A stretch of 64,000 nt of DNA from Halobacterium sp. DL1 (GTDB lineage Archaea; Halobacteriota; Halobacteria; Halobacteriales; Halobacteriaceae): assembly GCA_000230955.3 (NCBI GenBank), contig CP007060.1, positions 2,734,216 through 2,798,215 on the forward strand. The letters are read 5' to 3'. Below are positions 1 to 64,000 of the stretch, piece by piece (positions within the stretch are counted from its first letter, which is position 1; each line of letters begins with the position of its first letter). The position numbers and the translations under genes were made by a program. Under the pieces are notes generated by a model. It was not told the DNA's origin. It ran no database searches and was given only the letters and a program-made list of their open reading frames with translations.

Positions 1-180
1 GCCGCTGGAGATGGCGTTCTCGAAGAACTCCTCGAGCTGTTCGGCGTTCGCCGGGCGGTTCAGCGTGAGCGGCTGGCGCACCGCGGGGTCGTTGCGGACT
101 CGCTGGACGAACTCGAGGTCCTCCTCCTCGACGGTCCGGAGGGTGACCCTGTCGCCGTCCGCGAACATGGGACCGGGCAT
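1..180 (-). CDS. GNAT N-acetyltransferase, N-terminal fragment (cut by window edge)
   Basis: Sixty codons read leftward from an ATG at 180 and run off the window without a stop. The peptide opens MPGPMFADGDRVTLRTVEEE and continues DLEFVQRVRNDPAVRQPLT, the typical first strand and helix of RimJ/RimL-type GNAT acetyltransferases, which transfer an acetyl group from acetyl-CoA to an amine. A second in-frame ATG lies at 168 and could be the true start. The acetyl-CoA-binding part is outside the window, so the substrate cannot be guessed. The family call rests only on the N-terminal motif. Confidence 0.7.
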   Translation of the reverse strand, partial: MPGPMFADGDRVTLRTVEEEDLEFVQRVRNDPAVRQPLTLNRPANAEQLEEFFENAISSG

Positions 181-263
181 GGCTAGGGAACGACACTACG
201 GGAAGTTAGCTGTTCGCTGAACGGAGTTTCACTAAGCGCCCCGATAGTTCGGTACGGTACCAG

Positions 264-1508
264 CTACCACTCCGTAAGTGCGTCGCGGCCGTGTGAGTGG
301 GTGAGCACGCCGAGGAACGTCGCGACGCCCGTGAGCGCGAACGCGCCGCCGACGTAGAACGCCCACTCCATGCCGAACTGCGACATGAGCGCGCCGCCGA
401 GCATCGGCGCGAGCACACTCCCGGGCCGCCAGACGAGTTCCCGGACGCCGAACGAGGAGGCCACGCCGGCGCCGTCGCTGCCCTCGTCGGCGAACAGCGC
501 CATGCTCGCGGGCTCCCGGAAGGAGTCCGCGACGCCGAGCAGGCCGTTCACCACTAGCAGCGGGACGAACGCGGGCGACAGAGACCCGAGCACGGGGAAC
601 AAGGTGGGTGCGCCGAGGGCGGCGCCGACGGCAGGCGTAAACGGCACGGTGAGTGCAACGAGGCCGTACGCCGTGCCGCCGACGGCGACGAACAGCGAGC
701 GCCCGTAGCGGTCCGAGAGCGTGCCCGTGTGCGGTTGGCAGAGCATGTTGGTGAACTTCTCCGCGCCGAGCACGACGGCCACCACGACGCCGCTGTAGGC
801 CAGTCCGCCCTCCGCGACGGTGAGGCCGGCGAACACTGACACCCACGAGCGCACGAGCGTCACCGCGACGGCGTACTGCGACCGGAAACTCGTCAGCGTG
901 AGGATGCGGCGGTTCACCGCGAGGTCGCTGAACGGGAACCCCCGGATGCGGGTGTCGTCGGCGTCGAGGAACATCCACACCGCGACGAACGCGACGACGA
1001 ACTGGGCGCCGAGGAGGTAGAACACCGGCCCGAAGCCGTAGAGGTCGTAGAGGCCACCGGCGGCGGCGAACCCGAGCAGGGAGGCCGCGAACCGCCAGGC
1101 GTTCGCCTTCCCGATGTGGTTCGCGCGCGTCTCCTTCGTCGCGAGTTCGCCGACGAGCGCGAGGCTCAACAGCCCCATCCCGGTGGCGAGGATGCCCTGG
1201 CCACCGCGCACGGCGACGAGTTCCCACGACGAGTCGACGACGACGAAGGCGGCCGAAACGACCACGCCGAACCCGAGTAATGCGAGGAGCACGTCGCGCT
1301 TGTCGTAGCGGTCGCCCGCCCACGCGAGGGGCACGACGGCGACGGCCTGCGTCGCCGTGAACCCCGTGAAGAACAGACCCAGCATCAGCCCCGACGCCCC
1401 CAGTTCGTTGGCGTACTTCGGGAGCAGCAACGCGAGCGCGCTGAAGCCGAACCCGCCCGCGAACCGCGTGACGTACAGCGCGTAGAACTGGAGTCGGTCG
1501 CGGTTCAC
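264..1508 (-). CDS. MFS transporter
   Basis: A 414-residue integral membrane protein with about twelve hydrophobic segments in two halves, of the major facilitator superfamily. The loop after the second helix reads GDRYDKRDVLL, the usual MFS motif A (GxxxDRxGRR), and the matching loop of the second half reads GTLSDRYGRS. The preferred start is the GTG at 1508 (NRDRLQFYALYVTRFAGG), because an upstream in-frame ATG at 1583 would add 25 residues that are not membrane-like. The substrate is unknown; this group of haloarchaeal MFS proteins is usually called a multidrug or sugar exporter without proof. It is divergent to hemB, with 374 bp between them. Confidence 0.85.
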   Translation of the reverse strand: MNRDRLQFYALYVTRFAGGFGFSALALLLPKYANELGASGLMLGLFFTGFTATQAVAVVPLAWAGDRYDKRDVLLALLGFGVVVSAAFVVVDSSWELVAVRGGQGILATGMGLLSLALVGELATKETRANHIGKANAWRFAASLLGFAAAGGLYDLYGFGPVFYLLGAQFVVAFVAVWMFLDADDTRIRGFPFSDLAVNRRILTLTSFRSQYAVAVTLVRSWVSVFAGLTVAEGGLAYSGVVVAVVLGAEKFTNMLCQPHTGTLSDRYGRSLFVAVGGTAYGLVALTVPFTPAVGAALGAPTLFPVLGSLSPAFVPLLVVNGLLGVADSFREPASMALFADEGSDGAGVASSFGVRELVWRPGSVLAPMLGGALMSQFGMEWAFYVGGAFALTGVATFLGVLTHSHGRDALTEW

Positions 1509-1882
1509 AGTCGCGGGTGTCGGGGTGCGGCCAAGACTGTTGTGAAACCGGGCGGCGACGATGGGTTTCGGACCGCGCACCAACCGATAGATTCAGCCAG
1601 CGCGACAACCGGTCGCCTGGCGGTCGCAGGGAGAGCGAAGCGCTCCCGAGACCTCAGGAATCTCCGATTCCTGGCGGATTGTAAGGGCGAGCGCACCTCG
1701 ACGAACCCGGACGAAGTGAGCACCGAACGACTGGAGGGAGTGAGGCGCACAACGAGTCCCGGGAGTCGAGCGGTGCGAGGGCTTACAGGCGTCAACGTCG
1801 GCAACTGCAGTTCTGTAGGCGTCTACGATGACTGTCCGCCGGTTCCGCGAATCCTTTTGTCCCTGGGCCCGGAGTCCCGTCC
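1509..1882. other. Intergenic region with two tandem perfect hairpins
   Basis: This 374-bp gap between the MFS gene and hemB holds no convincing gene. It contains two adjacent inverted repeats: GAGCG-AAG-CGCTC at 1633-1645 and AGGAATC-TCC-GATTCCT at 1656-1672. The surrounding text is rich in GAGCGAAG- and GAAGTGAG-like words of the kind scattered between haloarchaeal genes. The last 30 bases before hemB contain CCTTTTGTCC, a weak candidate TATA region for a leaderless hemB transcript. Confidence 0.5.
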
Positions 1883-2863
1883 ATGAACCTCACGGACCGA
1901 CCGCGTCGCCTGCGCCGGGACGGCGTCCGCGGCCTCGTCTCGGAGACGACGCTCTCACCCTCGGACTTCGTCGCGCCGGTGTTCGTCGACGCCACCGCCG
2001 ACGAGCGCCGCCCCATCGAGTCGATGCCGGGCCAGGAGCGCGTCCCGCTCGACGACGCCGTCGCGCGCGTCGAGGAAGTCCTGGAGACGGGCGTGGAGGC
2101 CGTCATGCTGTTCGGCATCCCCGAGTCGAAGGACGAGCGCGGCACCCGCGCGTACGCCGAGGACGGCGTCGTCCAGGAGGCGACCCGCCGCATCACGAGC
2201 GAGACTGACGCCTACGTCGTCACAGACGTCTGCCTCTGCGAGTACACGAGCCACGGCCACTGTGGCGTGGTCGAGCACGACGCCGCCGAGGACCCAACCC
2301 TAACAGTGCAGAACGACGAGACGCTGGACCTGCTGGCGAAGACGGCCGTCTCGCACGCCGAGGCGGGCGCAGAGATGGTCGCGCCCTCGTCGATGACCGA
2401 CGGGATGGTCGCCGCCATCCGCGAGGCGCTGGACGACGCCGGGTTCTCGGACGTGCCCATCATGTCCTACGCGGCGAAGTACGAGTCGGCGTTCTACGGG
2501 CCGTTCCGGGACGCGGCGGACGGTGCACCCGCGTTCGGGGACCGGCGGCATTACCAGATGGACCCGGCGAACCGCCGCGAGGCGAGTCGAGAGGTCGCCC
2601 TCGACGTCGAGCAGGGGGCGGACGTGCTCATGGTGAAGCCCGCGCTCCCGTACCTCGACGTCGTCTCGGACGTGCGGGAGCAGTTCGACCGACCGGTCGC
2701 GGCGTACAACGTCTCCGGGGAGTACGCGATGCTCCACGCTGCCGCCGACCGGGGGTGGCTCGACATCGAGGCGACCGCTCGCGAGAGCCTGCTATCCATC
2801 AAGCGCGCGGGGGCAGACCTCATCGTGACCTACTTCGCGGAGGACGTAGCGAAGACACTCTGA
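1883..2863 (+). CDS. hemB: Porphobilinogen synthase (delta-aminolevulinate dehydratase)
   Basis: This 326-residue enzyme condenses two molecules of 5-aminolevulinate to porphobilinogen in tetrapyrrole synthesis. The Zn-binding cysteine cluster is present as [15 protein letters not shown]. Both active-site lysine regions are present: [18 protein letters not shown] and [14 protein letters not shown]. The length matches the family. The ATG at 1883 follows a probable leaderless promoter. It is transcribed alone, but hemL and the hemC-sumT-hemD operon lie 5-10 kb downstream on the same strand, so the window carries most of the early heme/cobamide pathway. Confidence 0.97.
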
Positions 2864-2940
2864 GCGCGGGTGTCGACGGGGTCGTGGCGAGGGTGCCGGA
2901 CCGACGCGGTAGTTGCGGGAATGCTTGACCGGCGCTACGG

Positions 2941-3246
2941 TCAGTCCAGCGTGACCCAGGTGAGGAACCCGATGCCGAGCAGTTCGAGGCCGTGGAACAG
3001 GAGCATCGCGTGCCACGCGACGTCCGGGACCGCGGTGCTGAACCAGACCGATAGCTCCGGGTCGACGAGGTAGTAGTAGAGCGCGAACAGGTTCTCGCCG
3101 AGCAGGAGCACGGCGAACACGAGGAGGCCGAGCGTGTGCTTCGAGCGCAGTCGCAGGTAGTTCTTCGTCCAGACGGCTGCGAGCGCGGCCAGGAACACGA
3201 CGTTCGCGGCGGTCGCGAACCGCGCGAAGTCTATCAGTTCGGTCAT
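2941..3246 (-). CDS. Small membrane protein paired with a wHTH regulator
   Basis: A 101-residue protein with three hydrophobic segments (near residues 8-27, 39-60 and 78-98) and few charged residues between them, ending HGLELLGIGFLTWVTLD. It lies 55 bp downstream of the wHTH gene at 3302-3577 on the same strand. Such wHTH plus three-helix membrane protein pairs (DUF7521-like) recur in haloarchaea. The pairing suggests a membrane-linked sensing role, but no function is known and none is claimed here. Confidence 0.75.
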   Translation of the reverse strand: MTELIDFARFATAANVVFLAALAAVWTKNYLRLRSKHTLGLLVFAVLLLGENLFALYYYLVDPELSVWFSTAVPDVAWHAMLLFHGLELLGIGFLTWVTLD

Positions 3247-3301
3247 CTGCGGGTCACCCGTCGTGGGTCGTCGCGTGGGTCGCGTGTGTGTCCGGTCATG
3301 G

Positions 3302-3577
3302 TCAGTCCAGTTTGTCGATGATGCGCTCGATGGTGTCCCAGTGGTCGCGGGCCGTCTCCGAGGGGAGGTAGACCGCGCCGTAGTCGTCGCCGCTGGCCGT
3401 CACCACGTCGTTGTCCGCGAGGACGTCGAGGTGGTGGCGGACGGTGTCGTAGTTGAGGTCGAGGCCCTCGGCCAGCTTGTTGGGGTTACGCGGGTGGTCG
3501 TCGAGCGCGCGGAGAATCCGGACGCGGTTCACACTGCCACGAGTGCTCGACAGCACGTACCAGAGGACCGCCTCCAT
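3302..3577 (-). CDS. Winged-helix transcriptional regulator (ArsR-like)
   Basis: This 91-residue protein is essentially one winged-helix domain. The helix-turn-helix reads RILRALDDHPRNPNKLAEGL followed by DLNYDTVRHHLDVLADNDVV, with the wing carrying ASGDDYGAVYLPS. The pattern (Asn-X-Leu-Ala, then a recognition helix with TVRHHL) is that of haloarchaeal ArsR/MarR-like repressors. It is the first gene of a two-gene operon with the small membrane protein at 2941-3246. It has no sensor domain or metal-binding cysteines, so any signal must come from a partner or from direct effects on the wHTH. Confidence 0.85.
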   Translation of the reverse strand: MEAVLWYVLSSTRGSVNRVRILRALDDHPRNPNKLAEGLDLNYDTVRHHLDVLADNDVVTASGDDYGAVYLPSETARDHWDTIERIIDKLD

Positions 3578-3641
3578 TGGTAGCGACGTCCGACAGCGAG
3601 TAGATAAGGCCGTCGGCTTCGGCCGGTGTCCCCCCGTCGGC

Positions 3642-4907
3642 TCACTCCTCGACGACGAACTGGCCGGCGATCTCCGTGACCTCGGCCATCGTCTTCGGTT
3701 CGTCCACGGCCATCGGGAACGGTGAACTGGCGTTCAGTTCGTTGAGGAACGCCGCGTGGCGCGCCTCGACGCTGTGGATGCCGATGGCGGCCGAGAACAC
3801 CGCGTCGTTCGATACGGTCGGTGCGGCGCCCTTGTAGGCCGCGACGCCCGTGTTCTCGAGGGCTCTGGCGACACCGAGGAACTCGCTGGGCGTCTCGTAG
3901 CCGAAGTCGTAGGTGGCCTCCTCGACGGGCGTTCCGCCGAGGTCCTCGACGGTCTGCGCGATGGCGCTCACGTGGGCGGCCTCGTGTTCGCCGACCATCT
4001 GGAGGTGGCCGGGGACCTTCATCCGCACGTGGTCACCGAACGAGGAGAGCGCGTCGGCCCCCATCAGCTCCTCGTCGCTGAACCGCTCCAGACCGTCGCG
4101 GTAGAACGCGTTCTCCAGGTGCTCGAGCGTCAGCGCGTAGTTGAGCACGTTCACGTCGCTCGTGTCGTCGTCGGCCTTGCGGTCGTGCGTCGGGCGGTCT
4201 TCGCCGGTCTCGTAGACGCTCGGGTCGACCTCCGAGGTGACGAACTGGCCCGCGATCTCCAGCACTTCCGAGACGGATTTGGCCTCGTCGACGGCCGCCG
4301 GGAACGGGGAGTCGTCGCCGACGAAGTTGAGGAACGCCGCGTGGCGCGCCTCGACGCTGTGGATGCCGGCCGCCGCCGCGAGCACCTCGTTGTTGACGAC
4401 CTGTGGTGCGGCCCCGGCGTAGGCCGCGACGCCCGTGTTCTCGAGGGCCTTCGCCACCGCCAGGAACTCGCTCGGCGTCTCGTAGCCGAACTCGTACTCG
4501 CCCTCCTGGACGGGGGTCCCGTCGAGCGCTTCGACGGTCGAGGAAAGCGCCGACACGTGAGCGGCCTCGTGGTCACCGACCGTCCGGAGGTACTCCGGCA
4601 CCTCCATCCGGACCGTCTCGCCGAACGAGGAGAGCGCGTCGGCGCCCATCACCTCCTCGTCGCTGAACGTCTCCAGGCCCTCCCGGTAGAACGCGTTCTC
4701 CAGGTGTTCGAGGGTGAGCGCGTAGTTGAGGAGCGGGACGTCCGGCGCGGGCTCGGGCGCCGCCGTCGTCGTGGTCGATTCCGTCGTCGCCCCGCCGCCG
4801 GAGTTCTGGCCTGCGCAGCCGGCCATTGTGGCCGTGCCGACCGCCGCGGCGAGTCCGAGGAACCTGCGGCGGCTGTGCCGGTCGTCTGCGTCGTCGGGTT
4901 GGGTCAT
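3642..4907 (-). CDS. Tat lipoprotein with two tandem ferritin-like domains
   Basis: This 421-residue exported protein starts with a Tat signal (SRRRFLGLAAAVGTATMAGC, lipobox Cys near residue 31), so it is probably a lipid-anchored protein outside the membrane. After a Thr-rich linker there are two copies of one domain of about 150 residues (roughly 55-210 and 250-410). Each begins NYALTLEHLENAFYR and contains a DHEAAHVSAL or EHEAAHVSAI motif and HSVEARHAAFLN; these Glu/His residues are the likely di-metal ligands of the Ferritin_2 (PCC13-62-like) fold. The two copies are close in sequence, so the duplication is fairly recent. Substrate and metal are unknown; iron or manganese handling or desiccation stress are guesses from the family. 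Confidence 0.85.
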   Translation of the reverse strand: MTQPDDADDRHSRRRFLGLAAAVGTATMAGCAGQNSGGGATTESTTTTAAPEPAPDVPLLNYALTLEHLENAFYREGLETFSDEEVMGADALSSFGETVRMEVPEYLRTVGDHEAAHVSALSSTVEALDGTPVQEGEYEFGYETPSEFLAVAKALENTGVAAYAGAAPQVVNNEVLAAAAGIHSVEARHAAFLNFVGDDSPFPAAVDEAKSVSEVLEIAGQFVTSEVDPSVYETGEDRPTHDRKADDDTSDVNVLNYALTLEHLENAFYRDGLERFSDEELMGADALSSFGDHVRMKVPGHLQMVGEHEAAHVSAIAQTVEDLGGTPVEEATYDFGYETPSEFLGVARALENTGVAAYKGAAPTVSNDAVFSAAIGIHSVEARHAAFLNELNASSPFPMAVDEPKTMAEVTEIAGQFVVEE

Positions 4908-5357
4908 AGTGCATCCACACCGTCACCCTTTCCACTCATGACGGTTTTCCGAGTTCTTCCGGGATTCTGGGGGAGCTACGAGCCTACTCCGCCGGAACTC
5001 GGACCCAATTTCGTCGGAAGTGTGGCGGACTGGGCCGATGTCTGCAGCCGTCAGCCGAGGGTGGCTCCCTCCGCTTTGGGACGGCGCGCGGGCCCGAACC
5101 AGCCCGCTTCCGGCAACACTTTCCACAACGTTCGTCCAGTCCCAGTGGACGAGCGTCCCGTTTTCTGGACGGAATACAACCTTATATCCACCTAATACGC
5201 TTGTAGTTCGGACGACCGTCCACCTACTACCCTTATAATTGTGCGATTGTCGAGCAAACCTTTAGGTGCGAAGACGTTGTGCCACTGTTCTGTCCATGTT
5301 CGAAACGAACACGCTAGATTCGCCCGAAACTCGCAACGTACGTCCACTGGTGGAACC
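4908..5357. promoter_or_regulatory. Divergent promoter region upstream of the ammonium transporter
   Basis: A 450-bp non-coding region between two divergent genes. Near the transporter there are two AT-rich boxes, CCTTATAT at 5180-5187 and CCCTTATAATT at 5230-5240, either of which could be a TATA box. The stretch 5172-5357 aligns at a constant offset (2243, then 2242 bp) with 7414-7599 downstream of the transporter. Shared words include ATACAACCTTATA (5174/7417), CGCTTGTA (5198/7441), CGATTGTC (5244/7487) and TTTAGGTG (5261/7504). The conserved boxes are likely regulatory, perhaps nitrogen-responsive, but no regulator is known from the sequence. Confidence 0.6.
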
Positions 5358-7193
5358 ATGGTGAACGCCACCGTCGCCAACGGCATCAACGCCGTCTGGG
5401 TGCTCGTCGTCACGTTCCTCATCTTCTTCATGCAGCCGGGGTTCGCGCTGCTGGAGGCCGGGCAGGTGCGTGCGAAGAACGTCGGTAACGTCCTGATGAA
5501 GAACATGACCGACTGGGCGCTCGGCGTGCTGGTGTACTTCCTCGTCGGCGCCGGCGTCGCCGGCGTCGTCGGAATGTTGACCTCCGGCGCGGCGTTCGAC
5601 CTCGCGGCGGCGTTCTCCTACATCGGGGCGCCCGGGTCGAACGGCTGGATCAACTGGGTCTTCGGCGCCGTCTTCGCGATGACGGCGGCGACCATCGTCT
5701 CCGGCGCCGTCGCCGAGCGGATGGACTTCCGCGCGTACGTCCTGTTCGCGGCCACGCTGACCGGCCTCATCTACCCCGTCGTCCAGGGGCTCACCTGGAG
5801 CGGCGGGCTGCTGGCGCTGGCCACCGACCCGGCCAACAACGGGTTCGTGGCCGACGTGCTCGGCGTCGGCTACCTCGACTTCGCGGGCGCGACCGTCGTC
5901 CACATGTGCGGCGGCCTCGCGGGCCTCGTCGCCGCGAGGATGGTGGGCCCCCGCCGGGGCCGCTTCGACGAGAACGGCGACAGTCAGCCCATCCCCGGCC
6001 ACTCGATGCTGCTGGCGGTGCTGGGGACGCTCATCCTGGCGTTCGGCTGGTACGGCTTCAACGTCGGCACGCAGGCGACGATACTCTCCGTCGCCGACGA
6101 CGGGAGCGTCGCCTTCATGGGTGCCGCGCTCGGCCGCGTCGCGCTCGTGACGACCCTCGGCATGGGCGCCGGCGCTGTCGCCGCCATGCTGGTGTCGACC
6201 GCCCGCCAGGGCAAGCCCGACCCACTCTGGATGGCCAACGGCCTGCTCGCGGGCCTGGTGGCCGTGACGGGCGCGGTCCCGCACGTCACCTGGTGGGGCG
6301 GCCTCGTCATCGGCGCCATCGGGGGAGCGCTCGTGCTGCCGACCTACCGCTGGGTCGTCGACTCCCTCAAGATCGACGACGTCTGTGGCGTCTTCGCGGT
6401 CCACGGCGCCGCGGGCGCGGTGGGGACCATCCTCATCCCCGTCTTCGCCGCCGACTCGGCCGGAGCCTCGATTCTGGGCGACGCGTGGGCGTTCGGCGGC
6501 CTCGACCAGCTAGCGATGCAGGTCGTCGGCGTCGCGGTCATCGCCGGCTGGACCATCGCCGCCTCGGCTGTGGTGCTCGCTATCGCGGACGTGCTGTTCG
6601 GCCTCCGGGTCAGCGACGAGGAGGAGGACCTCGGGCTGGACCGCGGCGAACACGGCGTCACCGTCTACCCCGAGTTCGTCGGCGACTCCGCCTCCGACCG
6701 GACCCCGGCCGCCGTCGACGGCGGCGAGGTGCGTGCGGACGGCGGGGACGTCGATGACGACGACCTCCGCACCGATGGTGGTGTGGACGAACTCCGCACC
6801 GACGGCGGTGAGGACGTTGCTGAAGCCGATGCTAGTACCCCGAACGACGGCGGCATCAAGATGGTCGTGGGCGTCGTCCGCCCGGACCGCCTCCGGGAGG
6901 TGAAGACCGCGCTCGCGCAGGTCGGCGCGCCGAGCATCACGGTGACGAACGTCTCCGGGCGTGGGAGCCAGCCCGCCAAGACTGGGCAGTGGCGCGGCGA
7001 GGAGTACACGGTCGACCTCCACCAGAAGGTGAAGGTGGAGTGCGTGGTCGCCGACATCCCCGCCGAGGAGGTCGTCGAGGCCATCCGCGAGGCTGCCGAC
7101 ACCGGCGAGCCCGGCGACGGGAAAATTTTCGTCCTCCCGGTCGAGAGCGCGGTGCAGGTCCGGACCGGCATCGAGGGACCGGACGCGGTCTGA
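5358..7193 (+). CDS. Ammonium transporter fused to a PII (GlnK) regulatory domain
   Basis: This 611-residue protein joins two normally separate partners. Residues 1 to about 420 are an Amt/MEP/Rh ammonium channel with about 11 membrane helices ([28 protein letters not shown] with a pore-type His; [28 protein letters not shown] with the second pore His). A hydrophilic linker with repeats of LRTDGG follows. From about residue 500 to the end is a complete PII protein: [21 protein letters not shown]-loop RGEEYTVDL with the conserved Tyr, and the B-loop/C-loop region [23 protein letters not shown] normally blocks Amt in response to ATP, ADP and 2-oxoglutarate, so the fusion should self-regulate. 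The ATG at 5358 is preferred over an upstream in-frame start because the Amt N-terminus begins there. Confidence 0.93.
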
Positions 7194-7782
7194 GCCGGCG
7201 AGCGTTCCGGTGACGGCCGCACGGTCCCCGACTCACGTGGGTTCGCGGCAGTAGACCCCCATTCTCTCCGTTCACGACGCCCCGAGTAGCGACGCCGCCG
7301 CCGTCGTCTCCCGCAGCGCGGCCGACGTCGAGCGCGCGACCGACCTGTAGTCTCCCGCTGTGGGCGTGCCACGTCCGTTCGATTTCTACTTGTCAAACGT
7401 CTCGGTTTCTCACGAAATACAACCTTATACTGACTGTATTCGCTTGTATTCCGTTCGCTCTGTAACCCATCGGCTATATTATTGGACGATTGTCTGGCGA
7501 AGTTTTAGGTGGTGTGAGCCCGTACCACGAACTGCCGATGCACGAGACGAACGGTCACAGTTCGACTGCGAACCGTCGCGCTCGTCCACCAGTGGGTCGC
7601 GCGTCGACCCGGAGGTGAGACCGACGCACGAACAAGCCGGGTTGTTACTTTCACGGCCGCCGGACGTGCCTCCGGGCGGCCGGTGCTTCTACCGCCGCAG
7701 CCCGTTTTCGTACCCGTTCATGAGGGTCGGTCCCGAACGCCGACCCGACACCTATTTTCCGCGACCCTGCCAACCTCCGCCC
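7194..7782. other. 589-bp gap holding a relic copy of the ammonium-transporter upstream region
   Basis: No credible gene is seen here; an open frame exists through part of it into hemL, but its codons do not resemble HemL. Bases 7414-7599 are colinear with 5172-5357, the upstream region of the Amt-PII gene, right up to the base before its ATG (5358 corresponds to 7600), but no Amt-like reading frame follows. This looks like the upstream region of a lost second amt gene. Nearer hemL, CACCTATTTTCC at about 7749-7760 is a candidate TATA box for a leaderless hemL transcript. Confidence 0.65.
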
Positions 7783-9120
7783 ATGAATCGGGAGAGCTCG
7801 CGCGAGAGCTACGACCGCGCGCTCGACGTGCTCGTCGGCGGCGTGAACTCCGCCGTGCGCGCCGCCCCCCAGCCGTACCCGACGTTCGTGCGGAAGGGCG
7901 ACGGCGGCCACGTCGTCGACGTCGACGGGAACCGCTACGTGGACTGGGTGATGGGGCTCGGCCCGCTGCTGCTCGGCCACGACCTCCCGGACCCCGTGCA
8001 AGCGGCCGTCCAGCGCCGCACGAGCGAGGGGCCGATGTACGGCATGCCGACCGAACTCGAGGTCGAGCACGCGGAGTTCGTCGCGCGCCACGTGCCGAGC
8101 GTGGAGATGGTTCGGTTCGTGAACTCCGGGACTGAGGCGACCACGTCGGCAGTACGACTGGCGCGGGGCTACACCGGTCGCGACAAGATCGTCGTCATGC
8201 AGAGTGGCTACCACGGCGCCCAGGAGTCCACGCTCGTCGAGGGCGACGCGGAGCACCACGGCCCGTCGAGCGCGGGCATCCCCGCGTCGTTCGCCGAACA
8301 CACTATTCCCGTGCCGTTCAACGACGCCGACGAGGCGACGCGCGTCTTCGAGGAGCACGGCGACGACATCGCCTGCGTGCTCGTCGAACCGCTGCTCGCG
8401 AACAAGGGCATCGTCGAACCCGTCGACGGCTTCCACGAGACGCTCCGTGACCTCACCCGCGACCACGGCGCGCTACTCGTCTGGGACGAGGTCATCACAG
8501 GCTTCCGCGTCGGCGGCCTCGGCTGCGCGCAGTCGAAGTACGGCGTCACGCCCGACCTCACGACGTTCGGGAAGATCGTGGGCGGCGGCTTCCCGGTGGG
8601 CGCCATCGGGGGCCGCTCGGACCTGATGGAGGAGTTCACGCCGGTCGGCAACGTCTTCCAGGCGGGGACGTTCTCCGGCCACCCCGTGACGATGGCCGCG
8701 GGCCACGAGACGCTGCGCTACGCCGCGGAGAACGACGTCTACGAGCACGTGAACGGTATCGGGCGACGGCTCCGCGAGGGGCTCCAGGAGATAGTGGCCG
8801 ACCAGGCCCCCCAGTACACCGTCGTCGGCACGGACAGCCTGTTCAAAGTCGTGTTCACGCGGGGCGGCGAGGCCCAGTCCGGCCCCTGCGAGGACGGCTG
8901 CCGGCAGGACCCCGACTGCGAGCGCTTCGACGCCTGCCCGAAGAACGGCGCCGACGTCGGGAACGCCGCCGTCGAGCGCTGGAACCGCGTGTTCCGCCCG
9001 CAGATGCTCGACCGGAACGTCATGCTCTCCCAGAACCAGTTCGAGTCCCAGTTCGTCGCCTACGGCCACACGGCGGAGGACGTCGAGCGCACGCTGGACG
9101 CCTACCGCGAGGCGCTGTAG
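7783..9120 (+). CDS. hemL: Glutamate-1-semialdehyde 2,1-aminomutase
   Basis: This 445-residue PLP enzyme converts glutamate-1-semialdehyde to 5-aminolevulinate, the precursor used by HemB. The family start [14 protein letters not shown], the SGTEAT motif, the Asp in [11 protein letters not shown] and the PLP lysine in [14 protein letters not shown] are all present. A cysteine-rich insert near residues 369-385 (Cys spaced x3, x5, x5: [20 protein letters not shown]) is absent from bacterial HemL as I know it but is seen in haloarchaeal ones. It could bind a metal or cluster. The ATG at 7783 is chosen because the open frame upstream has no family similarity. Confidence 0.96.
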
Positions 9121-9172
9121 GGCGCCCACCCGGATAGGACGTTTTCAAGAGGGGCGAGTGCCAACCACGACT

Positions 9173-9691
9173 GTGAGCGAACTCCGAGTCGACTCCCGCT
9201 GGTGGTACTGGGTCGCCGCCGTCCCGTCCATCACCGCGTTCTGGGTGTTGAGCGCCGTCTGGGTCGCCGTCGTCGTGCTGGTGGTGCCCGAGGCCGCCAC
9301 GTCGACGACGAGTTCGGCCGTCGTCTCCATCCCCGCGGTGGCGCTCGGCGCCCCCGCTCTCGTCGCGTTTCTCGTGCTGCCGCTCGCGCTCATCCAGGAC
9401 TCGCGGGCGGTCGAGGCGGCGGGCGGTCGCTGGTCGGGACTGGGCGCTCGCGCCGCCCAGGTCGCGGCCATCGTGGACGTCGCGCTCGTCGCGGGCATCT
9501 ACCTGTTCTTCGAGGGGAACCCGAACGTCATCGATCCCGACCCGCTGGGCACGCTGCTCATCGTGGGGGCCGTCGTCGCGGGCACGTGGCTCTGCGTGCG
9601 CTACCTCCGCGAGCGCGCCAGCCTCGTCGCGATGCCGGGGTCACTGCGGGAGTGGCGCTCGGAACTCGGCGGCGGGTCGGCGCGGCGGTAG
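9173..9691 (+). CDS. Haloarchaeal four-helix membrane protein, function unknown
   Basis: A protein of about 172 residues with four hydrophobic segments: WWYWVAAVPSITAFWVLSAV, a Val-rich stretch, VALGAPALVAFLVLPLALI, and two near ARAAQVAAIVDVALVAGIYL and LGTLLIVGAVVAGTWLCV. The GTG at 9173 is about 30 nt after GACGTTTTCAAG, which suits a leaderless start; a GTG at 9158 would add five residues. It lies between hemL and hemC on the same strand. I do not recognise a functional family, and no catalytic motif is visible. Confidence 0.7.
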   Translation: MSELRVDSRWWYWVAAVPSITAFWVLSAVWVAVVVLVVPEAATSTTSSAVVSIPAVALGAPALVAFLVLPLALIQDSRAVEAAGGRWSGLGARAAQVAAIVDVALVAGIYLFFEGNPNVIDPDPLGTLLIVGAVVAGTWLCVRYLRERASLVAMPGSLREWRSELGGGSARR

Positions 9692-9817
9692 TCGCCTCGG
9701 CCGTCGTTCAGGGAGCCTCGTCGACCAGCCTGCTCGCCGGAGTTCCGGCGATGAAACTGCCGGAACTCCCCGGCGGCGAACGCAGGGGGTTTCAATGGCG
9801 CGCGCCGAGGGAGCAGT

Positions 9818-10993
9818 ATGAGCAACGAACCGATGCGCCTCGCCTCCCGTGGCTCGGACCTCGCGCTCCGGCAGGCCGGCGAGGTCAAGAGCACGCTGGC
9901 CGACCGGCGCCACGAGGTGGACGTCGTGGAGGTCGAGACGAAGGGCGACCGGGTGACCGACGCCCTCATCAGCGAACTCGGGAAGACGGGCGCGTTCGTC
10001 CACGCGCTCGACCAGGAGGTGCTGGAGGGCAACGTCGACGCCGCCGTCCACTCGATGAAAGACGTGCCGACGGAGATGCCCGACGACCTCTTCGTGGCGG
10101 CCGTCCCGCGGCGCGGCAACCCCGCGGACGTGCTGGTGACCCCCAACGGCGCGACGCTCGACGAACTGCCCGCCGGGAGCGTCGTTGGCACCGCGAGTCT
10201 TCGCCGGGGCGCACAGGTGCAGGCGCGCCGACCGGACCTGACCGTCGAACCCATCCGCGGCAACGTCGACACCCGCGTCGAGAAGCTGCTCGCGCCCGCC
10301 CTGCAGGCCGAACACGAGGCCCGCACGGAGGCCGAGAAGGAACGCAAGGCCGAGGACGGCCGCCAGCAGGACAACGGGGACTACTCCGAGAGCATCCGCG
10401 GCGGTATCCAGAACGTCCAGGAGAACCGGGACGACGAGGAGGACGGGTCCCGGAAGAACGCGGAGTACGACCAGACCGTCGAGGAGTGGTTCGAGTCGCT
10501 GTCGCCGCTCCAGCAGTCCGCGATGGGACGCGAGGTCGAGACGGAGTACGACGCCGTGGTGCTGGCGCGCATCGGCCTCGAGCGCACCGGCCTCATTCAC
10601 CACGTCGGCATCGCCGAGTTGTCCAAAGAGAGCCACGTCCCGTCGGCTGGGCAGGGCGCGCTCTGCGTCACCGCGCGCCGCGACAGCGACGTCGTGGACG
10701 ACCTGCGGGACGCCCTCGACCACGTCCGCTCGCGGGTGGAGACGACCGTCGAGCGCGTCGTCCTCGAGGAACTCGGCGGGGGCTGCATCGCTCCCATCGG
10801 CATCTACGCGCTCGTGAAGGGCGAGATCGTCCGGACGTCCGTGCAGGTGTTCAGCCGGGACGGCAGCGAGCGGGTCGCGGAGACCCGGGACCTCGACGCC
10901 GAGAACTACGCCAGCGAGGCCCGCGAGTTCGCGGCCGACCTGCGCGAGCGCGGCGCCGCCGACCTCGTCGAGGCGGCCCGCCGGGAGGACTGA
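9818..10993 (+). CDS. hemC: Hydroxymethylbilane synthase (porphobilinogen deaminase)
   Basis: This 391-residue enzyme polymerises four porphobilinogens to hydroxymethylbilane. It shows the family motifs RLASRGSDLALRQAGEVK, the substrate-binding MKDVPTEMP, GTASLRRGAQVQARRP with its conserved Arg residues, and the dipyrromethane cofactor Cys in EELGGGCIAPIGIYA. It is about 80 residues longer than bacterial HemC because of an acidic, Lys/Glu/Asp-rich insert at about residues 155-235. The insert occurs in haloarchaeal enzymes as I recall them and is probably a surface loop. It is the first gene of hemC-sumT-hemD; the next ATG follows its stop by one base. Confidence 0.96.
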   Translation: MSNEPMRLASRGSDLALRQAGEVKSTLADRRHEVDVVEVETKGDRVTDALISELGKTGAFVHALDQEVLEGNVDAAVHSMKDVPTEMPDDLFVAAVPRRGNPADVLVTPNGATLDELPAGSVVGTASLRRGAQVQARRPDLTVEPIRGNVDTRVEKLLAPALQAEHEARTEAEKERKAEDGRQQDNGDYSESIRGGIQNVQENRDDEEDGSRKNAEYDQTVEEWFESLSPLQQSAMGREVETEYDAVVLARIGLERTGLIHHVGIAELSKESHVPSAGQGALCVTARRDSDVVDDLRDALDHVRSRVETTVERVVLEELGGGCIAPIGIYALVKGEIVRTSVQVFSRDGSERVAETRDLDAENYASEAREFAADLRERGAADLVEAARRED

Positions 10994-10994
10994 G

Positions 10995-11735
10995 ATGCCC
11001 GGAACCGTGTACCTTGTCGGCAGCGGGCCCGGCGACCCGGAGCTCCTCACGGTGAAGGCGAAGCGGCTGCTCGACGATGCAGACGTCGTCCTCCACGACA
11101 AGCTTCCGGGCCCCGTGATCCTCGAGGCGATTCCCGAGGCGAAGCGCGAGGACGTCGGGAAGCGCGCTGGCGGCGAGCGCACCTCCCAGGCCGAGATCAA
11201 CGAGCGCATGGTCGAACTCGCCGAGGACGGCGACGACGTCGTGCGCCTGAAGGGCGGCGACCCGTTCGTCTTCGGGCGCGGTGGCGAGGAGATGGAGTAT
11301 CTCGCAGCGCACGGCATCCCATTCGAGGTAGTGCCTGGCGTCACGTCCGCAGTGGCCGCGCCGGCCGCAGCCGACATCCCAGTCACGCACCGCGACCACG
11401 CCTCCAGCGTCTCGTTCGTCACGGGCCACGAGGACCCGACGAAGCCGGAGTCCGCGGTAGACTGGCAGGCGCTCGCCGACACCGGCGGCACCATTGTCGT
11501 GCTGATGGGCGTCGGCAGACTCCCCGACTACACCCGGGAACTCCGGGACGCCGGGATGGACCCCGAGACGCCCGTCGCGCTCGTCGAGAAGGGAACTCGC
11601 CCCGGGCAGCAGGTCGCCACGGGGACGCTCGAAAGTATCGTCGAGGCCCGCGACGAGGCCGGCATCGAACCGCCCGCCGTGACCGTCGTCGGCGGCGTCG
11701 CCGGGCTCTGGGCCGAGGCCGAGGACGAGCGATGA
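10995..11735 (+). CDS. cobA: Uroporphyrinogen-III C-methyltransferase
   Basis: This 246-residue S-adenosylmethionine-dependent enzyme (also called SumT) methylates uroporphyrinogen III at C2 and C7 to precorrin-2, which leads to siroheme, cobamide and the archaeal heme route. Signature motifs are GSGPGDPELLTVKAKRLL at the N-terminus, LKGGDPFVFGRGGEE, and VPGVTSAVAAPAAADIPVTH. Length is normal. It sits between hemC and hemD and overlaps hemD by 4 bp (ATGA), so the three are surely cotranscribed and translationally coupled. Confidence 0.96.
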   Translation: MPGTVYLVGSGPGDPELLTVKAKRLLDDADVVLHDKLPGPVILEAIPEAKREDVGKRAGGERTSQAEINERMVELAEDGDDVVRLKGGDPFVFGRGGEEMEYLAAHGIPFEVVPGVTSAVAAPAAADIPVTHRDHASSVSFVTGHEDPTKPESAVDWQALADTGGTIVVLMGVGRLPDYTRELRDAGMDPETPVALVEKGTRPGQQVATGTLESIVEARDEAGIEPPAVTVVGGVAGLWAEAEDER

Positions 11736-12448
11736 ACGTCGCCGTCTTCCGCCCGGACGACGAGCGCCTCGCCGACGCCGTCGCCCTGCTCGAATCGCTG
11801 GACGCGACTCCCGTCCCGGACCCGATGCTCGCCGTCGAACCGACGGGCGCGGTCCCCCGGAACGACGCCGACTTCACGCTCCTCACGAGCAAGACCGGCG
11901 TCGAACTCGCCGCGAGCGAGGGGTGGGAACCGGGCGATACTGTGCTCTGCGCCATCGGCGAGGCCACTGCCGAGTCGTGCCGTGACGCCGGCTGGACGGT
12001 AGACCGAATCCCCGAGGAGTACACGAGTTCGGGGCTCGTCGCCGCACTCGCAAACGAGGTGGCCGACGCGCGCGTCGAAGTCGCCCGCTCGGACCACGGC
12101 TCGGACGAACTCACCGACGGACTGAACGACGCCGGTGCGTTCGTACACGAGACTGTGCTATACGAACTCGTCCGGCCCGCGGGTGCCGGCGAGTCCGCCG
12201 AACTCGCTGCGGCCGGCGACCTCGACGCCGCGCTGTTCTCGTCGTCGCTCACGGTCGAGCACTGGCTCGACGCCGCCCGCGAGCGCGGCATCGAGGCCGA
12301 CGCGCGAGCGGGACTGGACGACGCTGTGGTCGGCTGCATCGGCCCGCCGACCCGCGAGACGGCCGAGTCGCTCCGTATCGACGTGGACGTCGTGCCAGAG
12401 GACGCGGACTTCGAGCAGCTAGTCCGAGCGGCCTGCGACGCGGCCTGA
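11732..12448 (+). CDS. hemD: Uroporphyrinogen-III synthase
   Basis: This 238-residue protein closes hydroxymethylbilane to uroporphyrinogen III with inversion of ring D. HemD is poorly conserved, so the call rests on its two-lobed Rossmann-like pattern (NVAVFRPDDERLADAVALLE at the start; TLLTSKTGVELAA; AALFSSSLTVEHWLDAA; VVGCIGPPTRETAESL near the end), on the length, and on its place as last gene of hemC-sumT-hemD. The start overlaps the sumT stop by 4 bp. Confidence 0.93.
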   Translation: MNVAVFRPDDERLADAVALLESLDATPVPDPMLAVEPTGAVPRNDADFTLLTSKTGVELAASEGWEPGDTVLCAIGEATAESCRDAGWTVDRIPEEYTSSGLVAALANEVADARVEVARSDHGSDELTDGLNDAGAFVHETVLYELVRPAGAGESAELAAAGDLDAALFSSSLTVEHWLDAARERGIEADARAGLDDAVVGCIGPPTRETAESLRIDVDVVPEDADFEQLVRAACDAA

Positions 12449-12774
12449 GTTCTCGCAGTAGCTGATTTTCGGGAGCCCCCTGTATTCGAGACGGCCGAAT
12501 CTGCCGATTTCGAGAGGAAGAGTCATCGATGCGGCGTTTTTCTCCAGCCTGGAGAAGTTCGTCGATAGCGGCACGGTGAATTCTGATAAATTCTATGTCG
12601 CGATATAGAATTACGCTCGGCGCGCATGGAAGCGCCTCCAGCGAAGCTCCGGACGTGGCTGTTCGGCGGCCGATACACCGAGATTCTGGATTTTAGTAGC
12701 CTGAATCGCCAGTTTTGGGTTCGTCGAGGCGGGAGGCCCGCAGTTTATACCCGATGGCGCGCAACATTCCCTCG
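12449..12774. other. Gap between hemD and the RecJ-like gene
   Basis: A 326-bp gap, less GC-rich than its neighbours. It contains the palindrome at 12589-12612 and a small open frame starting at ATG 12626 (MEAPPAKLRTWLFGGRYTE) that runs on into the next gene in another frame; I see no reason to accept it as coding. CAGTTTATACCC at 12741-12752 is a good TATA box, about 27-30 nt before the ATG at 12775. Confidence 0.55.
12589..12612. promoter_or_regulatory. 24-bp palindrome, copy A
   Basis: The half-sites AATTCTATGTCG and CGATATAGAATT are inverted repeats with one mismatch, centred between 12600 and 12601. Three related sites lie at 15380-15403, 16114-16137 and 17282-17305 (consensus half AATTCTATRTCG). 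The right half contains a TATA-like TATAGAA. This looks like the operator of a dimeric regulator overlapping a promoter; which gene it serves here is unclear. Confidence 0.6.
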
Positions 12775-14181
12775 ATGGACGCACCGGTCCCGGAACTCGA
12801 AGCGCGGGCGGACGCCTGTGCGGACGCCCTCCGCGACGCCGACAGCGTGTTGCTGGCCTCCCACATCGACGCGGACGGCCTGACGAGCGCGGGCATCGCG
12901 TCGACGGCGCTCGAACGCGCGGAGATCACCCACGACGTGGTGTTCTCGAAACAGCTCGACAGCGAGGAGATCGCGGGCATCGCGGCCCACGACCACGACA
13001 CCGTGCTGTTCACGGACTTCGGGAGCGGGCAGCTGGATATCATCGCAGAACACGAAGACAGGGGCGACTTCACGCCTGTCATCGCCGACCACCACCAGCC
13101 CGCGGACGCAGACACGAAGTTCCACCTGAATCCGCTGCTCGAGGGCGTCGACGGTGGGAAGGAGCTCTCCGGCGCGGGTGCGAGCTACGTCCTCGCGCGG
13201 GCGCTGCTGGGCGCCGACGCGACGGACCTCGCGGCGCTCGCGGTGGTCGGCGCCGTCGGTGACATGCAGACGGTGAACGGCGAACTGGTCGGCGCGAACG
13301 TCGCCATCGCCGAAGAGGGCGTCGCTGCGGGCGTGCTGGACACCGCGAAGGACCTCGCGCTGTACGGCACGCAGACGCGCCCGCTGCCGAAACTACTGGA
13401 GTACGCCAGCGAGGTGTACGTCCCCGGCATCACGAACGACCAGGGAGGCGCGATGCGGTTCCTCGACGGCCTCGACGTGGACCTCCACGACGGCGGCGAC
13501 TGGCGGACGTGGGCGAGTCTCGACCACGACGAGCGCCAGACGGTCGTGAGCGCGCTCGTCAAGCGCGCAGTGCGCAACGGCGTCTCCGGCGAGAAGGTGA
13601 CGGATCTCGTGGGGACGACGTACACGCTCGTCGAGGAGGAGGCCGGTACCGAGCTCCGGGACGCGAGCGAGTTCTCCACGCTGCTGAACGCGACGGCACG
13701 CTACGAGCGCGGCGACGTGGGTCTCGCGGTCTGCCTCGGCGAACGCGGCGAACCGCTTGAGGCCGCTCGTGAGCTGCTGCGCACCCACCGCCGGAACCTC
13801 TCCGAGGGGCTGTCGTGGGTGAAAGACGAGGGCGTCACCGTCGAGGACGACCTCCAGTGGTTCCACGCGGAGGACCGCATCCGTGAGACCATCGTCGGCA
13901 TCGTCGCCGGAATGGCCCTGGGCGCGGAGGGCGTGAAAAGCGACCTCCCCATCATCGGATTCGGGAACAAGAACGACGAGGAGGTGAAGGTGTCGGCCCG
14001 CGGCACACCCGCACTCGTGAATCGCGGACTCGACCTCTCGGCGGTGATGGGAGCGGCCTCGCAGGCGGTCGGCGGCGACGGCGGCGGCCACACGGTCGCC
14101 GCGGGCGCGACGGTACCGAAAGGCGAGGAGCGCGCCTTCCTCGACGCTGCAGGGGAGGAAATCGCAGCTCAACTCGACTGA
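12775..14181 (+). CDS. RecJ-like DHH-family single-strand exonuclease
   Basis: A 468-residue protein of the DHH phosphoesterase superfamily, related to archaeal RecJ/GAN nucleases that degrade single-stranded DNA or RNA and act with the replisome. Motifs: VLLASHIDADGLTSAG (motif I), LFTDFGSG, the name-giving VIADHHQPAD, then GAVGDMQ. The C-terminal DHHA1 domain ends with GGDGGGHTVAAGATVP. The ATG at 12775 is chosen because a TATA box lies about 30 nt upstream; ATGs at 12754 and 12715 are in frame but poorly placed. It ends one base from the convergent dipeptidase gene. Haloarchaea carry several RecJ paralogues, and I cannot say which this is. Confidence 0.88.
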   Translation: MDAPVPELEARADACADALRDADSVLLASHIDADGLTSAGIASTALERAEITHDVVFSKQLDSEEIAGIAAHDHDTVLFTDFGSGQLDIIAEHEDRGDFTPVIADHHQPADADTKFHLNPLLEGVDGGKELSGAGASYVLARALLGADATDLAALAVVGAVGDMQTVNGELVGANVAIAEEGVAAGVLDTAKDLALYGTQTRPLPKLLEYASEVYVPGITNDQGGAMRFLDGLDVDLHDGGDWRTWASLDHDERQTVVSALVKRAVRNGVSGEKVTDLVGTTYTLVEEEAGTELRDASEFSTLLNATARYERGDVGLAVCLGERGEPLEAARELLRTHRRNLSEGLSWVKDEGVTVEDDLQWFHAEDRIRETIVGIVAGMALGAEGVKSDLPIIGFGNKNDEEVKVSARGTPALVNRGLDLSAVMGAASQAVGGDGGGHTVAAGATVPKGEERAFLDAAGEEIAAQLD

Positions 14182-15234
14182 CTACCAGGTCGCGTCGCAG
14201 ACCCGCAGCCAGTTCTCCGAGGCGATCTTCCGGACGTCAGACTCCGAGTAGCCGGCGGCGCGCAGTGCGCCGAGAATCCCGGGGACGCCGGTCACGTCGC
14301 CGATGACGTCGAGCACCGTCGCGCCATCGAAGTCCGAACCGAGGGCCACGTGGTCGACGCCCATTCGGTCGACGAGGTGGTCGACGTGCTCGACGACGAG
14401 GCCGAGAGAGTCCGCGTCTCGGCCGTCTTCGGGCCGGAGCGCGCCCGCGGAGAAGGTGAGGCCGACGACGCCGTCCGTGTCGGCGACGGCGTCGAGCTGT
14501 TCGTCGGTGAGATTCCGGGAGAGCGGGCACACCTCGTGGGCGGCAGTGTGGGAGACGACAAGGGGCGCCGTCGATACGTCGTGGACGTCCCAGAACCCCT
14601 GTTCGGGGAGGTGCGCGCAGTCCACGAGGACGCCGCGGTCGTTACAACGCCTGACCAGCCGCCGTCCAGCGCCCGTGAGGCCGTCGCCGATGTCCGGCGA
14701 ACTCGGGTACCGAAACGGCACGCCGTCCGCGAACGCGTTGGGGCGGCTCCACGCTAGTCCGAGCGATCGCAGACCGGCGTCGTAGTACGCCCCGAAGTTC
14801 GACATGGAGGGGTGGATGGCCTCGGCGCCCTCGAAGTGGACGACAACGCCGAACGATTCGCCCTCGACGCAGGCCCGGAAGTCCTCGGCAGTTCGGACGA
14901 GGATGACACGGTCGTCCGCTGCGAGTTCCCCGAGGAGTGAGAGCATCTCGTCGGTAGCGCGCTTCGCGTACGGCCACGCGAGCGGCGGCGGGCACTCGAT
15001 CCGGTAGCCGTCCGCGGTCTCCGTGCGGTTTCCACCCGCGTCGGGCGCGAAGCGGGGTTCCGAGGGGACGAACAGCGCGAAAAACCCGGCTGCGAGTCCG
15101 CTCGCGTTGGCTCGTGGCAGGTCCAAGTGACCGTTGTCGCGGCCGTCGAGGAACTCACCCGGGGTCGCCTCTCCGCGCCAGAGGGCGAGCAGGGCGTCGT
15201 TGTGTCCGTCAACGACTGGGAGCGCGTCGGTCAT
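14182..15234 (-). CDS. Membrane dipeptidase-like (peptidase M19) amidohydrolase
   Basis: A 350-residue zinc hydrolase of the renal dipeptidase family, which cleaves dipeptides. Zn-ligand motifs: VVDGHNDALLALW (HxD type), HFEGAEAIHPSMSNF (bridging Glu), VVSHTAAHEVCPLSRNLTD with its two His, and the C-terminal HVALGSDFDGAT (Asp). There is no signal peptide, so it is cytoplasmic. The ATG at 15234 is used rather than 15378 because the family starts there and GCGGATATAGAGG at about 15248-15260 is a suitable TATA region. In principle it could degrade peptides or lactam-like compounds. Confidence 0.9.
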   Translation of the reverse strand: MTDALPVVDGHNDALLALWRGEATPGEFLDGRDNGHLDLPRANASGLAAGFFALFVPSEPRFAPDAGGNRTETADGYRIECPPPLAWPYAKRATDEMLSLLGELAADDRVILVRTAEDFRACVEGESFGVVVHFEGAEAIHPSMSNFGAYYDAGLRSLGLAWSRPNAFADGVPFRYPSSPDIGDGLTGAGRRLVRRCNDRGVLVDCAHLPEQGFWDVHDVSTAPLVVSHTAAHEVCPLSRNLTDEQLDAVADTDGVVGLTFSAGALRPEDGRDADSLGLVVEHVDHLVDRMGVDHVALGSDFDGATVLDVIGDVTGVPGILGALRAAGYSESDVRKIASENWLRVCDATW

Positions 15235-15379
15235 TCGGTTGTCCCTAGCGGATATAGAGGGGCAAGAAGATTGGTGCTGCGGCAGGGTGGCGGGTTTCAG
15301 GCGTTCTCGCGGCCAGTAGCGCCCATCGGAGAGCCTGAATCCCGTGGTCTGCTGTGGGCGTTTCTCCCTGAACCCCACT

Positions 15380-15403
15380 AATTCTATATCGTGGTTTTCA
15401 GTT
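15380..15403. promoter_or_regulatory. Palindrome copy B (one good half)
   Basis: The left half AATTCTATATCG matches the consensus exactly; the right half TGGTTTTCAGTT is degraded. It is about 145 bp upstream of the dipeptidase start and is followed by TTTATAGAGG. It is probably a weak or decayed version of copies A, C and D. Confidence 0.45.
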
Positions 15404-16113
15404 TATAGAGGAAAAGTAGATGACTGCAGAAGACAGCCAAAACAGTGGGTAGAGTGGCTGGATCGACTACTTCCTAGATTCTGGAGCGCGTAAATCGAGA
15501 ATGGAGCTCGTAGGGTGGGAACGAGCAGAGGAGAATCGGTTTTCCGAGCCAACCAGTCTGGCCGGTGCGCCTCGGGCGTACAGAAACAGAAGGCGTAGCG
15601 AACTACTCCCCAGTAACAGGTGGTGATTGGCCACCGAACCCACCAATCAGTTTGGGGAAGGCACAAACGCGAGTTGTCCGGGGGAGCCCGGTATTCTCGA
15701 ATAGTCCGAACGCACTCACGGATTCAAGCAAATGAGGAGGAGAGGAGATCGAGAAACGAGTGCAATGGTAGACGACTGGAGACAGATCGGTACCGACGCC
15801 GGTGTTAAGCGTGGAGAATCAGGAGTGGCGTGTCGTCGCTGGAATCTCGAGGTAGGTCCACCGCGATCGACCAGGGTGCAGACCGGAAACAGCCATTCAA
15901 GAAGGAGTCGTGCGCGCGAGACCGCCCCGAGCGCTCGGAACCCAGGGGAGCATCGAGGAAGTATTGGACAATTGCCTGCCGAATTCAGGAGATTCGGCCC
16001 TGTTACTGCCATTCTCACAGCCCTATTCGTGGTTCCGTCGGTTCTGAGCCAGTAGACGGCGAGACAGGCGAACCCCCGCCCGAAAAACAGCGCCTCTAAT
16101 CCTGCCGCGGTGG

Positions 16114-16137
16114 CTTTCTATATCGTGGTATAGAATT
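16114..16137. promoter_or_regulatory. Palindrome copy C
   Basis: Core TTCTATATCG-TGGTATAGAA at 16116-16135 is symmetric in its outer seven bases. It lies 67 bp past the 3' end of the DUF7350-like gene and at the edge of the gene-free stretch, so it could act on a leftward transcript into that stretch. Confidence 0.55.
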
Positions 16138-16203
16138 TATCGAGACCCGACAGAGTCGCTAGTCTCATTCCGGATATCGGCTGCAAAGACCCGCTACTCC
16201 CCC

Positions 16204-17232
16204 TCAGACCGAGAATTGCAGTGGTCTTGTCCCCATGAACGCTGTCTCGTACCCCTCGTGGCGTGCGACCTGGGGTGGCGCACCGACGCCGAGGACGAAC
16301 TCGTCGCCGGCCTGGACAGAAGGTGTGGAAGCGGCGTAGTGGTAGCCGAGTTCCGGATCGAGGGACGGCGACAGGGTAGCGTCGAGCAACATCACGCTCC
16401 CACGGCGGAGCGTGCCGAACAGCGTCATGAACGGGAGCGGCGTCAGTGACGGCGTTCGCGGGGAGACCACGACAGCGGTCTCGTCGCCGTCTCCAACCAC
16501 GGTGACCGCAAACGTCGCGTCACCCATCGTGCGCACGCCGACCCGGTCACCCGGGAGAGCATCGACAGCGGGCGTGCTCGCAATTGGGACGCCGTCGAGG
16601 GGTCGCGGCTCCAGAGACCCCTTCTGTCCACCGCGTTTCGGTTTATCGAATCCGATGTCGGGGGTGTCGCTGGAGAGCCCCATCGATAGCTGGAACGTCG
16701 CATCAGCGCCTATACCGGCTATTTCGCCCGTGTACCGCGTGCTCGACGGAGCGGTCCTGACCCGAACGTCGTAAGTTCCCGGGCCGCCGAGTTCGACGTT
16801 GTCGCCGTAGTGGAAGCCGAGGCGCTGGGAGAGCATCGGCCAGCCTGCGGCGTCGTAGAACTCCTCGCCCCCTTTCGAGACTGTGAGCCGGGGTTCCGCG
16901 CCACAGAGTACGCGGCCGGTCGCGTCGTCCCAGACGACCGCGAGCAGGTGGACGTCGCCGTTCGCCCCGACCTGGCTCGTTCGCGCCCCCGTGACCACCC
17001 AGAACCGGAGCGGATGGGTGAGACAGAGCGCGCAGCGCAGCCGACCGGATTCGGCGACGTCAACGAACCGGAGCGGAGCGGTGTGCGTCGGGACGTAGAC
17101 CCCCTCCGGACGGTCAGTCGCGGTCGCCGGTAGGATCGGCTTACCCGACGACGAGCGGCTCGAACAGCCAGCGAGGCCGGCGAGCCCCGCGAGGAACGCT
17201 CTTCGACGGATTTCCGGTGAGTTCGGCCACAC
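16204..17232 (-). CDS. Tat lipoprotein, DUF7350-like (possible periplasmic iron-binding protein)
   Basis: This 342-residue protein has a Tat signal RRRAFLAGLAGLAGC with the lipobox Cys near residue 23, so it should be an exported lipid-anchored protein. The core about 50-180 (THPLRFWVVTGARTSQV, DVHLLAVVWDDATGRVL, WPMLSQRLGFHYGDNVELG) resembles what I recall of haloarchaeal DUF7350 proteins, annotated as probable iron transport and likened to bacterial Tp34/P19; the second half (about 200-342) is another beta-rich repeat-like domain ending GYHYAASTPSVQAGDEFVL. The DUF number is from memory. Palindrome D lies 50-73 bp upstream of its ATG, beside a TATA-like TTTATTGGG, so it is the best candidate target of that operator. 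Confidence 0.6.
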   Translation of the reverse strand: MWPNSPEIRRRAFLAGLAGLAGCSSRSSSGKPILPATATDRPEGVYVPTHTAPLRFVDVAESGRLRCALCLTHPLRFWVVTGARTSQVGANGDVHLLAVVWDDATGRVLCGAEPRLTVSKGGEEFYDAAGWPMLSQRLGFHYGDNVELGGPGTYDVRVRTAPSSTRYTGEIAGIGADATFQLSMGLSSDTPDIGFDKPKRGGQKGSLEPRPLDGVPIASTPAVDALPGDRVGVRTMGDATFAVTVVGDGDETAVVVSPRTPSLTPLPFMTLFGTLRRGSVMLLDATLSPSLDPELGYHYAASTPSVQAGDEFVLGVGAPPQVARHEGYETAFMGTRPLQFSV

Positions 17233-17281
17233 GAGAGGCTATCCGGGCGGGAGAAACAAGGCCGTTACGCAACACCCAATA

Positions 17282-17305
17282 AATCGTATGTCGCGATATA
17301 GAATT
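17282..17305. promoter_or_regulatory. Palindrome copy D, at the promoter of the DUF7350-like gene
   Basis: Sequence AATCGTATGTCG joined to CGATATAGAATT; 22 of 24 bases equal copy A at 12589. It is next to the putative leftward TATA element (reverse complement TTTATTGGG) of the gene starting at 17232. This placement over the promoter's upstream side is typical for an archaeal repressor or activator site. Confidence 0.6.
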
Positions 17306-17354
17306 CTGAGGTGGTGGTGTGGTCAGCACACAGTAGAGAGCACGGAGAACGCAC

Positions 17355-17702
17355 CTACGCGCCGATGTCGTGGTCCTCGGCCCACTGGAGCAGCGGTTCG
17401 AGGCGTTCGTTGAGTTCCGCACCGTCCTCGGTGATGTCGTACTCGACGCGGGGCGGAATCTCGTCGTAGCGCTCGCGGGAGAGGAGACCGGCGGCAGTCA
17501 GGTCCTCGAGGCGCGCAGACAGCGTGGAACTGCTCACGTCGTCGAAGAACGCGTCGGAGAGTTCGCCGTAGCGGACGGGGCCGAGATGGGCGACGGCGCA
17601 GACCACCTGCATCGCGTACTTCCGGCTGAGCAGGTCGACGACGCCGTCGAGCTGGCAGTAACAGTTCTCGAATTCGGTGTCGGGAGCGGGAGTGTCGGAC
17701 AT
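17355..17702 (-). CDS. HxlR-family winged-helix regulator
   Basis: A 115-residue protein of the HxlR/DUF24 family of MarR-like regulators. The N-terminal part has a Cys pair (ENCYCQLDGVVDLLSRKYA), the HTH is VRYGELSDAFFDDVSSSTLSARLEDL, and the wing is YDEIPPRVEYDITEDG. HxlR proteins often sense thiol-reactive compounds through N-terminal cysteines. It is divergent to the MerB-like gene at 17778, with only 75 bp between the start codons, so it very likely controls that gene and itself. Whether the two cysteines sense organomercury or another electrophile cannot be read from sequence. Confidence 0.9.
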   Translation of the reverse strand: MSDTPAPDTEFENCYCQLDGVVDLLSRKYAMQVVCAVAHLGPVRYGELSDAFFDDVSSSTLSARLEDLTAAGLLSRERYDEIPPRVEYDITEDGAELNERLEPLLQWAEDHDIGA

Positions 17703-17777
17703 GGCTTCGGTTCCTCGCAGTTGGTTCGGTGCTTCGGACTCGACAGTACAAGTACTTTCGTCTTCGAAGTATCGTGT
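17703..17777. promoter_or_regulatory. Divergent promoter with inverted repeat, HxlR/MerB-like
   Basis: The 75-bp region holds AGTACAAGTACTTTCG followed by TCTTCGAAGTATC. TACTT at 17753-17757 and AAGTA at 17767-17771 form an inverted repeat with TCG/CGA inside. It is a natural candidate operator for the HxlR dimer, overlapping both promoters. Confidence 0.45.
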
Positions 17778-18392
17778 ATGCCGGAGAACGCGGCCGAACG
17801 CGATGCGGTCCAGCGCGAGAATCAGACGAACGACCACTGGCTCGGCGGAGGCAGCGTCCTCGAAGCGCCGCTCCCGGACACGTTCCGGGAGACGATGAGC
17901 GGATTCTTCGGAGGTGGGAAGCCGGTGACGCTCGGCGAGTGGGTCGAGGAAATCCGGTCGCTCGCTGGCGGTGGCGTCGACGTCGAACAGCTCTGCCACG
18001 CGGGCGAGGAGACGCCACACCGCGCGGAGCGGGGCGGCGAGACGACGTACTTCCAGTGTTTCTACGACGCGGTGGCGCTCGCGCACATCGTGGACGGGGC
18101 GGTCGACATCCGGACCGAGAGCCCCACTGGCGAGGAGGTGCGGGCACGAGCGACGGGAGACGGTATCGAGACGACGCCAGCCAACGCCGTGGTCTCCTTC
18201 GGCGTCGCGGCGGGCGCAGGTTCGGCGAGCGACGAGCCGACCATCGGGGAGGTCTACGACGCGGTCTGTCCGTTCGTGCGAGCGTTCCCGTCCCGAGAGG
18301 AGTACGAGAAGTGGGCCGAGGACGTCGACGCCGAGACAGTCGGACTCCCGCTGGCCGCGGGCGTGCCGGTCGCCGCCGCGCTCGTGGAATGA
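17778..18392 (+). CDS. MerB-like organomercurial (alkylmercury) lyase
   Basis: A 204-residue protein with the three catalytic residues of MerB in the right order and spacing: Cys94 and Asp97 in QCFYDAVALA (MerB Cys96-xx-Asp99), and Cys164 in AVCPFVRAFPSREEYEKWA (MerB Cys159, followed by the same aromatic and Trp positions). MerB breaks carbon-mercury bonds and releases Hg(II), which MerA then reduces. No merA, merT or merP is nearby. The adjacent divergent HxlR gene replaces the usual MerR. The activity is inferred from the residues; some haloarchaeal members may act on other substrates. Confidence 0.82.
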   Translation: MPENAAERDAVQRENQTNDHWLGGGSVLEAPLPDTFRETMSGFFGGGKPVTLGEWVEEIRSLAGGGVDVEQLCHAGEETPHRAERGGETTYFQCFYDAVALAHIVDGAVDIRTESPTGEEVRARATGDGIETTPANAVVSFGVAAGAGSASDEPTIGEVYDAVCPFVRAFPSREEYEKWAEDVDAETVGLPLAAGVPVAAALVE

Positions 18393-18485
18393 AGGGCGGG
18401 AGTGTGCTGGTGCACTTTGGGTCCTGCTGGGATACCCGACACTCACGACCCCCCGTGCGCTACTGGCGTCCATGAGAGGGACGCC

Positions 18486-19388
18486 GTGAACGCCGTCGAC
18501 CTCGTCGAGGACTACCTCCTCGTGTGGATCCTGGCCGCCGTCGTGGCCGGGTTCGCGGCGCCGGAGTTGGCCGTGCTGACGGAGTACTCGACGGTCATCC
18601 TCGCGGTGATGATCGGGAGCATCTCGCTGACGCTGTCGCTGGCGGAGTTCCGGCGCGTCGACAGACGCTCGCTCGGCGTTGTCCTCCTCGGGCACGCGGC
18701 GATGCCGTTCGTCGCGTTCGCGGTCGCACGAGCGCTCGGCCTCCCGCCCGCGCTCACGACGGGGTTCGTCGTGCTCGGCGCGGTGACGCCCGAACTCGTC
18801 ACGCCGGTGATGACCGAACTGTCAGGTGGCGACACGGCCCTCTCGACTGCCGCCCTCGTCGTCATCGGCGTCGGAAGCCTCGCGTTCGTGCCCGCAGTCC
18901 TCGACGTGCTCGTCGGTGGCGTGGGCGTTCGGTCAGTCGTCATCGTCGAGCAGCTAGCGGTCGCCGTGGTCGGTCCGATGGTGCTCGCCGTCGCCCTCCG
19001 GACGCGCTACGAGCAGCGGGTCGGCCGCTACGACCGCGTCTACCCCGCCGTCTCGTCCGTGATGGTCGTGCTCGTGATGGCCGGCGTAGCGGCCGCGAAC
19101 GCCAGCATCGTCCGGGAGAACCTCGGACTCCTCGTGTCCGTGGGCGGTGGCGTCGTCGCGGTGAACGCCGCGGGCTACCTCCTCGGCTACGCTGTCAGCG
19201 CGGGCGGGACGCAGCCGACGCGCATCGCGGCGACGCTGTCCGTGGGAATGCGGGACTTTGCGGTGGCGGCCGCCCTTATCGTGGCCGCCGGACTGCCGAC
19301 CGTCGCGTCGCTGCCCGCCGTCGCCTACGGCGTCGTGGAGATGGCGTCGAGCGCGGGGCTGGCGCGCTACCTCTCGCGAGACGGCTAA
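18486..19388 (+). CDS. Bile acid:sodium symporter (BASS/ACR3-like) family transporter
   Basis: A 300-residue protein with about nine or ten hydrophobic helices. The segments GFVVLGAVTPELVTPVMTEL and TLSVGMRDFAVAAALIVAAG are typical of the BASS superfamily, which includes sodium/bile acid carriers and the arsenite exporter ACR3. The ACR3 Cys is absent (no Cys at all in the mature protein), so arsenite export is unlikely. The GTG at 18486 is chosen, as upstream residues are not membrane-like. It lies 94 bp after the MerB-like gene and may be cotranscribed. Confidence 0.78.
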   Translation: MNAVDLVEDYLLVWILAAVVAGFAAPELAVLTEYSTVILAVMIGSISLTLSLAEFRRVDRRSLGVVLLGHAAMPFVAFAVARALGLPPALTTGFVVLGAVTPELVTPVMTELSGGDTALSTAALVVIGVGSLAFVPAVLDVLVGGVGVRSVVIVEQLAVAVVGPMVLAVALRTRYEQRVGRYDRVYPAVSSVMVVLVMAGVAAANASIVRENLGLLVSVGGGVVAVNAAGYLLGYAVSAGGTQPTRIAATLSVGMRDFAVAAALIVAAGLPTVASLPAVAYGVVEMASSAGLARYLSRDG

Positions 19389-19427
19389 CCGACGGGCACT
19401 TGCCGCGTCCCGTGTAACGTCCGGCCA

Positions 19428-19778
19428 ATGAGCGAGTTGACGCCCGAGGAGTTCGAGGAGCAGAAGTACGTCGACTACTTCCCGAAGCTCCAGACTGCCT
19501 ACAAGCGCGCGTTCAACGAGATGAACGAGAACTACGACTCGGACCTGGTCCACGGCATCGACCAGACGATTCTCGCGGAGGCCGAACCCCACTACGAAGG
19601 CGACGGCGAGTTCACTCTCGACCTGCCCGAGGACCCGGCAGCGGAACTGGACGGCGTGCTGGCCAGCGACGAGAAGATCGAGCACATCCTCGAACTGTAC
19701 CTCAAGGAACTCGAACGGCAGTTACAGAAGATGTTCGGCGTCGGCGAGGCCGCACGGGCGGGCGACGAAAAGGCCTAA
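19428..19778 (+). CDS. Small acidic haloarchaeal protein (DUF5783-like)
   Basis: A 116-residue soluble acidic protein, FEEQKYVDYFPKLQTAYKRA at the N-terminus and a C-terminal helix EHILELYLKELERQLQKMFG. It resembles the haloarchaea-only family I remember as DUF5783; the number is from memory. It has no catalytic motif. It lies 26 bp before the NifU-domain gene on the same strand, so they may be in one transcript. Confidence 0.75.
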   Translation: MSELTPEEFEEQKYVDYFPKLQTAYKRAFNEMNENYDSDLVHGIDQTILAEAEPHYEGDGEFTLDLPEDPAAELDGVLASDEKIEHILELYLKELERQLQKMFGVGEAARAGDEKA

Positions 19779-19803
19779 GCCCCGCGGGCACCAACTCCGG
19801 CCC

Positions 19804-20157
19804 ATGAGCACCGAGACTCAGGACGGGGACGACCTGGAGGAGCGCGTCAACAACTTCCTCCGCCGGAACTTCCCGCAGATTCAGATGCACGGCGGCACCG
19901 CGGCCATCCAGAACATCGACCGCGAGGAGGGCGTCGTCGACCTCCAGCTGGGCGGCGCGTGTTCGGGCTGTGGCATCTCCCCGATGACGATCCAGGCGAT
20001 CAAGTCCCGGATGACCAAGGAGATTCCCGAGATCGACACCGTTCACGCCGACACCGGCATGGGCGGCGGCGACAGCGGGATGAGCCCGTCGTTCCCCGGC
20101 GAGGACGCCGACAGCGAGGACCGCGAAGAGGACGAAGGCCCCCAGGCCCCGTTCTGA
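19804..20157 (+). CDS. NifU C-terminal domain Fe-S scaffold protein
   Basis: A 117-residue protein. The NifU/Nfu domain (about 10-80) reads NFLRRNFPQIQMHGGTAAIQ, then GGACSGCGISPMTIQAIKS with the CxxC that holds a labile 4Fe-4S cluster for delivery to target proteins. The rest is an acidic tail (EDADSEDREEDEGP) typical of halophiles. It is convergent with the rubredoxin-like gene that ends 5 bp away. Confidence 0.93.
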   Translation: MSTETQDGDDLEERVNNFLRRNFPQIQMHGGTAAIQNIDREEGVVDLQLGGACSGCGISPMTIQAIKSRMTKEIPEIDTVHADTGMGGGDSGMSPSFPGEDADSEDREEDEGPQAPF

Positions 20158-20161
20158 CCGG

Positions 20162-20455
20162 TCAGTCCTCCGTCCAGTAGTAGATCTCTTCCTTCTCGAC
20201 CCCGCAGTTCGGGCACTCCTCCGGGAACGAGTCCTGGAGGTCGCCCATCTCGCCGCAGTTCGAGCAGCGCCACATCAGTTCGGCCTCCCCGAAGTCGTGG
20301 CCCGAGCGCTCGTGTCCGATTGAGAGCGAGGAGATGCCGTCTCGCGTGGTGACGTAGAAGCCGTCCTCGTCGAAACCCCGGACGGTGCCGAGTGCTTCGC
20401 CGTCGTCGGTGTACACTGTAGCGCCGAGTCCGAGACGTGGTGGGTCGTCACTCAT
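20162..20455 (-). CDS. Rubredoxin-like zinc-ribbon protein with N-terminal beta domain
   Basis: A 97-residue protein. Residues 8-55 form a small beta domain (GLGATVYTDDGEALGTVRGF), like PRC-barrel or S4-type folds; residues 60-90 hold two CxxC knuckles, MWRCSNCGEMGDLQDSFPEE and CPNCGVEKEEIYYW, as in rubredoxin-like domains binding one Fe or Zn. It is similar to the haloarchaeal family I recall as DUF7130. The ATG at 20455 is used; an upstream ATG at 20509 adds non-conserved residues. Confidence 0.82.
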   Translation of the reverse strand: MSDDPPRLGLGATVYTDDGEALGTVRGFDEDGFYVTTRDGISSLSIGHERSGHDFGEAELMWRCSNCGEMGDLQDSFPEECPNCGVEKEEIYYWTED

Positions 20456-20644
20456 ACCCTGACATTCGGCGCGGCACCGCATAAACCCAGGCGCCGGCAC
20501 GGGCGCCACTCCGGCCTCGGTCCATCCAGGCCGCTGGTCACGTTCGACTGGTAACTATCTGGATTCCACCTGGATAGCAGGTAAGGCGCTGCTACCCCAC
20601 GTACGTTGGCCTTACTAATGCAGTATGGCGCCCAGTGAGTTGCT

Positions 20645-21757
20645 ATGGCCCAGCAAGGGGCAGTCGCAGCCGACGACTACACTGTCCGACTCGCCCAGTC
20701 GGAAGATAGAGAACCGTTCCTCTCGCTCTACGAGGAGGTCTGGGGGCGCTCGCGGAGCGAGCAGTGGTTCGACTGGCGGTTCGTAGACGACCCGTACGCC
20801 GGAGCAGTCGAGATGGTCGTCGCGGAGCACGACGAGACGCTCGTCGGCGCCGAGCCCCTGCTCCCGATGCCGCTCGTGGTCGGCGGCGAGCCGGTCGACG
20901 CCCGCCAGCCCGTCGACTGGATCGTCCACCCCGACCACCGCCGCCGCGGCGTGTTCACGCGGATGACCGAAACGCTGCTGTCGGCGTTCGAGGACCGCGC
21001 CGAACTGCTGTTCAACTTCCCGACCGAGGCCCTACGCCCGGGCCTCGAGAAGTTCGACTGGACGACGGTCTCCGAGCAGACGACGAGATACCGCATCCAC
21101 GACCCGGACTGCCTCACGGCCGGTGGCGAGGGCCCGAGCTCGACGGTCCGGGAGCTCCTCTGTCGCGTCGGCGCGCCGGTGGTCAGGGGTAGCGTCGGCG
21201 CCATCGACCTGCTCACGCCCTCTCCGGGCGGCGTGTCCGTCGAGCGCGTCGACGGCGTCGCGACGGACGCCATCCACACCGTCTACGCCGACACCCGTCC
21301 AGAAGCCATCCACGTCCCCCGGGAACCGGCGTTCGTCGACTGGCGGTTCGCGAACCCGCGGTGGGAGACTGCCACGTACGTCGCGCGCCGCGAGGGAGCC
21401 CCCGTCGCGACGCTCGTCGTCGCCACGGCGTCGAAACCCGACGCCACCGTCGGCTACCTGCTCGACATCCAGCCGATGACCACCGACCCGGAGCGCGCTC
21501 CCGCGTTCGCCGCCGCCCTCGACGCCGCCCTCGCCGACCTCGACGTCGACGCCGTCCAGGCACCGACGACTCCCTACCCGGCGGTACTCCGACGGCGCGG
21601 CTTCCTCTGCGACGACAACGCCGTGCTCTCCCGATTCTCCACGCCGGCGACCCACGTCGTCAGGCCGCTACCCGAACCCGACGCCGACGGCTTCGCTCGC
21701 GACGTCTTCGACGACGAAGAGTGGCTGCTCACGCTCGGCGACAGGGACATCGAGTGA
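20645..21757 (+). CDS. GNAT-family acetyltransferase, two-domain
   Basis: A 370-residue protein. The N-terminal GNAT domain (about 12-150) begins TVRLAQSEDREPFLSLYEEV and has the acetyl-CoA loop VHPDHRRRGVFTRM. The second half (about 180-360) is a second GNAT-like fold of the Eis/MSL type (VATLVVATASKPDATVGYLL, LDAALADLDVDAVQAPTTPY). The acceptor is unknown. It ends 37 bp from 21794, the displaced original polC terminus, so it was once the convergent neighbour of polC. Confidence 0.85.
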   Translation: MAQQGAVAADDYTVRLAQSEDREPFLSLYEEVWGRSRSEQWFDWRFVDDPYAGAVEMVVAEHDETLVGAEPLLPMPLVVGGEPVDARQPVDWIVHPDHRRRGVFTRMTETLLSAFEDRAELLFNFPTEALRPGLEKFDWTTVSEQTTRYRIHDPDCLTAGGEGPSSTVRELLCRVGAPVVRGSVGAIDLLTPSPGGVSVERVDGVATDAIHTVYADTRPEAIHVPREPAFVDWRFANPRWETATYVARREGAPVATLVVATASKPDATVGYLLDIQPMTTDPERAPAFAAALDAALADLDVDAVQAPTTPYPAVLRRRGFLCDDNAVLSRFSTPATHVVRPLPEPDADGFARDVFDDEEWLLTLGDRDIE

Positions 21758-21793
21758 GTCGAACAAGGCACTGCCCGCGAGAGCCGCGACTCG

Positions 21794-21850
21794 CTACATG
21801 AAGTCCGCGATGCCGCCCTGCTTGTTCTCGTCCACAACGCAACTCGAGCT
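21794..21850 (-). pseudogene. Displaced original 3' end of polC
   Basis: Read leftward, these bases encode SSSCVVDENKQGGIADFM and a TAG stop. That matches the C-terminus of the intact polC, which ends SVFENDKNRPSTIGDFM and a TAG at 24554. The base-level match is clearest at the stop: CTACATGAAGTCCGCGAT here and CTACATGAAATCCCCAAT at 24554. No other part of polC is present. The fragment lies where polC should end, 37 bp from the convergent GNAT gene. It shows that a segment was inserted in the polC end and brought a replacement tail. Confidence 0.8.
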
Positions 21851-22082
21851 CTGAACTGCTAAATACAGGTAGTACCGTTATCGGGACAGAATTCTATCTC
21901 TCTAAATATCGTCAGAATTCGCCGACTGAATACAGAGATGTCCTCAGTCACCAAAGCAGACTGGAACAAACCGAATTGGGTCATCACCAGCCCACAGCCG
22001 TCAGCTGACGCACGAAGACATCGACCATCTCACCACAATCTGCACAGTAACGCTATAGGAGTTCCCTCGCTGATAACGGGTA

Positions 22083-23969
22083 ATGGACGGTAGGAACTGG
22101 GGAAACTATGACATATTTGGGCGAAGATTCATTGTGGTCCTCGGCGGGGTTTTCCTCCTACTCGTAGTCAGCTTTCCATTCCTCCCCGTTGTTGACGATG
22201 CCTCCTCCGAACTCTGGCTCGTACTAAGTATCTTAGTTGGTATCCCGGGTCTCGTCCTGTTGTACGGTGGCTATCGGTTGCCCCACACAGACATCCGCTC
22301 TGAACTCTATCCTACGGTCGGCAACTGGTGTCTCCGCGGCATTGTAGTCGGTCTCGCGATCTTGCTGCCGATCTTTCTTGTCAGTGACGACCCGAATATC
22401 GTCGGAAATGGCCTCTTGCTCACAGGACTGGGCAGTCTCGCGGGCTTCGGTGCGGGGACGTACGACGCGCGGGCCAAAACACGACAGCTCGAACTCCAAG
22501 AAACAGTCGACCAATTGGAAACCTCGAACGAGCGGCTTGAACGACACCAGCAGTACACCGACGATATTCTCGATGCAATCGATGACGTGTTCTACGTTTT
22601 GGACGAAAATGGCGCTCTCCTCCGGTGGAACAAAAGCCTCTCGGAGGTCTCTGGCTACACGGACGAGGAAATATCAGCAATGACTGCTGCCGACTTCTTC
22701 ACGGATAGTGACCGTGATACAGCTCTGGCTGCGGTCCGCAACGGCCTCGAGAGTGACTCCGTAGATGTGGAACTCGAACTGCGCACCAAGGATGGCGATA
22801 CCATCCCCTTCGAGTTTGTTGGGTCTACGCTCGAGAACACGTCCGAAGACCCTATTCTGGCCGGCATCGGGCGCGACGTTACGAACCGGGTCGAGCGCGA
22901 ACAGGAGGTCCAGCGCGTCCGCGAGCGGATGGAATACGCCCTCAATGCAACCGATTCGGTCGTCTGGGACTGGAATGTCGAGGACAATCAGGCCTCGTTC
23001 TACCCCTCTGCGGAGTCGCTATACGGAACCACAGTCGAAACCTGGGAGGATTTTATCGGCGTGATCCATCCGGAGGATAGACAGAAGGCCCAGGAGGCTA
23101 TCGAGAACGCGCTGGAAACGGGCGAGCCGAAGCACGAAGAAATTCGGATCGTTCGAGACGGAGACGTGCGGTGGATCGAAGCCCCCGGGTACCCGGTCCA
23201 GGATGATAACGGTCCGACGTTGATGATTGGCGTGGCCCGAGACATCACCGAGCGGAAGACATACGAGCGCAAACTCGAGGAATCTAACGAGCGACTCGAA
23301 CAGTTCGCGTACGCTGCGTCCCACGACCTCCAGGAACCACTCCGGATGGTGTCGAGTTATCTGCAGTTGATCGAAGACCGATCCGACGAGGAACTGACCG
23401 AGGAGACCGAAGAGTTCCTCGAGTTCGCCGTGGACGGGGCCGACCGCATGCGTGACATGATCGATGGGTTACTAGCGTACTCAGGCGTGGAGACCCAGGG
23501 AGAGGCGTTCAAACCGGTCGACCTCAACAAAGTGATTGGAGAGGCCCGCGACGACCTCGAGATGCGTATAACGGAAAGTGATGCCGACGTGACCATCGAG
23601 GAACTCCCTCGTGTGGTGGGCGATGAACATCAGCTGCGTCAGGTGTTTCAGAACTTGTTGAGTAACGCGATCGAGTACAGTGGGAACGAGCCGCCACGGG
23701 TGAATATTTCCGCCACCCAGAACAGTTCGATGTGGGAGATATCGGTTCAGGACGAGGGGATAGGGATTGAGCCGGAAGAACACGACCGTATCTTCGAGGT
23801 ATTCCAGCGGCTTCAATCTCGGGACAATTACGGTGGCTCGGGCATAGGCTTAGCACTCTGCGAGCGAATCATCGAACGTCACGGCGGCGAAATCCGTGTC
23901 GAATCCGAACCGGGCGAGGGAGCGACGTTCTCATTTACTCTCCCAGCGGAGGATGAGCATGGCAGGTGA
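22083..23969 (+). CDS. Membrane-anchored PAS-PAS sensor histidine kinase
   Basis: A 628-residue protein. Residues 15-130 contain about four membrane helices (FIVVLGGVFLLLVVSFPFL and others), then a coiled coil (about 130-160), a first PAS (about 160-270; VFYVLDENGALLRWNKS), a second PAS/PAC (about 285-400; IMIGVARDITE-like end), HisKA with H-box His414 in FAYAASHDLQEPLRM, and HATPase_c (N-box FQNLLSNAIEYS, G1 QDEGIGIEPE, G2 SGIGLALCERII). The H-box type is that of phytochrome-like kinases that pair with Rcp1-like regulators, and such a regulator follows and overlaps it by 11 bp. The signal is unknown. Confidence 0.93.
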   Translation: MDGRNWGNYDIFGRRFIVVLGGVFLLLVVSFPFLPVVDDASSELWLVLSILVGIPGLVLLYGGYRLPHTDIRSELYPTVGNWCLRGIVVGLAILLPIFLVSDDPNIVGNGLLLTGLGSLAGFGAGTYDARAKTRQLELQETVDQLETSNERLERHQQYTDDILDAIDDVFYVLDENGALLRWNKSLSEVSGYTDEEISAMTAADFFTDSDRDTALAAVRNGLESDSVDVELELRTKDGDTIPFEFVGSTLENTSEDPILAGIGRDVTNRVEREQEVQRVRERMEYALNATDSVVWDWNVEDNQASFYPSAESLYGTTVETWEDFIGVIHPEDRQKAQEAIENALETGEPKHEEIRIVRDGDVRWIEAPGYPVQDDNGPTLMIGVARDITERKTYERKLEESNERLEQFAYAASHDLQEPLRMVSSYLQLIEDRSDEELTEETEEFLEFAVDGADRMRDMIDGLLAYSGVETQGEAFKPVDLNKVIGEARDDLEMRITESDADVTIEELPRVVGDEHQLRQVFQNLLSNAIEYSGNEPPRVNISATQNSSMWEISVQDEGIGIEPEEHDRIFEVFQRLQSRDNYGGSGIGLALCERIIERHGGEIRVESEPGEGATFSFTLPAEDEHGR

Positions 23970-24420
23970 GCAGGGAAGCGCCGAGCCGGCTGACATCCTC
24001 CTCGTCGAGGACAACCCTGGTGATATACGTCTCACGAAAGAGGCATTCAAGGACGCGCAGATAGCGAACACACTCCACGTTGTCGAAAACGGTGTCGACG
24101 CTCTCAATTTCCTTTTCCAACGAGACGACTACGCCGATGCACCGCGTCCCGACATCGTGCTATTAGACCTCAATCTCCCCCGGAAGAGTGGCCACGAGGT
24201 GCTTGAAGAACTGCACGGTGATTCGAACCGAAGGCGCATTCCGGTAGTTGTCCTCACGAGTTCGGACGCTGAAATGGACATCGTCAAGTCCTACGACCTC
24301 TGTGCGAGTGGGTACCTGACGAAGCCGGTTGATCCTAACGAGTTTATTGAGATGATACAGGATCTAGAGCGGTTTTGGCTCTCGATTATGCGGTTACCGG
24401 CTGACACAGATGCTGATTGA
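23959..24420 (+). CDS. Single-domain response regulator (Rcp1-like)
   Basis: A 153-residue receiver protein without an output domain. Acidic pocket ILLVEDNPGDIRL, phospho-acceptor Asp70 in DIVLLDLNLPRKSG, the Thr/Ser in VVLTSSDAEMD and the Lys in YLTKPVDPNEF are all present. The start overlaps the end of the kinase gene; ATG 23953 is an equally possible start two codons earlier. Partner of the kinase at 22083 by overlap and by subtype. The downstream output must be a protein-protein contact or another kinase. Confidence 0.92.
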   Translation: MAGEQGSAEPADILLVEDNPGDIRLTKEAFKDAQIANTLHVVENGVDALNFLFQRDDYADAPRPDIVLLDLNLPRKSGHEVLEELHGDSNRRRIPVVVLTSSDAEMDIVKSYDLCASGYLTKPVDPNEFIEMIQDLERFWLSIMRLPADTDAD

Positions 24421-24553
24421 AAAGCGGGATGTATACAGTGTATCGGCCCGGTTACCGCTGAAATCTGATACACGAAAGGCGAGCAGTGTGCAAGTCTGCT
24501 AACCGGTTGGTCCAACCAACAGGGGTTGGAATAAAGGCGCCGCGCGTGGCAAT

Positions 24554-27500
24554 CTACATGAAATCCCCAATAGTCGATGGCCGATTCTTGTCGTTCTCGA
24601 AGACGGACTCCAGTTTCCGGTCGAGGAGCGCGAGGCGCTGCTTCGTGTACTCCCGGCAGTCGTAGTCCTCCGCGACCTGGATAGCGGTGTCCATGTACTT
24701 GTTCACGGAGCCCTCGTGGACGGTGAGGTTGACGCGCCCGCCGCACTCCCGGCAGTCCCCGGTGAGTGGCATGCGGCGGTACTTCTCACCGCAGTCCAGG
24801 CAGCGCGTCTCCTGCCGGCTGAACGCACGGAGGTTGCCGATGAGGTCCGGGAGGAAGTGGTACTCGATGACGCGCTCGGCGACGTCCGTCTCGTCGACGG
24901 CGCGGAGCTTCCGCGCGAGTTCTAGCTGGGCGTCCATCTTGTCCATCATCGAACCGAGGGTCTTGTACGCCGACAGCTCCGGGCCGAGGTGGATGGTCGA
25001 CGTGTCGTGGGTGTGGCCGAACCCGGTGTACTCGTGGTCGGTGCCGAGCGTCGACTCCGCGATCTGGACGAGGTCCTCAACCTCCTCGGGGTCCGCGAGT
25101 TCGCGGGTCGCCTCGAAGAACTCCATGGGGTACTCCGTCGCGATGTCCATGTTGTGGGCCTCGTCGTCGATCTCGCTCGGGTCGATGCGCGAGGACATCA
25201 CCAACGGCGCGTCCATCTGCCCGCCGCGCTTGTCCGGCAGGAACGACTTCGAGAAGTTCAGCAGGCCGTCCAACAGGAGCATCACGCAGTCCTCGTCACC
25301 GTCGCACTGCTTTTGCGATGTGTCGTTTGCTATCAGCGAGTGGGTATCGGTGACGGTGAGACAGTACGTCTGGTCGACATCGGCCTCTACGATGGATACG
25401 TCCTCGACTTCATCGACGAAGTAATCGCCGCTGCCCCCATCGAAGACACGTCGGCTACTGGGTTCGATCTGCGCTACGTGGGCAGCCAGCCGTTCTCGCT
25501 TACGGGAGAGGTGGAGGTCGATGGTCTCAGCCAACCGGACTGCGTCCGACGAAGTGACGTGGATTACGTAGGACTTCGCCGACAACGCTTCGTCGTCAAT
25601 GTCGTAGAAGTCGGGGAACTTCTCGACGAGCGGGACAGGGTCATTCGTGCTTACTCGTGCCGCAATTCCGAGTCGCGTGAGCAACGCGAGCAGGTCCTCT
25701 TTCAGTTCACGGCTGACCGTGGTAGCAGCCACATCCAGAGTGTTCTTGTCGACGGTGCCATCGCCACTGAAATACCCCCCAAGGAATGCGGAAACGTGGT
25801 CGTCAGGAGCGTCGAAGATGCAGGGAGGGACGCGTTTGTCAGCCGCTCCTGCTCCGCAATCGAGGACGGTCTCGAAGAAAACGCGAGTGAGGCGACCCGA
25901 GACAGTCACCTTCACGTCGTTTTCGCGATACGCCTCAACGCCCAGTGTAGACGCGAACGTCTCGACGAAGAAGTCGCGGGCCTCTGCCTCGACACCGGAG
26001 ATGGTCGTCTGGTGAATCGTTCCCTTTGGGGTCTCTTGCTCTCTCGTGAACCCCTCTGCAGCGTAGTAGCCGAGGAGTGTAGCAAAGTCCTCATCTAGGG
26101 ACACGAAGCGGTCGACCTCGACAGTGTCACGCTTCATCCCGAGCGTCACGTCGTTCGGAATACGGGCGGCGACAGCTGCCGGCGATCCGAGGAGGTCGAC
26201 GAGGAGCGAAACCGGCAGGCTCTCCCGGTAGAGGTAGTTGCTCAACGCTTTCTTCGTTAACCCGAGGAATTCAGCGGTACTCTTCAGCGGGTAGAACTGG
26301 CCGTCCCAGTCGTCAGCAAGCACCTCCGAGAAGAGGTCGTACAGCACGTCCTTGTCAAGTCCCTTCACCATGAGTGACTCATTTGGGACCTCGTCGCTCT
26401 CGGCAAATTCTTGGAGTAAGTCGAATCGCGCGGGAGATCCAGGTACGTCTACGTGTGTCGGAGTGACGAGTGAGTTAGCGTCCGTGACGTCGCTGGCTCG
26501 CTTCGAGTGGAGATTGCCCTCGTCGAAGACGTGTACCTCGTGGTCTGGCGTCACCGTCAGTTCCCGCCCGCTCCGCGTCCTGATGCGGACCATGTGGTCC
26601 GGCGCCGGATGCTTCGAGACGGTCTCCACCGGCTTCCGCACCACCTCGCCATCCTCAGTTACGGATGGGACGATCACGTCACCGTCGAGTTCCTGGACGA
26701 GTGTGCCGAAGTCGTCCTCGTCGGCCGTTTCGGGGTCGAGTCGGTCCTCGACGAGCGTCTCGATGGTATCGTGGCGCCATTCTTCTGCCTCGTCCTCGTA
26801 CCAGACCTTCGTCTCCGGGTGGAAGCAGTTCCGCCGCTTCGACGCGTGGAAGTACGGGTGTGCGTAGCCGACGGCCGCGGAGGTGAAGCCGACGACGCGG
26901 CCGACGACGGCGGCGGAGGTGTGAGGCGCCATCCCGAAGACGAGTTCGCCGACGAGGTCGTCGCGCTCCTCGAACTCGTAGAAGGCGTCGAGGCCGTAAT
27001 ACTGGGTGAGGAGGTCGTCGACGAAGTCCGCGGTCTTCAGCATGTGTTCGGCGGCGCCGTCCGAGAGCACGACGTCCTGGACGCGGAGTTCGACGAGCTG
27101 GTCGTCGTGTTCGAGCGGGTCGCCGTGGATGTCCTCGTCGTAGCCCAGGTCCCGGAAGTGCTCGACGGTGACGTCGAGTTCGCTCGGGCGGACCGACGTC
27201 ACCGGGAGGTCGGTCATGTCGTAGCGGACGGTGCCGTCCTTGAACGCGGAGACGTCGTGTTTCGCGCGGAGGACGCCCTTCTCCATCGGTTCGGGGACCT
27301 TCTCGGAGGACATCAGCCCCTGGACGCCTTTCAGCACGTCGAAGGCGTTCTCGCGCTCGCCGACGTTCTTGAGCGCGCTGCGGTACTCGTCCTGGACGTC
27401 GACGGTCTGCGTCTCGACGTTGTCGACGTCGCGCTCGCAGCTGGGGCATTCGACGCGGCCGGACTCGTCGGGTTCGGCGACGGCGCCGCAGTCCCAGCAC

Positions 27501-29584
27501 TCGTAGTGGGGGTCCGTCCACGTGCCGCAGTCCGAACAGCGCGCCTCGTACGTGTGTTCGTCGCAGTCCGGGCAGACGCGCTCACCGAGTTGCACGTCGA
27601 CCTCGCCGGGCGTGTCGCTCATGTCGGGGGCGTGGCGGGCGGCCTCGCCGACGTCGCGCTGGGGGCCGCCGGCCTCGCCGATGGGGAACAGCGTGTGGAC
27701 CGCCGGCGAGAGGTCGCGGGACTCGGACTTCTCGGGCCGGCCCATCCGGTTGCCGATGCGGGTCGGGGCGCGTTCGCGGACCTCGAAGGGAGCGACCTCG
27801 TTGACCGCCTTCATCGCGTTCGGCCACTCGCAGGCCTCGCTGGGCAGGTCGTCCCACTCGCGGTCCAGCGACTCGGTGATTCCCAGCGTGCGGGCGAGTG
27901 GCACCCAGTCGCTGATGCGGACCGCCTCCTCACCCTGGTGGTGTTCGACGATGAGCGCTTCGAGCGTCTCGCGGACTGCCGCCGAGTTCTGCAAGACGAG
28001 GTCGTCGTCCTCGATGCGGCCGTCCGCGACGGCTTCGGCCAGGGTCTCGAACTGCTCGACGGTGATGTCGTGCCAGAGGTAGTTGTACGCGGGGTGCAGC
28101 GGCGCGTCGTACTCCGTCGCCCACTCTATGGCCTGGTCGGCGTCCGGGGCTTCGAGGTCGACGTACGGGGAGTCCCGGAGCGCCTGGACGTCGGCGCCGG
28201 CGGCCTCGAACTCCTGTATCCACCACTCGGGCGCGTAGGAGGCGGGCGCGAGTTCGTGGTTGTTCTCCACGAACTCGCCGTAGTTCACGAGGTACTCGCC
28301 GACGTCGAGGATCTCCACGACGCCGTTGCGCACCTCGAGGGCCTCTTCGATGCCGTCGATGCGGCGCACGTCGCCGTTCGCGAGTTTCACGGTCGGTCCC
28401 TCGATGGAGTCGACGGGGACGACCCCCGCCGCCTTCCCCGGGAGCTCCGTCTTGATCTGGGTGCCCGTCGCGAGGAAGTCGTCGAGGAGATGCATCGTCG
28501 CCGGGTGGACGCCCGCCGTCGCGTTGCCGTGGTTGCGGGCGCGGCCGTAGCGCAGGCGGAACCCGCCCTCCTTCGAGGGGTGGCCGAAGACGGGGCGCCC
28601 GGCGATGAGGTCCCGGAGGAACTTCCCGGACCCGTCGACGCGGGGTGGGCCCTCGGGGTCCTCGCTGGCGCCCTCGGGGTCGTCGCCCGCGACGTCGCCG
28701 CTCGCCTCCTCCGTGGCCGCCGCCTGGTCGGCCTCGCTGTCCTCCCCGATGGTGCCGTCGATGAGGTCCTGGAGCCACGGCCACTCGACCTCGTCGAGGT
28801 TCCGGGTGTAGCGCTGGATCTTCGGGGCTTTCAGCGCGATGCCCTCCGCTAGCACGAGGCACATTCCGCCGCGAGCGGCGTTCGTCTCGATGCGCTCGAG
28901 GTCGCGGAAGCCGTCTACCTCCTCGTTTCCCGTCGCTTCGCCGTCGAGCATCACCGGGCAGTTCCGGGCGATGAACTTCGTCTCCTTGGCCATCGGGGAG
29001 TACTGGAGACCGGTCTCGGAGTCGTACAGCGAGACCTCCTCGGCGTAGCGTTCGACCTCGTCGTCCCGCGGTTTGAACTCGTCGATGTCGAGGAGGGAGC
29101 GGGCGTAGTCGGCGACGAGCACGGAGAGCGCCTGGGCGGTCCCGCCGGCGGAGCGGATCGGGCCGGCGTAGTAGACCGCGACGTACTCGGTGCCGTCGTC
29201 GTTCTGGTTCACCTCGACGCGGTCGATGCCCTCGATCGGTGCGGCGACGACCCCCTCGGTGAGGAGGGCGACGGCCGTCCGGACCGCTCCCTCGACCTTC
29301 CCGGCGTCCGTCTCGTAGTCGCCCACGCTTCCCTCGACGAAGTCCTCGACGAGTTCGAGTGCGGCCTCCTCGCGGCTCATCTGTCCCTCGAGTTCGCGGA
29401 CGCGTTCGGCGACGCCGTCGATGCCGAGGATGTTCTCGACGCGGTCGGCCATGTCCTTGGCGACCGGAATCTCCACCTCAGGCTTGGGGTCCTCGCCGCG
29501 CTCCTTCGCGCGTTCGGCGACGTCGAAGGCTTCGTCCAGGCGGGATTCCAGCGACTCGAAGTAGGCCTCGTCTACCGGCCGCAT
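24554..29584 (-). CDS. polC: DNA polymerase D large subunit (DP2) with an intein
   Basis: A 1676-residue precursor; without the intein (residues 920-1426) it is 1169 residues, the normal DP2 size. It is the catalytic subunit of the archaeal replicative polymerase PolD and works with DP1 (not in this window). Seen: N-terminal VDEAYFESLESRLDEAFDVA, GGTAQALSVLVADYARSLL, a zinc module CPDCDEHTYEARCSDC with further CxxC pairs, catalytic HASKRRN/CDGDEDCVMLLLDGL (Asp pair; split by the intein), and C-terminal zinc module CLDCGEKYRRMPLTGDCREC. The last 17 residues seem to be a replacement tail (see 21794-21850). Its ATG follows the upstream PPC-domain gene's stop directly. Confidence 0.97.
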   Translation of the reverse strand: MRPVDEAYFESLESRLDEAFDVAERAKERGEDPKPEVEIPVAKDMADRVENILGIDGVAERVRELEGQMSREEAALELVEDFVEGSVGDYETDAGKVEGAVRTAVALLTEGVVAAPIEGIDRVEVNQNDDGTEYVAVYYAGPIRSAGGTAQALSVLVADYARSLLDIDEFKPRDDEVERYAEEVSLYDSETGLQYSPMAKETKFIARNCPVMLDGEATGNEEVDGFRDLERIETNAARGGMCLVLAEGIALKAPKIQRYTRNLDEVEWPWLQDLIDGTIGEDSEADQAAATEEASGDVAGDDPEGASEDPEGPPRVDGSGKFLRDLIAGRPVFGHPSKEGGFRLRYGRARNHGNATAGVHPATMHLLDDFLATGTQIKTELPGKAAGVVPVDSIEGPTVKLANGDVRRIDGIEEALEVRNGVVEILDVGEYLVNYGEFVENNHELAPASYAPEWWIQEFEAAGADVQALRDSPYVDLEAPDADQAIEWATEYDAPLHPAYNYLWHDITVEQFETLAEAVADGRIEDDDLVLQNSAAVRETLEALIVEHHQGEEAVRISDWVPLARTLGITESLDREWDDLPSEACEWPNAMKAVNEVAPFEVRERAPTRIGNRMGRPEKSESRDLSPAVHTLFPIGEAGGPQRDVGEAARHAPDMSDTPGEVDVQLGERVCPDCDEHTYEARCSDCGTWTDPHYECWDCGAVAEPDESGRVECPSCERDVDNVETQTVDVQDEYRSALKNVGERENAFDVLKGVQGLMSSEKVPEPMEKGVLRAKHDVSAFKDGTVRYDMTDLPVTSVRPSELDVTVEHFRDLGYDEDIHGDPLEHDDQLVELRVQDVVLSDGAAEHMLKTADFVDDLLTQYYGLDAFYEFEERDDLVGELVFGMAPHTSAAVVGRVVGFTSAAVGYAHPYFHASKRRNCFHPETKVWYEDEAEEWRHDTIETLVEDRLDPETADEDDFGTLVQELDGDVIVPSVTEDGEVVRKPVETVSKHPAPDHMVRIRTRSGRELTVTPDHEVHVFDEGNLHSKRASDVTDANSLVTPTHVDVPGSPARFDLLQEFAESDEVPNESLMVKGLDKDVLYDLFSEVLADDWDGQFYPLKSTAEFLGLTKKALSNYLYRESLPVSLLVDLLGSPAAVAARIPNDVTLGMKRDTVEVDRFVSLDEDFATLLGYYAAEGFTREQETPKGTIHQTTISGVEAEARDFFVETFASTLGVEAYRENDVKVTVSGRLTRVFFETVLDCGAGAADKRVPPCIFDAPDDHVSAFLGGYFSGDGTVDKNTLDVAATTVSRELKEDLLALLTRLGIAARVSTNDPVPLVEKFPDFYDIDDEALSAKSYVIHVTSSDAVRLAETIDLHLSRKRERLAAHVAQIEPSSRRVFDGGSGDYFVDEVEDVSIVEADVDQTYCLTVTDTHSLIANDTSQKQCDGDEDCVMLLLDGLLNFSKSFLPDKRGGQMDAPLVMSSRIDPSEIDDEAHNMDIATEYPMEFFEATRELADPEEVEDLVQIAESTLGTDHEYTGFGHTHDTSTIHLGPELSAYKTLGSMMDKMDAQLELARKLRAVDETDVAERVIEYHFLPDLIGNLRAFSRQETRCLDCGEKYRRMPLTGDCRECGGRVNLTVHEGSVNKYMDTAIQVAEDYDCREYTKQRLALLDRKLESVFENDKNRPSTIGDFM
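25307..26827 (-). mobile_element. Intein with LAGLIDADG homing endonuclease inside polC
   Basis: 507 in-frame codons interrupt the catalytic RRN/CDGDED motif of PolD. N-terminal splice block: CFHPETKVWYEDE (Cys1); block B: RELTVTPDHEVHVF (TxxH). Two dodecapeptide motifs mark a DOD endonuclease: LLGYYAAEGF and FLGGYFSGDGTV. The C-terminal end is THSLIANDTSQKQ followed by extein Cys. The last intein residue is Gln instead of Asn, and the penultimate is Lys, not His, as known for some archaeal PolII inteins. GC content is lower than in the flanking exteins, which fits lateral spread. Precise splicing is required for a working polymerase. Confidence 0.95.
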
Positions 29585-30004
29585 CTACAGCCAGAGGTCG
29601 AGGTCGGTGGCCTCGTCGTATTCGCGCACCAGTTCCGTGTCGAACTCGCGGACGTACACCTCCCCGGCGAAGACGGTGGCGCGGTCGAGGTGACCGGCCA
29701 GCGCCTGTCCCGAGCGCCTCGATAATGTTGCGTGTGTGTGCGCGAAGGGGGCGTCGTCCAGTTCCGAGATGTTGCCGACGCAGGCGGCGACTTCCAGGGG
29801 CTCCTCGTAGCGCGCGGCCTTGTACTCGAAGTCGTCCTGGTCGTAGTACCAGAGTTCGGCGTCCTGGACCGCCCCCATGCCGGAGAACCAGGCGGCGTCG
29901 ATGCCCTCCTCGACGGCCAGCGACTCGAGTTCTTCCCGCCAGTCGGCGCCGTGGTCGAGTCGAGCGACGAACTCGCGGCCGCCGCTGACTTCGCGGACGT
30001 TCAT
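29585..30004 (-). CDS. PPC-domain (DUF296) protein
   Basis: A 139-residue protein made of one PPC (plant and prokaryote conserved) domain, also called DUF296: EFVARLDHGADWREELESLA, the glycine-rich WFSGMGAVQDAELWYYD, and the metal-type cluster HTHATLSRRSGQALAGHL. Bacterial and archaeal members form trimers with unclear function; plant homologues carry AT-hooks, which are missing here. It stops directly before the polC ATG, so it is probably cotranscribed with polC. The ATG at 30004 fits the family better than 30031. Confidence 0.88.
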   Translation of the reverse strand: MNVREVSGGREFVARLDHGADWREELESLAVEEGIDAAWFSGMGAVQDAELWYYDQDDFEYKAARYEEPLEVAACVGNISELDDAPFAHTHATLSRRSGQALAGHLDRATVFAGEVYVREFDTELVREYDEATDLDLWL

Positions 30005-30046
30005 GGAACCGTCAACAACCCGAGTGAGCAAAAGTCCTGCCGTCTC

Positions 30047-30130
30047 AGCGCCGCGCCGACAGCGGTGTGGCGCGAGACGCCGTCGTGTCTCTGTCGACAG
30101 CGCTCTAGCGCCACGCCGACAGCGGTGTCG
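30047..30130. repeat. Direct repeat: duplicated 3' end of the small gene 30105-30275
   Basis: Two copies of about 25 bp, 60 bp apart: CAGCGCCGCGCCGACAGC at 30047 and TAGCGCCACGCCGACAGC at 30107, both continuing GGTGT. In leftward reading both give ATPLSA(R/W)R and a stop, i.e. the end of the small DUF7556-like gene. Similarity continues weakly upstream, so this is a tandem partial duplication left behind the gene. Confidence 0.6.
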
Positions 30131-30275
30131 CCGCGTCAGCCGTCATGGATACCCAGGCCTCGTCCTGTGAGATGTCCGCGATGACGAGTCGGGAGTTCGG
30201 CCCGTCGTCGTCTAGCGAGGCCATCACGTCGGTCCCGGAGGCGTCAGACGTCGGCTGAGCGGCGTCGGTCGTCAT
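30105..30275 (-). CDS. Small haloarchaeal protein (DUF7556-like)
   Basis: A 56-residue protein, MTTDAAQPTSDASGTDVMAS at the start, then RLVIADISQDEAWVSM and the end TPLSAWR. This resembles a small haloarchaea-specific family I remember as DUF7556; number from memory. The LVIADIS..AW..M core is the conserved piece. No function is known. A degraded copy of its 3' end lies just downstream (30047-30070). Confidence 0.65.
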   Translation of the reverse strand: MTTDAAQPTSDASGTDVMASLDDDGPNSRLVIADISQDEAWVSMTADAATPLSAWR

Positions 30276-30455
30276 GACATATGGTACAACGCCACACCCA
30301 TTACTTAAACGCATCGCCTTGACAGGAGTTCGTGCTATGCGTTAACATATTTTGCCGGGAAGCGAATTGATACAGTACCGTGAGAACGTAATATACACCA
30401 TTGTTATCCGAAGAAGCGGTAAGTTTATCACTATAGATTAGTAACCTGTGGGTGG
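30276..30455. promoter_or_regulatory. Promoter region of the peptide ABC transporter operon
   Basis: A 180-bp AT-rich region. GTTTATCACTATAGATTAG at about 30424-30442 offers a TATA box about 25 nt before the ATG at 30456, as expected for a leaderless transcript. On the other strand, TTTAAGTAATGGGTG (reading left from 30308) can serve the small gene at 30105-30275. Confidence 0.5.
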
Positions 30456-32345
30456 ATGACAGATACTGACAACCTTTCGCGGCGCCGGTTCCTCCAAGGA
30501 ACGGGAGCCGCTGCGACCGCAGCCGCCCTGGCTGGCTGCACCGGTGGCGACGGCGACGGTGAGGACACGACCGAATCGACGACGGCCAACAACACGGACG
30601 ACACTGACGACGGAACGACGACCACGCAGTCGTACGACGCGAGCAAGACCGTCCGCTCGACCAACTCGACGATGGACACCCTTGACCCGGTCAAGGCAAC
30701 CGACACGGCGTCGGGGACGGTCATCCAGAACCTCTTCGACGCGCTGACCAACTACCCGAACGGTCAAACCAACGTCGAGAACCTCCTGGCCGAGTCGCTC
30801 GACATGAGCAACGACCAGACGACCCTGACGTTCTCGCTGAAACAGGGCGTCACGTACAGCAACGGCGACGAGGTCACCGCACAGGACGCGGTGTACTCTT
30901 TCGAGCGACTCGCCGCCTCCGACAACTCCCGGCGTGCGAGTTTCCTCCTCGACGACCTCGGTGTCGTCCACGAGACGGAGACCGAGACGCAGGACGGCGA
31001 GGAGACGGAAGTGTACGTCCCCGGCAGCATCGACGTCAACGCCACGGACGACTACACGCTCGAGATCAACATCAAGCAGCCGTTCTACGCGGCCACCGCG
31101 ATGCTCGCGTACTCCTCGTTCTCGCTGGTCCCGGAAGGGATCGTCGGCGACATCGAGGGCTACGACGGCCAGATGGACTACCAGGAGTTCGCGACCGCGA
31201 ACCCCGTCGGTGCGGGTCCGTACACGCTCGACACCTGGGAACAGAGCACGGAGGTCCGCATCGCCTCCCGTGACGACTACCACGGCGAGACGCCCAAGAA
31301 CGCGGGCAAGCACTACGCCATCTTCCAGGAGACGAACCCGGCGTACACGTACGCGACGGTCAACGTCAACGCCGACGGGCCGGTCGTGCCGACGAACAAG
31401 TACGACCCGAGCCTGAAGAACATCGAGGGCACGGACGACCGTGGCCGCCCGTACGGTACCTACGGTCCGATGTCCGAGAACGACCTCACGGCGGACTACT
31501 ACGAGGTCGCGTCCCTCGCAACCCGCTACGTCGCCTTCAACTGCAAGCAGGTCCCCAAGCCTGTCCGCGAGGCGATCGGCTACGCGCTGAACCAGCAGAT
31601 CATCAACGAGCAGATCATCACGGCGCCAACCAAGGAGGCGTACTTCTTCACGCCGCCGTCCATCTACCCGGGCGGACCGGCGAAGTACCAGGAGCGCCAG
31701 ACGAACTACAAGTACGGCTACCAGCAGTCCGACATGGAGTCGGCCACGCAGGTGCTCGAGGACGCCGGCTACACGCAGAGTAGCCCGTACACGCTCTCGT
31801 TCGACATGTCCAACGGCTACGCGACCCAGGCGGGTGGCGAGGCCATGTACTCGCTGCTCCGCGACCAGTTCTCCGACGCTGGTCTCGAGATCGAGCTGAA
31901 CACCGCCGACTGGAGTACGTTCCTCAACCGCGCACGGAGCGGCAACGTCGGCATGTTCTACCTCGGTTGGCTCGCCGACTACCCGGGTCTGGACAACTTC
32001 CTGAAGCTCCTGAACCCGCCGGCCACGATCACGGACAAGTCCGACAACGTCGGCTACGTGAACTGGACCGCGGACAACGGCGACTTCGCCGGTCAGGCCG
32101 AGGAAGGCTGGCAGATGATCACGGACAACTACGGCATCTCCGAGGAGGAGGCCCAGGCACGCGCAGAGGGTGGCTGGATGATCGAGGAGGCGTCGATGAA
32201 GGACGCCGTCATGCTGCCGATCCTCCACACCATCGACCAGTACTTCTCGTACCAGTGGACGGATTCCCCACGCGCAGGTGCGATGGGTGGCTCCCGGTCG
32301 AAGGACCACACGACCAAGATCGGCGACCGCGGCGACCACGAGTAG
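30456..32345 (+). CDS. Peptide ABC transporter substrate-binding lipoprotein
   Basis: A 629-residue extracellular solute-binding protein of family 5 (DppA/OppA). Tat signal LSRRRFLQGTGAAATAAALA with lipobox Cys near residue 28, a Thr/Asp-rich tether, then TMDTLDPVKATDTASGTVIQ, the family-5 signature region SDDVVYSFER-like (TAQDAVYSFERL) and YPGGPAKYQERQTNYKYGY. It binds di- or oligopeptides outside the cell and delivers them to the permeases DppB/DppC that follow. It is first in the operon, with 176 bp before dppB, so it may also be transcribed alone at a higher level. Confidence 0.92.
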   Translation: MTDTDNLSRRRFLQGTGAAATAAALAGCTGGDGDGEDTTESTTANNTDDTDDGTTTTQSYDASKTVRSTNSTMDTLDPVKATDTASGTVIQNLFDALTNYPNGQTNVENLLAESLDMSNDQTTLTFSLKQGVTYSNGDEVTAQDAVYSFERLAASDNSRRASFLLDDLGVVHETETETQDGEETEVYVPGSIDVNATDDYTLEINIKQPFYAATAMLAYSSFSLVPEGIVGDIEGYDGQMDYQEFATANPVGAGPYTLDTWEQSTEVRIASRDDYHGETPKNAGKHYAIFQETNPAYTYATVNVNADGPVVPTNKYDPSLKNIEGTDDRGRPYGTYGPMSENDLTADYYEVASLATRYVAFNCKQVPKPVREAIGYALNQQIINEQIITAPTKEAYFFTPPSIYPGGPAKYQERQTNYKYGYQQSDMESATQVLEDAGYTQSSPYTLSFDMSNGYATQAGGEAMYSLLRDQFSDAGLEIELNTADWSTFLNRARSGNVGMFYLGWLADYPGLDNFLKLLNPPATITDKSDNVGYVNWTADNGDFAGQAEEGWQMITDNYGISEEEAQARAEGGWMIEEASMKDAVMLPILHTIDQYFSYQWTDSPRAGAMGGSRSKDHTTKIGDRGDHE

Positions 32346-32521
32346 CGACACCAGCAGTCCGGTGAACCGCCCTGTATTTTTCGTAATACAGAACACGACC
32401 GTTTGCGTACCGCGAGTAGACCCTCTAGTCCCCGCGAAACGCAAGAATACGCGACACCGCAAGAGATAAACCGAAAGATTAGACAGATGCAAGCGAGTAA
32501 CACTATTCGAGGCAGACACCC

Positions 32522-33535
32522 ATGAGCCGGTGGAGCTACTTCGCGAAACGACTCGTACTGTCGATCCCAGTGATACTGTTCGGGACGACGATCACGTTCT
32601 TCGTCATCTACGCGGGGCCGATTGACCCCGCGTACGCCATCCTGGGACAGCAAGCAACGGCGGCGCGAGTCGAGGAGATCCACCGACAGCTCGGGATGAA
32701 CCAGCCGATGTGGGAGCAGTACTTCGACTTCGTCGTGAACATGTTCACGTTCAACCTCGGTAACTCGTGGGTCATCCGGCCCGACTACACGGCCTACGAG
32801 GTCATCATGTCCTACGCGCCCCGGACGGTTCTGATGGGCGCGTGGGCGGTCCTGCTGCCGCTGTTCATCGGTATCCCGCTCGGGTTCTACGCCGGGCTGA
32901 ACCCCAACACGCTGGGCGACTACACGGCATCGTTCAGCGGCATCATCTGGCGCGCGATGCCGAACTTCTGGCTCGCGGTCATCATGCTGATGGTGCTCTC
33001 CCAGTCCCAGGATTTCCTCTTCGGCTTCGACTGGGAGAACTTCATCGTGAGCACGGACGTCGCGGGCGCGCCGGAGATGAACAACCTCTGGAACTTCGAC
33101 AACTTCCTGCGCGCCTCGAAGATGGTGATACCGGCCGCACTCGTCCTCGGCTCCGCGTCGATGGGCAACGAGATGCGTATCGGCCGGACCGCGTTCCTGG
33201 AGTCGAAGAACTCCAACTACGTCGAGATGGCGCGCGCGAAGGGGCTCCCGGGCCGCACCATCGTCTGGAAGCACATCTTCCGTAACGCGCTCATCCCGCT
33301 GATTCCGGTCATCACCGCTGAGGCCGGCCTGCTCGTCGGCGGCGCCGTGCTCGTCGAGACGGTCTTCGGCATCAACGGCATCGGCTGGCTGTTCTTCACC
33401 GCGATGACGTCGGGAGACCTGCCCCTGGCAGGTGCGTTGATGTTCTTCTTCATCCTCCTGATTGTCGGCATCAACATCCTCCAGGACTTCCTCTACACCG
33501 TGGTCGACCCACGAGTCGGCTTCGAGGGTAACTGA
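32522..33535 (+). CDS. dppB: Peptide ABC transporter permease DppB
   Basis: A 337-residue inner membrane permease. N-terminal RLVLSIPVILFGTTITFFVI helix, extracellular loop, then the BPD-type permease core with about five helices and the EAA loop near VEMARAKGLPGRTIVWKHIF, where it docks to the ATPase. Ends VVDPRVGFEGN, as DppB proteins do. Two bases separate its stop from the dppC ATG. Confidence 0.95.
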   Translation: MSRWSYFAKRLVLSIPVILFGTTITFFVIYAGPIDPAYAILGQQATAARVEEIHRQLGMNQPMWEQYFDFVVNMFTFNLGNSWVIRPDYTAYEVIMSYAPRTVLMGAWAVLLPLFIGIPLGFYAGLNPNTLGDYTASFSGIIWRAMPNFWLAVIMLMVLSQSQDFLFGFDWENFIVSTDVAGAPEMNNLWNFDNFLRASKMVIPAALVLGSASMGNEMRIGRTAFLESKNSNYVEMARAKGLPGRTIVWKHIFRNALIPLIPVITAEAGLLVGGAVLVETVFGINGIGWLFFTAMTSGDLPLAGALMFFFILLIVGINILQDFLYTVVDPRVGFEGN

Positions 33536-33537
33536 CA

Positions 33538-35028
33538 ATGGCTATCGAAGATCCGAAAAGCGACAGTATCGTCCACCGGATTCGGAAGAACCCGGGTCCA
33601 GCAGCCCGATGGGGGGCCGTCGCAGCGGTCCTCCTCGCGGTCGAGTTCGGCGCCCTCTGGGGCGGCATCATGTCCCTCCCGTGGGACGTCCCGTTCGACG
33701 TGCTGGGGGACGTCCTCCCGTCGGCCATCGCCGGCGGTATCGCCGGCGTTGCGTCCGTGTTCGCGGACGTCGGCAACTGGCTCGCGGACCTCCCGACGCT
33801 GCTGGACCGCGAGCTCATCCCCAACCAGGGGTACGAGCTTCCGGAACAGGGCTGGCAGGGCACGTTCATGGGTCTCGAACCGGCCCACGCCTGGCTGATC
33901 CGCGTCGGCGTCGTCTACGCGTACGCGCTGTTCTTCGCGTACTGGCTCTGGCGCGGCTACTTCGTCTTCCGGCGCCACTACCGGTACGCCGACTGGACGC
34001 CCGCAGACGACATGATCGACCGGTTCCGCAGCCACAACTGGGGGAAGTTCGGCCTCGTGCTCGTCCTCCTCCTCCTCATCATGGCGATGTTTGCGCCGAC
34101 GGTGAGTCCGACGAACGCGGACCAGAACCTCAAGAACCCCGCCCAGAACACAGTTACGTACTACGACGAGGACGTCGGCGAGGTGCGGGAGACTAGCGTC
34201 ACCACGGCGAACCTGTTCTCCTCCTCGAAGGGCGTCACGCAGAACTTCGGCCTCTGGTCGTACGACAACTACGACAGGTTCCACCCGGCCGGGACGATGA
34301 GCCAGGCGTCGAACGGGAAGGACCTGTTCACGTTCATGGCGTACGGCGCTCGGGTCTCGATATTCATCGGCGTGTTCGCGGCCATCGTCGCCGGCGGTAT
34401 CGCGCTGTCGCTGGCGTTACTGACCGCGTACTACCGCGGGCTCTTAGACCTCGTTGCGGTGCTCACAAGCGACGCGTTCTCGGCGATGCCACAGTTGCTC
34501 GTGCTCATCATGCTGGTTTCGGTGCTCGCCGACCACTGGATAAGTAGCATCTACAGCGGCGGCTTCCTCATCGCGTTCCTGTTCGGTATCTGGGGGTGGA
34601 TGGGGCTGTGGCGCGCCGTGCGTGGGCCGGCGTTCCAGGTCGCCCAGAACGAGTGGGTGCTGGCGTCGAAGGGCTTCGGCGAGCGGCCGTGGAACATCGT
34701 CCGCAAGCACGTCGCCCCCTACGTCATCGGCTACCTGCTCATCTACCTCTCGATGTCCGTCGGCGGCTACATGATCGGCGCGGCAGGCCTCGCATACCTG
34801 GGGATCGGCGTCGAAGCGCCGACCCCGGAGATGGGGCGCGCGATTGCGCGCGGCCAGTCACTCATCACCACGCAGTCCTGGCACATCTCGGTCGTGCCGG
34901 GGCTGGCCATCACCGTCCTGGTGCTCGGGTTCAACGCGCTCGGTGACGGCATCCGTGACGCCATCGACCCGAAGACCAGCGGCGACGACGCGGCTGGCGA
35001 GGCCGCGGCCGCAGGAGGTGGTGGGTGA
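33538..35028 (+). CDS. dppC: Peptide ABC transporter permease DppC, with extended N-terminus
   Basis: A 496-residue permease, almost 200 residues longer than typical DppC (about 300). The first 150 residues add at least two extra membrane segments (WGAVAAVLLAVEFGALWGGI; VGVVYAYALFFAYWLWRGYF) before the usual DppC start helix near 180 (FGLVLVLLLLIMAMFAPTVS). The transport core has the EAA loop EWVLASKGFGERPWNIVRKH and the end FNALGDGIRDAIDPK. The stop TGA shares one base with the next ATG. Confidence 0.93.
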   Translation: MAIEDPKSDSIVHRIRKNPGPAARWGAVAAVLLAVEFGALWGGIMSLPWDVPFDVLGDVLPSAIAGGIAGVASVFADVGNWLADLPTLLDRELIPNQGYELPEQGWQGTFMGLEPAHAWLIRVGVVYAYALFFAYWLWRGYFVFRRHYRYADWTPADDMIDRFRSHNWGKFGLVLVLLLLIMAMFAPTVSPTNADQNLKNPAQNTVTYYDEDVGEVRETSVTTANLFSSSKGVTQNFGLWSYDNYDRFHPAGTMSQASNGKDLFTFMAYGARVSIFIGVFAAIVAGGIALSLALLTAYYRGLLDLVAVLTSDAFSAMPQLLVLIMLVSVLADHWISSIYSGGFLIAFLFGIWGWMGLWRAVRGPAFQVAQNEWVLASKGFGERPWNIVRKHVAPYVIGYLLIYLSMSVGGYMIGAAGLAYLGIGVEAPTPEMGRAIARGQSLITTQSWHISVVPGLAITVLVLGFNALGDGIRDAIDPKTSGDDAAGEAAAAGGGG

Positions 35029-36113
35029 TGAGTCGAGCCGAGTACGACGACGAGCAGCGCGGCGGTCAGGAGACGCTGCTTCGCGTCGACGACCTGCAGA
35101 CGGCGTTCTTCACCGACAAGGAGACGATCCGCGCCGTCGACGGCGTGAGCTTCGAGATCAGCCGCGGCGAGTCCGTCGGCATCGTCGGCGAGTCTGGGTC
35201 CGGGAAGTCCGTGACCGCCCGCTCCATCATGGGGCTGGTCGACACCCCCGGCCGCATCATCGGCGGTTCGATCGAGTACAAGGGCGAGAACCTCGTCGGG
35301 AAGTCCGACGAGCAGTGGCGGCAGTACCGCGGCAGCGAGATTGCGATGGTGTTCCAGGACCCGCTGTCGTCGCTGAACCCCGTCTACACGGTCGGTAACC
35401 AGATCAAGGAGGCGCTGCGCCTCCACCAGGGGCTGCGCGGAAAGAAGGCCGACGAGGCGGCCATCGAACTCCTCGAAGACGTCGGTATTCCGGACGCACC
35501 CCGGCGCCTGAAGGAGTATCCCCACCAGTTCTCCGGGGGGATGCGCCAGCGCGCGGTCATCGCCGTCGCGCTCGCCTGCGACCCCGACCTGCTCATCTGC
35601 GACGAGCCGACGACGGCACTCGACGTCACCATCCAGGCCCAGATCCTGGAGCTGCTCCACGAACTGAAGGACGAACACGACATCGGCATCATGTTCATCA
35701 CCCACGACATGGGCGTCATCGCGGAGATCAGCGACCGCGTGAACGTGATGTACGCGGGCGAGATGGTGGAGTCTGCACCCGTCGAGGAGCTGTTCGAGAA
35801 CCCGAAACACCCCTACACGCAGGGGCTGCTGGAGAGCATTCCCAGCAGGAACGAGCGCGGGACGGACCTGCGGACCATCGAGGGCGACGTGCCGACGCCG
35901 AACGAGCGGGCGACGTACTGCCGGTTCGCGCCGCGGTGTCCGAAGGCGTTCGACGACTGCGAGCAGGTCCATCCCGTCCAGGTCGAGGTCGAAGAGGGAG
36001 TCGACGACCACCGGGCCGCGTGTCTGCTCTACCCGGATGACGTCTCCCAGAACGAGGCCGTGGAGATCCACCGGTCTCGCGAGGACAAGACGAGTTCGGA
36101 GGTGTCTGAATGA
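35028..36113 (+). CDS. dppD: Peptide ABC transporter ATP-binding protein DppD
   Basis: A 361-residue ATPase. Walker A GESGSGKS, Q-loop VFQDPLSSLNP, signature FSGGMRQRAVIA, Walker B DLLICDEPTTALD, switch His in MFITHDMG. The C-terminal oligopeptide-transporter domain has cysteines in TYCRFAPRCPKAFDDCEQ, which may hold an Fe-S cluster as in related DppD/OppD. It pairs with DppF to drive peptide uptake. The next gene overlaps by 4 bp. Confidence 0.95.
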   Translation: MSRAEYDDEQRGGQETLLRVDDLQTAFFTDKETIRAVDGVSFEISRGESVGIVGESGSGKSVTARSIMGLVDTPGRIIGGSIEYKGENLVGKSDEQWRQYRGSEIAMVFQDPLSSLNPVYTVGNQIKEALRLHQGLRGKKADEAAIELLEDVGIPDAPRRLKEYPHQFSGGMRQRAVIAVALACDPDLLICDEPTTALDVTIQAQILELLHELKDEHDIGIMFITHDMGVIAEISDRVNVMYAGEMVESAPVEELFENPKHPYTQGLLESIPSRNERGTDLRTIEGDVPTPNERATYCRFAPRCPKAFDDCEQVHPVQVEVEEGVDDHRAACLLYPDDVSQNEAVEIHRSREDKTSSEVSE

Positions 36114-37459
36114 CGTCACTCTACCAGGAGAAACGAGAGCGAGGCGGGAGCACGGTGACCGGCGAGACGCTCGTCGAGGTGAACGACCTGCGGACCTACT
36201 ACGGGTCGGAGGGCGGGCTGTTCGGCGGCAACCCCGTGAAGGCCGTCGACGGCGTCGACTTCGACATCCAGCACGGCGAGACGCTCGGTCTCGTCGGCGA
36301 GTCCGGCTGTGGGAAGTCCACGCTCGGGCGCACGCTGATGCAACTCGAGACCGCGACGAGCGGCGAGGTGCGCTACGACGGCACCGACATCACGTCGCTG
36401 TCCGGGAAGAAGCTCAAGGAGTGGCGCCGGAACGTCCAGATGGTGTTCCAGGACCCGGACGGCAGCCTCAACGACCGGATGACGGTCGGCGAGATCATCA
36501 AGGAGCCGCTGAACGTCCACGACTGGAAGACTCCCGAGGACCGCCGCGACCGCGTCCGTGAACTGCTGGAGACCGTCGGCCTGAGCGAGGAGCACTACTA
36601 CCGCTACCCGTTCCAGTTCTCCGGCGGGCAGCGCCAGCGCGTCGGCATCGCCCGCGCGCTCGCGCTCGAGCCGGAGTTCCTCGTGCTCGACGAGCCGGTG
36701 AGCGCGCTGGACGTCTCCGTGCAAGCGAAGATCCTGAACCTCCTCGACGACCTGCAGGAGGAGTTCGGGCTGACCTATCTCATCATCGCCCACGACCTCT
36801 CGGTCGTCGAGCACATCTGCGACCGCGTCGCCGTGATGTACCTCGGGAAGGTGATGGAGATCGGGCCGGTCGACGACATCTTCGACGACCCGGCGAACCC
36901 GTACACGAACTCGCTGCTGTCGGCGATTCCGGAGCCGGACCCGACCATCGAGAAGAAGCGGATGACGCTCCGCGGCACGCCGCCGAGCCCGCGGGACCCG
37001 CCGAGCGGCTGCGTGTTCAGCACACGGTGTCCGCTGAAAATCCGCCCGCCCGAGTACGAGGACCTCGACGACGAGGTCTGGGAGGGCGTCGAGATATTCC
37101 GGGAGGTACTACGCGAACGCGGCGACCTCTCGAAGGGGGTCAGGGAACGCCTCAAGGACCTGCTCGGGATGGAGACCCGCGGGATGGACACCGAGGAAGT
37201 CCTCGAGGAGGCGTTCGAGAACAAGACGGTCCCGAACGAGGTCCAGCAGCACATCGACAGCGCCATCGAGCACGTGCGCCGGGACGACCTCCAGTCCGCC
37301 CAGGAGGAGCTCCGCGAGGAGTTCGGCAGCATCTGCGAGCAGGAGATGCCCGAGCAGTACGTGGTCGGTGACAACGGCCGGACGAGTCAGTGCCACCGAC
37401 ACGCGGAGGAGTACCAGGACACCCAGGCGTACATCTCCGACCACGGCTACGAGCGCTGA
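36110..37459 (+). CDS. dppF: Peptide ABC transporter ATP-binding protein DppF, with internal insertion
   Basis: A 449-residue ATPase. Walker [22 protein letters not shown], signature [12 protein letters not shown], Walker [14 protein letters not shown], switch LIIAHDLS. The C-terminal cysteine region is split: [11 protein letters not shown] near residue 303 and [11 protein letters not shown] with SQCHRH near the end are separated by about 80 mostly helical, charged residues ([20 protein letters not shown] and following), where typical DppF has about 10. Cluster binding may still be possible if the insert loops out. Last ATPase of the operon. Confidence 0.93.
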
Positions 37460-37460
37460 G

Positions 37461-37964
37461 ATGGTCGACCGCGAGTCGGACGGCGCGGCGCGCGGGTCGA
37501 CCGGCACGTTCGCACAGCCCGGTGAGTCCGGCGTCGACGACGCCGACCCCGACCGGGTCGCACAATTTTTCGACGCGGTGGCGTACGCGGCCGCGACGAC
37601 GGTGGTGTTCGGCGTGTTCTCCGGAGTCGTGACGCTCGCAGTCGGCGGGCGGTTCGCGCCCGGCGTGAAGTTCGGCCTGTTCGTCTTCGGCTGGGTCGCG
37701 TTCGGCTACGGGACGCTGCTGCTGTGGCCCGAGGCGGCCTGGAAGGACGACGACGACGAGGGGCGCTCGGTCAGCCTCTTCGACCGCGCGGGGGGACCGC
37801 CAGACACGGGCTTCCAGCGCTTCGTCCAGCGGCTACCGCCGGCGCGATTCCGGCAGATACCCCACCGTCAGCGGCTCTCGACCGGTTCACGGGTGCTGTT
37901 CGCGGCGGTCGGTATGATGGTGACGTCCATCGTCCTCGAGCAGTTCTTCGGCATCGGCCCCTGA
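37461..37964 (+). CDS. Haloarchaeal membrane protein downstream of dppF
   Basis: A 167-residue protein with a disordered start (about 1-35), two helices (AAATTVVFGVFSGVVTLAVG; FGLFVFGWVAFGYGTLLLWP), a soluble middle containing FQRFVQRLPPARFRQIPHRQ, and a last helix VLFAAVGMMVTSIVLEQFFG. It starts one base after dppF, so it is in the same transcript. It resembles a haloarchaea-only family (DUF7555-like, from memory). It could be an accessory of the transporter, but that is only context. Confidence 0.75.
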   Translation: MVDRESDGAARGSTGTFAQPGESGVDDADPDRVAQFFDAVAYAAATTVVFGVFSGVVTLAVGGRFAPGVKFGLFVFGWVAFGYGTLLLWPEAAWKDDDDEGRSVSLFDRAGGPPDTGFQRFVQRLPPARFRQIPHRQRLSTGSRVLFAAVGMMVTSIVLEQFFGIGP

Positions 37965-38095
37965 ACCGCTCCAGTACGTCCGCGACGTACGTCGGCGGTG
38001 TCGACCGGCCGACGTCCCTCCGTCGGTGACGGGGCCAGGAGCGGCGAACGCAGTGGCACGGAAGGTTCTTGAAGGCGAGTGGACAACACGCGGCC

Positions 38096-38689
38096 ATGGA
38101 AGACCAGCCCACCGAGGAGGAGCCGGCGACGCCCGAGAGCGACGACGCCGAGTTGCGACAGCGAGTCGAGCGGTACTCCGGTGGAACCGAGTCCCTGAAG
38201 CGAGCGTGGCAGCAGACCCTCGACGACATGGACGCCATCGCTGAGGAACACCGCGAGGCCGGCCACGACGTCACGGCCATCCCGGCCGTCGAAACCGGCC
38301 CCATCGGCCGGGACACGAACGACCCCGACGGCGAGTTCGGGATGGAGTTCGTCGTCGCGGACAACCACGCCGAGGAGTTCGAGGCGGCGTTCGCGGCCGG
38401 CGACTACCCCGAGTACGACGTCTACCGGGGCGAGGCGGGCGAGGACGCGTTCGTCGTCGTCGAACTCGTCGACCCGGACGCCGAACGGGCGATTCTGCTG
38501 GCCGGCGGCTACCCCATCCGTGACGAGACGATGTGCGCGTTCGCCGCCCGCGAGGAGGACGAGATGTACACGTTCGTCCGCACGCTCGACGGGACGCGGT
38601 ACGGCGCGTTCCGTCACGAGGGCTACGAGAAGTTCTTCCCGCGTGCGGGGGACCTGCCGGAGGACCCCGAGCAGCTCGGCAACTTCTGA
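38096..38689 (+). CDS. Conserved haloarchaeal soluble protein (DUF7529-like)
   Basis: A 197-residue acidic soluble protein. Conserved-looking parts: SLKRAWQQTLDDMDAIAEEH, GMEFVVADNHAEEFEAAF, ARRAILLAGGYPI-like stretch ERAILLAGGYPIRDETMCAF and MYTFVRTLDGTRYGAFRHEG. No known catalytic motif. I recall similar haloarchaeal proteins under DUF7529. The ATG at 38096 is preferred over 38069 because the acidic N-terminus begins there. Confidence 0.72.
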   Translation: MEDQPTEEEPATPESDDAELRQRVERYSGGTESLKRAWQQTLDDMDAIAEEHREAGHDVTAIPAVETGPIGRDTNDPDGEFGMEFVVADNHAEEFEAAFAAGDYPEYDVYRGEAGEDAFVVVELVDPDAERAILLAGGYPIRDETMCAFAAREEDEMYTFVRTLDGTRYGAFRHEGYEKFFPRAGDLPEDPEQLGNF

Positions 38690-38755
38690 ACGGGCGTGTG
38701 GACCGGTAACGCGCTGTCGTAGCCTACAAATGCGTGGGGAGAGAATGTCGGCTAC

Positions 38756-39613
38756 ATGAACGTCGCAGACGCGATGACCCCCCGGGCCGACGTAGTGACG
38801 GTCGAGTTGCCGGGGACGCGGGACGACATTCTCGAGTATCTCCAGGAGCGGGCCTTCTCCTCCGTACCCGTCGTGAAGCCCTCCGAGGACGGCGAGCAGT
38901 ACCGCGGACTCATCTCCCGGGACGACCTCATCGAACGCCCCGAGGAGGACCAGCTGGCGATGCTGATGCGGGACGCGCCGACCACGACGACGGATGCCAC
39001 CATCCAGGAGGTGGCGGCGCTGATGCTCCGCGAGGACGCCCGCCGCGTCCCCGTCGTCGAGGACGGCCGCCTGGAGGGTATCGTCACGGTGACCGACGTG
39101 GTTCGCGCCATCGCCGACGGCGAGGAGGACGGCGACACTGAGGTCGGCGGACTCGCGCGCCGGGACGTGAACACGACGTACGCGGGCACGCCGCTGACGG
39201 TCACGGAGCGCGAGATATCGTTCGCGAACGTTCCGTACTCGGTCGTGCTCGGCGAGGACGGCGAAATGGCCGGCATCGTCACCGAGGTCGACGTCATAGA
39301 GGTGGCCCGGGTCGTCGAGGGCGAGGCCAACACCGGCGACTCCATCGCGGACGACGACGACGACTGGAAGTGGGAGTCCATCAAGGCGACCGGGAGCCGC
39401 TACCTCCCGACGCGGAACGTCGAGATTCCCGCCGAACCCGTCGAGGAGTTCATGACTCGCGACGTGCTGACGGTGTCGAAGCGCCGCACCGCTCGCGAGG
39501 TGGCCCAGCAGATGCTGACCAACGACGTCGAACAGGTGCCGCTGATGTCCGGCGACGAACTCGTCGGCATCGTCCGGGACGTCGACCTGCTCGCGGGGGT
39601 GGCCGATGAGTGA
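38756..39613 (+). CDS. Four-CBS-domain protein
   Basis: A 285-residue protein built from four CBS motifs: about 5-60 (DAMTPRADVVTVELPGTRDD), 70-125 (ARRVPVVEDGRLEGIVTVTD), 135-190 (VLGEDGEMAGIVTEVDVIEV) and 225-283 (EFMTRDVLTVSKRRTAREVA). CBS pairs bind adenosyl ligands such as AMP, ATP or SAM and act as energy sensors. No fused effector domain is present. It overlaps glyS by 8 bp, so the two are cotranscribed and coupled; a link to translation is possible but unproven. Confidence 0.93.
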   Translation: MNVADAMTPRADVVTVELPGTRDDILEYLQERAFSSVPVVKPSEDGEQYRGLISRDDLIERPEEDQLAMLMRDAPTTTTDATIQEVAALMLREDARRVPVVEDGRLEGIVTVTDVVRAIADGEEDGDTEVGGLARRDVNTTYAGTPLTVTEREISFANVPYSVVLGEDGEMAGIVTEVDVIEVARVVEGEANTGDSIADDDDDWKWESIKATGSRYLPTRNVEIPAEPVEEFMTRDVLTVSKRRTAREVAQQMLTNDVEQVPLMSGDELVGIVRDVDLLAGVADE

Positions 39614-41333
39614 GCTAGACGAGCTCGCGCGCCGCCGCGGGTTCTTCTTCCAGGCGAACGAGGCGTACGGTGGCGTCTCCGGGTTCTACACCTACGGCCC
39701 GGAGGGCGCGGCGCTGAAGCGCAACGTCGAGGAGACGTGGCGCGACCGCTTCGTCACCCGCGAGGGTAACATGGAGATCGACTCCCCGACGGTGACCCCG
39801 GAAGCGGTCTTCGAGGCGTCGGGCCACCTCGACGGCTTCGACGACATGCTCGTGGAGTGCCCGGAGTGTGGTGAGAGCCACCGCGCCGACCACGTCGTCG
39901 AGGACAACACCGACGTGGAGGACGCCGAGTCCGTGCCGACCGAGGAGGTCGAGGCGCTCATCGCCGAGCACGACCTCGTCTGCCCTGACTGCGGCGCGTC
40001 CCTGGTCGGCCAGCCCGTCGAGGGGTTCAACTTGATGTTCGCGACGAGCATCGGCCCCGGCTCCGGCCAGCCCGGCTACCTCCGGCCGGAGACGGCCCAG
40101 GGGATGTTCACGGAGTTCCCGCGCCTGAAGGAGTACGCCCGCAACCAGCTGCCGTTCGGCGCCGCGCAGATCGGCGCGGGCTACCGCAACGAGATCAGCC
40201 CGCGGAACGCGCTGCTGCGCGCCCGTGAGTTCACGATGGCGGAACTAGAGTTCTTCGTCGACCCGGAGGGCGAGGGGCCGGACCTCTCGCGGGTCGCGGA
40301 CGTCGAACTGCCGCTGTACCCCGTCGAGGCCCAGCAGGCCGACGGCGAGGAGTACCTGCGGCTCACGCCCCAGGAGGCCCTCGAGGAGGGCGTCGTACAG
40401 GGCGAGTGGGTGGCGTACTTCCTCGCGCGGTCGAAGCAGTGGTTCGAGCGGGTCGGCGTGGACATGGAGCGGTTCCGGTTCCGCCAGCACCTCCCCGGCG
40501 AACTCGCCCACTACGCCTCTGATTGCTGGGACGCGGAGGGCGAGGTCGGCGGCGACTGGGTGGAACTGGAAGGCATCGCCTCCCGGACCGACTACGACCT
40601 CTCGAAGCACTCGGAGCACGCCGACGACAACTTCACCGTCTTCCAGCAGTACGACGAGCCGAAGACCGTCGAGCGCGCGACCGTCGACCCGGACATGTCC
40701 GCGCTGGGCCCGAAGTTCGGCGGCGACGCCGGGGCCGTCGCGGACGCCCTCAAGGCGCTCGCCGAGCGCGACCGCTCGGCGTTCGAGGACGACGAGGTCA
40801 CCGTCGAGGTCGACGGCGAGGCGTACACGGTTCCGACCGAGCAGACCGGCTTCGCGGTCGAGGAGCAGACCGAGTCCGGCCGCCACATCGTCCCGCACGT
40901 GGTCGAACCCGCGTTCGGCGTCGGGCGCGCGGTGTACACGGTGCTCGCGCACAACTACGACGAGGACGAGGTCGAGGGCGAGGAGCGCAGCGTGCTCCGC
41001 CTGCCCGCGGAGGTCGCGCCGACGACCGTCGGCGTGTTCCCGCTGATGGACAAGGACGGCCTGGGCGAGACAGCCCGCGACCTGGCGGCGGACCTCCGTG
41101 AGGCCGGCGTCGACGTGACCTACGACGACTCCGGGAACATCGGTCGCCGGTACCGCCGGCAGGACGAGGTCGGCACGCCGTACTGCGTCACCGTCGACTA
41201 CGACAGCCTCGAGGACGGCACGGTGACGCTCCGCGACCGCGACTCGACGGCCCAGACGCGCGTCGAACTGACCGAGCTCACCGAGCTACTGCCGGCGCTG
41301 CGCGACGGCGACGTCACCTTCGACGAGCTGTGA
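39606..41333 (+). CDS. glyS: Glycyl-tRNA synthetase (class II, archaeal/eukaryal type)
   Basis: A 575-residue enzyme that charges tRNA-Gly. N-terminus LARRRGFFFQANEAYGGVSG, a zinc-ribbon insertion (CPECGESH and CPDCGASLVG), motif 2 region GYRNEISPRNALLRAREFTM, FFVDPEG and LPFGAAQIG, motif 3 HVVEPAFGVGRAVYT, and a C-terminal anticodon-binding domain (APTTVGVFPLMDKDGLGETA). Length is as expected. It overlaps the CBS gene upstream and the dolichol-kinase-like gene downstream by 4 bp. Confidence 0.96.
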   Translation: MSELDELARRRGFFFQANEAYGGVSGFYTYGPEGAALKRNVEETWRDRFVTREGNMEIDSPTVTPEAVFEASGHLDGFDDMLVECPECGESHRADHVVEDNTDVEDAESVPTEEVEALIAEHDLVCPDCGASLVGQPVEGFNLMFATSIGPGSGQPGYLRPETAQGMFTEFPRLKEYARNQLPFGAAQIGAGYRNEISPRNALLRAREFTMAELEFFVDPEGEGPDLSRVADVELPLYPVEAQQADGEEYLRLTPQEALEEGVVQGEWVAYFLARSKQWFERVGVDMERFRFRQHLPGELAHYASDCWDAEGEVGGDWVELEGIASRTDYDLSKHSEHADDNFTVFQQYDEPKTVERATVDPDMSALGPKFGGDAGAVADALKALAERDRSAFEDDEVTVEVDGEAYTVPTEQTGFAVEEQTESGRHIVPHVVEPAFGVGRAVYTVLAHNYDEDEVEGEERSVLRLPAEVAPTTVGVFPLMDKDGLGETARDLAADLREAGVDVTYDDSGNIGRRYRRQDEVGTPYCVTVDYDSLEDGTVTLRDRDSTAQTRVELTELTELLPALRDGDVTFDEL

Positions 41334-41890
41334 GCGAAGTCGGCCGGCGGCTGGTGCACGCCAGCGGTGCGGTGCTCCCGGGCGCGTTCCTCGCGGGCCT
41401 GCTCTCCTGGGAGGCCGTGCGCTGGCTGCTGGTCGTCGGCGCCGTCTGCACCGTGGTGCTGGAGGCGCTCCGGCTCTCGGGCTACGTCTCCTGGTGGATA
41501 TTCGACGCGCTCACCCGCGACTACGAGCAGGACAACCCCGCGGGCTACGCCCTGTACGAACTGTCGTGGACGGCGACCGCGTGGCTGTTCGCGCCCTCCC
41601 TCGCCGTGCCCGCGATGCTGATGCTCGCGCTCGCCGACCCCGCCAGTGGCCTGCTCTCCCGCGGGGAACTCGGCGTCAAGCAGGGGTGGGTGCTGCTCGC
41701 GACGTTCGGCATCTGTCTGGCCATCGCCAGCCTGCTCGACGTCCCGCTCGTGGCGGGGGTGGCGGGCGCGCTCGTCGCGACGTTCGCGGACGGCGCGACG
41801 CCCGTCGTCCGTGGCTACGTCATCGACGACAACGCCACCATTCCCCTCGGCGCGGGCGCGGCGATGTGGGTGGTGCTGGCGGTCCTCTGA
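41330..41890 (+). CDS. Dolichol kinase/CTP-transferase-like membrane protein
   Basis: A 186-residue membrane protein with about five or six helices. Conserved parts: EVGRRLVHASGAVLPGAFLA at the start and ALADPASGLLSRGELGVKQG, the DPxxxL..R motif of dolichol/phytol kinase and CDP-diglyceride synthase families, and FADGATPVVRGYVIDDN. It likely uses CTP to phosphorylate a polyprenol. The GTG at 41330 overlaps the glyS stop. Archaeal activity is inferred. Confidence 0.8.
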   Translation: MSEVGRRLVHASGAVLPGAFLAGLLSWEAVRWLLVVGAVCTVVLEALRLSGYVSWWIFDALTRDYEQDNPAGYALYELSWTATAWLFAPSLAVPAMLMLALADPASGLLSRGELGVKQGWVLLATFGICLAIASLLDVPLVAGVAGALVATFADGATPVVRGYVIDDNATIPLGAGAAMWVVLAVL

Positions 41891-41949
41891 CTCCACTTTC
41901 ACCCCGCTACGCGAAGCCTTAACCCCGAGAGCGCCGTACCCCGTTCCGA

Positions 41950-44397
41950 ATGCCGGAGCCCGCGTACGTCGACCACCCGATGCTGGAGCCGGACGTCATC
42001 GAAGCCCGCCAGTACCAGCTCCAGCTCGCGGCGGCAGCGCGGCAGGACCACACACTCGTCTGCCTCCCGACAGGCCTCGGGAAGACGACGGTGAGCCTGC
42101 TGGTGACCGCCTACCGCCTCGCCGACGACATCGGCGCGAAGTCGCTGTTGCTCGCGCCCACGAAGCCGCTAGTCGAACAGCACGCCACGTTCTACCGCGA
42201 GGCGCTGACGATTCCCGACGACGAGATCGTCGTGTTCACCGGGGAAACGCGGCCGGACGACCGCGAGGAACAGTGGTCGAGCGCCCGCGTCGTCGTCGCC
42301 ACCCCCCAGGTCGTCGAGAACGACCTCGTGGGCGGGCGAATCAGCCTGCGGGACGTGGTCCACTGCACGTTCGACGAGTGCCACCGCGCGACCGGCGACT
42401 ACGCGTACACGTACATCGCCGAGCGCTACCACGCCGACGCCGCGGACCCGCTCGTCACCGGGATGAGCGCCTCACCGGGCGGCAACGAGGAGGACATCCG
42501 CACGGTCTGCGAGAACCTCGGCGTGGCGAACGTCGAAGTGATGACCGAGGACGACGCCGACGTCGGCGAGCACACCTACGACACGGACGTCCAGTGGGAG
42601 CGCATCGAACTCCCAGAGCAGGTCATCGAGGTTCGGGACGCCATCAACGAGGTCATCGAGGACCGCCTGGAGAAACTCCGGGACCTGGGCGTCACGCGGG
42701 CGTCGAGCCCGGACGTCTCCCAGAAGGACCTGAACAAGATCCGCGCGCGACTCCAGGAGCTCATCGACAACGACGACAGCGAGGGCTACCAGGGGATGAG
42801 CGTCCACGCCGAGGTGATGAAGCTCCGTCGGGCGGTCGAGCTCGTGGAGACCCAGAGCGTCGAATCGGTACGGCGATACTTCGAGCGCCAGCGCAACGCC
42901 GCCCGCTCGTCGGGCGCGTCGAAGGCGAGCCAGCGCCTCGTGAGCGAACCCAAGGTCAAGGAGGCGATGCGGAAGGCCGACGAGTTCGACGGCCTCCACC
43001 CGAAGTTCCGGCGCGCCAGGATGTTGCTCGCGGAGACGCTGGGCATCGAGGAGGGCGAGCGCGTCATCGTCTTCACCGAGTCCCGGGACACCGCCGAAGC
43101 TCTGACGGAGTTCCTCGGCCAGCACTTCGACACCCGGCGGTTCGTCGGCCAGGGCGACGCCGACGGCAGCGACGGGATGACCCAGAAGGAACAGCGCGAG
43201 ACCCTCGACGAGTTCCGGAGCGGGGAGTTCGAGGTGCTCGTCTCGACCTCGGTCGCCGAGGAGGGCCTGGACGTGCCGGAGGTCGACCTCGTGCTGTTCT
43301 TCGAACCCGTGCCGACCGCGATTCGCTCCGTCCAGCGGAAGGGCCGCACCGGCCGCCAGACGGAGGGGAAGGTCATCGTGCTGATGGCCGAGGACACCCG
43401 CGACGAGGCGTACTTCTGGATCTCGCGGCGTCGCGAACAGGAGATGGAGGACGAACTCCGCTCGCTGAAGGGCGTCGCGGACGAACTGGCCGGCGACCTG
43501 GGTGAGGACCAGCGGGCTCTGGACGAGTACGGCGACGAGGACGCCGGTAGCGAGGCTGGCGACGCCGACACTGCGAGTGCGGAAGCGAACGCCACCGCGG
43601 ACGGCGGCGAGAGCGAGGGCTCGACGACCGACCAGCAGGCGGGCCTCGCGGACTTCGACGCCCCGGACCCGGCGGACGTGGAGGGCGGCGACGAACCCGA
43701 AGACGGCGTGACGGCGCGAGCGTCGAGCGACGACGGGGAGACCGTGGAGGTGGTCGTCGACCAGCGAGAACTCGACAGTAACATCGCCCGCGACCTCTCG
43801 AAGCGCGAGAACGTGGAGACGCGCCTGGAGACACTCTCCGTGGGTGACTACGTCCTCTCGGACCGCGTGGCCGTCGAGCGGAAGACCCACGGCGACTTCA
43901 TGGACACGCTGCTGGGCGGCGACCGGTCGCTGTTCGAGCAGGCCAAGGACCTCACGCGCCACTACACGCGGCCTGTCCTGCTGCTGGAGGGGGACGGTGA
44001 CCTCTACGCCGAGCGCAACGTCCACCCGAACGCCATCCGGGCGGCGCTGTCCTCGCTGGCGGTGGACTGGGGCGTCAGCGTCGTCCACACGCGCGGTGAG
44101 GACGACACCGCGGAGATGATCCGGACCGTCGCTGAGCGCGAACAGCTCGACAACGACCGCGAGGTGAGCGCCCACGGCGAGAAGGCCGCGAAGACGCTCG
44201 GCGAGCAACAGGAGTACGTCGTCTCCGCCATCGCCGACATCGGCCCGGTGACGGCGCGCTCGCTGCTCGACGAGTTCGGCAGCGTGGAGGCCGTGATGAC
44301 CGCGAGCGAGGACGACCTGCTGGACGCGGAGGGCGTCGGGCAGGTGACCGCCGAACGCATCCGCGAAGTCGTCGCGAGCGACTACCGCCCGGATTAG
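41950..44397 (+). CDS. hef: Hef helicase/nuclease (FANCM/XPF-like)
   Basis: An 815-residue fork-processing enzyme. SF2 helicase part: Walker A PTGLGKT near 40, motif II FDECHRA near 140, motif V/VI SVAEEGLDVPEVD and QRKGRTGRQ near 450-470. After an acidic linker (about 510-605) comes the ERCC4 nuclease with VDQRELDSNIARDL and VAVERKTHGDF (ERKxxxD), and a C-terminal helix-hairpin-helix pair (IGPVTARSLLDEFG; GVGQVTAERIREVV). Both activities look intact. It acts on stalled replication forks. Its stop overlaps the convergent UspA-like gene. Confidence 0.96.
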   Translation: MPEPAYVDHPMLEPDVIEARQYQLQLAAAARQDHTLVCLPTGLGKTTVSLLVTAYRLADDIGAKSLLLAPTKPLVEQHATFYREALTIPDDEIVVFTGETRPDDREEQWSSARVVVATPQVVENDLVGGRISLRDVVHCTFDECHRATGDYAYTYIAERYHADAADPLVTGMSASPGGNEEDIRTVCENLGVANVEVMTEDDADVGEHTYDTDVQWERIELPEQVIEVRDAINEVIEDRLEKLRDLGVTRASSPDVSQKDLNKIRARLQELIDNDDSEGYQGMSVHAEVMKLRRAVELVETQSVESVRRYFERQRNAARSSGASKASQRLVSEPKVKEAMRKADEFDGLHPKFRRARMLLAETLGIEEGERVIVFTESRDTAEALTEFLGQHFDTRRFVGQGDADGSDGMTQKEQRETLDEFRSGEFEVLVSTSVAEEGLDVPEVDLVLFFEPVPTAIRSVQRKGRTGRQTEGKVIVLMAEDTRDEAYFWISRRREQEMEDELRSLKGVADELAGDLGEDQRALDEYGDEDAGSEAGDADTASAEANATADGGESEGSTTDQQAGLADFDAPDPADVEGGDEPEDGVTARASSDDGETVEVVVDQRELDSNIARDLSKRENVETRLETLSVGDYVLSDRVAVERKTHGDFMDTLLGGDRSLFEQAKDLTRHYTRPVLLLEGDGDLYAERNVHPNAIRAALSSLAVDWGVSVVHTRGEDDTAEMIRTVAEREQLDNDREVSAHGEKAAKTLGEQQEYVVSAIADIGPVTARSLLDEFGSVEAVMTASEDDLLDAEGVGQVTAERIREVVASDYRPD

Positions 44398-44786
44398 GGG
44401 ATGACGGTGACAGGGACGCGTTCGGAACGCATCACGGTCTCGGCGGCGCTCCCGAGGATGACGCGCTCGATGGTACCGGAGCCGTGGTGGCCCATGACGA
44501 CGTGGTCGTAGCCGTGGTCCGCGACGAGGTCGAGGATGTCCTCGCCGACCTGGTCGGCCGGCCGGAACTCGAGGTCGACGTCTGTCGACACCTCCGGGAC
44601 GGCGTCGACGTTCTGCGCGTCGAGGACGTCCTGTGCGCGGTCCACGATCTCGTCCGTGGCGTCGGTCTCGGTGTCCGTGAAGTGGACGACGTGGATGTTC
44701 GCCTCGTAGCGGCGCGCCATCTCCGCAGCGAACTCCAGCGCGCGGAAGCTACAGTCCGACCCGTCGACGGGAACGAGGATCTCCAT
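44394..44786 (-). CDS. Universal stress protein (UspA-like)
   Basis: A 130-residue single Usp domain. Starts MEILVPVDGSDCSFRALEFA; the ATP-binding motif reads MGHHGSGTIERVILGSAAET, matching G-2x-G-9x-G-S, so it probably binds ATP; ends SERVPVTVIP. The ATG at 44786 is the family start. Haloarchaea have many Usp paralogues with no assigned role. The end overlaps the hef end (tail to tail) by 4 bp. Confidence 0.93.
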   Translation of the reverse strand: MEILVPVDGSDCSFRALEFAAEMARRYEANIHVVHFTDTETDATDEIVDRAQDVLDAQNVDAVPEVSTDVDLEFRPADQVGEDILDLVADHGYDHVVMGHHGSGTIERVILGSAAETVMRSERVPVTVIP

Positions 44787-44828
44787 GGTCGAACGTGCGG
44801 GCGCGCCCGGCAAATCAGTTCTGCCCGG

Positions 44829-45473
44829 CTACCGGAGCGCGGCGAGCGCTTCGGCGGCCTCGCGGGCGGCCTCGAGGTACTCGCGGGCGGTGCGCGGGTC
44901 GTCGGCGGCCGCGGCCCGGCGCGCCAGCGCCGAGATGGAGGACTCCAGCGCGTCGGCCGCTTCGCCGGACGGCGCCGTCCCACGGGAGCGCTCGGGTCGT
45001 TCGGACTGCGGTTCCTGACCCCGCTCCGTGACGGCATCCCGCGAGCGCTGCTGGTTGCGGGTCTCGGGCGCGTGCTGGCCGCCCGACTTCGACGGCGGTG
45101 CCCGTCGGTCGGCAGTCCGCGCCGCGTCCGGCTGGTCCGACTGGGACGCCCGGGCCGCCTCGTCGGTGGATGGTGCGTCGACAGGGGTGTCGGCTGTCTG
45201 CTCGGCGGGGGCATCCCGCTGGGCACTGTCGGCCTGCTCCTGGGTCTGGGCCTGTTCGGCCTCGTGCTGGCAGTTCGGGCAGAACGATTCGCCGTCGTAC
45301 CGGAAGACGGGCGTCCCGCAGCGGTCGCAGTGCTGGTTGGTCATCGTCGCGCCCTGCAGTAGCAGTTCGCTCATCCGGGCGGTCGCCTCCCGGTCCTCGC
45401 GCTCGTCCTCGTACTTCTGACGGAGTTCCTCCCGCACGGCCTCCTCGTCGAAGCCGTCGTCCGTGTCGCTCAT
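44829..45473 (-). CDS. Zinc-ribbon protein of the Sjogren/scleroderma autoantigen 1 family
   Basis: A 214-residue protein. The N-terminal part (about 30-75) is the SSSCA1-type module: [20 protein letters not shown] with [16 protein letters not shown], a four-Cys zinc site. The middle (about 80-160) is disordered and rich in Gln, Ala, Asp and Pro; the end (about 165-214) is helical ([20 protein letters not shown]). Eukaryotic homologues are linked to centromere/phosphatase functions; the archaeal role is unknown. Confidence 0.85.
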
Positions 45474-45635
45474 AGGCAGGGAATAGGGCGCGGCGGCGAA
45501 AAGCCTGCGGGAAGACGAGTTCGTCGTCCGTCGAATCTTCGTTCGGCGTCTGTCGGTAGCGAAAGTGGGCGGTACGGGCACTCAGTTGGCGCTATCGAAG
45601 CGCTTAACGGCCTGCCCGGTGCCTGTTTACGTGAT

Positions 45636-46550
45636 ATGACGAAAGTCAGCATCGTGGGGGCCGCCGGCACCGTCGGCGCCGCCGCAGGCTACAATCTCGC
45701 GCTCCGCGACGTTGCCGACGAACTCGTGTTCGTGGACATCCCGGACAAGGAAGACGAGACCATCGGGCAGGCCGCGGACGCCAACCACGGCGTCGCCTAC
45801 GACTCGAACACCGAGGTCTACCAGGGGTCCTACGAGGACACCGCGGGCTCCGACGTCGTCGTCATCACGGCGGGTATCCCGCGCCAGCCGGGCCAGACCC
45901 GCATCGACCTCGCGGGCGACAACGCCCCCATCATGGAGGACATCGGCTCCTCCATCGCCGAGCACAACGACGACTTCGTCACCGTCACGACGTCGAACCC
46001 CGTCGACCTGCTCAACCGCCACCTCTACGAGACGGGCGACCGCGACCGCAACAAGGTCGTCGGCTTCGGCGGCCGCCTCGACTCCGCGCGGTTCCGCTAC
46101 GTGCTCGGCCAGCGCTTCGACGCGCCCGTCCAGAACGTCGAGGCGTCCATCCTCGGCGAGCACGGCGACGCCCAGGTTCCCGTCTTCTCGAAGGTTCGCG
46201 TGAACGGCGCGGACCCCGAGTTCAGCGACGACGAGAAGGTCGAGATTCTCGACGAACTGAAGACGTCCGCGATGAACGTCATCGAGAAGAAGGGCGCGAC
46301 CCAGTGGGGCCCGGCGACGGGCGTCGCCCACATGGTCGAGGCCATCCTCCACGATACGGGCGAGGTGCTCCCCGGCTCCGTCGTCCTCGACGGCGAGTTC
46401 GGCCTCGACGACGTCGGCCTCGGCGTCCCCGTGAAGCTCGGCTCGAACGGCGTCGAGGAGGTCGTCGAGTGGGACCTCACGGAGTACGAGCGCGACCAGC
46501 TCGGCGAGGCCGCCGAGAAGCTCTCCGAGCAGTACGACAAGATCTCGTAG
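45636..46550 (+). CDS. mdh: Malate dehydrogenase (LDH-like)
   Basis: A 304-residue NAD-dependent enzyme that interconverts malate and oxaloacetate. Rossmann motif [20 protein letters not shown] with Asp after VFVDI; substrate loop [17 protein letters not shown] (Arg selects malate); TTSNPVDLL; Asp/Arg in GGRLDSARF; catalytic His in GEHGDAQVP. It belongs to the tetrameric LDH-like MDH group typical of halophiles, with many surface acids. TTAACGG near 45604 may be part of its promoter. Confidence 0.97.
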
Positions 46551-46643
46551 CGCGCTGGCCGACTGCAGGGAGACCACGGACTGAGCGAGCACGGAGTGAA
46601 TTCGAGCCGCGGTTTTTTCTCCTCTGGGCGCGATTCGGGTGGT

Positions 46644-47024
46644 ATGCGACAACTCGTCAGCTCCGGCAACGACTGGGAGGACCGCGTCGGCTACTCGCGA
46701 GCGGTCCGCGCGGGCGACCAGGTCCACGTCTCCGGGACGACCGCAGTCGAGGACGGCGAGGTGGTCGCGCCGGGCGACCCCTACGAGCAGACCAAGCACG
46801 CCATCGACATCGTCGCGGACGCCCTCCGCGAGGCGGACGCATCGCTGTCGGACGTCGTTCGCACGCGCCTGTTCCTCACGGACGTCGACGACTGGGAGGC
46901 CGTGGGCCGCGCTCACGAGGAAGCCTTCGGTGGCGTGCGCCCGGCTACCACGGTGGTCGAGGTGAGCCGTCTCCTCGACGACGACCTGGTGGTCGAAGTC
47001 GAGGCTACCGCTGTCTGCGAGTAG
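46644..47024 (+). CDS. RidA-family (enamine/imine deaminase) protein
   Basis: A 126-residue protein of the RidA/YjgF fold. GDQVHVSGTTAVEDGEVV and RTRLFLTDVDDWEAVGRAH are family motifs; the Arg usually binding the carboxylate of the substrate lies in VRTRLF. The end ATTVVEVSRLLDDDLVVEVE is typical, with R/E positions of the trimer active site. RidA hydrolyses reactive enamines from PLP enzymes. The ATG at 46644 fits the family start. Confidence 0.9.
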   Translation: MRQLVSSGNDWEDRVGYSRAVRAGDQVHVSGTTAVEDGEVVAPGDPYEQTKHAIDIVADALREADASLSDVVRTRLFLTDVDDWEAVGRAHEEAFGGVRPATTVVEVSRLLDDDLVVEVEATAVCE

Positions 47025-47052
47025 TCAGGGCAGCGGTGGGTGTCTCCGGGTG

Positions 47053-47187
47053 TTACGACGGCGAAACCTCGCGCTGGAGTTCGGCGGTCTCGTCCGCCTC
47101 GGCCTCCTCGTCGTCGGACTCCGCCCAGACCGGTACCTCCTCCCATGGATGGCACATGCTACCAAGGCGTACAACTCGCTGGGACAT
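47053..47187 (-). CDS. Small acidic protein, 44 residues
   Basis: A short frame reading left from ATG 47187 to TAA 47053. It starts MSQRVVRLGSMCHPWEEVPV and goes on with WAESDDEEAEADETAELQRE. The last 30 residues are strongly acidic, as real haloarchaeal proteins are, and it lies in a gap between a RidA gene and ferredoxin that is otherwise empty. A second start at 47157 (MCHPWEE) would give 34 residues. It has no known family that I can name. It might be a real small protein. Confidence 0.45.
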   Translation of the reverse strand: MSQRVVRLGSMCHPWEEVPVWAESDDEEAEADETAELQREVSPS

Positions 47188-47239
47188 GAATGTTCGGGGC
47201 CGCTCTGGCCGCATTCCGGCGCGTCCATGGCCGCCGCAG

Positions 47240-47488
47240 TCAGGGAATCAGCTGCTCGCCGTCGTCGTCGTACACCGTGATGGCGTCGACGGGGCACGCC
47301 CGCGCCGCGAACTTCGCGTCCAGTTCCGCGTCCTCGGGCACTTCTCGGGAGAAGACGTCCTCCTCGGTCTCCTCGCCGTCTTTCAGGACGGCTTTCCCGG
47401 CGTCCATGTCCTTCTCGAAGCCCTCCTCCCACTCCGCGACGCACTGGAACATCCCGATACAGGTGTCCCGGTCGAACTCGATTCGCAT
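47240..47488 (-). CDS. Ferredoxin (single-cluster type)
   Basis: An 82-residue protein. Cluster ligands: DTCIGMFQCVAEW near the start (Cys-x5-Cys, as in 3Fe-4S or incomplete 4Fe-4S ferredoxins) and ARACPVDAITV near the end (Cys-Pro). An acidic middle (DAGKAVLKDGEETEEDVFSR) is typical of halophiles. It acts as an electron carrier; partner unknown. The ATG at 47488 fits the family; longer open frames upstream do not. Confidence 0.88.
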   Translation of the reverse strand: MRIEFDRDTCIGMFQCVAEWEEGFEKDMDAGKAVLKDGEETEEDVFSREVPEDAELDAKFAARACPVDAITVYDDDGEQLIP

Positions 47489-47610
47489 AGTCGTCTCTGG
47501 CAGCCCTGGGGGTAAATCGTTGCCGGGGTCAGGGGAGACAGGTAGTGGTCGGACACCGACGCTCCTCATCGGCACAAAACTCATCATGTCCCCAACGAGT
47601 ATCGCAGGCA

Positions 47611-48030
47611 GTGGAGTCGAGCGTGCACAGACGAACCCTCCTCGGAGACGACCCGGCGACAGTAGCAGAAATCGTCGGCCTCGTAGCGGTACTGTCGGCC
47701 GTCCAGTTCGGCATCTACGCGCTGTACCAGGACTCGGCACTGGCGTTCTTCGGCCTGGGCGCACCGTTCTTTCTCTTCGTTCTGGTCTTGCTCAGCGGGT
47801 GGGTGGAACTCCGGACAAATGCGCTGCTGCTGGCGGCCCTGCTCCCCGTACTCCCCGTCTACGTCCACTTCGTCCACTACTTCCAGGTCGGCCAGAGTAG
47901 TGGTGCTCCGTACCCGCAAGCCGCCGTCGAGGCAGTGCCGTTCGGTGTCGGTGTTGGGGTCCTAGTCGGCGTTGTCGGTGTCGTCGTCGCAAACCTCGCC
48001 CGGCAGTATCGGGACTATCTTGTCGACTGA
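47611..48030 (+). CDS. Small haloarchaeal membrane protein
   Basis: About 139 residues with four helices: TVAEIVGLVAVLSAVQFGIY, ALAFFGLGAPFFLFVLVLLS, ALLLAALLPVLPVYVHFVHY and VGVGVLVGVVGVVVANLARQ. The start is uncertain: GTG codons at 47599, 47611 and 47623 are in frame; upstream residues (about 47545-47600) are not haloarchaea-like. Its function is unknown. Confidence 0.65.
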   Translation: MESSVHRRTLLGDDPATVAEIVGLVAVLSAVQFGIYALYQDSALAFFGLGAPFFLFVLVLLSGWVELRTNALLLAALLPVLPVYVHFVHYFQVGQSSGAPYPQAAVEAVPFGVGVGVLVGVVGVVVANLARQYRDYLVD

Positions 48031-48081
48031 CGCTCGCCCACCCCGACAGTTTAAACCGCGGGACGCGCCTACCTCGGCCCA

Positions 48082-50445
48082 ATGAACGTCGCGGACATCT
48101 CGGGGCTGCCCGAGGGGGTGGCAGCACACCTCGAGAGCGAGGGCATCGAGGAGCTCTACCCCCCGCAGGCGGCGGCCGTGGAGGCCGGCGCCACCGAGGG
48201 CCGGAGCCTCGTCGCGAGCGTGCCGACCGCGAGCGGGAAGACCCTCATCGCGGAACTGGCGATGCTGTCGGCCATCGAGCGCGGCGGCACGGCGCTGTAC
48301 ATCGTGCCGCTGCGGGCGCTGGCCGGCGAAAAGGCCACCGAGTTCGAGGCCTTCGAGCAGTTCGGCATCTCCGTGGGAGTCTCGACGGGGAACTACCAGA
48401 GCGACGGCGAGCGGCTCTCGGACAACGACATCGTCGTCGCCACCTCCGAGAAGGTCGACTCGCTCGTGCGCAACGGCGCGGGCTGGATCGACGACCTGGC
48501 CTGCGTGGTCGCCGACGAGGTCCACCTCGTGGACGACGAACACCGCGGCCCGACCCTGGAGGTGACACTCGCGAAACTCCGACAGCGCGTGACCGACCTC
48601 CAGGTCGTGGCGCTGTCGGCGACGGTCGGGAACGCCGGCGAGATAGCCGACTGGCTGGACGCCGAACTGGTCGACACCGACTGGCGGCCCATCGACCTCC
48701 GGACGGGCGTCCACTACGGGCAGGCGGTCCACTACGACGACGGTACCCAGGAGGAGCTCTCGGTGGGGTCGGGGAGCCAGACCGCGGCCGTCGTCGCGGA
48801 CACGCTGAAAGACGACGGCTCGACGCTCGTCTTCGTGAACTCGCGGCGGAACGCCGAAGCAGCGGCCCGCCGGCTCTCGGACGTGACGAAGGGGTCGCTG
48901 GACGCAGACCAGCGCGAGCGCCTCCGCGAGGTGGCCGAGGAGATACGCGGCGTCAGCGACACGGAGACCAGCGACGACCTGGCCGACGCCGTGGCGAAGG
49001 GCGCGGCGTTCCACCACGCCGGCCTCGCCCGCGAGCACCGCGAACTCGTCGAGGACGCGTTCCGCGAGCGCCTCATCCGCGTGGTCGCAGCGACGCCGAC
49101 GCTCGCGGCGGGCGTGAACACGCCCTCGCGGCGGGTCGTCGTGCGGGACTGGCAGCGCTACGACGGCACCGCGGGCGGGATGCAGCCCCTCTCGGTGCTC
49201 GAAGTGCACCAGATGTTCGGGCGCGCGGGCCGCCCGGGCCTCGACCCGTACGGTGAGGCCGTCCTCTTGGCGAACGGCCACGACGAACTGGAGGAGCTGT
49301 TCGACCGCTACATCTACGCGGACCCCGACCCCGTGCGCTCGAAGCTCGCGGCCGAGCCGGCGCTCCGGACGCACGTGCTGGCGGCCGTCGCCACGGGCTT
49401 CACCACCACCGAGGAGGCGCTCCACGAGTTCCTCGGAGAGACGCTGTACGCCGCCCAGACAGACGACCCCGGCCGACTGGAGAGCGTCGCGCGGGACGTG
49501 CTCGCCTACCTCGAGGCCAACGAGTTCGTCGAACGCGAGAACGGCGCGCTGCGCGCGACCACCACTGGCCACCTCGTGAGCCAGCTCTACGTCGACCCGA
49601 TGAGCGCCGCGACGCTCGTCGACGGACTGCGCGATGCAGCGCGAGCGGCGGCGAGCGGGGCCGCGAACGAGGCGAGCGACGACGACGCGGGCAGTGCGGG
49701 CGGCAGTGACCCCTTCCAGACGGCCAGCGACCTCCAGACCGAGACCGAGCCGATTCCCGAGGACGCGGACGTCGACGTGGAGTTGACGCCGCTCGGTCTC
49801 TACCACCTCGTGAGCCGGACGCCGGACATGTACGAGCTCTACCTCCGGTCGGGCGACCGCGAGCAGTACACAGAGCTGGCCTACGAGGTCGAGGAGCAGC
49901 TACTCGGGCCGGCGCCCCGCGAGGAGGAGGCCCACTGGGAGGACTGGCTGTCGGCGCTGAAGACCGCGAAGCTCCTCGACGACTGGGCCTCCGAACTCGA
50001 CGAGGACCGCATCGCGGAGCGCTACGGCGTCGGGCCTGGCGACATCCGCGGGAAGGTCGAGACGGCGGAGTGGCTGCTGAACGCGACCGAGCGGCTCGCC
50101 GCCGACATCGGCGTGGGCGCCACCGCGGTCCGGGAGGCCCGCAAGCGCGTGCAGTACGGCGTCCGCGAGGAACTGCTGGACCTCGCGGGCGTCCGGGACG
50201 TCGGCCGGAAGCGCGCGCGGCGGCTGTACGAGGCGGGCATCGAGACGCGAGCGGACCTCCGGAACGCCGAGAAGAGCGTCGTGCTCGGCGCGGTCCGGGG
50301 GCGCCGGAAGACGGCCGAGCGCATCCTGGAGAACGTCGGCCACCCGAACCCGGACCTGACGGACGTCGACGCGGACGCCGACACGGTCGCCGCGGTCGAG
50401 GAGAGCGAGCGCGACGGACAGGCGAACCTGGGGGACTTCTCGTGA
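48082..50445 (+). CDS. hel308: Hel308 ski2-type DNA helicase
   Basis: A 787-residue SF2 helicase. Walker A VPTASGKT near 53, DEVH box [15 protein letters not shown] near 147, SATVGN motif III, motif [16 protein letters not shown] near 380, ratchet domain (about 500-680) and a C-terminal helix-hairpin-helix ([20 protein letters not shown]). It unwinds lagging strands at forks with 3'-5' polarity. It overlaps cgi121 by 4 bp; the pair is a known archaeal neighbourhood. An acidic Ala/Ser-rich insert lies near 520-555. Confidence 0.95.
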
Positions 50446-50939
50446 GGGTCGTCGAGGGCGTCGCGACTGTCGAGGACGTGGACGGGTTCGTCGCCACCCT
50501 CGGCGATATCGGCGACGAGCACGACTGTGCGGTGCAGGCGTTCGACGCCGACTACGTCGCGGACCGCGCGCACCTCGAGGCCGCCGTCGCGCACGCGAAC
50601 CGCGCGTTCGAGCGCGACGAGAACGTCGCCACCGACCGCGCGGTCGAGATACTGTTGTACGCAGCGGGCCGACGACAGATTCGGCGGGCGCTGGCGATGG
50701 GCGTCGACGAGGGCGAGAGCGCCGTGGTCGTCGTGGTCGACAGCGAGCCCCTGCAAGACGGCGACGAGGCGGCGGCCGCGAGCGCGGTGGCCGACCTGCT
50801 CGACGAGCGGGCGACCCTCGGCGGCGACCCGACGACGCTGTGGGAGTTCTTCGACGTGAGCGACGCCGAGCGAGCGGTCGTCGACGACCTCTCGGGGGTC
50901 GTCCGGGAGCGCGTGGCGCTGCTCGACGTCGAGAAGTGA
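50442..50939 (+). CDS. cgi121: KEOPS complex subunit Cgi121
   Basis: A 165-residue protein of the Cgi121/TPRKB family, which binds the tRNA 3' end and activates Bud32 in the KEOPS complex for t6A modification of tRNA. Features: [40 protein letters not shown], the typical GRRQI motif, and C-terminal [19 protein letters not shown]. The GTG at 50442 overlaps the hel308 stop (GTGA). Other KEOPS genes are not in the window. Confidence 0.92.
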
Positions 50940-50956
50940 GGCGTGTTCGCACACCC

Positions 50957-50980
50957 CGTTCCAGTTGAAACGAAGGGGTT
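50957..50980 (+). promoter_or_regulatory. Origin recognition box (ORB)-like element 1
   Basis: TTCCAGTTGAAACGAAGGGG has the dyad-plus-G-string layout of archaeal ORB sites bound by Orc1/Cdc6 (as I know them, CCAGTGGAAACGAAGGGG). A second partial copy lies 101 bp downstream. No orc1/cdc6 gene or long AT-rich unwinding region is nearby. Confidence 0.6.
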
Positions 50981-50998
50981 GCGTCCCGGCGCAACCCC
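50975..50998 (+). terminator. Strong hairpin overlapping ORB 1
   Basis: GGGGTTGCG at 50975-50983 pairs fully with CGCAACCCC at 50990-50998 around a 6-base loop. It is 36 bp after the cgi121 stop and between convergent genes, so it may act as a terminator; it also extends the G-string end of the ORB. Confidence 0.45.
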
Positions 50999-51057
50999 CC
51001 GATTTCGCGTTCTAGAAGGTGGTTCCGGGGTGACACCGGCCGTGAGCCGTCTGTGAG

Positions 51058-51076
51058 TTCTCCAGTTGAAACGGCG
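51058..51076 (+). promoter_or_regulatory. ORB-like element 2 (core only)
   Basis: CCAGTTGAAACG at 51062-51073 repeats twelve bases of ORB 1 in the same orientation and is followed by GCGCCCGC instead of the G-string. It fits a mini-ORB or decayed ORB. Confidence 0.5.
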
Positions 51077-51115
51077 CCCGCGGAGGACTGACGAGCGTCA
51101 GACAACCAGCAGACG

Positions 51116-51499
51116 CTACGCGAACAGGACGTCGGCGACGGTGTCGCGGTCGTAGCGAGCCTCGCAGTCGGGGTCGCCACAGGAGTAGTCGTCGCCCCGG
51201 AGGTTCTGCATCCCACCGTGGCCGCAGGGGAGCGTGCGGCGCTCACTGCGTATCTCGCGGGCGACCTCGTAGGCGCCGGGGTCGGTGCGGTAGACGTTCG
51301 GCCCGCCGTCGGAGCGGGACACCGCCTCGACGATGCCGTGCTCCCGGAACCGCCGGAAGATGCGGCGGACCTCCTCGGGGAGCTCCGAGAGTTCGTACGT
51401 CTCGGCGGGCGACGGGAGGCGAGCGGTCGCGTCCGGGTTGCCGTTGAGGACGCTCCGGGTGCCGTTCGCCACCGAGTTCGCGCGGGGGTCTATCGACAC
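51116..51499 (-). CDS. wHTH-like protein with C-terminal zinc motif
   Basis: A 127-residue protein. About 35-85 looks like a winged helix (LPEEVRRIFRRFREHGIVEA with wing NVYRTDPGAYEVAREI). The end carries Cys/His ligands CGHGGMQNLRGDDYSCGDPD and CEARYDRD, likely one zinc. It lies 6 bp downstream of a 45-residue zinc-ribbon gene on the same strand, so both are in one operon. It ends just beside the ORB-like elements. DNA binding is inferred; the function is unknown. Confidence 0.75.
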   Translation of the reverse strand: MSIDPRANSVANGTRSVLNGNPDATARLPSPAETYELSELPEEVRRIFRRFREHGIVEAVSRSDGGPNVYRTDPGAYEVAREIRSERRTLPCGHGGMQNLRGDDYSCGDPDCEARYDRDTVADVLFA

Positions 51500-51505
51500 G
51501 CCCGT

Positions 51506-51643
51506 TCACCCCCGGAGGTCGGTCGGCTCGTAGTGCGCGTCGCAGCTGCGGCAGTAGTACCGGCCGTCCCGGAGGCGCCGCAAGCGCGTGTGGCCGCGAG
51601 GGCACTTGACGCGCCAGCCCGCGTCGGCGTAGTTCTCATCCAT
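51506..51643 (-). CDS. 45-residue zinc-ribbon protein
   Basis: A short frame from ATG 51643 to TGA 51506. It begins MDENYADAGWRVKCPRGHTR and then GRYYCRSCDAHYEPTDLRG. CPRGH plus CRSC makes a four-ligand zinc knuckle of the type common in haloarchaeal micro-proteins (HVO_-type small zinc fingers). It has strong coding signs despite its size, and it lies 6 bp upstream of the gene at 51116-51499, which also has a zinc motif of similar shape (CGHGG...CGDPDC). Confidence 0.75.
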   Translation of the reverse strand: MDENYADAGWRVKCPRGHTRLRRLRDGRYYCRSCDAHYEPTDLRG

Positions 51644-51721
51644 CAGTCACCTGTCTCAACGAACGCCCGTTCGCCCCATATACCGCATCCTGCCGCGGGG
51701 TGAAAGTGAAAGTGGACCGCG

Positions 51722-52468
51722 TCAGGCCAGCGAGAAGACGAACAGCACGACGGCCGTGACGCCGGCCGCGGTGGCGGCGCCACCGAACGAACTACCGTGG
51801 CTCTCGCGGATGCCGTGTGTCCAGATGTACGCCTGCCACGTGACCCCGACGAGCGAGCCGAGCACGCCGAGCAAACCACGGGACGTGCTCGCGATTCGAC
51901 GGAGCTGGTCTGCCAGCAGTTCGGGGTCGCTCGCGAACTCGACGCCGTTGAACGCCAGGACGATTCCCGCGAGTCCGAGCAGCGTCGACGCGAGCTGTGC
52001 GGGGGTCGCCCAGCCGGTGACCGCGAGCGTGGCGGCGAAGGACCCGCTTCCGTCCGTGAACGCGGAGACCGCGTGGAGGCCGACGCTGACCAGCAGCCAG
52101 CCGACGTACGTCCCGACGAAGACGAGGGGAATCCGGCCGTACACCGCGGACTGCAGCTTCGACCCGACGGACACCTGCTTCGTCTGCGGTTCGTCGATGG
52201 TGCAGGCCTCGGGGAGCGGACCCTCCATCTCCGCGTAGTTCTGGCAGACCAACTCCGGCCACGGCTCGAGGGTCGTCACCGTCACCGTGGCGTCGACCCG
52301 TGACGCCAAAAACGCGCCGAGCACGAGGAGCACGAGACTGCTGACCACTGCGACCGCGGAGACCGCGACGACTGCCCCGGCGAGGGAGTCCCCCGGAGGG
52401 TTGCGCTCGAAGAACGTCGCCGGGTCAGTCAGCACTGTCTGGAGGGCGTGGAGGGCGGATCGGACCAT
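51722..52468 (-). CDS. Yip1-family-like membrane protein
   Basis: A 248-residue protein with five to six helices: a first helix after DPATFFERNPPGDSLAGAVV, then an external loop about 55-105 with two Cys (LVCQNYAEM; ACTIDEP), then helices in VYGRIPLVFVGTYVGWLLVS, LAVTGWATPAQLASTLLGLA and the C-terminal GVTAVVLFVFSLA. The overall pattern is that of Yip1-domain proteins found in many haloarchaea. The ATG at 52468 is chosen; 52492 is possible. Confidence 0.78.
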   Translation of the reverse strand: MVRSALHALQTVLTDPATFFERNPPGDSLAGAVVAVSAVAVVSSLVLLVLGAFLASRVDATVTVTTLEPWPELVCQNYAEMEGPLPEACTIDEPQTKQVSVGSKLQSAVYGRIPLVFVGTYVGWLLVSVGLHAVSAFTDGSGSFAATLAVTGWATPAQLASTLLGLAGIVLAFNGVEFASDPELLADQLRRIASTSRGLLGVLGSLVGVTWQAYIWTHGIRESHGSSFGGAATAAGVTAVVLFVFSLA

Positions 52469-52742
52469 CGGACTGTCCGCGGATAGACGCACGGCAGGTA
52501 TCAGTTTTCTGTCTTCGAGCGGTGAGAAGAAGTGGAGGTGGTTGGGAAACGGCGACCGGTATAGCTGGTCGTCCCCGGCCGTCCGGCGGTAACTGTCGCT
52601 TAACTCGTTACGCGAGTTCGAGCCCGTAACGGGTTCTCTTCACTTTTTCCAGCCGGTTCCTGTCCCACACGAACACTTTTGCACTCGTAGACAGACGTTA
52701 CCACGAGGGTTGTTCACACCCATCAACAGGTGACTGGCCACG
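52469..52742. promoter_or_regulatory. Upstream region of the cox-like operon with competing hairpins
   Basis: 274 bp between divergent genes. AACTCG-TTACG-CGAGTT (52602-52618) and CCCG-TAA-CGGG (52623-52633) form two small hairpins; alternatively CGTTACG (52606-52612) pairs with CGTAACG (52625-52631). A pyrimidine-rich TTCTCTTCACTTTTTCC follows. I see no tRNA or known riboswitch. ACGAACACTTTTGCAC near 52670 could be part of a promoter. Confidence 0.4.
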
Positions 52743-53003
52743 ATGGAATGCAACGGTACGTTCGAGCTAGACGACACGACCACCGAGGAGGAGTGGCTCG
52801 CCCTCCCGGACCCCGTGCTCGTGGCGGCCGCGCTCCCGGGCTGCGAGTTCCTCGCCGAAGTCGAAGAGGAGAACGTCGACTTCGACGCACTCCGGGAAGT
52901 CCACGGCGACCGCGACCTGGAGATGGCCGACGGAGACGGGGAGAGATACCACAGGAGCCTCACTGACCGGCTTCTCGGCCGGTCGAGGGGAGACAAGATA
53001 TGA
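52743..53003 (+). pseudogene. Truncated CoxG-like protein, coupled to coxS
   Basis: An 86-residue frame. Residues 1-55 (MECNGTFELDDTTTEEEWLA, LPDPVLVAAALPGCEFLAEV) match the start of CoxG/SRPBCC proteins, which are linked to maturation or membrane attachment of CO-dehydrogenase-type enzymes and usually have about 150-220 residues. The rest of the SRPBCC fold is missing: after DFDALREVHGDRDLEMADGD the frame ends in HRSLTDRLLGRSRGDKI. The stop TGA overlaps the coxS ATG (ATGA), so the frame still supports translation coupling. It is either a deletion remnant or a short functional leader protein. Confidence 0.65.
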
Positions 53004-53575
53004 CGACACACGACATCACGCTGACGGTGAACGGTACGGACCACGACCTCACGGTCGAGTCTCGAACTCTGCTCGTACACGCGCTCCGTGACGAACTCGG
53101 CTACACGGGCACGAACGTCGGTTGCGAGAGTAGCCTCTGTGGGGCGTGCACGGTGCGCCTCGACGGCGACGCGGTGAAGTCCTGTACGGCGCTCGCCGTG
53201 CAGGCCGACGGCGCGGAGATACAGACCGTCGAGGGGCTCTCGACGGGCGGCGACCTCCACCCGATACAGCAGGGGTTCCAGGAGGAACACGGCCTGCAGT
53301 GTGGCTACTGCACGCCGGGGATGATGCTCTCCGCGGCGGACCTCCTGGAGGAGAACCCGGACCCCGACCGCGAAGAGGTCCGGGAGGCTCTCGAGGGGAA
53401 CCTCTGTCGCTGCACGGGCTACCAGAACATCGTGAACGCGGTCCAGAACGCCGCCGAGCAGATGGGAACGACCGGCGGTGACGCGGCGGCGGACGACGTC
53501 GCCGCGGCCGACGGCGGGAGAGAGTTGGACCTGACAGCGGACTATCCGACCGACGATGGGGGTGATTCGGAATGA
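53000..53575 (+). CDS. coxS: Molybdenum hydroxylase 2Fe-2S subunit (CoxS-type)
   Basis: A 191-residue protein (family about 160 plus an acidic tail). First cluster: NVGCESSLCGACTVRLDG with Cys further on (SCTAL); second cluster: QCGYCTPGMMLSAADLL and CRCTGYQNIVNAV. It passes electrons from the Mo site to FAD. It overlaps the truncated coxG by 4 bp and coxL by 4 bp. Confidence 0.95.
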   Translation: MTTHDITLTVNGTDHDLTVESRTLLVHALRDELGYTGTNVGCESSLCGACTVRLDGDAVKSCTALAVQADGAEIQTVEGLSTGGDLHPIQQGFQEEHGLQCGYCTPGMMLSAADLLEENPDPDREEVREALEGNLCRCTGYQNIVNAVQNAAEQMGTTGGDAAADDVAAADGGRELDLTADYPTDDGGDSE

Positions 53576-56022
53576 CCATCGACTCCGTCGACCCGGACGA
53601 CGTCGACGCCGCGGACATCCTCGGGTCGGCCATCGAGCGCCGCGAGGACCCCTCGCTCATCACGGGCGACGCCGAGTACACGGACGACATCGAACTGCCA
53701 AACACGGCGCACATGGCTATCCTCAGGAGCCGGTACGCCCACGCCGACATCGAGGACGTCGACACGAGCGGCGCCGAGGAGATGGACGGTGTCATCGGCG
53801 CGTACACGCACGAGGACCTGGCCCGGGATGACACACCGGGGAACCTCCCGTTCATGCTACCGGTGGCGTGGCTGCTGCCGAGCCTGAACGACGTCGACCA
53901 CCCGATACTCGCGGACGGTCGGGTGCGCTACCAGGGCGACGCCATCGCGGTGGTCGTCGCCGAGGAGCGCTACCTCGCCCACGACGCACTCGACGAGGTC
54001 GACGTCGACTACGAGCGCCGGGAGGCGGTGACAGGTCCGGGCGAGGCGCTCGCGGACGACGCGCCCGGACTCCACGACGACGCCGAGGGCAACGTCGCCC
54101 TCGACTGGGAGATCGGCGACGCGGAGAAGACCGACGAGGCGTTCGCGGACGCCGACCGCGTCGTGGAGTTCGAGGCGGACAACCAGCTCCTCATCCCGAA
54201 CGCGATGGAACCCCGGGCAGCGGTGGCCGACTACACGCCCGGTGACGACGAGCTGGAGGTGTTCATGACGACCCAGAACCCCCACGTCCACCGGCTCCTC
54301 ATGTCGGGCGTGCTCGACCACCCCGAGCACAAGCTCCGCATCAAGGCGCCGGACGTCGGCGGCGGGTTCGGGAGCAAGATCCACCACTACGCCGACGAGG
54401 CGCTCGTGGCGTGGACCGCCAAACACCTCGAACGGCCCGTGAAGTGGGTCGCCACGCGCTCGGAGACGTACATGACAGACGCACAGGGCCGCGGCCACGA
54501 GACCACCGCCGAACTCGCGGTGAGCGACGACGGCGACATCGAGGGGTTCCGCGTCGACACGCAGGCGAACCTCGGGGCGTACCTCTCGACGTTCGCGCCC
54601 GCGGTGCCGACGTACCTCTACGGCACGCTGCTGTCGGGCCAGTACGACATCCCCGCCATCCACTGCTCGGTGGAGGGCGCGTTCACGAACGTCCCGCCGG
54701 TCGACGCCTACCGCGGCGCGGGCCGCCCGGAGGCGTCGTTCGTCGTCGAGCGCATGATGCACCTCGCCGCGCGGGAACTCGACATGGACCCAACGGAGTT
54801 CCGCCGCCGGAACTTCGTCGACAGCGAGGACTTCCCGTTCGAGACGCAGGTCGCCGTGGTCTACGACAGCGGCGACTACGAGAAGCCGATGCAGGAGGCC
54901 AAGGACCTCGTGGACTACGACGAGTTCCGCGAGCGCCAGGAGCAGGCCCGCGAGGAGGGCCGCTATCTCGGCATCGGGTTCTCCTGCTACATCGAGGCGT
55001 GTGGGCTCGCCCCCTCGGAGCTGGCGGGGCAGCTCGGCGCACAGGCGGGACTCTGGGAGTCCAGCATCGTGCGCTTCCACCCGTCGGGGACGGTGACGGC
55101 GTTCTGTGGCACCTCCGACCACGGGCAGGGCCACGGCACGACGTACGCCCAGATCGTCGCGAACGAACTCGGCGTCCCCTACGACGACGTCGACGTCGTC
55201 GAGGGCGACACGGACGAGATTCCCCACGGCATGGGGACGTACGGCTCGCGGAGCGCCGCGGTCGGCGGGAGTTCGCTCGTGAAGAGCGCCGAGAAGGTCG
55301 TCGAGAAGGGGAAGCGCATCGCCGCCCACCAGCTCGAGGCCGACCCGGACGACGTCGAGTTCGCCGACGGCGAGTACAGCGTCGCCGGCGCGCCCGACCG
55401 CTCGATGGGCATCCAGGACGTCGCCGCGCAGTCCTACCTCGCCCACGACATGCCCGAGGGCGAGGAGCCGGGCCTGGAGGCGACGTCGTTCTACGACCCG
55501 GACAACTTCGTCTTCCCGTTCGGCACGCACGTCGCCATCGTGGAGGTCGACCCCGAGTCCGGCGAGATCGAGTTCGAGCGCTACGTCGCGGTCGACGACG
55601 TCGGCAACCAGATCAACCCGAAGATCGTGGAGGGGCAGATCCACGGCGGCGTCGCGCAGGGCGTCGGCCAGGCCCTCTACGAGGGCGCCGAGTACGACGA
55701 GAACGGCAGCCTCCTGACGGGGTCGATGCAGGACTACGCGGTGCCGAAGGCCGAGCACATCCCCGAGATGGAGACCGAGTCGACGGTGACCCCGAGCCCG
55801 CACAACCCGCTCGGCGTGAAGGGCGTCGGGGAGGCGGGCACCATCGCCGCGCCGCAGGCCGTCGTGAACGCCGTCTCGGACGCGCTCGAGCCGTTCGGCG
55901 TCGACGGCGTGGAGATGCCGATGACCGAGGAGCGCGTCTGGCGCGCGGTCAACGACCAGGCCACCGCGGACGGCAGCGGGGAGCGCGGGGATGCGGACGC
56001 GGACGAGGGGGGTGAGACCTGA
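53572..56022 (+). CDS. Molybdenum hydroxylase large subunit (CoxL, form II/AYRGAGR type)
   Basis: An 816-residue molybdopterin-binding subunit of the xanthine oxidase family. Motifs: GDAEYTDDIELPNTAHMAIL, VGGGFGSKIHHYADE, active loop VDAYRGAGRPEASF (Tyr380), GQGHGTTYAQI, and C-terminal GVKGVGEAGTIAAP with the conserved Glu. True CO dehydrogenases (form I) carry AYxCSFR with a catalytic Cys; here the form II motif AYRGAGR is found, so CO oxidation is not supported. Substrate could be an aldehyde, purine or aromatic. It overlaps coxS (4 bp) and coxM (1 bp). Confidence 0.92.
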   Translation: MTIDSVDPDDVDAADILGSAIERREDPSLITGDAEYTDDIELPNTAHMAILRSRYAHADIEDVDTSGAEEMDGVIGAYTHEDLARDDTPGNLPFMLPVAWLLPSLNDVDHPILADGRVRYQGDAIAVVVAEERYLAHDALDEVDVDYERREAVTGPGEALADDAPGLHDDAEGNVALDWEIGDAEKTDEAFADADRVVEFEADNQLLIPNAMEPRAAVADYTPGDDELEVFMTTQNPHVHRLLMSGVLDHPEHKLRIKAPDVGGGFGSKIHHYADEALVAWTAKHLERPVKWVATRSETYMTDAQGRGHETTAELAVSDDGDIEGFRVDTQANLGAYLSTFAPAVPTYLYGTLLSGQYDIPAIHCSVEGAFTNVPPVDAYRGAGRPEASFVVERMMHLAARELDMDPTEFRRRNFVDSEDFPFETQVAVVYDSGDYEKPMQEAKDLVDYDEFRERQEQAREEGRYLGIGFSCYIEACGLAPSELAGQLGAQAGLWESSIVRFHPSGTVTAFCGTSDHGQGHGTTYAQIVANELGVPYDDVDVVEGDTDEIPHGMGTYGSRSAAVGGSSLVKSAEKVVEKGKRIAAHQLEADPDDVEFADGEYSVAGAPDRSMGIQDVAAQSYLAHDMPEGEEPGLEATSFYDPDNFVFPFGTHVAIVEVDPESGEIEFERYVAVDDVGNQINPKIVEGQIHGGVAQGVGQALYEGAEYDENGSLLTGSMQDYAVPKAEHIPEMETESTVTPSPHNPLGVKGVGEAGTIAAPQAVVNAVSDALEPFGVDGVEMPMTEERVWRAVNDQATADGSGERGDADADEGGET

Positions 56023-56909
56023 TGTTCCCAGACGAGTTCGACTACCACGAGGCGGAGTCGGTCGACCACGCGGTCGAACTACTCGGCGAGTACGGCGGCC
56101 AGGTGGAACTGCTCGCGGGCGGCCACAGCCTGCTGCCCGCGATGAAGACAGGGCTGTCGAGCCCCGACGTGCTCGTCGACCTCGGCGACGTCGACGAACT
56201 CCACGGCGTGCGCGCCGACGGCGACACGCTCTCCATCGGCGCGATGACGCGGTACAGCGACCTCGTCGACTCCGAGGCCGCCCAGGAGCACGCGCCGGCG
56301 ATGACCGCGGCCGTCGCCGAGGTCGGCGACGCGCAGGTGCGCAACCGAGGAACAGTCGGCGGCAACCTCGCGCACGCCGACCCCGCCTCGGACCTGCCGG
56401 GCGCGGCGCTGGCCTCCGACGCCACGCTGGTCGCCCAGGGGCCGGACGGCGAGCGCGAGATTCCCGTCGAGGAGTTCTTCTACGGGATGTACGCCACGGA
56501 CCTCGCGGAGGACGAGATCCTGAAACGCGTCGACGTCCCCGCCGCGGACGGCGCCGTGGGCGCCTACGCGAAGAAACCGAGTCCGTCCTCCGGGTACGCC
56601 ATCATCGGCGTCTCAGTGCTGCTGGACGTCGACGACGGCACCGTCGAGAACGCCCGGGTCGGCGCGAACGGCGCGGTCGGCCAGGGCGTCCTGCTGCCGA
56701 CGGTGGCCGACGCCATCGAGGGCGAGTCCATCGACGACGACAGCGCCGCCGACGCCGCGAGCCGCGCGACCGAGGACGTCGACGAGACGATGCTGATGGA
56801 CGACCTGCAGGCCTCCGGGGAGTTCCGCGCCCAGCTTCTGGAGCTGTACACCGAGCGCGCGCTGCTCGACGCGGCCGCGGAGGCGTCGGCGCCCGCCGCG
56901 GCGGACTGA
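56022..56909 (+). CDS. coxM: Molybdenum hydroxylase FAD subunit (CoxM-type)
   Basis: A 295-residue FAD-binding protein of the CoxM/KaeC family. FAD motifs: LLAGGHSLLPAMKTGLSSPD, TVGGNLAHADPASDLPGA, and KRVDVPAADGAVGAYAKKPS in the C-terminal domain. Together with CoxS and CoxL it forms the usual L-M-S enzyme. The gene order here is (G)-S-L-M rather than the M-S-L of many bacteria. No maturation genes (coxD/E/F, mobA-like) follow within the window. Confidence 0.93.
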   Translation: MFPDEFDYHEAESVDHAVELLGEYGGQVELLAGGHSLLPAMKTGLSSPDVLVDLGDVDELHGVRADGDTLSIGAMTRYSDLVDSEAAQEHAPAMTAAVAEVGDAQVRNRGTVGGNLAHADPASDLPGAALASDATLVAQGPDGEREIPVEEFFYGMYATDLAEDEILKRVDVPAADGAVGAYAKKPSPSSGYAIIGVSVLLDVDDGTVENARVGANGAVGQGVLLPTVADAIEGESIDDDSAADAASRATEDVDETMLMDDLQASGEFRAQLLELYTERALLDAAAEASAPAAAD

Positions 56910-56965
56910 CGCCGCGACCGGCCACACCCCACGCTTATCGGGCGGCGCCGAGTTGTGAGCAGCCA

Positions 56966-57820
56966 ATGCTAACCGTGCGCGACCTCCGGTACACGTACCC
57001 CGGCGCGGAGTCGCCGACGCTGCACGGCCTCGACTTCGCCGTCGACGACGGCGAGGTGTTCGGCTTCCTCGGACCGAGTGGCGCCGGGAAGAGCACCACA
57101 CAGAGGGTGCTCACGGGGCTGTTGACCGACTACGAGGGGTCGGTCCGCGTGTTCGACACGGAGGTGGCGGACTGGGGCGGCGAGCTCTACGAGCGCGTCG
57201 GCGTCGCCGACGAGTCCCCCAACCACTACCGGAAACTCACCGGCCGCGAGAACCTCGCGCTGTTCGCGTCACTGCACGATGGGGCCACCGAGGACGCCGA
57301 CGAACTGCTCTCAATGGTCGGCCTCGCGGACGCCGCCGATCGCCGCGTCGGCGCCTACTCGAAGGGGATGGGGATGCGCCTGAACTTCGTGCGCGCGCTC
57401 CTCCACGACCCCGACATCGTCTTCCTCGACGAACCGACCAGCGGCATCGACCCGGGGAACGCCCGCGTCGTGAAGGACGCCATCGCGGGCCTCGCCGACG
57501 ACGGCAAGACCGTCTTCCTCACCACCCACGACATGACCGTCGCCGACGAGCTCTGCGACCGCGTCGCGTTTCTCGTGGACGGCCGGATGCCGCTCGTCGA
57601 CGCGCCCGAATCGCTGAAGCGCCAGCACGGCTCCCGGACGCTCGCGGTCACCGTCGAGACGGACGCCGGCACGCGCACGGACCGCTTCGAACTCGACGGC
57701 CTGGACGCCGACGCGGCGTTCCAGCGCCTGCTCGCCGACGAGAGAGTCGAGACGATGCACACCGAGGAGGCGACCCTGGAGGACGTCTTCCTCGAAGTCA
57801 CGGGGGAGCAACTGGCGTGA
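56966..57820 (+). CDS. ABC-2 exporter ATP-binding protein
   Basis: A 284-residue ATPase. Walker A GPSGAGKS, signature in this branch YSKGMGMRLNF, Walker B DIVFLDEPTSGID, switch VFLTTHDM. A C-terminal domain (about 215-284; GSRTLAVTVETDAGTRTDRF) ends ATLEDVFLEVTGEQ, typical of drug/daunorubicin-type exporters. It overlaps the permease gene by 4 bp. Substrate is unknown; related haloarchaeal pairs are called fluoroquinolone exporters by homology. Confidence 0.9.
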   Translation: MLTVRDLRYTYPGAESPTLHGLDFAVDDGEVFGFLGPSGAGKSTTQRVLTGLLTDYEGSVRVFDTEVADWGGELYERVGVADESPNHYRKLTGRENLALFASLHDGATEDADELLSMVGLADAADRRVGAYSKGMGMRLNFVRALLHDPDIVFLDEPTSGIDPGNARVVKDAIAGLADDGKTVFLTTHDMTVADELCDRVAFLVDGRMPLVDAPESLKRQHGSRTLAVTVETDAGTRTDRFELDGLDADAAFQRLLADERVETMHTEEATLEDVFLEVTGEQLA

Positions 57821-59325
57821 CCGCTCTCTCCCCGGGCCGGTTCGCCCGGAGCGCGCTCGCGGCGATGCTGGCCTGGGACGTCTGCATCCAGGCACGATAC
57901 GGATTCTACGCCGTCTACGCCGTGGTCACGGGGTTCTACCTGGTCGTGCTCGACGCGCTGCCGGCGTCGCTGGTCGACCGGGCGCTCGTCCTCGTCGTCG
58001 TCACCGACACCGCCGTGCTCGGGTTCTACTTCATCGGCGCGCTCGTGCTCATCGAGAAGCGCGAGGGGGTTCTCGACGCGCTGCTCGTCACGCCGCTGGG
58101 TTTGCGCGGCTACCTGCTCTCGAAGGCCGCGTCGTTGACGCTGCTGGCGACGCTCGCGTCCGGCGTCGTCGTCGGGTTCACCCACGGGACCCGGGTCGCC
58201 GTCGCGCCGCTGCTCGCGGGCGTCGCGCTCACCGCCTCGCTGTTCGTGCTCGTCGGAGTGGCCGCCGTCGCGCGCTTCGACACGGTCAACCGCTACTTCT
58301 TCGGCGCGGTCCTCTACGGTGCCGTCCTCTACGCGCCCGTCGCGGGGTTTCTCGGCGTGTTTGACACCGCGGCGTTCGCCCTGCTGCCTCTGGAACCGGC
58401 GCTCGTCCTCGTGAATGCCGCGTTCCAGGGAGCGGCGCCGGCGTCCCTCGCTTACGCCGTCGCATATCTGCTCGTGGGGAACGTCGCCGCGTTCCTGCTG
58501 GCTCGCCACCAGTTGCAGCGTCACGTCGTCGCGGACGCCGGCGCCGGGACCGACGACTCGCCACGGGAGCCCGGACGGCTGTCCGCCTGGCTGAATGGCC
58601 GTGTCGGACCCATCGGCGGCCTCGCGCTCGCAGACGCGCGAAACTGGGTCCGCGACCCGACGCTCCTGCTCGCGGCGTCCGCCCCCCTCGCGCTCGGTGC
58701 GCTCTCGCGCGTCGGCCTCCCCCTCGCGAACCGCCAGTACCTCCCAGGCGTCGCGCTCGAACCGTTCTACCCGGTCGCGCTCGCGTTCCTCGTGGGGTTC
58801 CCCCCGTACATCTACGGGTTCATCGTCGGGTTCTTCGTCCTCGAAGACCGCGAGCAGGGGACGCTGACCGCGCTCGCCGTCTCCCCGCTGACCGCGCGCG
58901 GGTATCTGGTGTACCGCGGCGCGACAGCCTACGCGCTCGGCGTCGTCGGCGTCGTCGTCGCGGTGGCGGTGTTCGGCCTGGAGACGCTAGCGCCGTGGAC
59001 GTTCGTCGGCGTCGCCGCCGTCGCCGGCCTCGCGGGCCCAGTCAGCACCTTCCTGTTCGCGGCGCTCGCGAGCGACTCGATCGAGGGACTCGCCATCAAC
59101 AAACTCCTCGCGACGACGGTCGTGGTGCCGGCGCTCGCCATCCTCGCGGTCCCCACGCCACTGGAGTACGCCGCTGGCCTCGTCCCGGTGTACTGGCCGA
59201 TGAAAGCCGCCGTCCTCGCTGCGACCGGCGGCGGCGCCGCTGCCATCGTGGGGTTGCTCGCAGTCGGCGCTGCGTACCTCGGCGCGTGCGCCGTCGTGCT
59301 CGCGCGGCGATTCGCGGCGGCGTAG
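57817..59325 (+). CDS. ABC-2 permease with two homologous halves
   Basis: A 502-residue membrane protein with about 12 helices. The two halves (about 1-245 and 260-502) are related: half one has IEKREGVLDALLVTPLGLRG with YLLSKAAS, half two has LEDREQGTLTALAVSPLTAR with GYLVYRGAT. Each corresponds to one ABC-2 permease of about 240 residues, so the gene is a fusion that can serve both sides of an exporter with the preceding ATPase. The GTG at 57817 overlaps the ATPase stop. Confidence 0.88.
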   Translation: MTALSPGRFARSALAAMLAWDVCIQARYGFYAVYAVVTGFYLVVLDALPASLVDRALVLVVVTDTAVLGFYFIGALVLIEKREGVLDALLVTPLGLRGYLLSKAASLTLLATLASGVVVGFTHGTRVAVAPLLAGVALTASLFVLVGVAAVARFDTVNRYFFGAVLYGAVLYAPVAGFLGVFDTAAFALLPLEPALVLVNAAFQGAAPASLAYAVAYLLVGNVAAFLLARHQLQRHVVADAGAGTDDSPREPGRLSAWLNGRVGPIGGLALADARNWVRDPTLLLAASAPLALGALSRVGLPLANRQYLPGVALEPFYPVALAFLVGFPPYIYGFIVGFFVLEDREQGTLTALAVSPLTARGYLVYRGATAYALGVVGVVVAVAVFGLETLAPWTFVGVAAVAGLAGPVSTFLFAALASDSIEGLAINKLLATTVVVPALAILAVPTPLEYAAGLVPVYWPMKAAVLAATGGGAAAIVGLLAVGAAYLGACAVVLARRFAAA

Positions 59326-59457
59326 AACGGCGTCGCTGTCGAACGAGCGTCGGAGAGAAGTAGTCCCGGGAAGCGGTGGGCCCCCGAGTTTCGAATCTTG
59401 GACAGCCGGGACACAGTCACCATCAGTATCATACCAACATGGATCGAGGTACCGCTC

Positions 59458-60405
59458 ATGCCTGAATTCACAAATCTCTCCCGCGAACCGGTTCGGGAGT
59501 ACTGGGCCGACGAAGCTCGTAAGTTCACCCCCTGGCTCGCGGATCAGATCGAATCTGAAGACCCCTCAGAGGTTGAGGATGTAATCCAACTCGACCTTTC
59601 CCTGCGCGGGACGGAGCAGAGCGTGGGTCGGTACAACCTCGATATCCTCGCCGAGGCAGAAGACGGGCGGACGGTCGTCATCGAGAACCAACTAGAGCCC
59701 TCGGACCACGACCATCTCGGGAAGTGCCTAGCCTACGCTTCGGGGGTTGACGCAGATATCGTCGTCTGGATCAGCCCCCGGTTCAACGACGAACACAGCG
59801 ACGCGTTCCAGTGGTTGAACGACCACACGCAGGAGGGGATCGACCTGTTCGCACTTCGGTTAGAGGTCTGGCGCATCGGCGACTCAGACCCGGCGGTCAG
59901 ATTCACCGCTGTCGAGGAACCCAGTGAGTGGAAGGCTCAAGCACAGCGATCGACCGAGTTAACGGATACAAAGAAACGCTACCTCGAATTTTGGACGGGT
60001 TTCCGTGATGTTATCCAGGAATCAGACACGCCCTTGAGCGCCCGGAAACCGTTCCCCGAAAACTGGTACAACAACCCCATCGGACGAAGCGGGATGAAAC
60101 TCCAGTTCAAAGTCAGTGTCCAGAACGGTATGGCCGCCGCGCAGTTCGTCATCGACGACAACCCCGACGCATTCGAGGCATTGCAGGATGAGGCTGCAGC
60201 CATCGACGCACAGATTCAGGGCGATGTCGAGTGGCACTCGGTCGAGGACTCCCCCGACCGGAGCAATCGCTCACGCGTGACGGTCACCCGTGACATCGAC
60301 CTAGAGGATGAGGAGAAGTGGCCCGAATACTACGATTGGCTCCTCCATCGAGGGACCGAACTCCACGACGTGTTCAGCGATAGAGTCCGAGATCTGGCGG
60401 TCTGA
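59458..60405 (+). CDS. DUF4268-type protein with PD-(D/E)XK-like nuclease domain
   Basis: A 315-residue protein. The N-terminal domain (about 1-125) has the restriction-endonuclease-like pattern: Asp62 in GRYNLDILAEAE and Glu76-x-Gln78 in TVVIENQLEPSDHDHLGK, with Gln where Lys is usual. The C-terminal part (about 160-310; KKRYLEFWTGFRDVIQESDT, YYDWLLHRGTELHDVF) fits DUF4268, a family seen in defence islands. GC content is lower than in the preceding operon. The ATG at 59458 is used. The nuclease activity is an inference from the D..ExQ pattern. Confidence 0.8.
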   Translation: MPEFTNLSREPVREYWADEARKFTPWLADQIESEDPSEVEDVIQLDLSLRGTEQSVGRYNLDILAEAEDGRTVVIENQLEPSDHDHLGKCLAYASGVDADIVVWISPRFNDEHSDAFQWLNDHTQEGIDLFALRLEVWRIGDSDPAVRFTAVEEPSEWKAQAQRSTELTDTKKRYLEFWTGFRDVIQESDTPLSARKPFPENWYNNPIGRSGMKLQFKVSVQNGMAAAQFVIDDNPDAFEALQDEAAAIDAQIQGDVEWHSVEDSPDRSNRSRVTVTRDIDLEDEEKWPEYYDWLLHRGTELHDVFSDRVRDLAV

Positions 60406-60421
60406 ACACCCAGAATCCGGT

Positions 60422-60889
60422 TCAAATATTGAACCGGTTCACCACACGCTCGGTGGGGCGGTCGTCGGCCACGCGCCAGAGCCCCTGCGGCCAGAACGAC
60501 TCCTCGTAGTCCAATATCTCGTTGATTGTCTCTGGCTTGGCAGCTATCGAATCGTCGTACTCCTTGACTGCATAGACATCCAGCGCGGGGCCTCCGCCCC
60601 AGAATTCGTCGCGGATGTATTCCGTGTGCGCCATCGGGCCGACACGCCCGGCCGCAGTGTATCGACTCTCGGAATTGCGGTAGACCAGCAGCGGATCGCC
60701 TCGCTCCATCCGTTCGAGGTTCCGGCGGTTTCGCTCCCACGAGCCCTGCTCCGGATCGGTCCGGACGCCCCAGATGCGTGCAGTCTCCGGGAATGAGTCT
60801 GGTCGCCCCTCCCACTCTGACAGAGTGATTGGCTCGGCCATCGTACGCTGGAAGGACCGCTCGTCGACCGGCACCAGCCAGAGGTTCAT
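60422..60889 (-). CDS. EVE/PUA-like domain protein
   Basis: A 155-residue protein. MNLWLVPVDERSFQRTM at the start, an alpha-helical WERNRRNLERMERGDPLLVY, then SRYTAAGRVGPMAHTEY and VYAVKEYDDSIAAKPETI. The order (beta-strand W/V-rich start, GDPLLVYR, A/G-x-G-x-V strand) is that of EVE/YTH-related PUA-like domains, which read modified bases and are common in type IV restriction. It is convergent with the DUF4268 gene (16 bp). The ATG at 60889 is used. Confidence 0.6.
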   Translation of the reverse strand: MNLWLVPVDERSFQRTMAEPITLSEWEGRPDSFPETARIWGVRTDPEQGSWERNRRNLERMERGDPLLVYRNSESRYTAAGRVGPMAHTEYIRDEFWGGGPALDVYAVKEYDDSIAAKPETINEILDYEESFWPQGLWRVADDRPTERVVNRFNI

Positions 60890-61034
60890 ACGGGGGAGAG
60901 ACACCACCGCGGCATAAGTGATTCTCCCCTGATGGTTCCGGGCAGACCGCTACAGTCGGTCGAGGCGACCCCCGATATTCTCATTCGCTGCATTTCCGAA
61001 GAGCCGTCCGCCGCCGAGTATAGCGCCAACTCGC

Positions 61035-62096
61035 TCACCCCTCACGAGAGCTGCCAGTCGTCTGTTCCTTTCGGAGAGTCGTGAGACTCTTGCGACCGAA
61101 CGCTAAGTGCGTCCAATACCCGAATGCGTCGTCAAAATGCGGATTATCCGTGGTTCGAATGTTTTGAAGGATCGCTCTGGTCAAGCCAGTGAACGAGTAC
61201 TCTTCATCGTTGTGGCACCAGCGAACATTGTTCCGTTGGCCAGTCTTCCCAGTCACGACAGCTTGCCAGAAGCCATCTTCAGGATTCCACTGTTCTTCAA
61301 GTCCGTCGGGCATCCAGTCTTTGTCGAGCAAATCCTCATTGAACAGTAGCTCGTCCCCCTCTCGGAGGACTCCACGGTCAATTAGAACACTAAACGTGGA
61401 CCGTCGCCGATTGCTTTGCTGCCTTTCGTCCTTCTCTCGCCGCTTGGTCATGTACTCCTCCGCCTCAGGGACGGGGATGACACGCTGCCCTTGAATCAGG
61501 TACTCGCCATCGTGCTCGTAGGCGCTGAGGCGGATACACGAGATATCGATTCCGTACTCCTGCTGTAGCCAGAGCACTGGAGAAGTGATTTCCGTGCCGA
61601 AGTCTCCGGCGGCAAGCATCACACGAGGACGGTCGTCAAGTTCGAAGTCTGCGAACCCCCCCTCATCGATTGTTGCCGCCTCATCAGTCTCGAGGAATTC
61701 CGCGAACCGTTCGCCTACTTCCTCCGGTGACAGGTCGTCCTCGTTCCGCCGGTCGTGGAATTTTCGATACAGTTCCTGGATGTCCTCGGCAGTCAGTGTC
61801 GAACAGAAACCCGCGTATTTCAGCCCCTGAAGGTCAGTAGTTTTGTCGGCGCGATCGCGTTTCAGTTCAATGACCACCAGTTTCCCCACGCGGTCGAGTG
61901 CAAGTACGTCGAGCCGGTCGAGAGTATCTTCGAAGCCCGCGTACTCAGAGGTGATCACTAGGAGCTCTTCTCCTAGAATCTGGGGTTGCTCAATCACCCA
62001 CTCTTGGAGATCGTCCCGTTCTAGTAACCCGAGTTCGGTGAGCTGGCGGGTCGGGATAGAGTCTACCGCCCCATCGCCATCGATGCTGAACAGCAT
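61035..62096 (-). CDS. NucS-like PD-(D/E)XK nuclease with RAMA-like C-terminus
   Basis: A 353-residue protein. N-terminal domain (about 25-105): LQEWVIEQPQILGEELLVI, then Asp63 in DRLDVLALDRVGKLVVIELKR with Glu77-Leu-Lys79, and DLQGLKYAGFCSTL; this is the EndoMS/NucS or archaeal RecB-like nuclease core, apparently intact. The C-terminal region (about 245-345; FSVLIDRGVLREGDELLF, YSFTGLTRAILQNI, FGYWTHLAFGRKSL) looks like a RAMA domain that recognises modified DNA, judged from pattern only. ATG 62096 is preferred to GTG 62111. Confidence 0.78.
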   Translation of the reverse strand: MLFSIDGDGAVDSIPTRQLTELGLLERDDLQEWVIEQPQILGEELLVITSEYAGFEDTLDRLDVLALDRVGKLVVIELKRDRADKTTDLQGLKYAGFCSTLTAEDIQELYRKFHDRRNEDDLSPEEVGERFAEFLETDEAATIDEGGFADFELDDRPRVMLAAGDFGTEITSPVLWLQQEYGIDISCIRLSAYEHDGEYLIQGQRVIPVPEAEEYMTKRREKDERQQSNRRRSTFSVLIDRGVLREGDELLFNEDLLDKDWMPDGLEEQWNPEDGFWQAVVTGKTGQRNNVRWCHNDEEYSFTGLTRAILQNIRTTDNPHFDDAFGYWTHLAFGRKSLTTLRKEQTTGSSREG

Positions 62097-62272
62097 GTCT
62101 CTACTGGACACAGGCCATCCTGTTACCTGTTACCGTGGACGCTGTCCAGCGCATCAGTCGAGGGGCGAACGTGGTCGACGACCAACCGTTCTGAAGCTCG
62201 GTTCCCTCTCGGTTGAGCAAGTTGCCGGAATCGTAACCAACGCACTGCGTTAGTGTTTACTTTTTGTCACGT

Positions 62273-63532
62273 ATGGCAAGCGTCAGCGACATCCACAATT
62301 TCGGCGACCAGTTTACCCAGCAGCTCGAGAAGCTCGACGAGGCCGATATCGGCGACCGCGACCGGAAGGCCATCAAGCAGTTCATCCGCTACCAGGACGC
62401 CCAGCGCGGCCTCGCCGCCAGCACCAACGTCAACAACTGCTCGGACCTCCGTCTCAGCGCCACGCGCGCCGACACGCCCCTGATGGACATGACACGCGAG
62501 GACGTCGACGCGCTCCTCTTCGAGTACAAGCACGACCACGAGATGGCGCCGGGCACGCTCCGGAACTACCGCAAGGCGCTGCGGAAGTTCTTCCGCTACC
62601 ACGACCGGGAGTGGGCCGAGGACATCGAGATCGGCGCCATCCCCGACCGCGAGGTCGACGCCGAGAAGACGCTCACCGAGGACGAAATCAGCGCGCTCCG
62701 TGAGGCGGTCGACCACCCGCGCAACAAGGCCCTCCTCGAGATGCTGCTCGACACCGGCCTCCGCATCAGCGCCATCGGCACGCTCCGCGTGAAGGACGTC
62801 GACCTCAACGGCCGGACCGGGTCGGTCACCCTCAACCAGGACGCCGTCGGCCGGAAGGGCGCCAGCGGGAAGCGGCCACTCACCTACAGCAAGCCCTACG
62901 TCGCCAACTGGCTCGACGTCCACCCCCGGAGCGGCGACCCCGGGGCGCCGCTGTTCCACCGGCTCACCAAGCCCAACGGCGGCTGGGGCGACGACGACGG
63001 CGCGCTCCACTACTACTCCCTCCAGAAGGTCCTCAAGCAGACCGCCGAGGACGCCGGCGTCCCGCGCGACAAGGTCAACCCCCACAACTTCCGGAAGACC
63101 GCCATCAGCCAGTGGATCCGCCAGGGGTTCAGCGAGCAGGAGATCAAGCACCGCGCGACCTGGGTGAAGGACAGCCGGCAGTTCGAGACCTACTCCCAGG
63201 TGACCGACGAGGAGATGAACCAGCAGATTCTCGAGCAGTACGGCCTCGCCGACGAGGAGACCGAGCGGACCAGGCCCAGCCTCGAGGACTGCCCGCAGTG
63301 CCAGACCACGCTCCGGGGCGACCCGCGGTTCTGCCCCGGCTGCGGGCTCGCCCTCAGCCAGCGCGCCGCACAGGACCTCGAGCAGGCCAAGGAGGACGTC
63401 TTCGAGGACGTGGCCGCCGCCACCGACGAGGACGAGGTCGCGATGCTCCGGGACCTGCGGGAGCTCGTCGAGGACCACCCCGGCGCCATGGACGCGGTCC
63501 TCCAGCGAGCGGCGGCGGAGACCGATGACTGA
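62273..63532 (+). CDS. Tyrosine recombinase/integrase with C-terminal zinc ribbon
   Basis: A 419-residue protein. SAM-like core-binding domain (about 10-115; MAPGTLRNYRKALRKFFRYH), catalytic domain with Arg164 (DTGLRISAIGTL), Lys in the beta hairpin, His271-x-x-Arg274 (PHNFRKTAISQWI), HRATW with the second His/Trp position and nucleophile Tyr307 (FETYSQV). A zinc ribbon follows (CPQCQTTLRGDPRFCPGCG, about 340-360) and an acidic helical tail. All catalytic residues are present. Ser codons are mostly AGC, unlike neighbours. It overlaps the next gene by 8 bp. It may mobilise the adjacent island or act in chromosome/plasmid resolution. Confidence 0.93.
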   Translation: MASVSDIHNFGDQFTQQLEKLDEADIGDRDRKAIKQFIRYQDAQRGLAASTNVNNCSDLRLSATRADTPLMDMTREDVDALLFEYKHDHEMAPGTLRNYRKALRKFFRYHDREWAEDIEIGAIPDREVDAEKTLTEDEISALREAVDHPRNKALLEMLLDTGLRISAIGTLRVKDVDLNGRTGSVTLNQDAVGRKGASGKRPLTYSKPYVANWLDVHPRSGDPGAPLFHRLTKPNGGWGDDDGALHYYSLQKVLKQTAEDAGVPRDKVNPHNFRKTAISQWIRQGFSEQEIKHRATWVKDSRQFETYSQVTDEEMNQQILEQYGLADEETERTRPSLEDCPQCQTTLRGDPRFCPGCGLALSQRAAQDLEQAKEDVFEDVAAATDEDEVAMLRDLRELVEDHPGAMDAVLQRAAAETDD

Positions 63533-63857
63533 GTCAGACGTCGGCATCGACACGGCCGACCTGCGGCGGCGGGTCCCCGACGGTTGGCGGGTCGAGGGCG
63601 GCGGCGCTGGCGTGACCGGGTACGCCGACGAGGACGAGACGGGGAGGCTCGTGCGCCCGGACGGGGTCCCGGCCTGCTTCGCCATCCACCCCGAAGGCAG
63701 CCTCTGGGGGGCGGCGTGGAAGCAGCCCCACGAGCTGGGCGACGACCTCCGCGCGGTGTCCGACCACGTCACGGGGACCAGAGAGCGGTGCATCGCGTGG
63801 GTCATCGAGCGGGTCCGCAACGCCGAAGGGAGTGATCACGAGGAGTTACTGGAGTAG
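63525..63857 (+). CDS. Small protein coupled to the integrase
   Basis: A 110-residue acidic protein: TADLRRRVPDGWRVEGGGAG, RPDGVPACFAIHPEGSLWGA and a helical end RERCIAWVIERVRNAEGSDH. It starts 8 bp inside the integrase gene in another frame, so its translation is coupled. I recognise no family. It might be an accessory (excisionase-like or regulatory) protein of the recombinase, from context only. No gene is seen in the remaining 143 bases. Confidence 0.7.
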   Translation: MTESDVGIDTADLRRRVPDGWRVEGGGAGVTGYADEDETGRLVRPDGVPACFAIHPEGSLWGAAWKQPHELGDDLRAVSDHVTGTRERCIAWVIERVRNAEGSDHEELLE

Positions 63858-64000
63858 CCCGGCGGGCCTTCGCCAGACGGGCTCCGGACCGGTCACCGTC
63901 ATCGGTCGCTTGTGCAGCGGAACCGGAGGTCTCGCGGAGACTTGAGCGTGCCAGGAGCGTGAGTGCCGGAGCACGCCGGTGGGGCGGCCGTCTCACTGCC

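Follow-up and report, generated by a model that had tools for sequence, protein, structure and literature searches.

Three neighbouring genes on the chromosome of Halobacterium sp. DL1 raise the question of whether they form one defence system directed against modified DNA, or whether they are separate genes that have travelled together. A sequence-only reading of the locus had proposed the former, describing a DUF4268 nuclease-like protein, an EVE/PUA-like reader and a NucS-like nuclease with a RAMA-like end as a single, possibly undescribed system that a neighbouring integrase may have brought in. We analysed these genes (A, B and C) and the two that follow them (D and E) within a window of 64,000 nucleotides (contig CP007060.1, positions 2,734,216 to 2,798,215), together with their relatives in other genomes. 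The coordinates and strands given earlier for the genes proved correct on re-check, as did the lower G+C content of the stretch, which is 0.56–0.65 across A to C (0.56–0.64 over 59–62 kb) compared with about 0.70 in the surroundings. The features are as follows, in window coordinates.

59361..59373, no strand: attL core TAGTCCCGGGAAG, left end of an element of ~19.3 kb
59458..60405, + strand: gene A, 315 aa, likely start 59458; DUF4268 protein of the PDC-S11 family, with a PD-(D/E)XK-like N-terminal half (D62..E76-x-Q78) and DUF4268 as its C-terminal half
60422..60889, - strand: gene B, 155 aa, likely start 60889 (GTG start at 60907 possible); lone EVE/YTH-like (PUA superfamily) protein
61035..62096, - strand: gene C, 353 aa, likely start 62096 (GTG start at 62111 possible); EndoMS/NucS-like nuclease (residues 21–194) and RAMA fold (residues 231–346)
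62273..63532, + strand: gene D, likely start 62273; tyrosine recombinase (integrase) with a C-terminal zinc ribbon (weak match)
63525..63857, + strand: gene E, 110-aa orphan, likely start 63525; overlaps the end of D by 8 bp

Genes A to E form the left arm of an integrative element in tRNA-Gln

The five genes constitute the left arm of an element of ~19.3 kb inserted in a tRNA-Gln(CTG) gene. Gene D matches Phage_integrase (Pfam, E=1e-16), and profile searches gave no family for gene E. ARAGORN detected no tRNA inside the window, and a repeat search covering 12.6 kb around the genes returned weak, chance-like repeats only; the att copies surfaced only on comparing the two edges of the element. 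The 13-bp core TAGTCCCGGGAAG recurs identically at the 3′ end of tRNA-Gln(CTG) (genome positions 2812905–2812917), 19,329 bp from the copy in the window, and a search of 40.9 kb that allowed up to two mismatches gave no further copy. In a genome of the same genus (G049), the left flank, TCGGAGAGAAG plus the core, is matched at 24/24 nucleotides and runs straight into an intact tRNA-Gln gene, LUD and PurO; this locus is the empty site of the element. G049 likewise lacks the adjacent ABC transporter permease gene, which is located outside the core repeat.

Beyond the window, the element, whose load includes replication-type genes and a Type I RM system, holds a gene for a 769-aa protein, followed by Prim-Pol, YgjP, HsdR, HsdS and HsdM genes, a nuclease-like pair of 186 and 315 aa, and then tRNA-Gln(CTG). 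A parallel is seen in Haloferax marinum, where ~0.1 kb separates the closest relative of C (68% identity) from a 106-nt repeat of a tRNA-Gln end, and an N-terminal fragment of a D-family integrase lies between two tRNA-Gln-end repeats. No tRNA was present in the stretches examined around relatives of D elsewhere (L252–L256), so that the evidence for tRNA-Gln targeting comes from this genome and H. marinum.

The two att copies, the tRNA-Gln target, the empty site, the enclosed integrase and the H. marinum parallel together provide good support for the earlier idea that the genes arrived by means of the integrase. Like other tRNA-integrated tyrosine-recombinase elements, this one has an att core derived from the 3′ end of the tRNA, an inner integrase and an empty site; it differs in its load of restriction genes and is otherwise not unusual. 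Joint arrival on one mobile element would account for A, B and C standing side by side.

Gene C joins an EndoMS/NucS-like nuclease to a RAMA fold

Gene C matches Pfam NucS_C at 25.4 bits (cut-off 24), and its active site is intact: D63, E77, K79 and Q90 do not vary across an alignment of 64 archaeal and bacterial sequences. In a structure model of C obtained with a 37-sequence alignment (pLDDT 87.8), residues 21–194 match EndoMS/NucS (5gke, Z 13.0, 23% identity; 2vld, Z 12.5), while residues 231–346 match residues 271–354 of CcrM (6pbd; Z 8.4, 2.6 Å, 82 residues), the part that constitutes the CcrM RAMA domain (PMC9963953). The CcrM RAMA is the best solved match to the end of C, the entries below it in the list concerning the nuclease part. 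The description of C as NucS-like, with an intact D..ExK site and a RAMA-like end, therefore stands, except that the RAMA segment scores below the Pfam cut-off (14.5 versus 35.2 bits) and is filed as RAMA-like; across the family, 3 of the 64 members reach E<0.01 with the RAMA profile. Five haloarchaeal McrB-type proteins have a C-terminal end 35–41% identical to this segment, and two of them were scanned: both carry an AAA domain, and one also carries MrcB_N and a DpnI_C winged helix.

Gene C shares its catalytic fold and D..ExK site with the mismatch endonuclease EndoMS/NucS, but differs from it in having an added RAMA fold, in being a variable gene found beside restriction systems and in lacking the NucS N-terminal domain, since ~20 residues precede the catalytic domain and matches begin at EndoMS residue 127. 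Its score against the NCBIfam NucS equivalog is 34 bits, compared with a cut-off of 216. While its end shares the fold of the RAMA domains of CcrM and MPND, it differs from them in its sub-Pfam score and its fusion to a nuclease, and its reading of modified bases is putative. Residues 15–237 also match the nuclease half of the PDC-S11 models that combine a NucS-like domain with DUF4268 (E=7.6e-69); the DUF4268 half of these models is not matched, and a RAMA fold takes its place.

The end of the protein varies within the family: 11 of the 64 members, Streptomyces among them, carry an MGMT (O6-methylguanine methyltransferase) DNA-binding domain and 5 carry DUF4268, the rest being RAMA-like or unassigned. 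Cultured haloarchaea have close relatives of C, and many bacterial phyla have more distant ones; no relative of C was found in the viral contigs searched, and one unannotated phage record matches its nuclease half. DUF4268 and an MGMT-type DNA-binding domain also serve as extra domains in GmrSD Type IV enzymes (PMC4619093), on a different core composed of a DUF262/DUF1524 nuclease and NTPase. The combination of one cutter with varying ends, and the use of the same domains by GmrSD, suggests by analogy that in the C family the ends may select DNA while the nuclease cuts.

Gene A matches PDC-S11 and gene B is filed as EVE/YTH-like

The proposal that A is a DUF4268 nuclease-like protein with a D..ExQ motif was confirmed by its Pfam match (DUF4268, E=4.5e-26) and by the invariance of D62 and E76-N77-Q78 in 19 aligned sequences, which indicates that the ExQ of A has been conserved and does not reflect decay. 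Gene A matches the PADLOC model PDLC04911 of PDC-S11 over residues 2–311 (E=2.3e-102), that is, over its full length including DUF4268, and by this profile match it is already within a listed candidate defence family. Comparison of the gene A profile with solved structures found no match. A profile-to-profile comparison of A with C over their N-terminal halves gave a probability of 15% (E 0.0017), and because this match is weak we claim shared descent of the two halves no further than the PD-(D/E)XK superfamily.

Gene B itself has no Pfam match and does not reach the EVE gathering score. Several of its relatives match EVE below the cut-off (E 0.0021–0.05), and the two best matches of its family profile among solved structures are YTH domains, both weak (6p0f, E=0.054; 5eip, E=1); a single-sequence structure model of B has a pLDDT of 36. 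On these profile matches B is filed as EVE/YTH-like, so the earlier call of an EVE/PUA-like reader is supported through the relatives and the YTH matches, but not by a Pfam score of B itself. A second copy in the same genome is 80% identical, and HNH and McrB-type proteins contain a segment homologous to B.

A 2020 EVE census (PMC7641849) had already recorded lone EVE proteins next to restriction systems of archaea, SNF2-PLD helicase loci among them. Gene B resembles these as a stand-alone EVE-like protein with relatives beside restriction systems, and differs from them in its position between two nuclease-type genes and in its weak EVE-profile match. Among relatives of B, the one in G152 is found near McrBC-type, DUF499 and A-like genes, that in G171 lies immediately upstream of a DpnI_C-McrB gene, that in G291 adjoins a PDDEXK_4 gene, and that in G261 has a NotI-like enzyme and a methylase as neighbours.

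A, B and C adjoin restriction systems separately

Counting close relatives in 293 haloarchaeal genomes of the order, this genome included, we obtained 24 loci for A, 11 for B and 19 for C. Three genomes have A and C no more than 5 kb apart, compared with about 0.006 expected if randomly placed, an expectation that, like those given below, ignores the general clustering of defence genes. The layout of the pair is convergent with B in between here, convergent and 21 bp apart in G142, and tandem in G077. At close identity, gene B is near A or C solely in this genome; at weaker identity, A-like and B-like genes share islands in G152 and G243. With B near A or C nowhere else among the 293 genomes, and A paired with C in three, the trio is not a conserved module. 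We therefore consider it very improbable that A, B and C act jointly as one system, as had been proposed. The three genes do stand side by side here, and A and C are adjacent also in G142 and G077, but no other A or C locus has a close B, A and C are mostly found apart, the strands differ, and the A-C pairs vary in order and orientation.

The proposed defence context, on the other hand, is borne out for each of the three genes taken separately. In four genomes, gene C is located 24–39 bp after an Eco57I-type methylase gene on the same strand, and a PLD-SNF2 helicase gene lies close by; the placement of C within 40 bp of this methylase in 4 of 19 loci compares with about 0.03 expected on random placement. 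Gene A is next to or near the same Eco57I-type methylase in 4 of 24 loci (about 0.03 expected on the same basis), in four genomes other than the four for C. No relative of this methylase was found in the present genome. In G077 both C and A have an McrB-type gene as neighbour, and in G230 McrC is 3 kb from C. Six other genomes have A near a Type I RM system (G142, G236, G038, G005, G025 and G065); in the first three of these, HsdM and HsdR are 87–93% identical to those of this element while A is just 52–55% identical, implying that the pieces were assembled independently.

Proposed function of gene C and its neighbours

Taking these observations jointly, we think it rather likely that A, B and C are separate accessory restriction genes on the element and that C is a modification-dependent nuclease. 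C is probably a single-protein, Type IV-like enzyme with an exchangeable reader, whose activity is predicted: we infer that its RAMA end grips DNA and selects it by modification, and that its EndoMS-like domain cuts both strands. A may be a second stand-alone nuclease, of PDC-S11 type, in which the DUF4268 end occupies the place of the reader, and B may be a lone modified-base reader that would work in trans with a nuclease.

Reading of modified DNA by C and B is putative but plausible, and circumstantial pointers to adenine methylation come from the RAMA fold, the DpnI_C companions and the YTH-like character of B. The DpnI_C winged helix is the 6mA sensor in DpnI (PMC11037411). RAMA in CcrM and MPND contacts the DNA backbone, and one study saw no 6mA preference (PMC9963953); the literature is divided on the reading of modified adenine by RAMA (PMC11037411, PMC9963953). 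The HsdM of the element belongs to the N6-adenine methylases, so that a C dependent on plain 6mA would be dangerous to its host, and context or another modification would be needed. The modification predicted to be selected by C is probably context-bound adenine methylation or a bulkier viral modification.

The proximity of C to the Eco57I-type methylase, at 24–39 bp on the same strand in four genomes, would also fit a partnership with DNA methylases, in which RAMA senses their own mark and restrains cleavage, and unmodified foreign DNA is cut, as in RM rather than Type IV systems. CcrM itself joins RAMA to an adenine methylase (PMC9963953), and HsdM is present on this element; with C found without the Eco57I-type methylase in 14 of 18 other loci, and no relative of that methylase found in this genome, we nevertheless regard such a partnership as unlikely. 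Repair is less probable still, and we consider it very unlikely that C acts in the NucS manner on mismatched or damaged bases, its RAMA or MGMT-type domain serving as the damage reader. EndoMS/NucS is indeed the closest fold to C, and the MGMT DNA-binding domain is present in 11 of 64 family members, including Streptomyces, but the NucS N-terminal domain is missing from C, two open frames of this genome (333 and 281 codons) are better NucS_C matches, and a patchy distribution (a close relative in 19 of 293 genomes), restriction neighbours and mobile elements are unlike a repair gene.

Gene B, for its part, might serve the Type I RM system on the same element in an antitoxin-like or regulatory capacity, unrelated to A or C, a role suggested for lone EVE proteins close to archaeal Type I RM systems (PMC7641849). 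The hsd genes, however, are about 9 kb from B, and several close B relatives adjoin McrBC, PD-(D/E)XK-like genes or a NotI-like enzyme with methylase, which makes this assignment doubtful.

Implications for RAMA-guided restriction

A 2024 paper (PMC11037411) pointed to RAMA fusions as candidate restriction enzymes that would read 6mA and had yet to be characterised; it mentioned fusions with Mrr-type and GIY-YIG nucleases without studying them. In the open-access literature that we searched, we found no description of an architecture combining an EndoMS-like nuclease with RAMA, and no paper treating NucS, restriction and RAMA together. The suggestion of an undescribed system consequently narrows to the nuclease-RAMA protein C, given that A belongs to PDC-S11 and lone EVE proteins are published (PMC7641849).

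We tentatively propose, as a real possibility somewhat short of even, that C represents an unrecognised, widespread single-protein Type IV family in which an EndoMS-like cutter is joined to an exchangeable end that chooses the modification. This end would be RAMA-type, RAMA with MGMT-type DNA-binding, or DUF4268, across archaea and many bacterial phyla. If this is true, C would be the first RAMA-guided restriction enzyme, and its family would offer a small, one-gene test case for RAMA-guided restriction. The occurrence of one nuclease with a RAMA, MGMT-type or DUF4268 end also suggests that DUF4268, a domain of unknown function, may be a DNA reader. The element, finally, illustrates how such genes are gathered and moved jointly with a Type I RM system.

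Possible reader domains in relatives of C

The relatives of C (the EndoMS/NucS-like nuclease with a RAMA-fold end) found in Streptomyces, for example at L200:6992-8389, carry an MGMT-type DNA-binding domain (PF01035) in addition to the RAMA-type nuclease, suggesting that these proteins recognise alkylated or otherwise altered guanine. A C-like RAMA segment also occurs in a McrB-type protein, whose gene adjoins McrC.

L146:9024-12434: McrB-type protein, with a DpnI_C winged helix first, then MrcB_N and an AAA domain, and the C-like RAMA segment last

This protein combines two candidate 6mA readers in a single chain.

A locus resembling restriction-modification (RM) systems was seen repeatedly (L107, L104, L105, L106, L110, L127); it pairs an Eco57I-type methylase of ~1200 aa with a PLD-SNF2 helicase of ~1265 aa, and the extra gene there is either A, which encodes the DUF4268 protein, or C, as alternatives. 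The methylase family is present in 73 of the 293 haloarchaeal genomes.

Mobility of the genes

The integrative element ends on the same chromosome, beyond the window.

C1:2804455-2812468 (stretch L258): right end of the element, occupied by the genes of a type I RM system and by a 186/315-aa pair

By eye, a PD-(D/E)XK-like motif could be seen in the 315-aa protein, the larger member of the pair, and relatives of the pair lie near B (the lone EVE/YTH-like protein) in genome G171 and near both A and C in G142.

In G049, a same-genus genome with an empty site, part of the tRNA-Gln end is present a second time, immediately upstream of the intact tRNA (L279, about 11560-11740), suggesting that an earlier integration at this same site was followed by loss. 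Another tRNA-Gln locus, in Haloferax marinum, has a C gene beside it.

L151:4651-6894: tRNA-Gln(TTG), separated by 2 kb from a 106-nt repeat

Between tRNA and repeat, just the first ~119 residues of an integrase are encoded, and the locus is a decayed or split-integrase element. Within the window, G+C is lowered to 0.56–0.64 in two more stretches (22000-27000 and 30000-33000), which may be other acquired segments.

Since relatives of A are borne by 15 contigs classed as viral (L259–L273), A-type genes are also carried about by viruses or proviruses.
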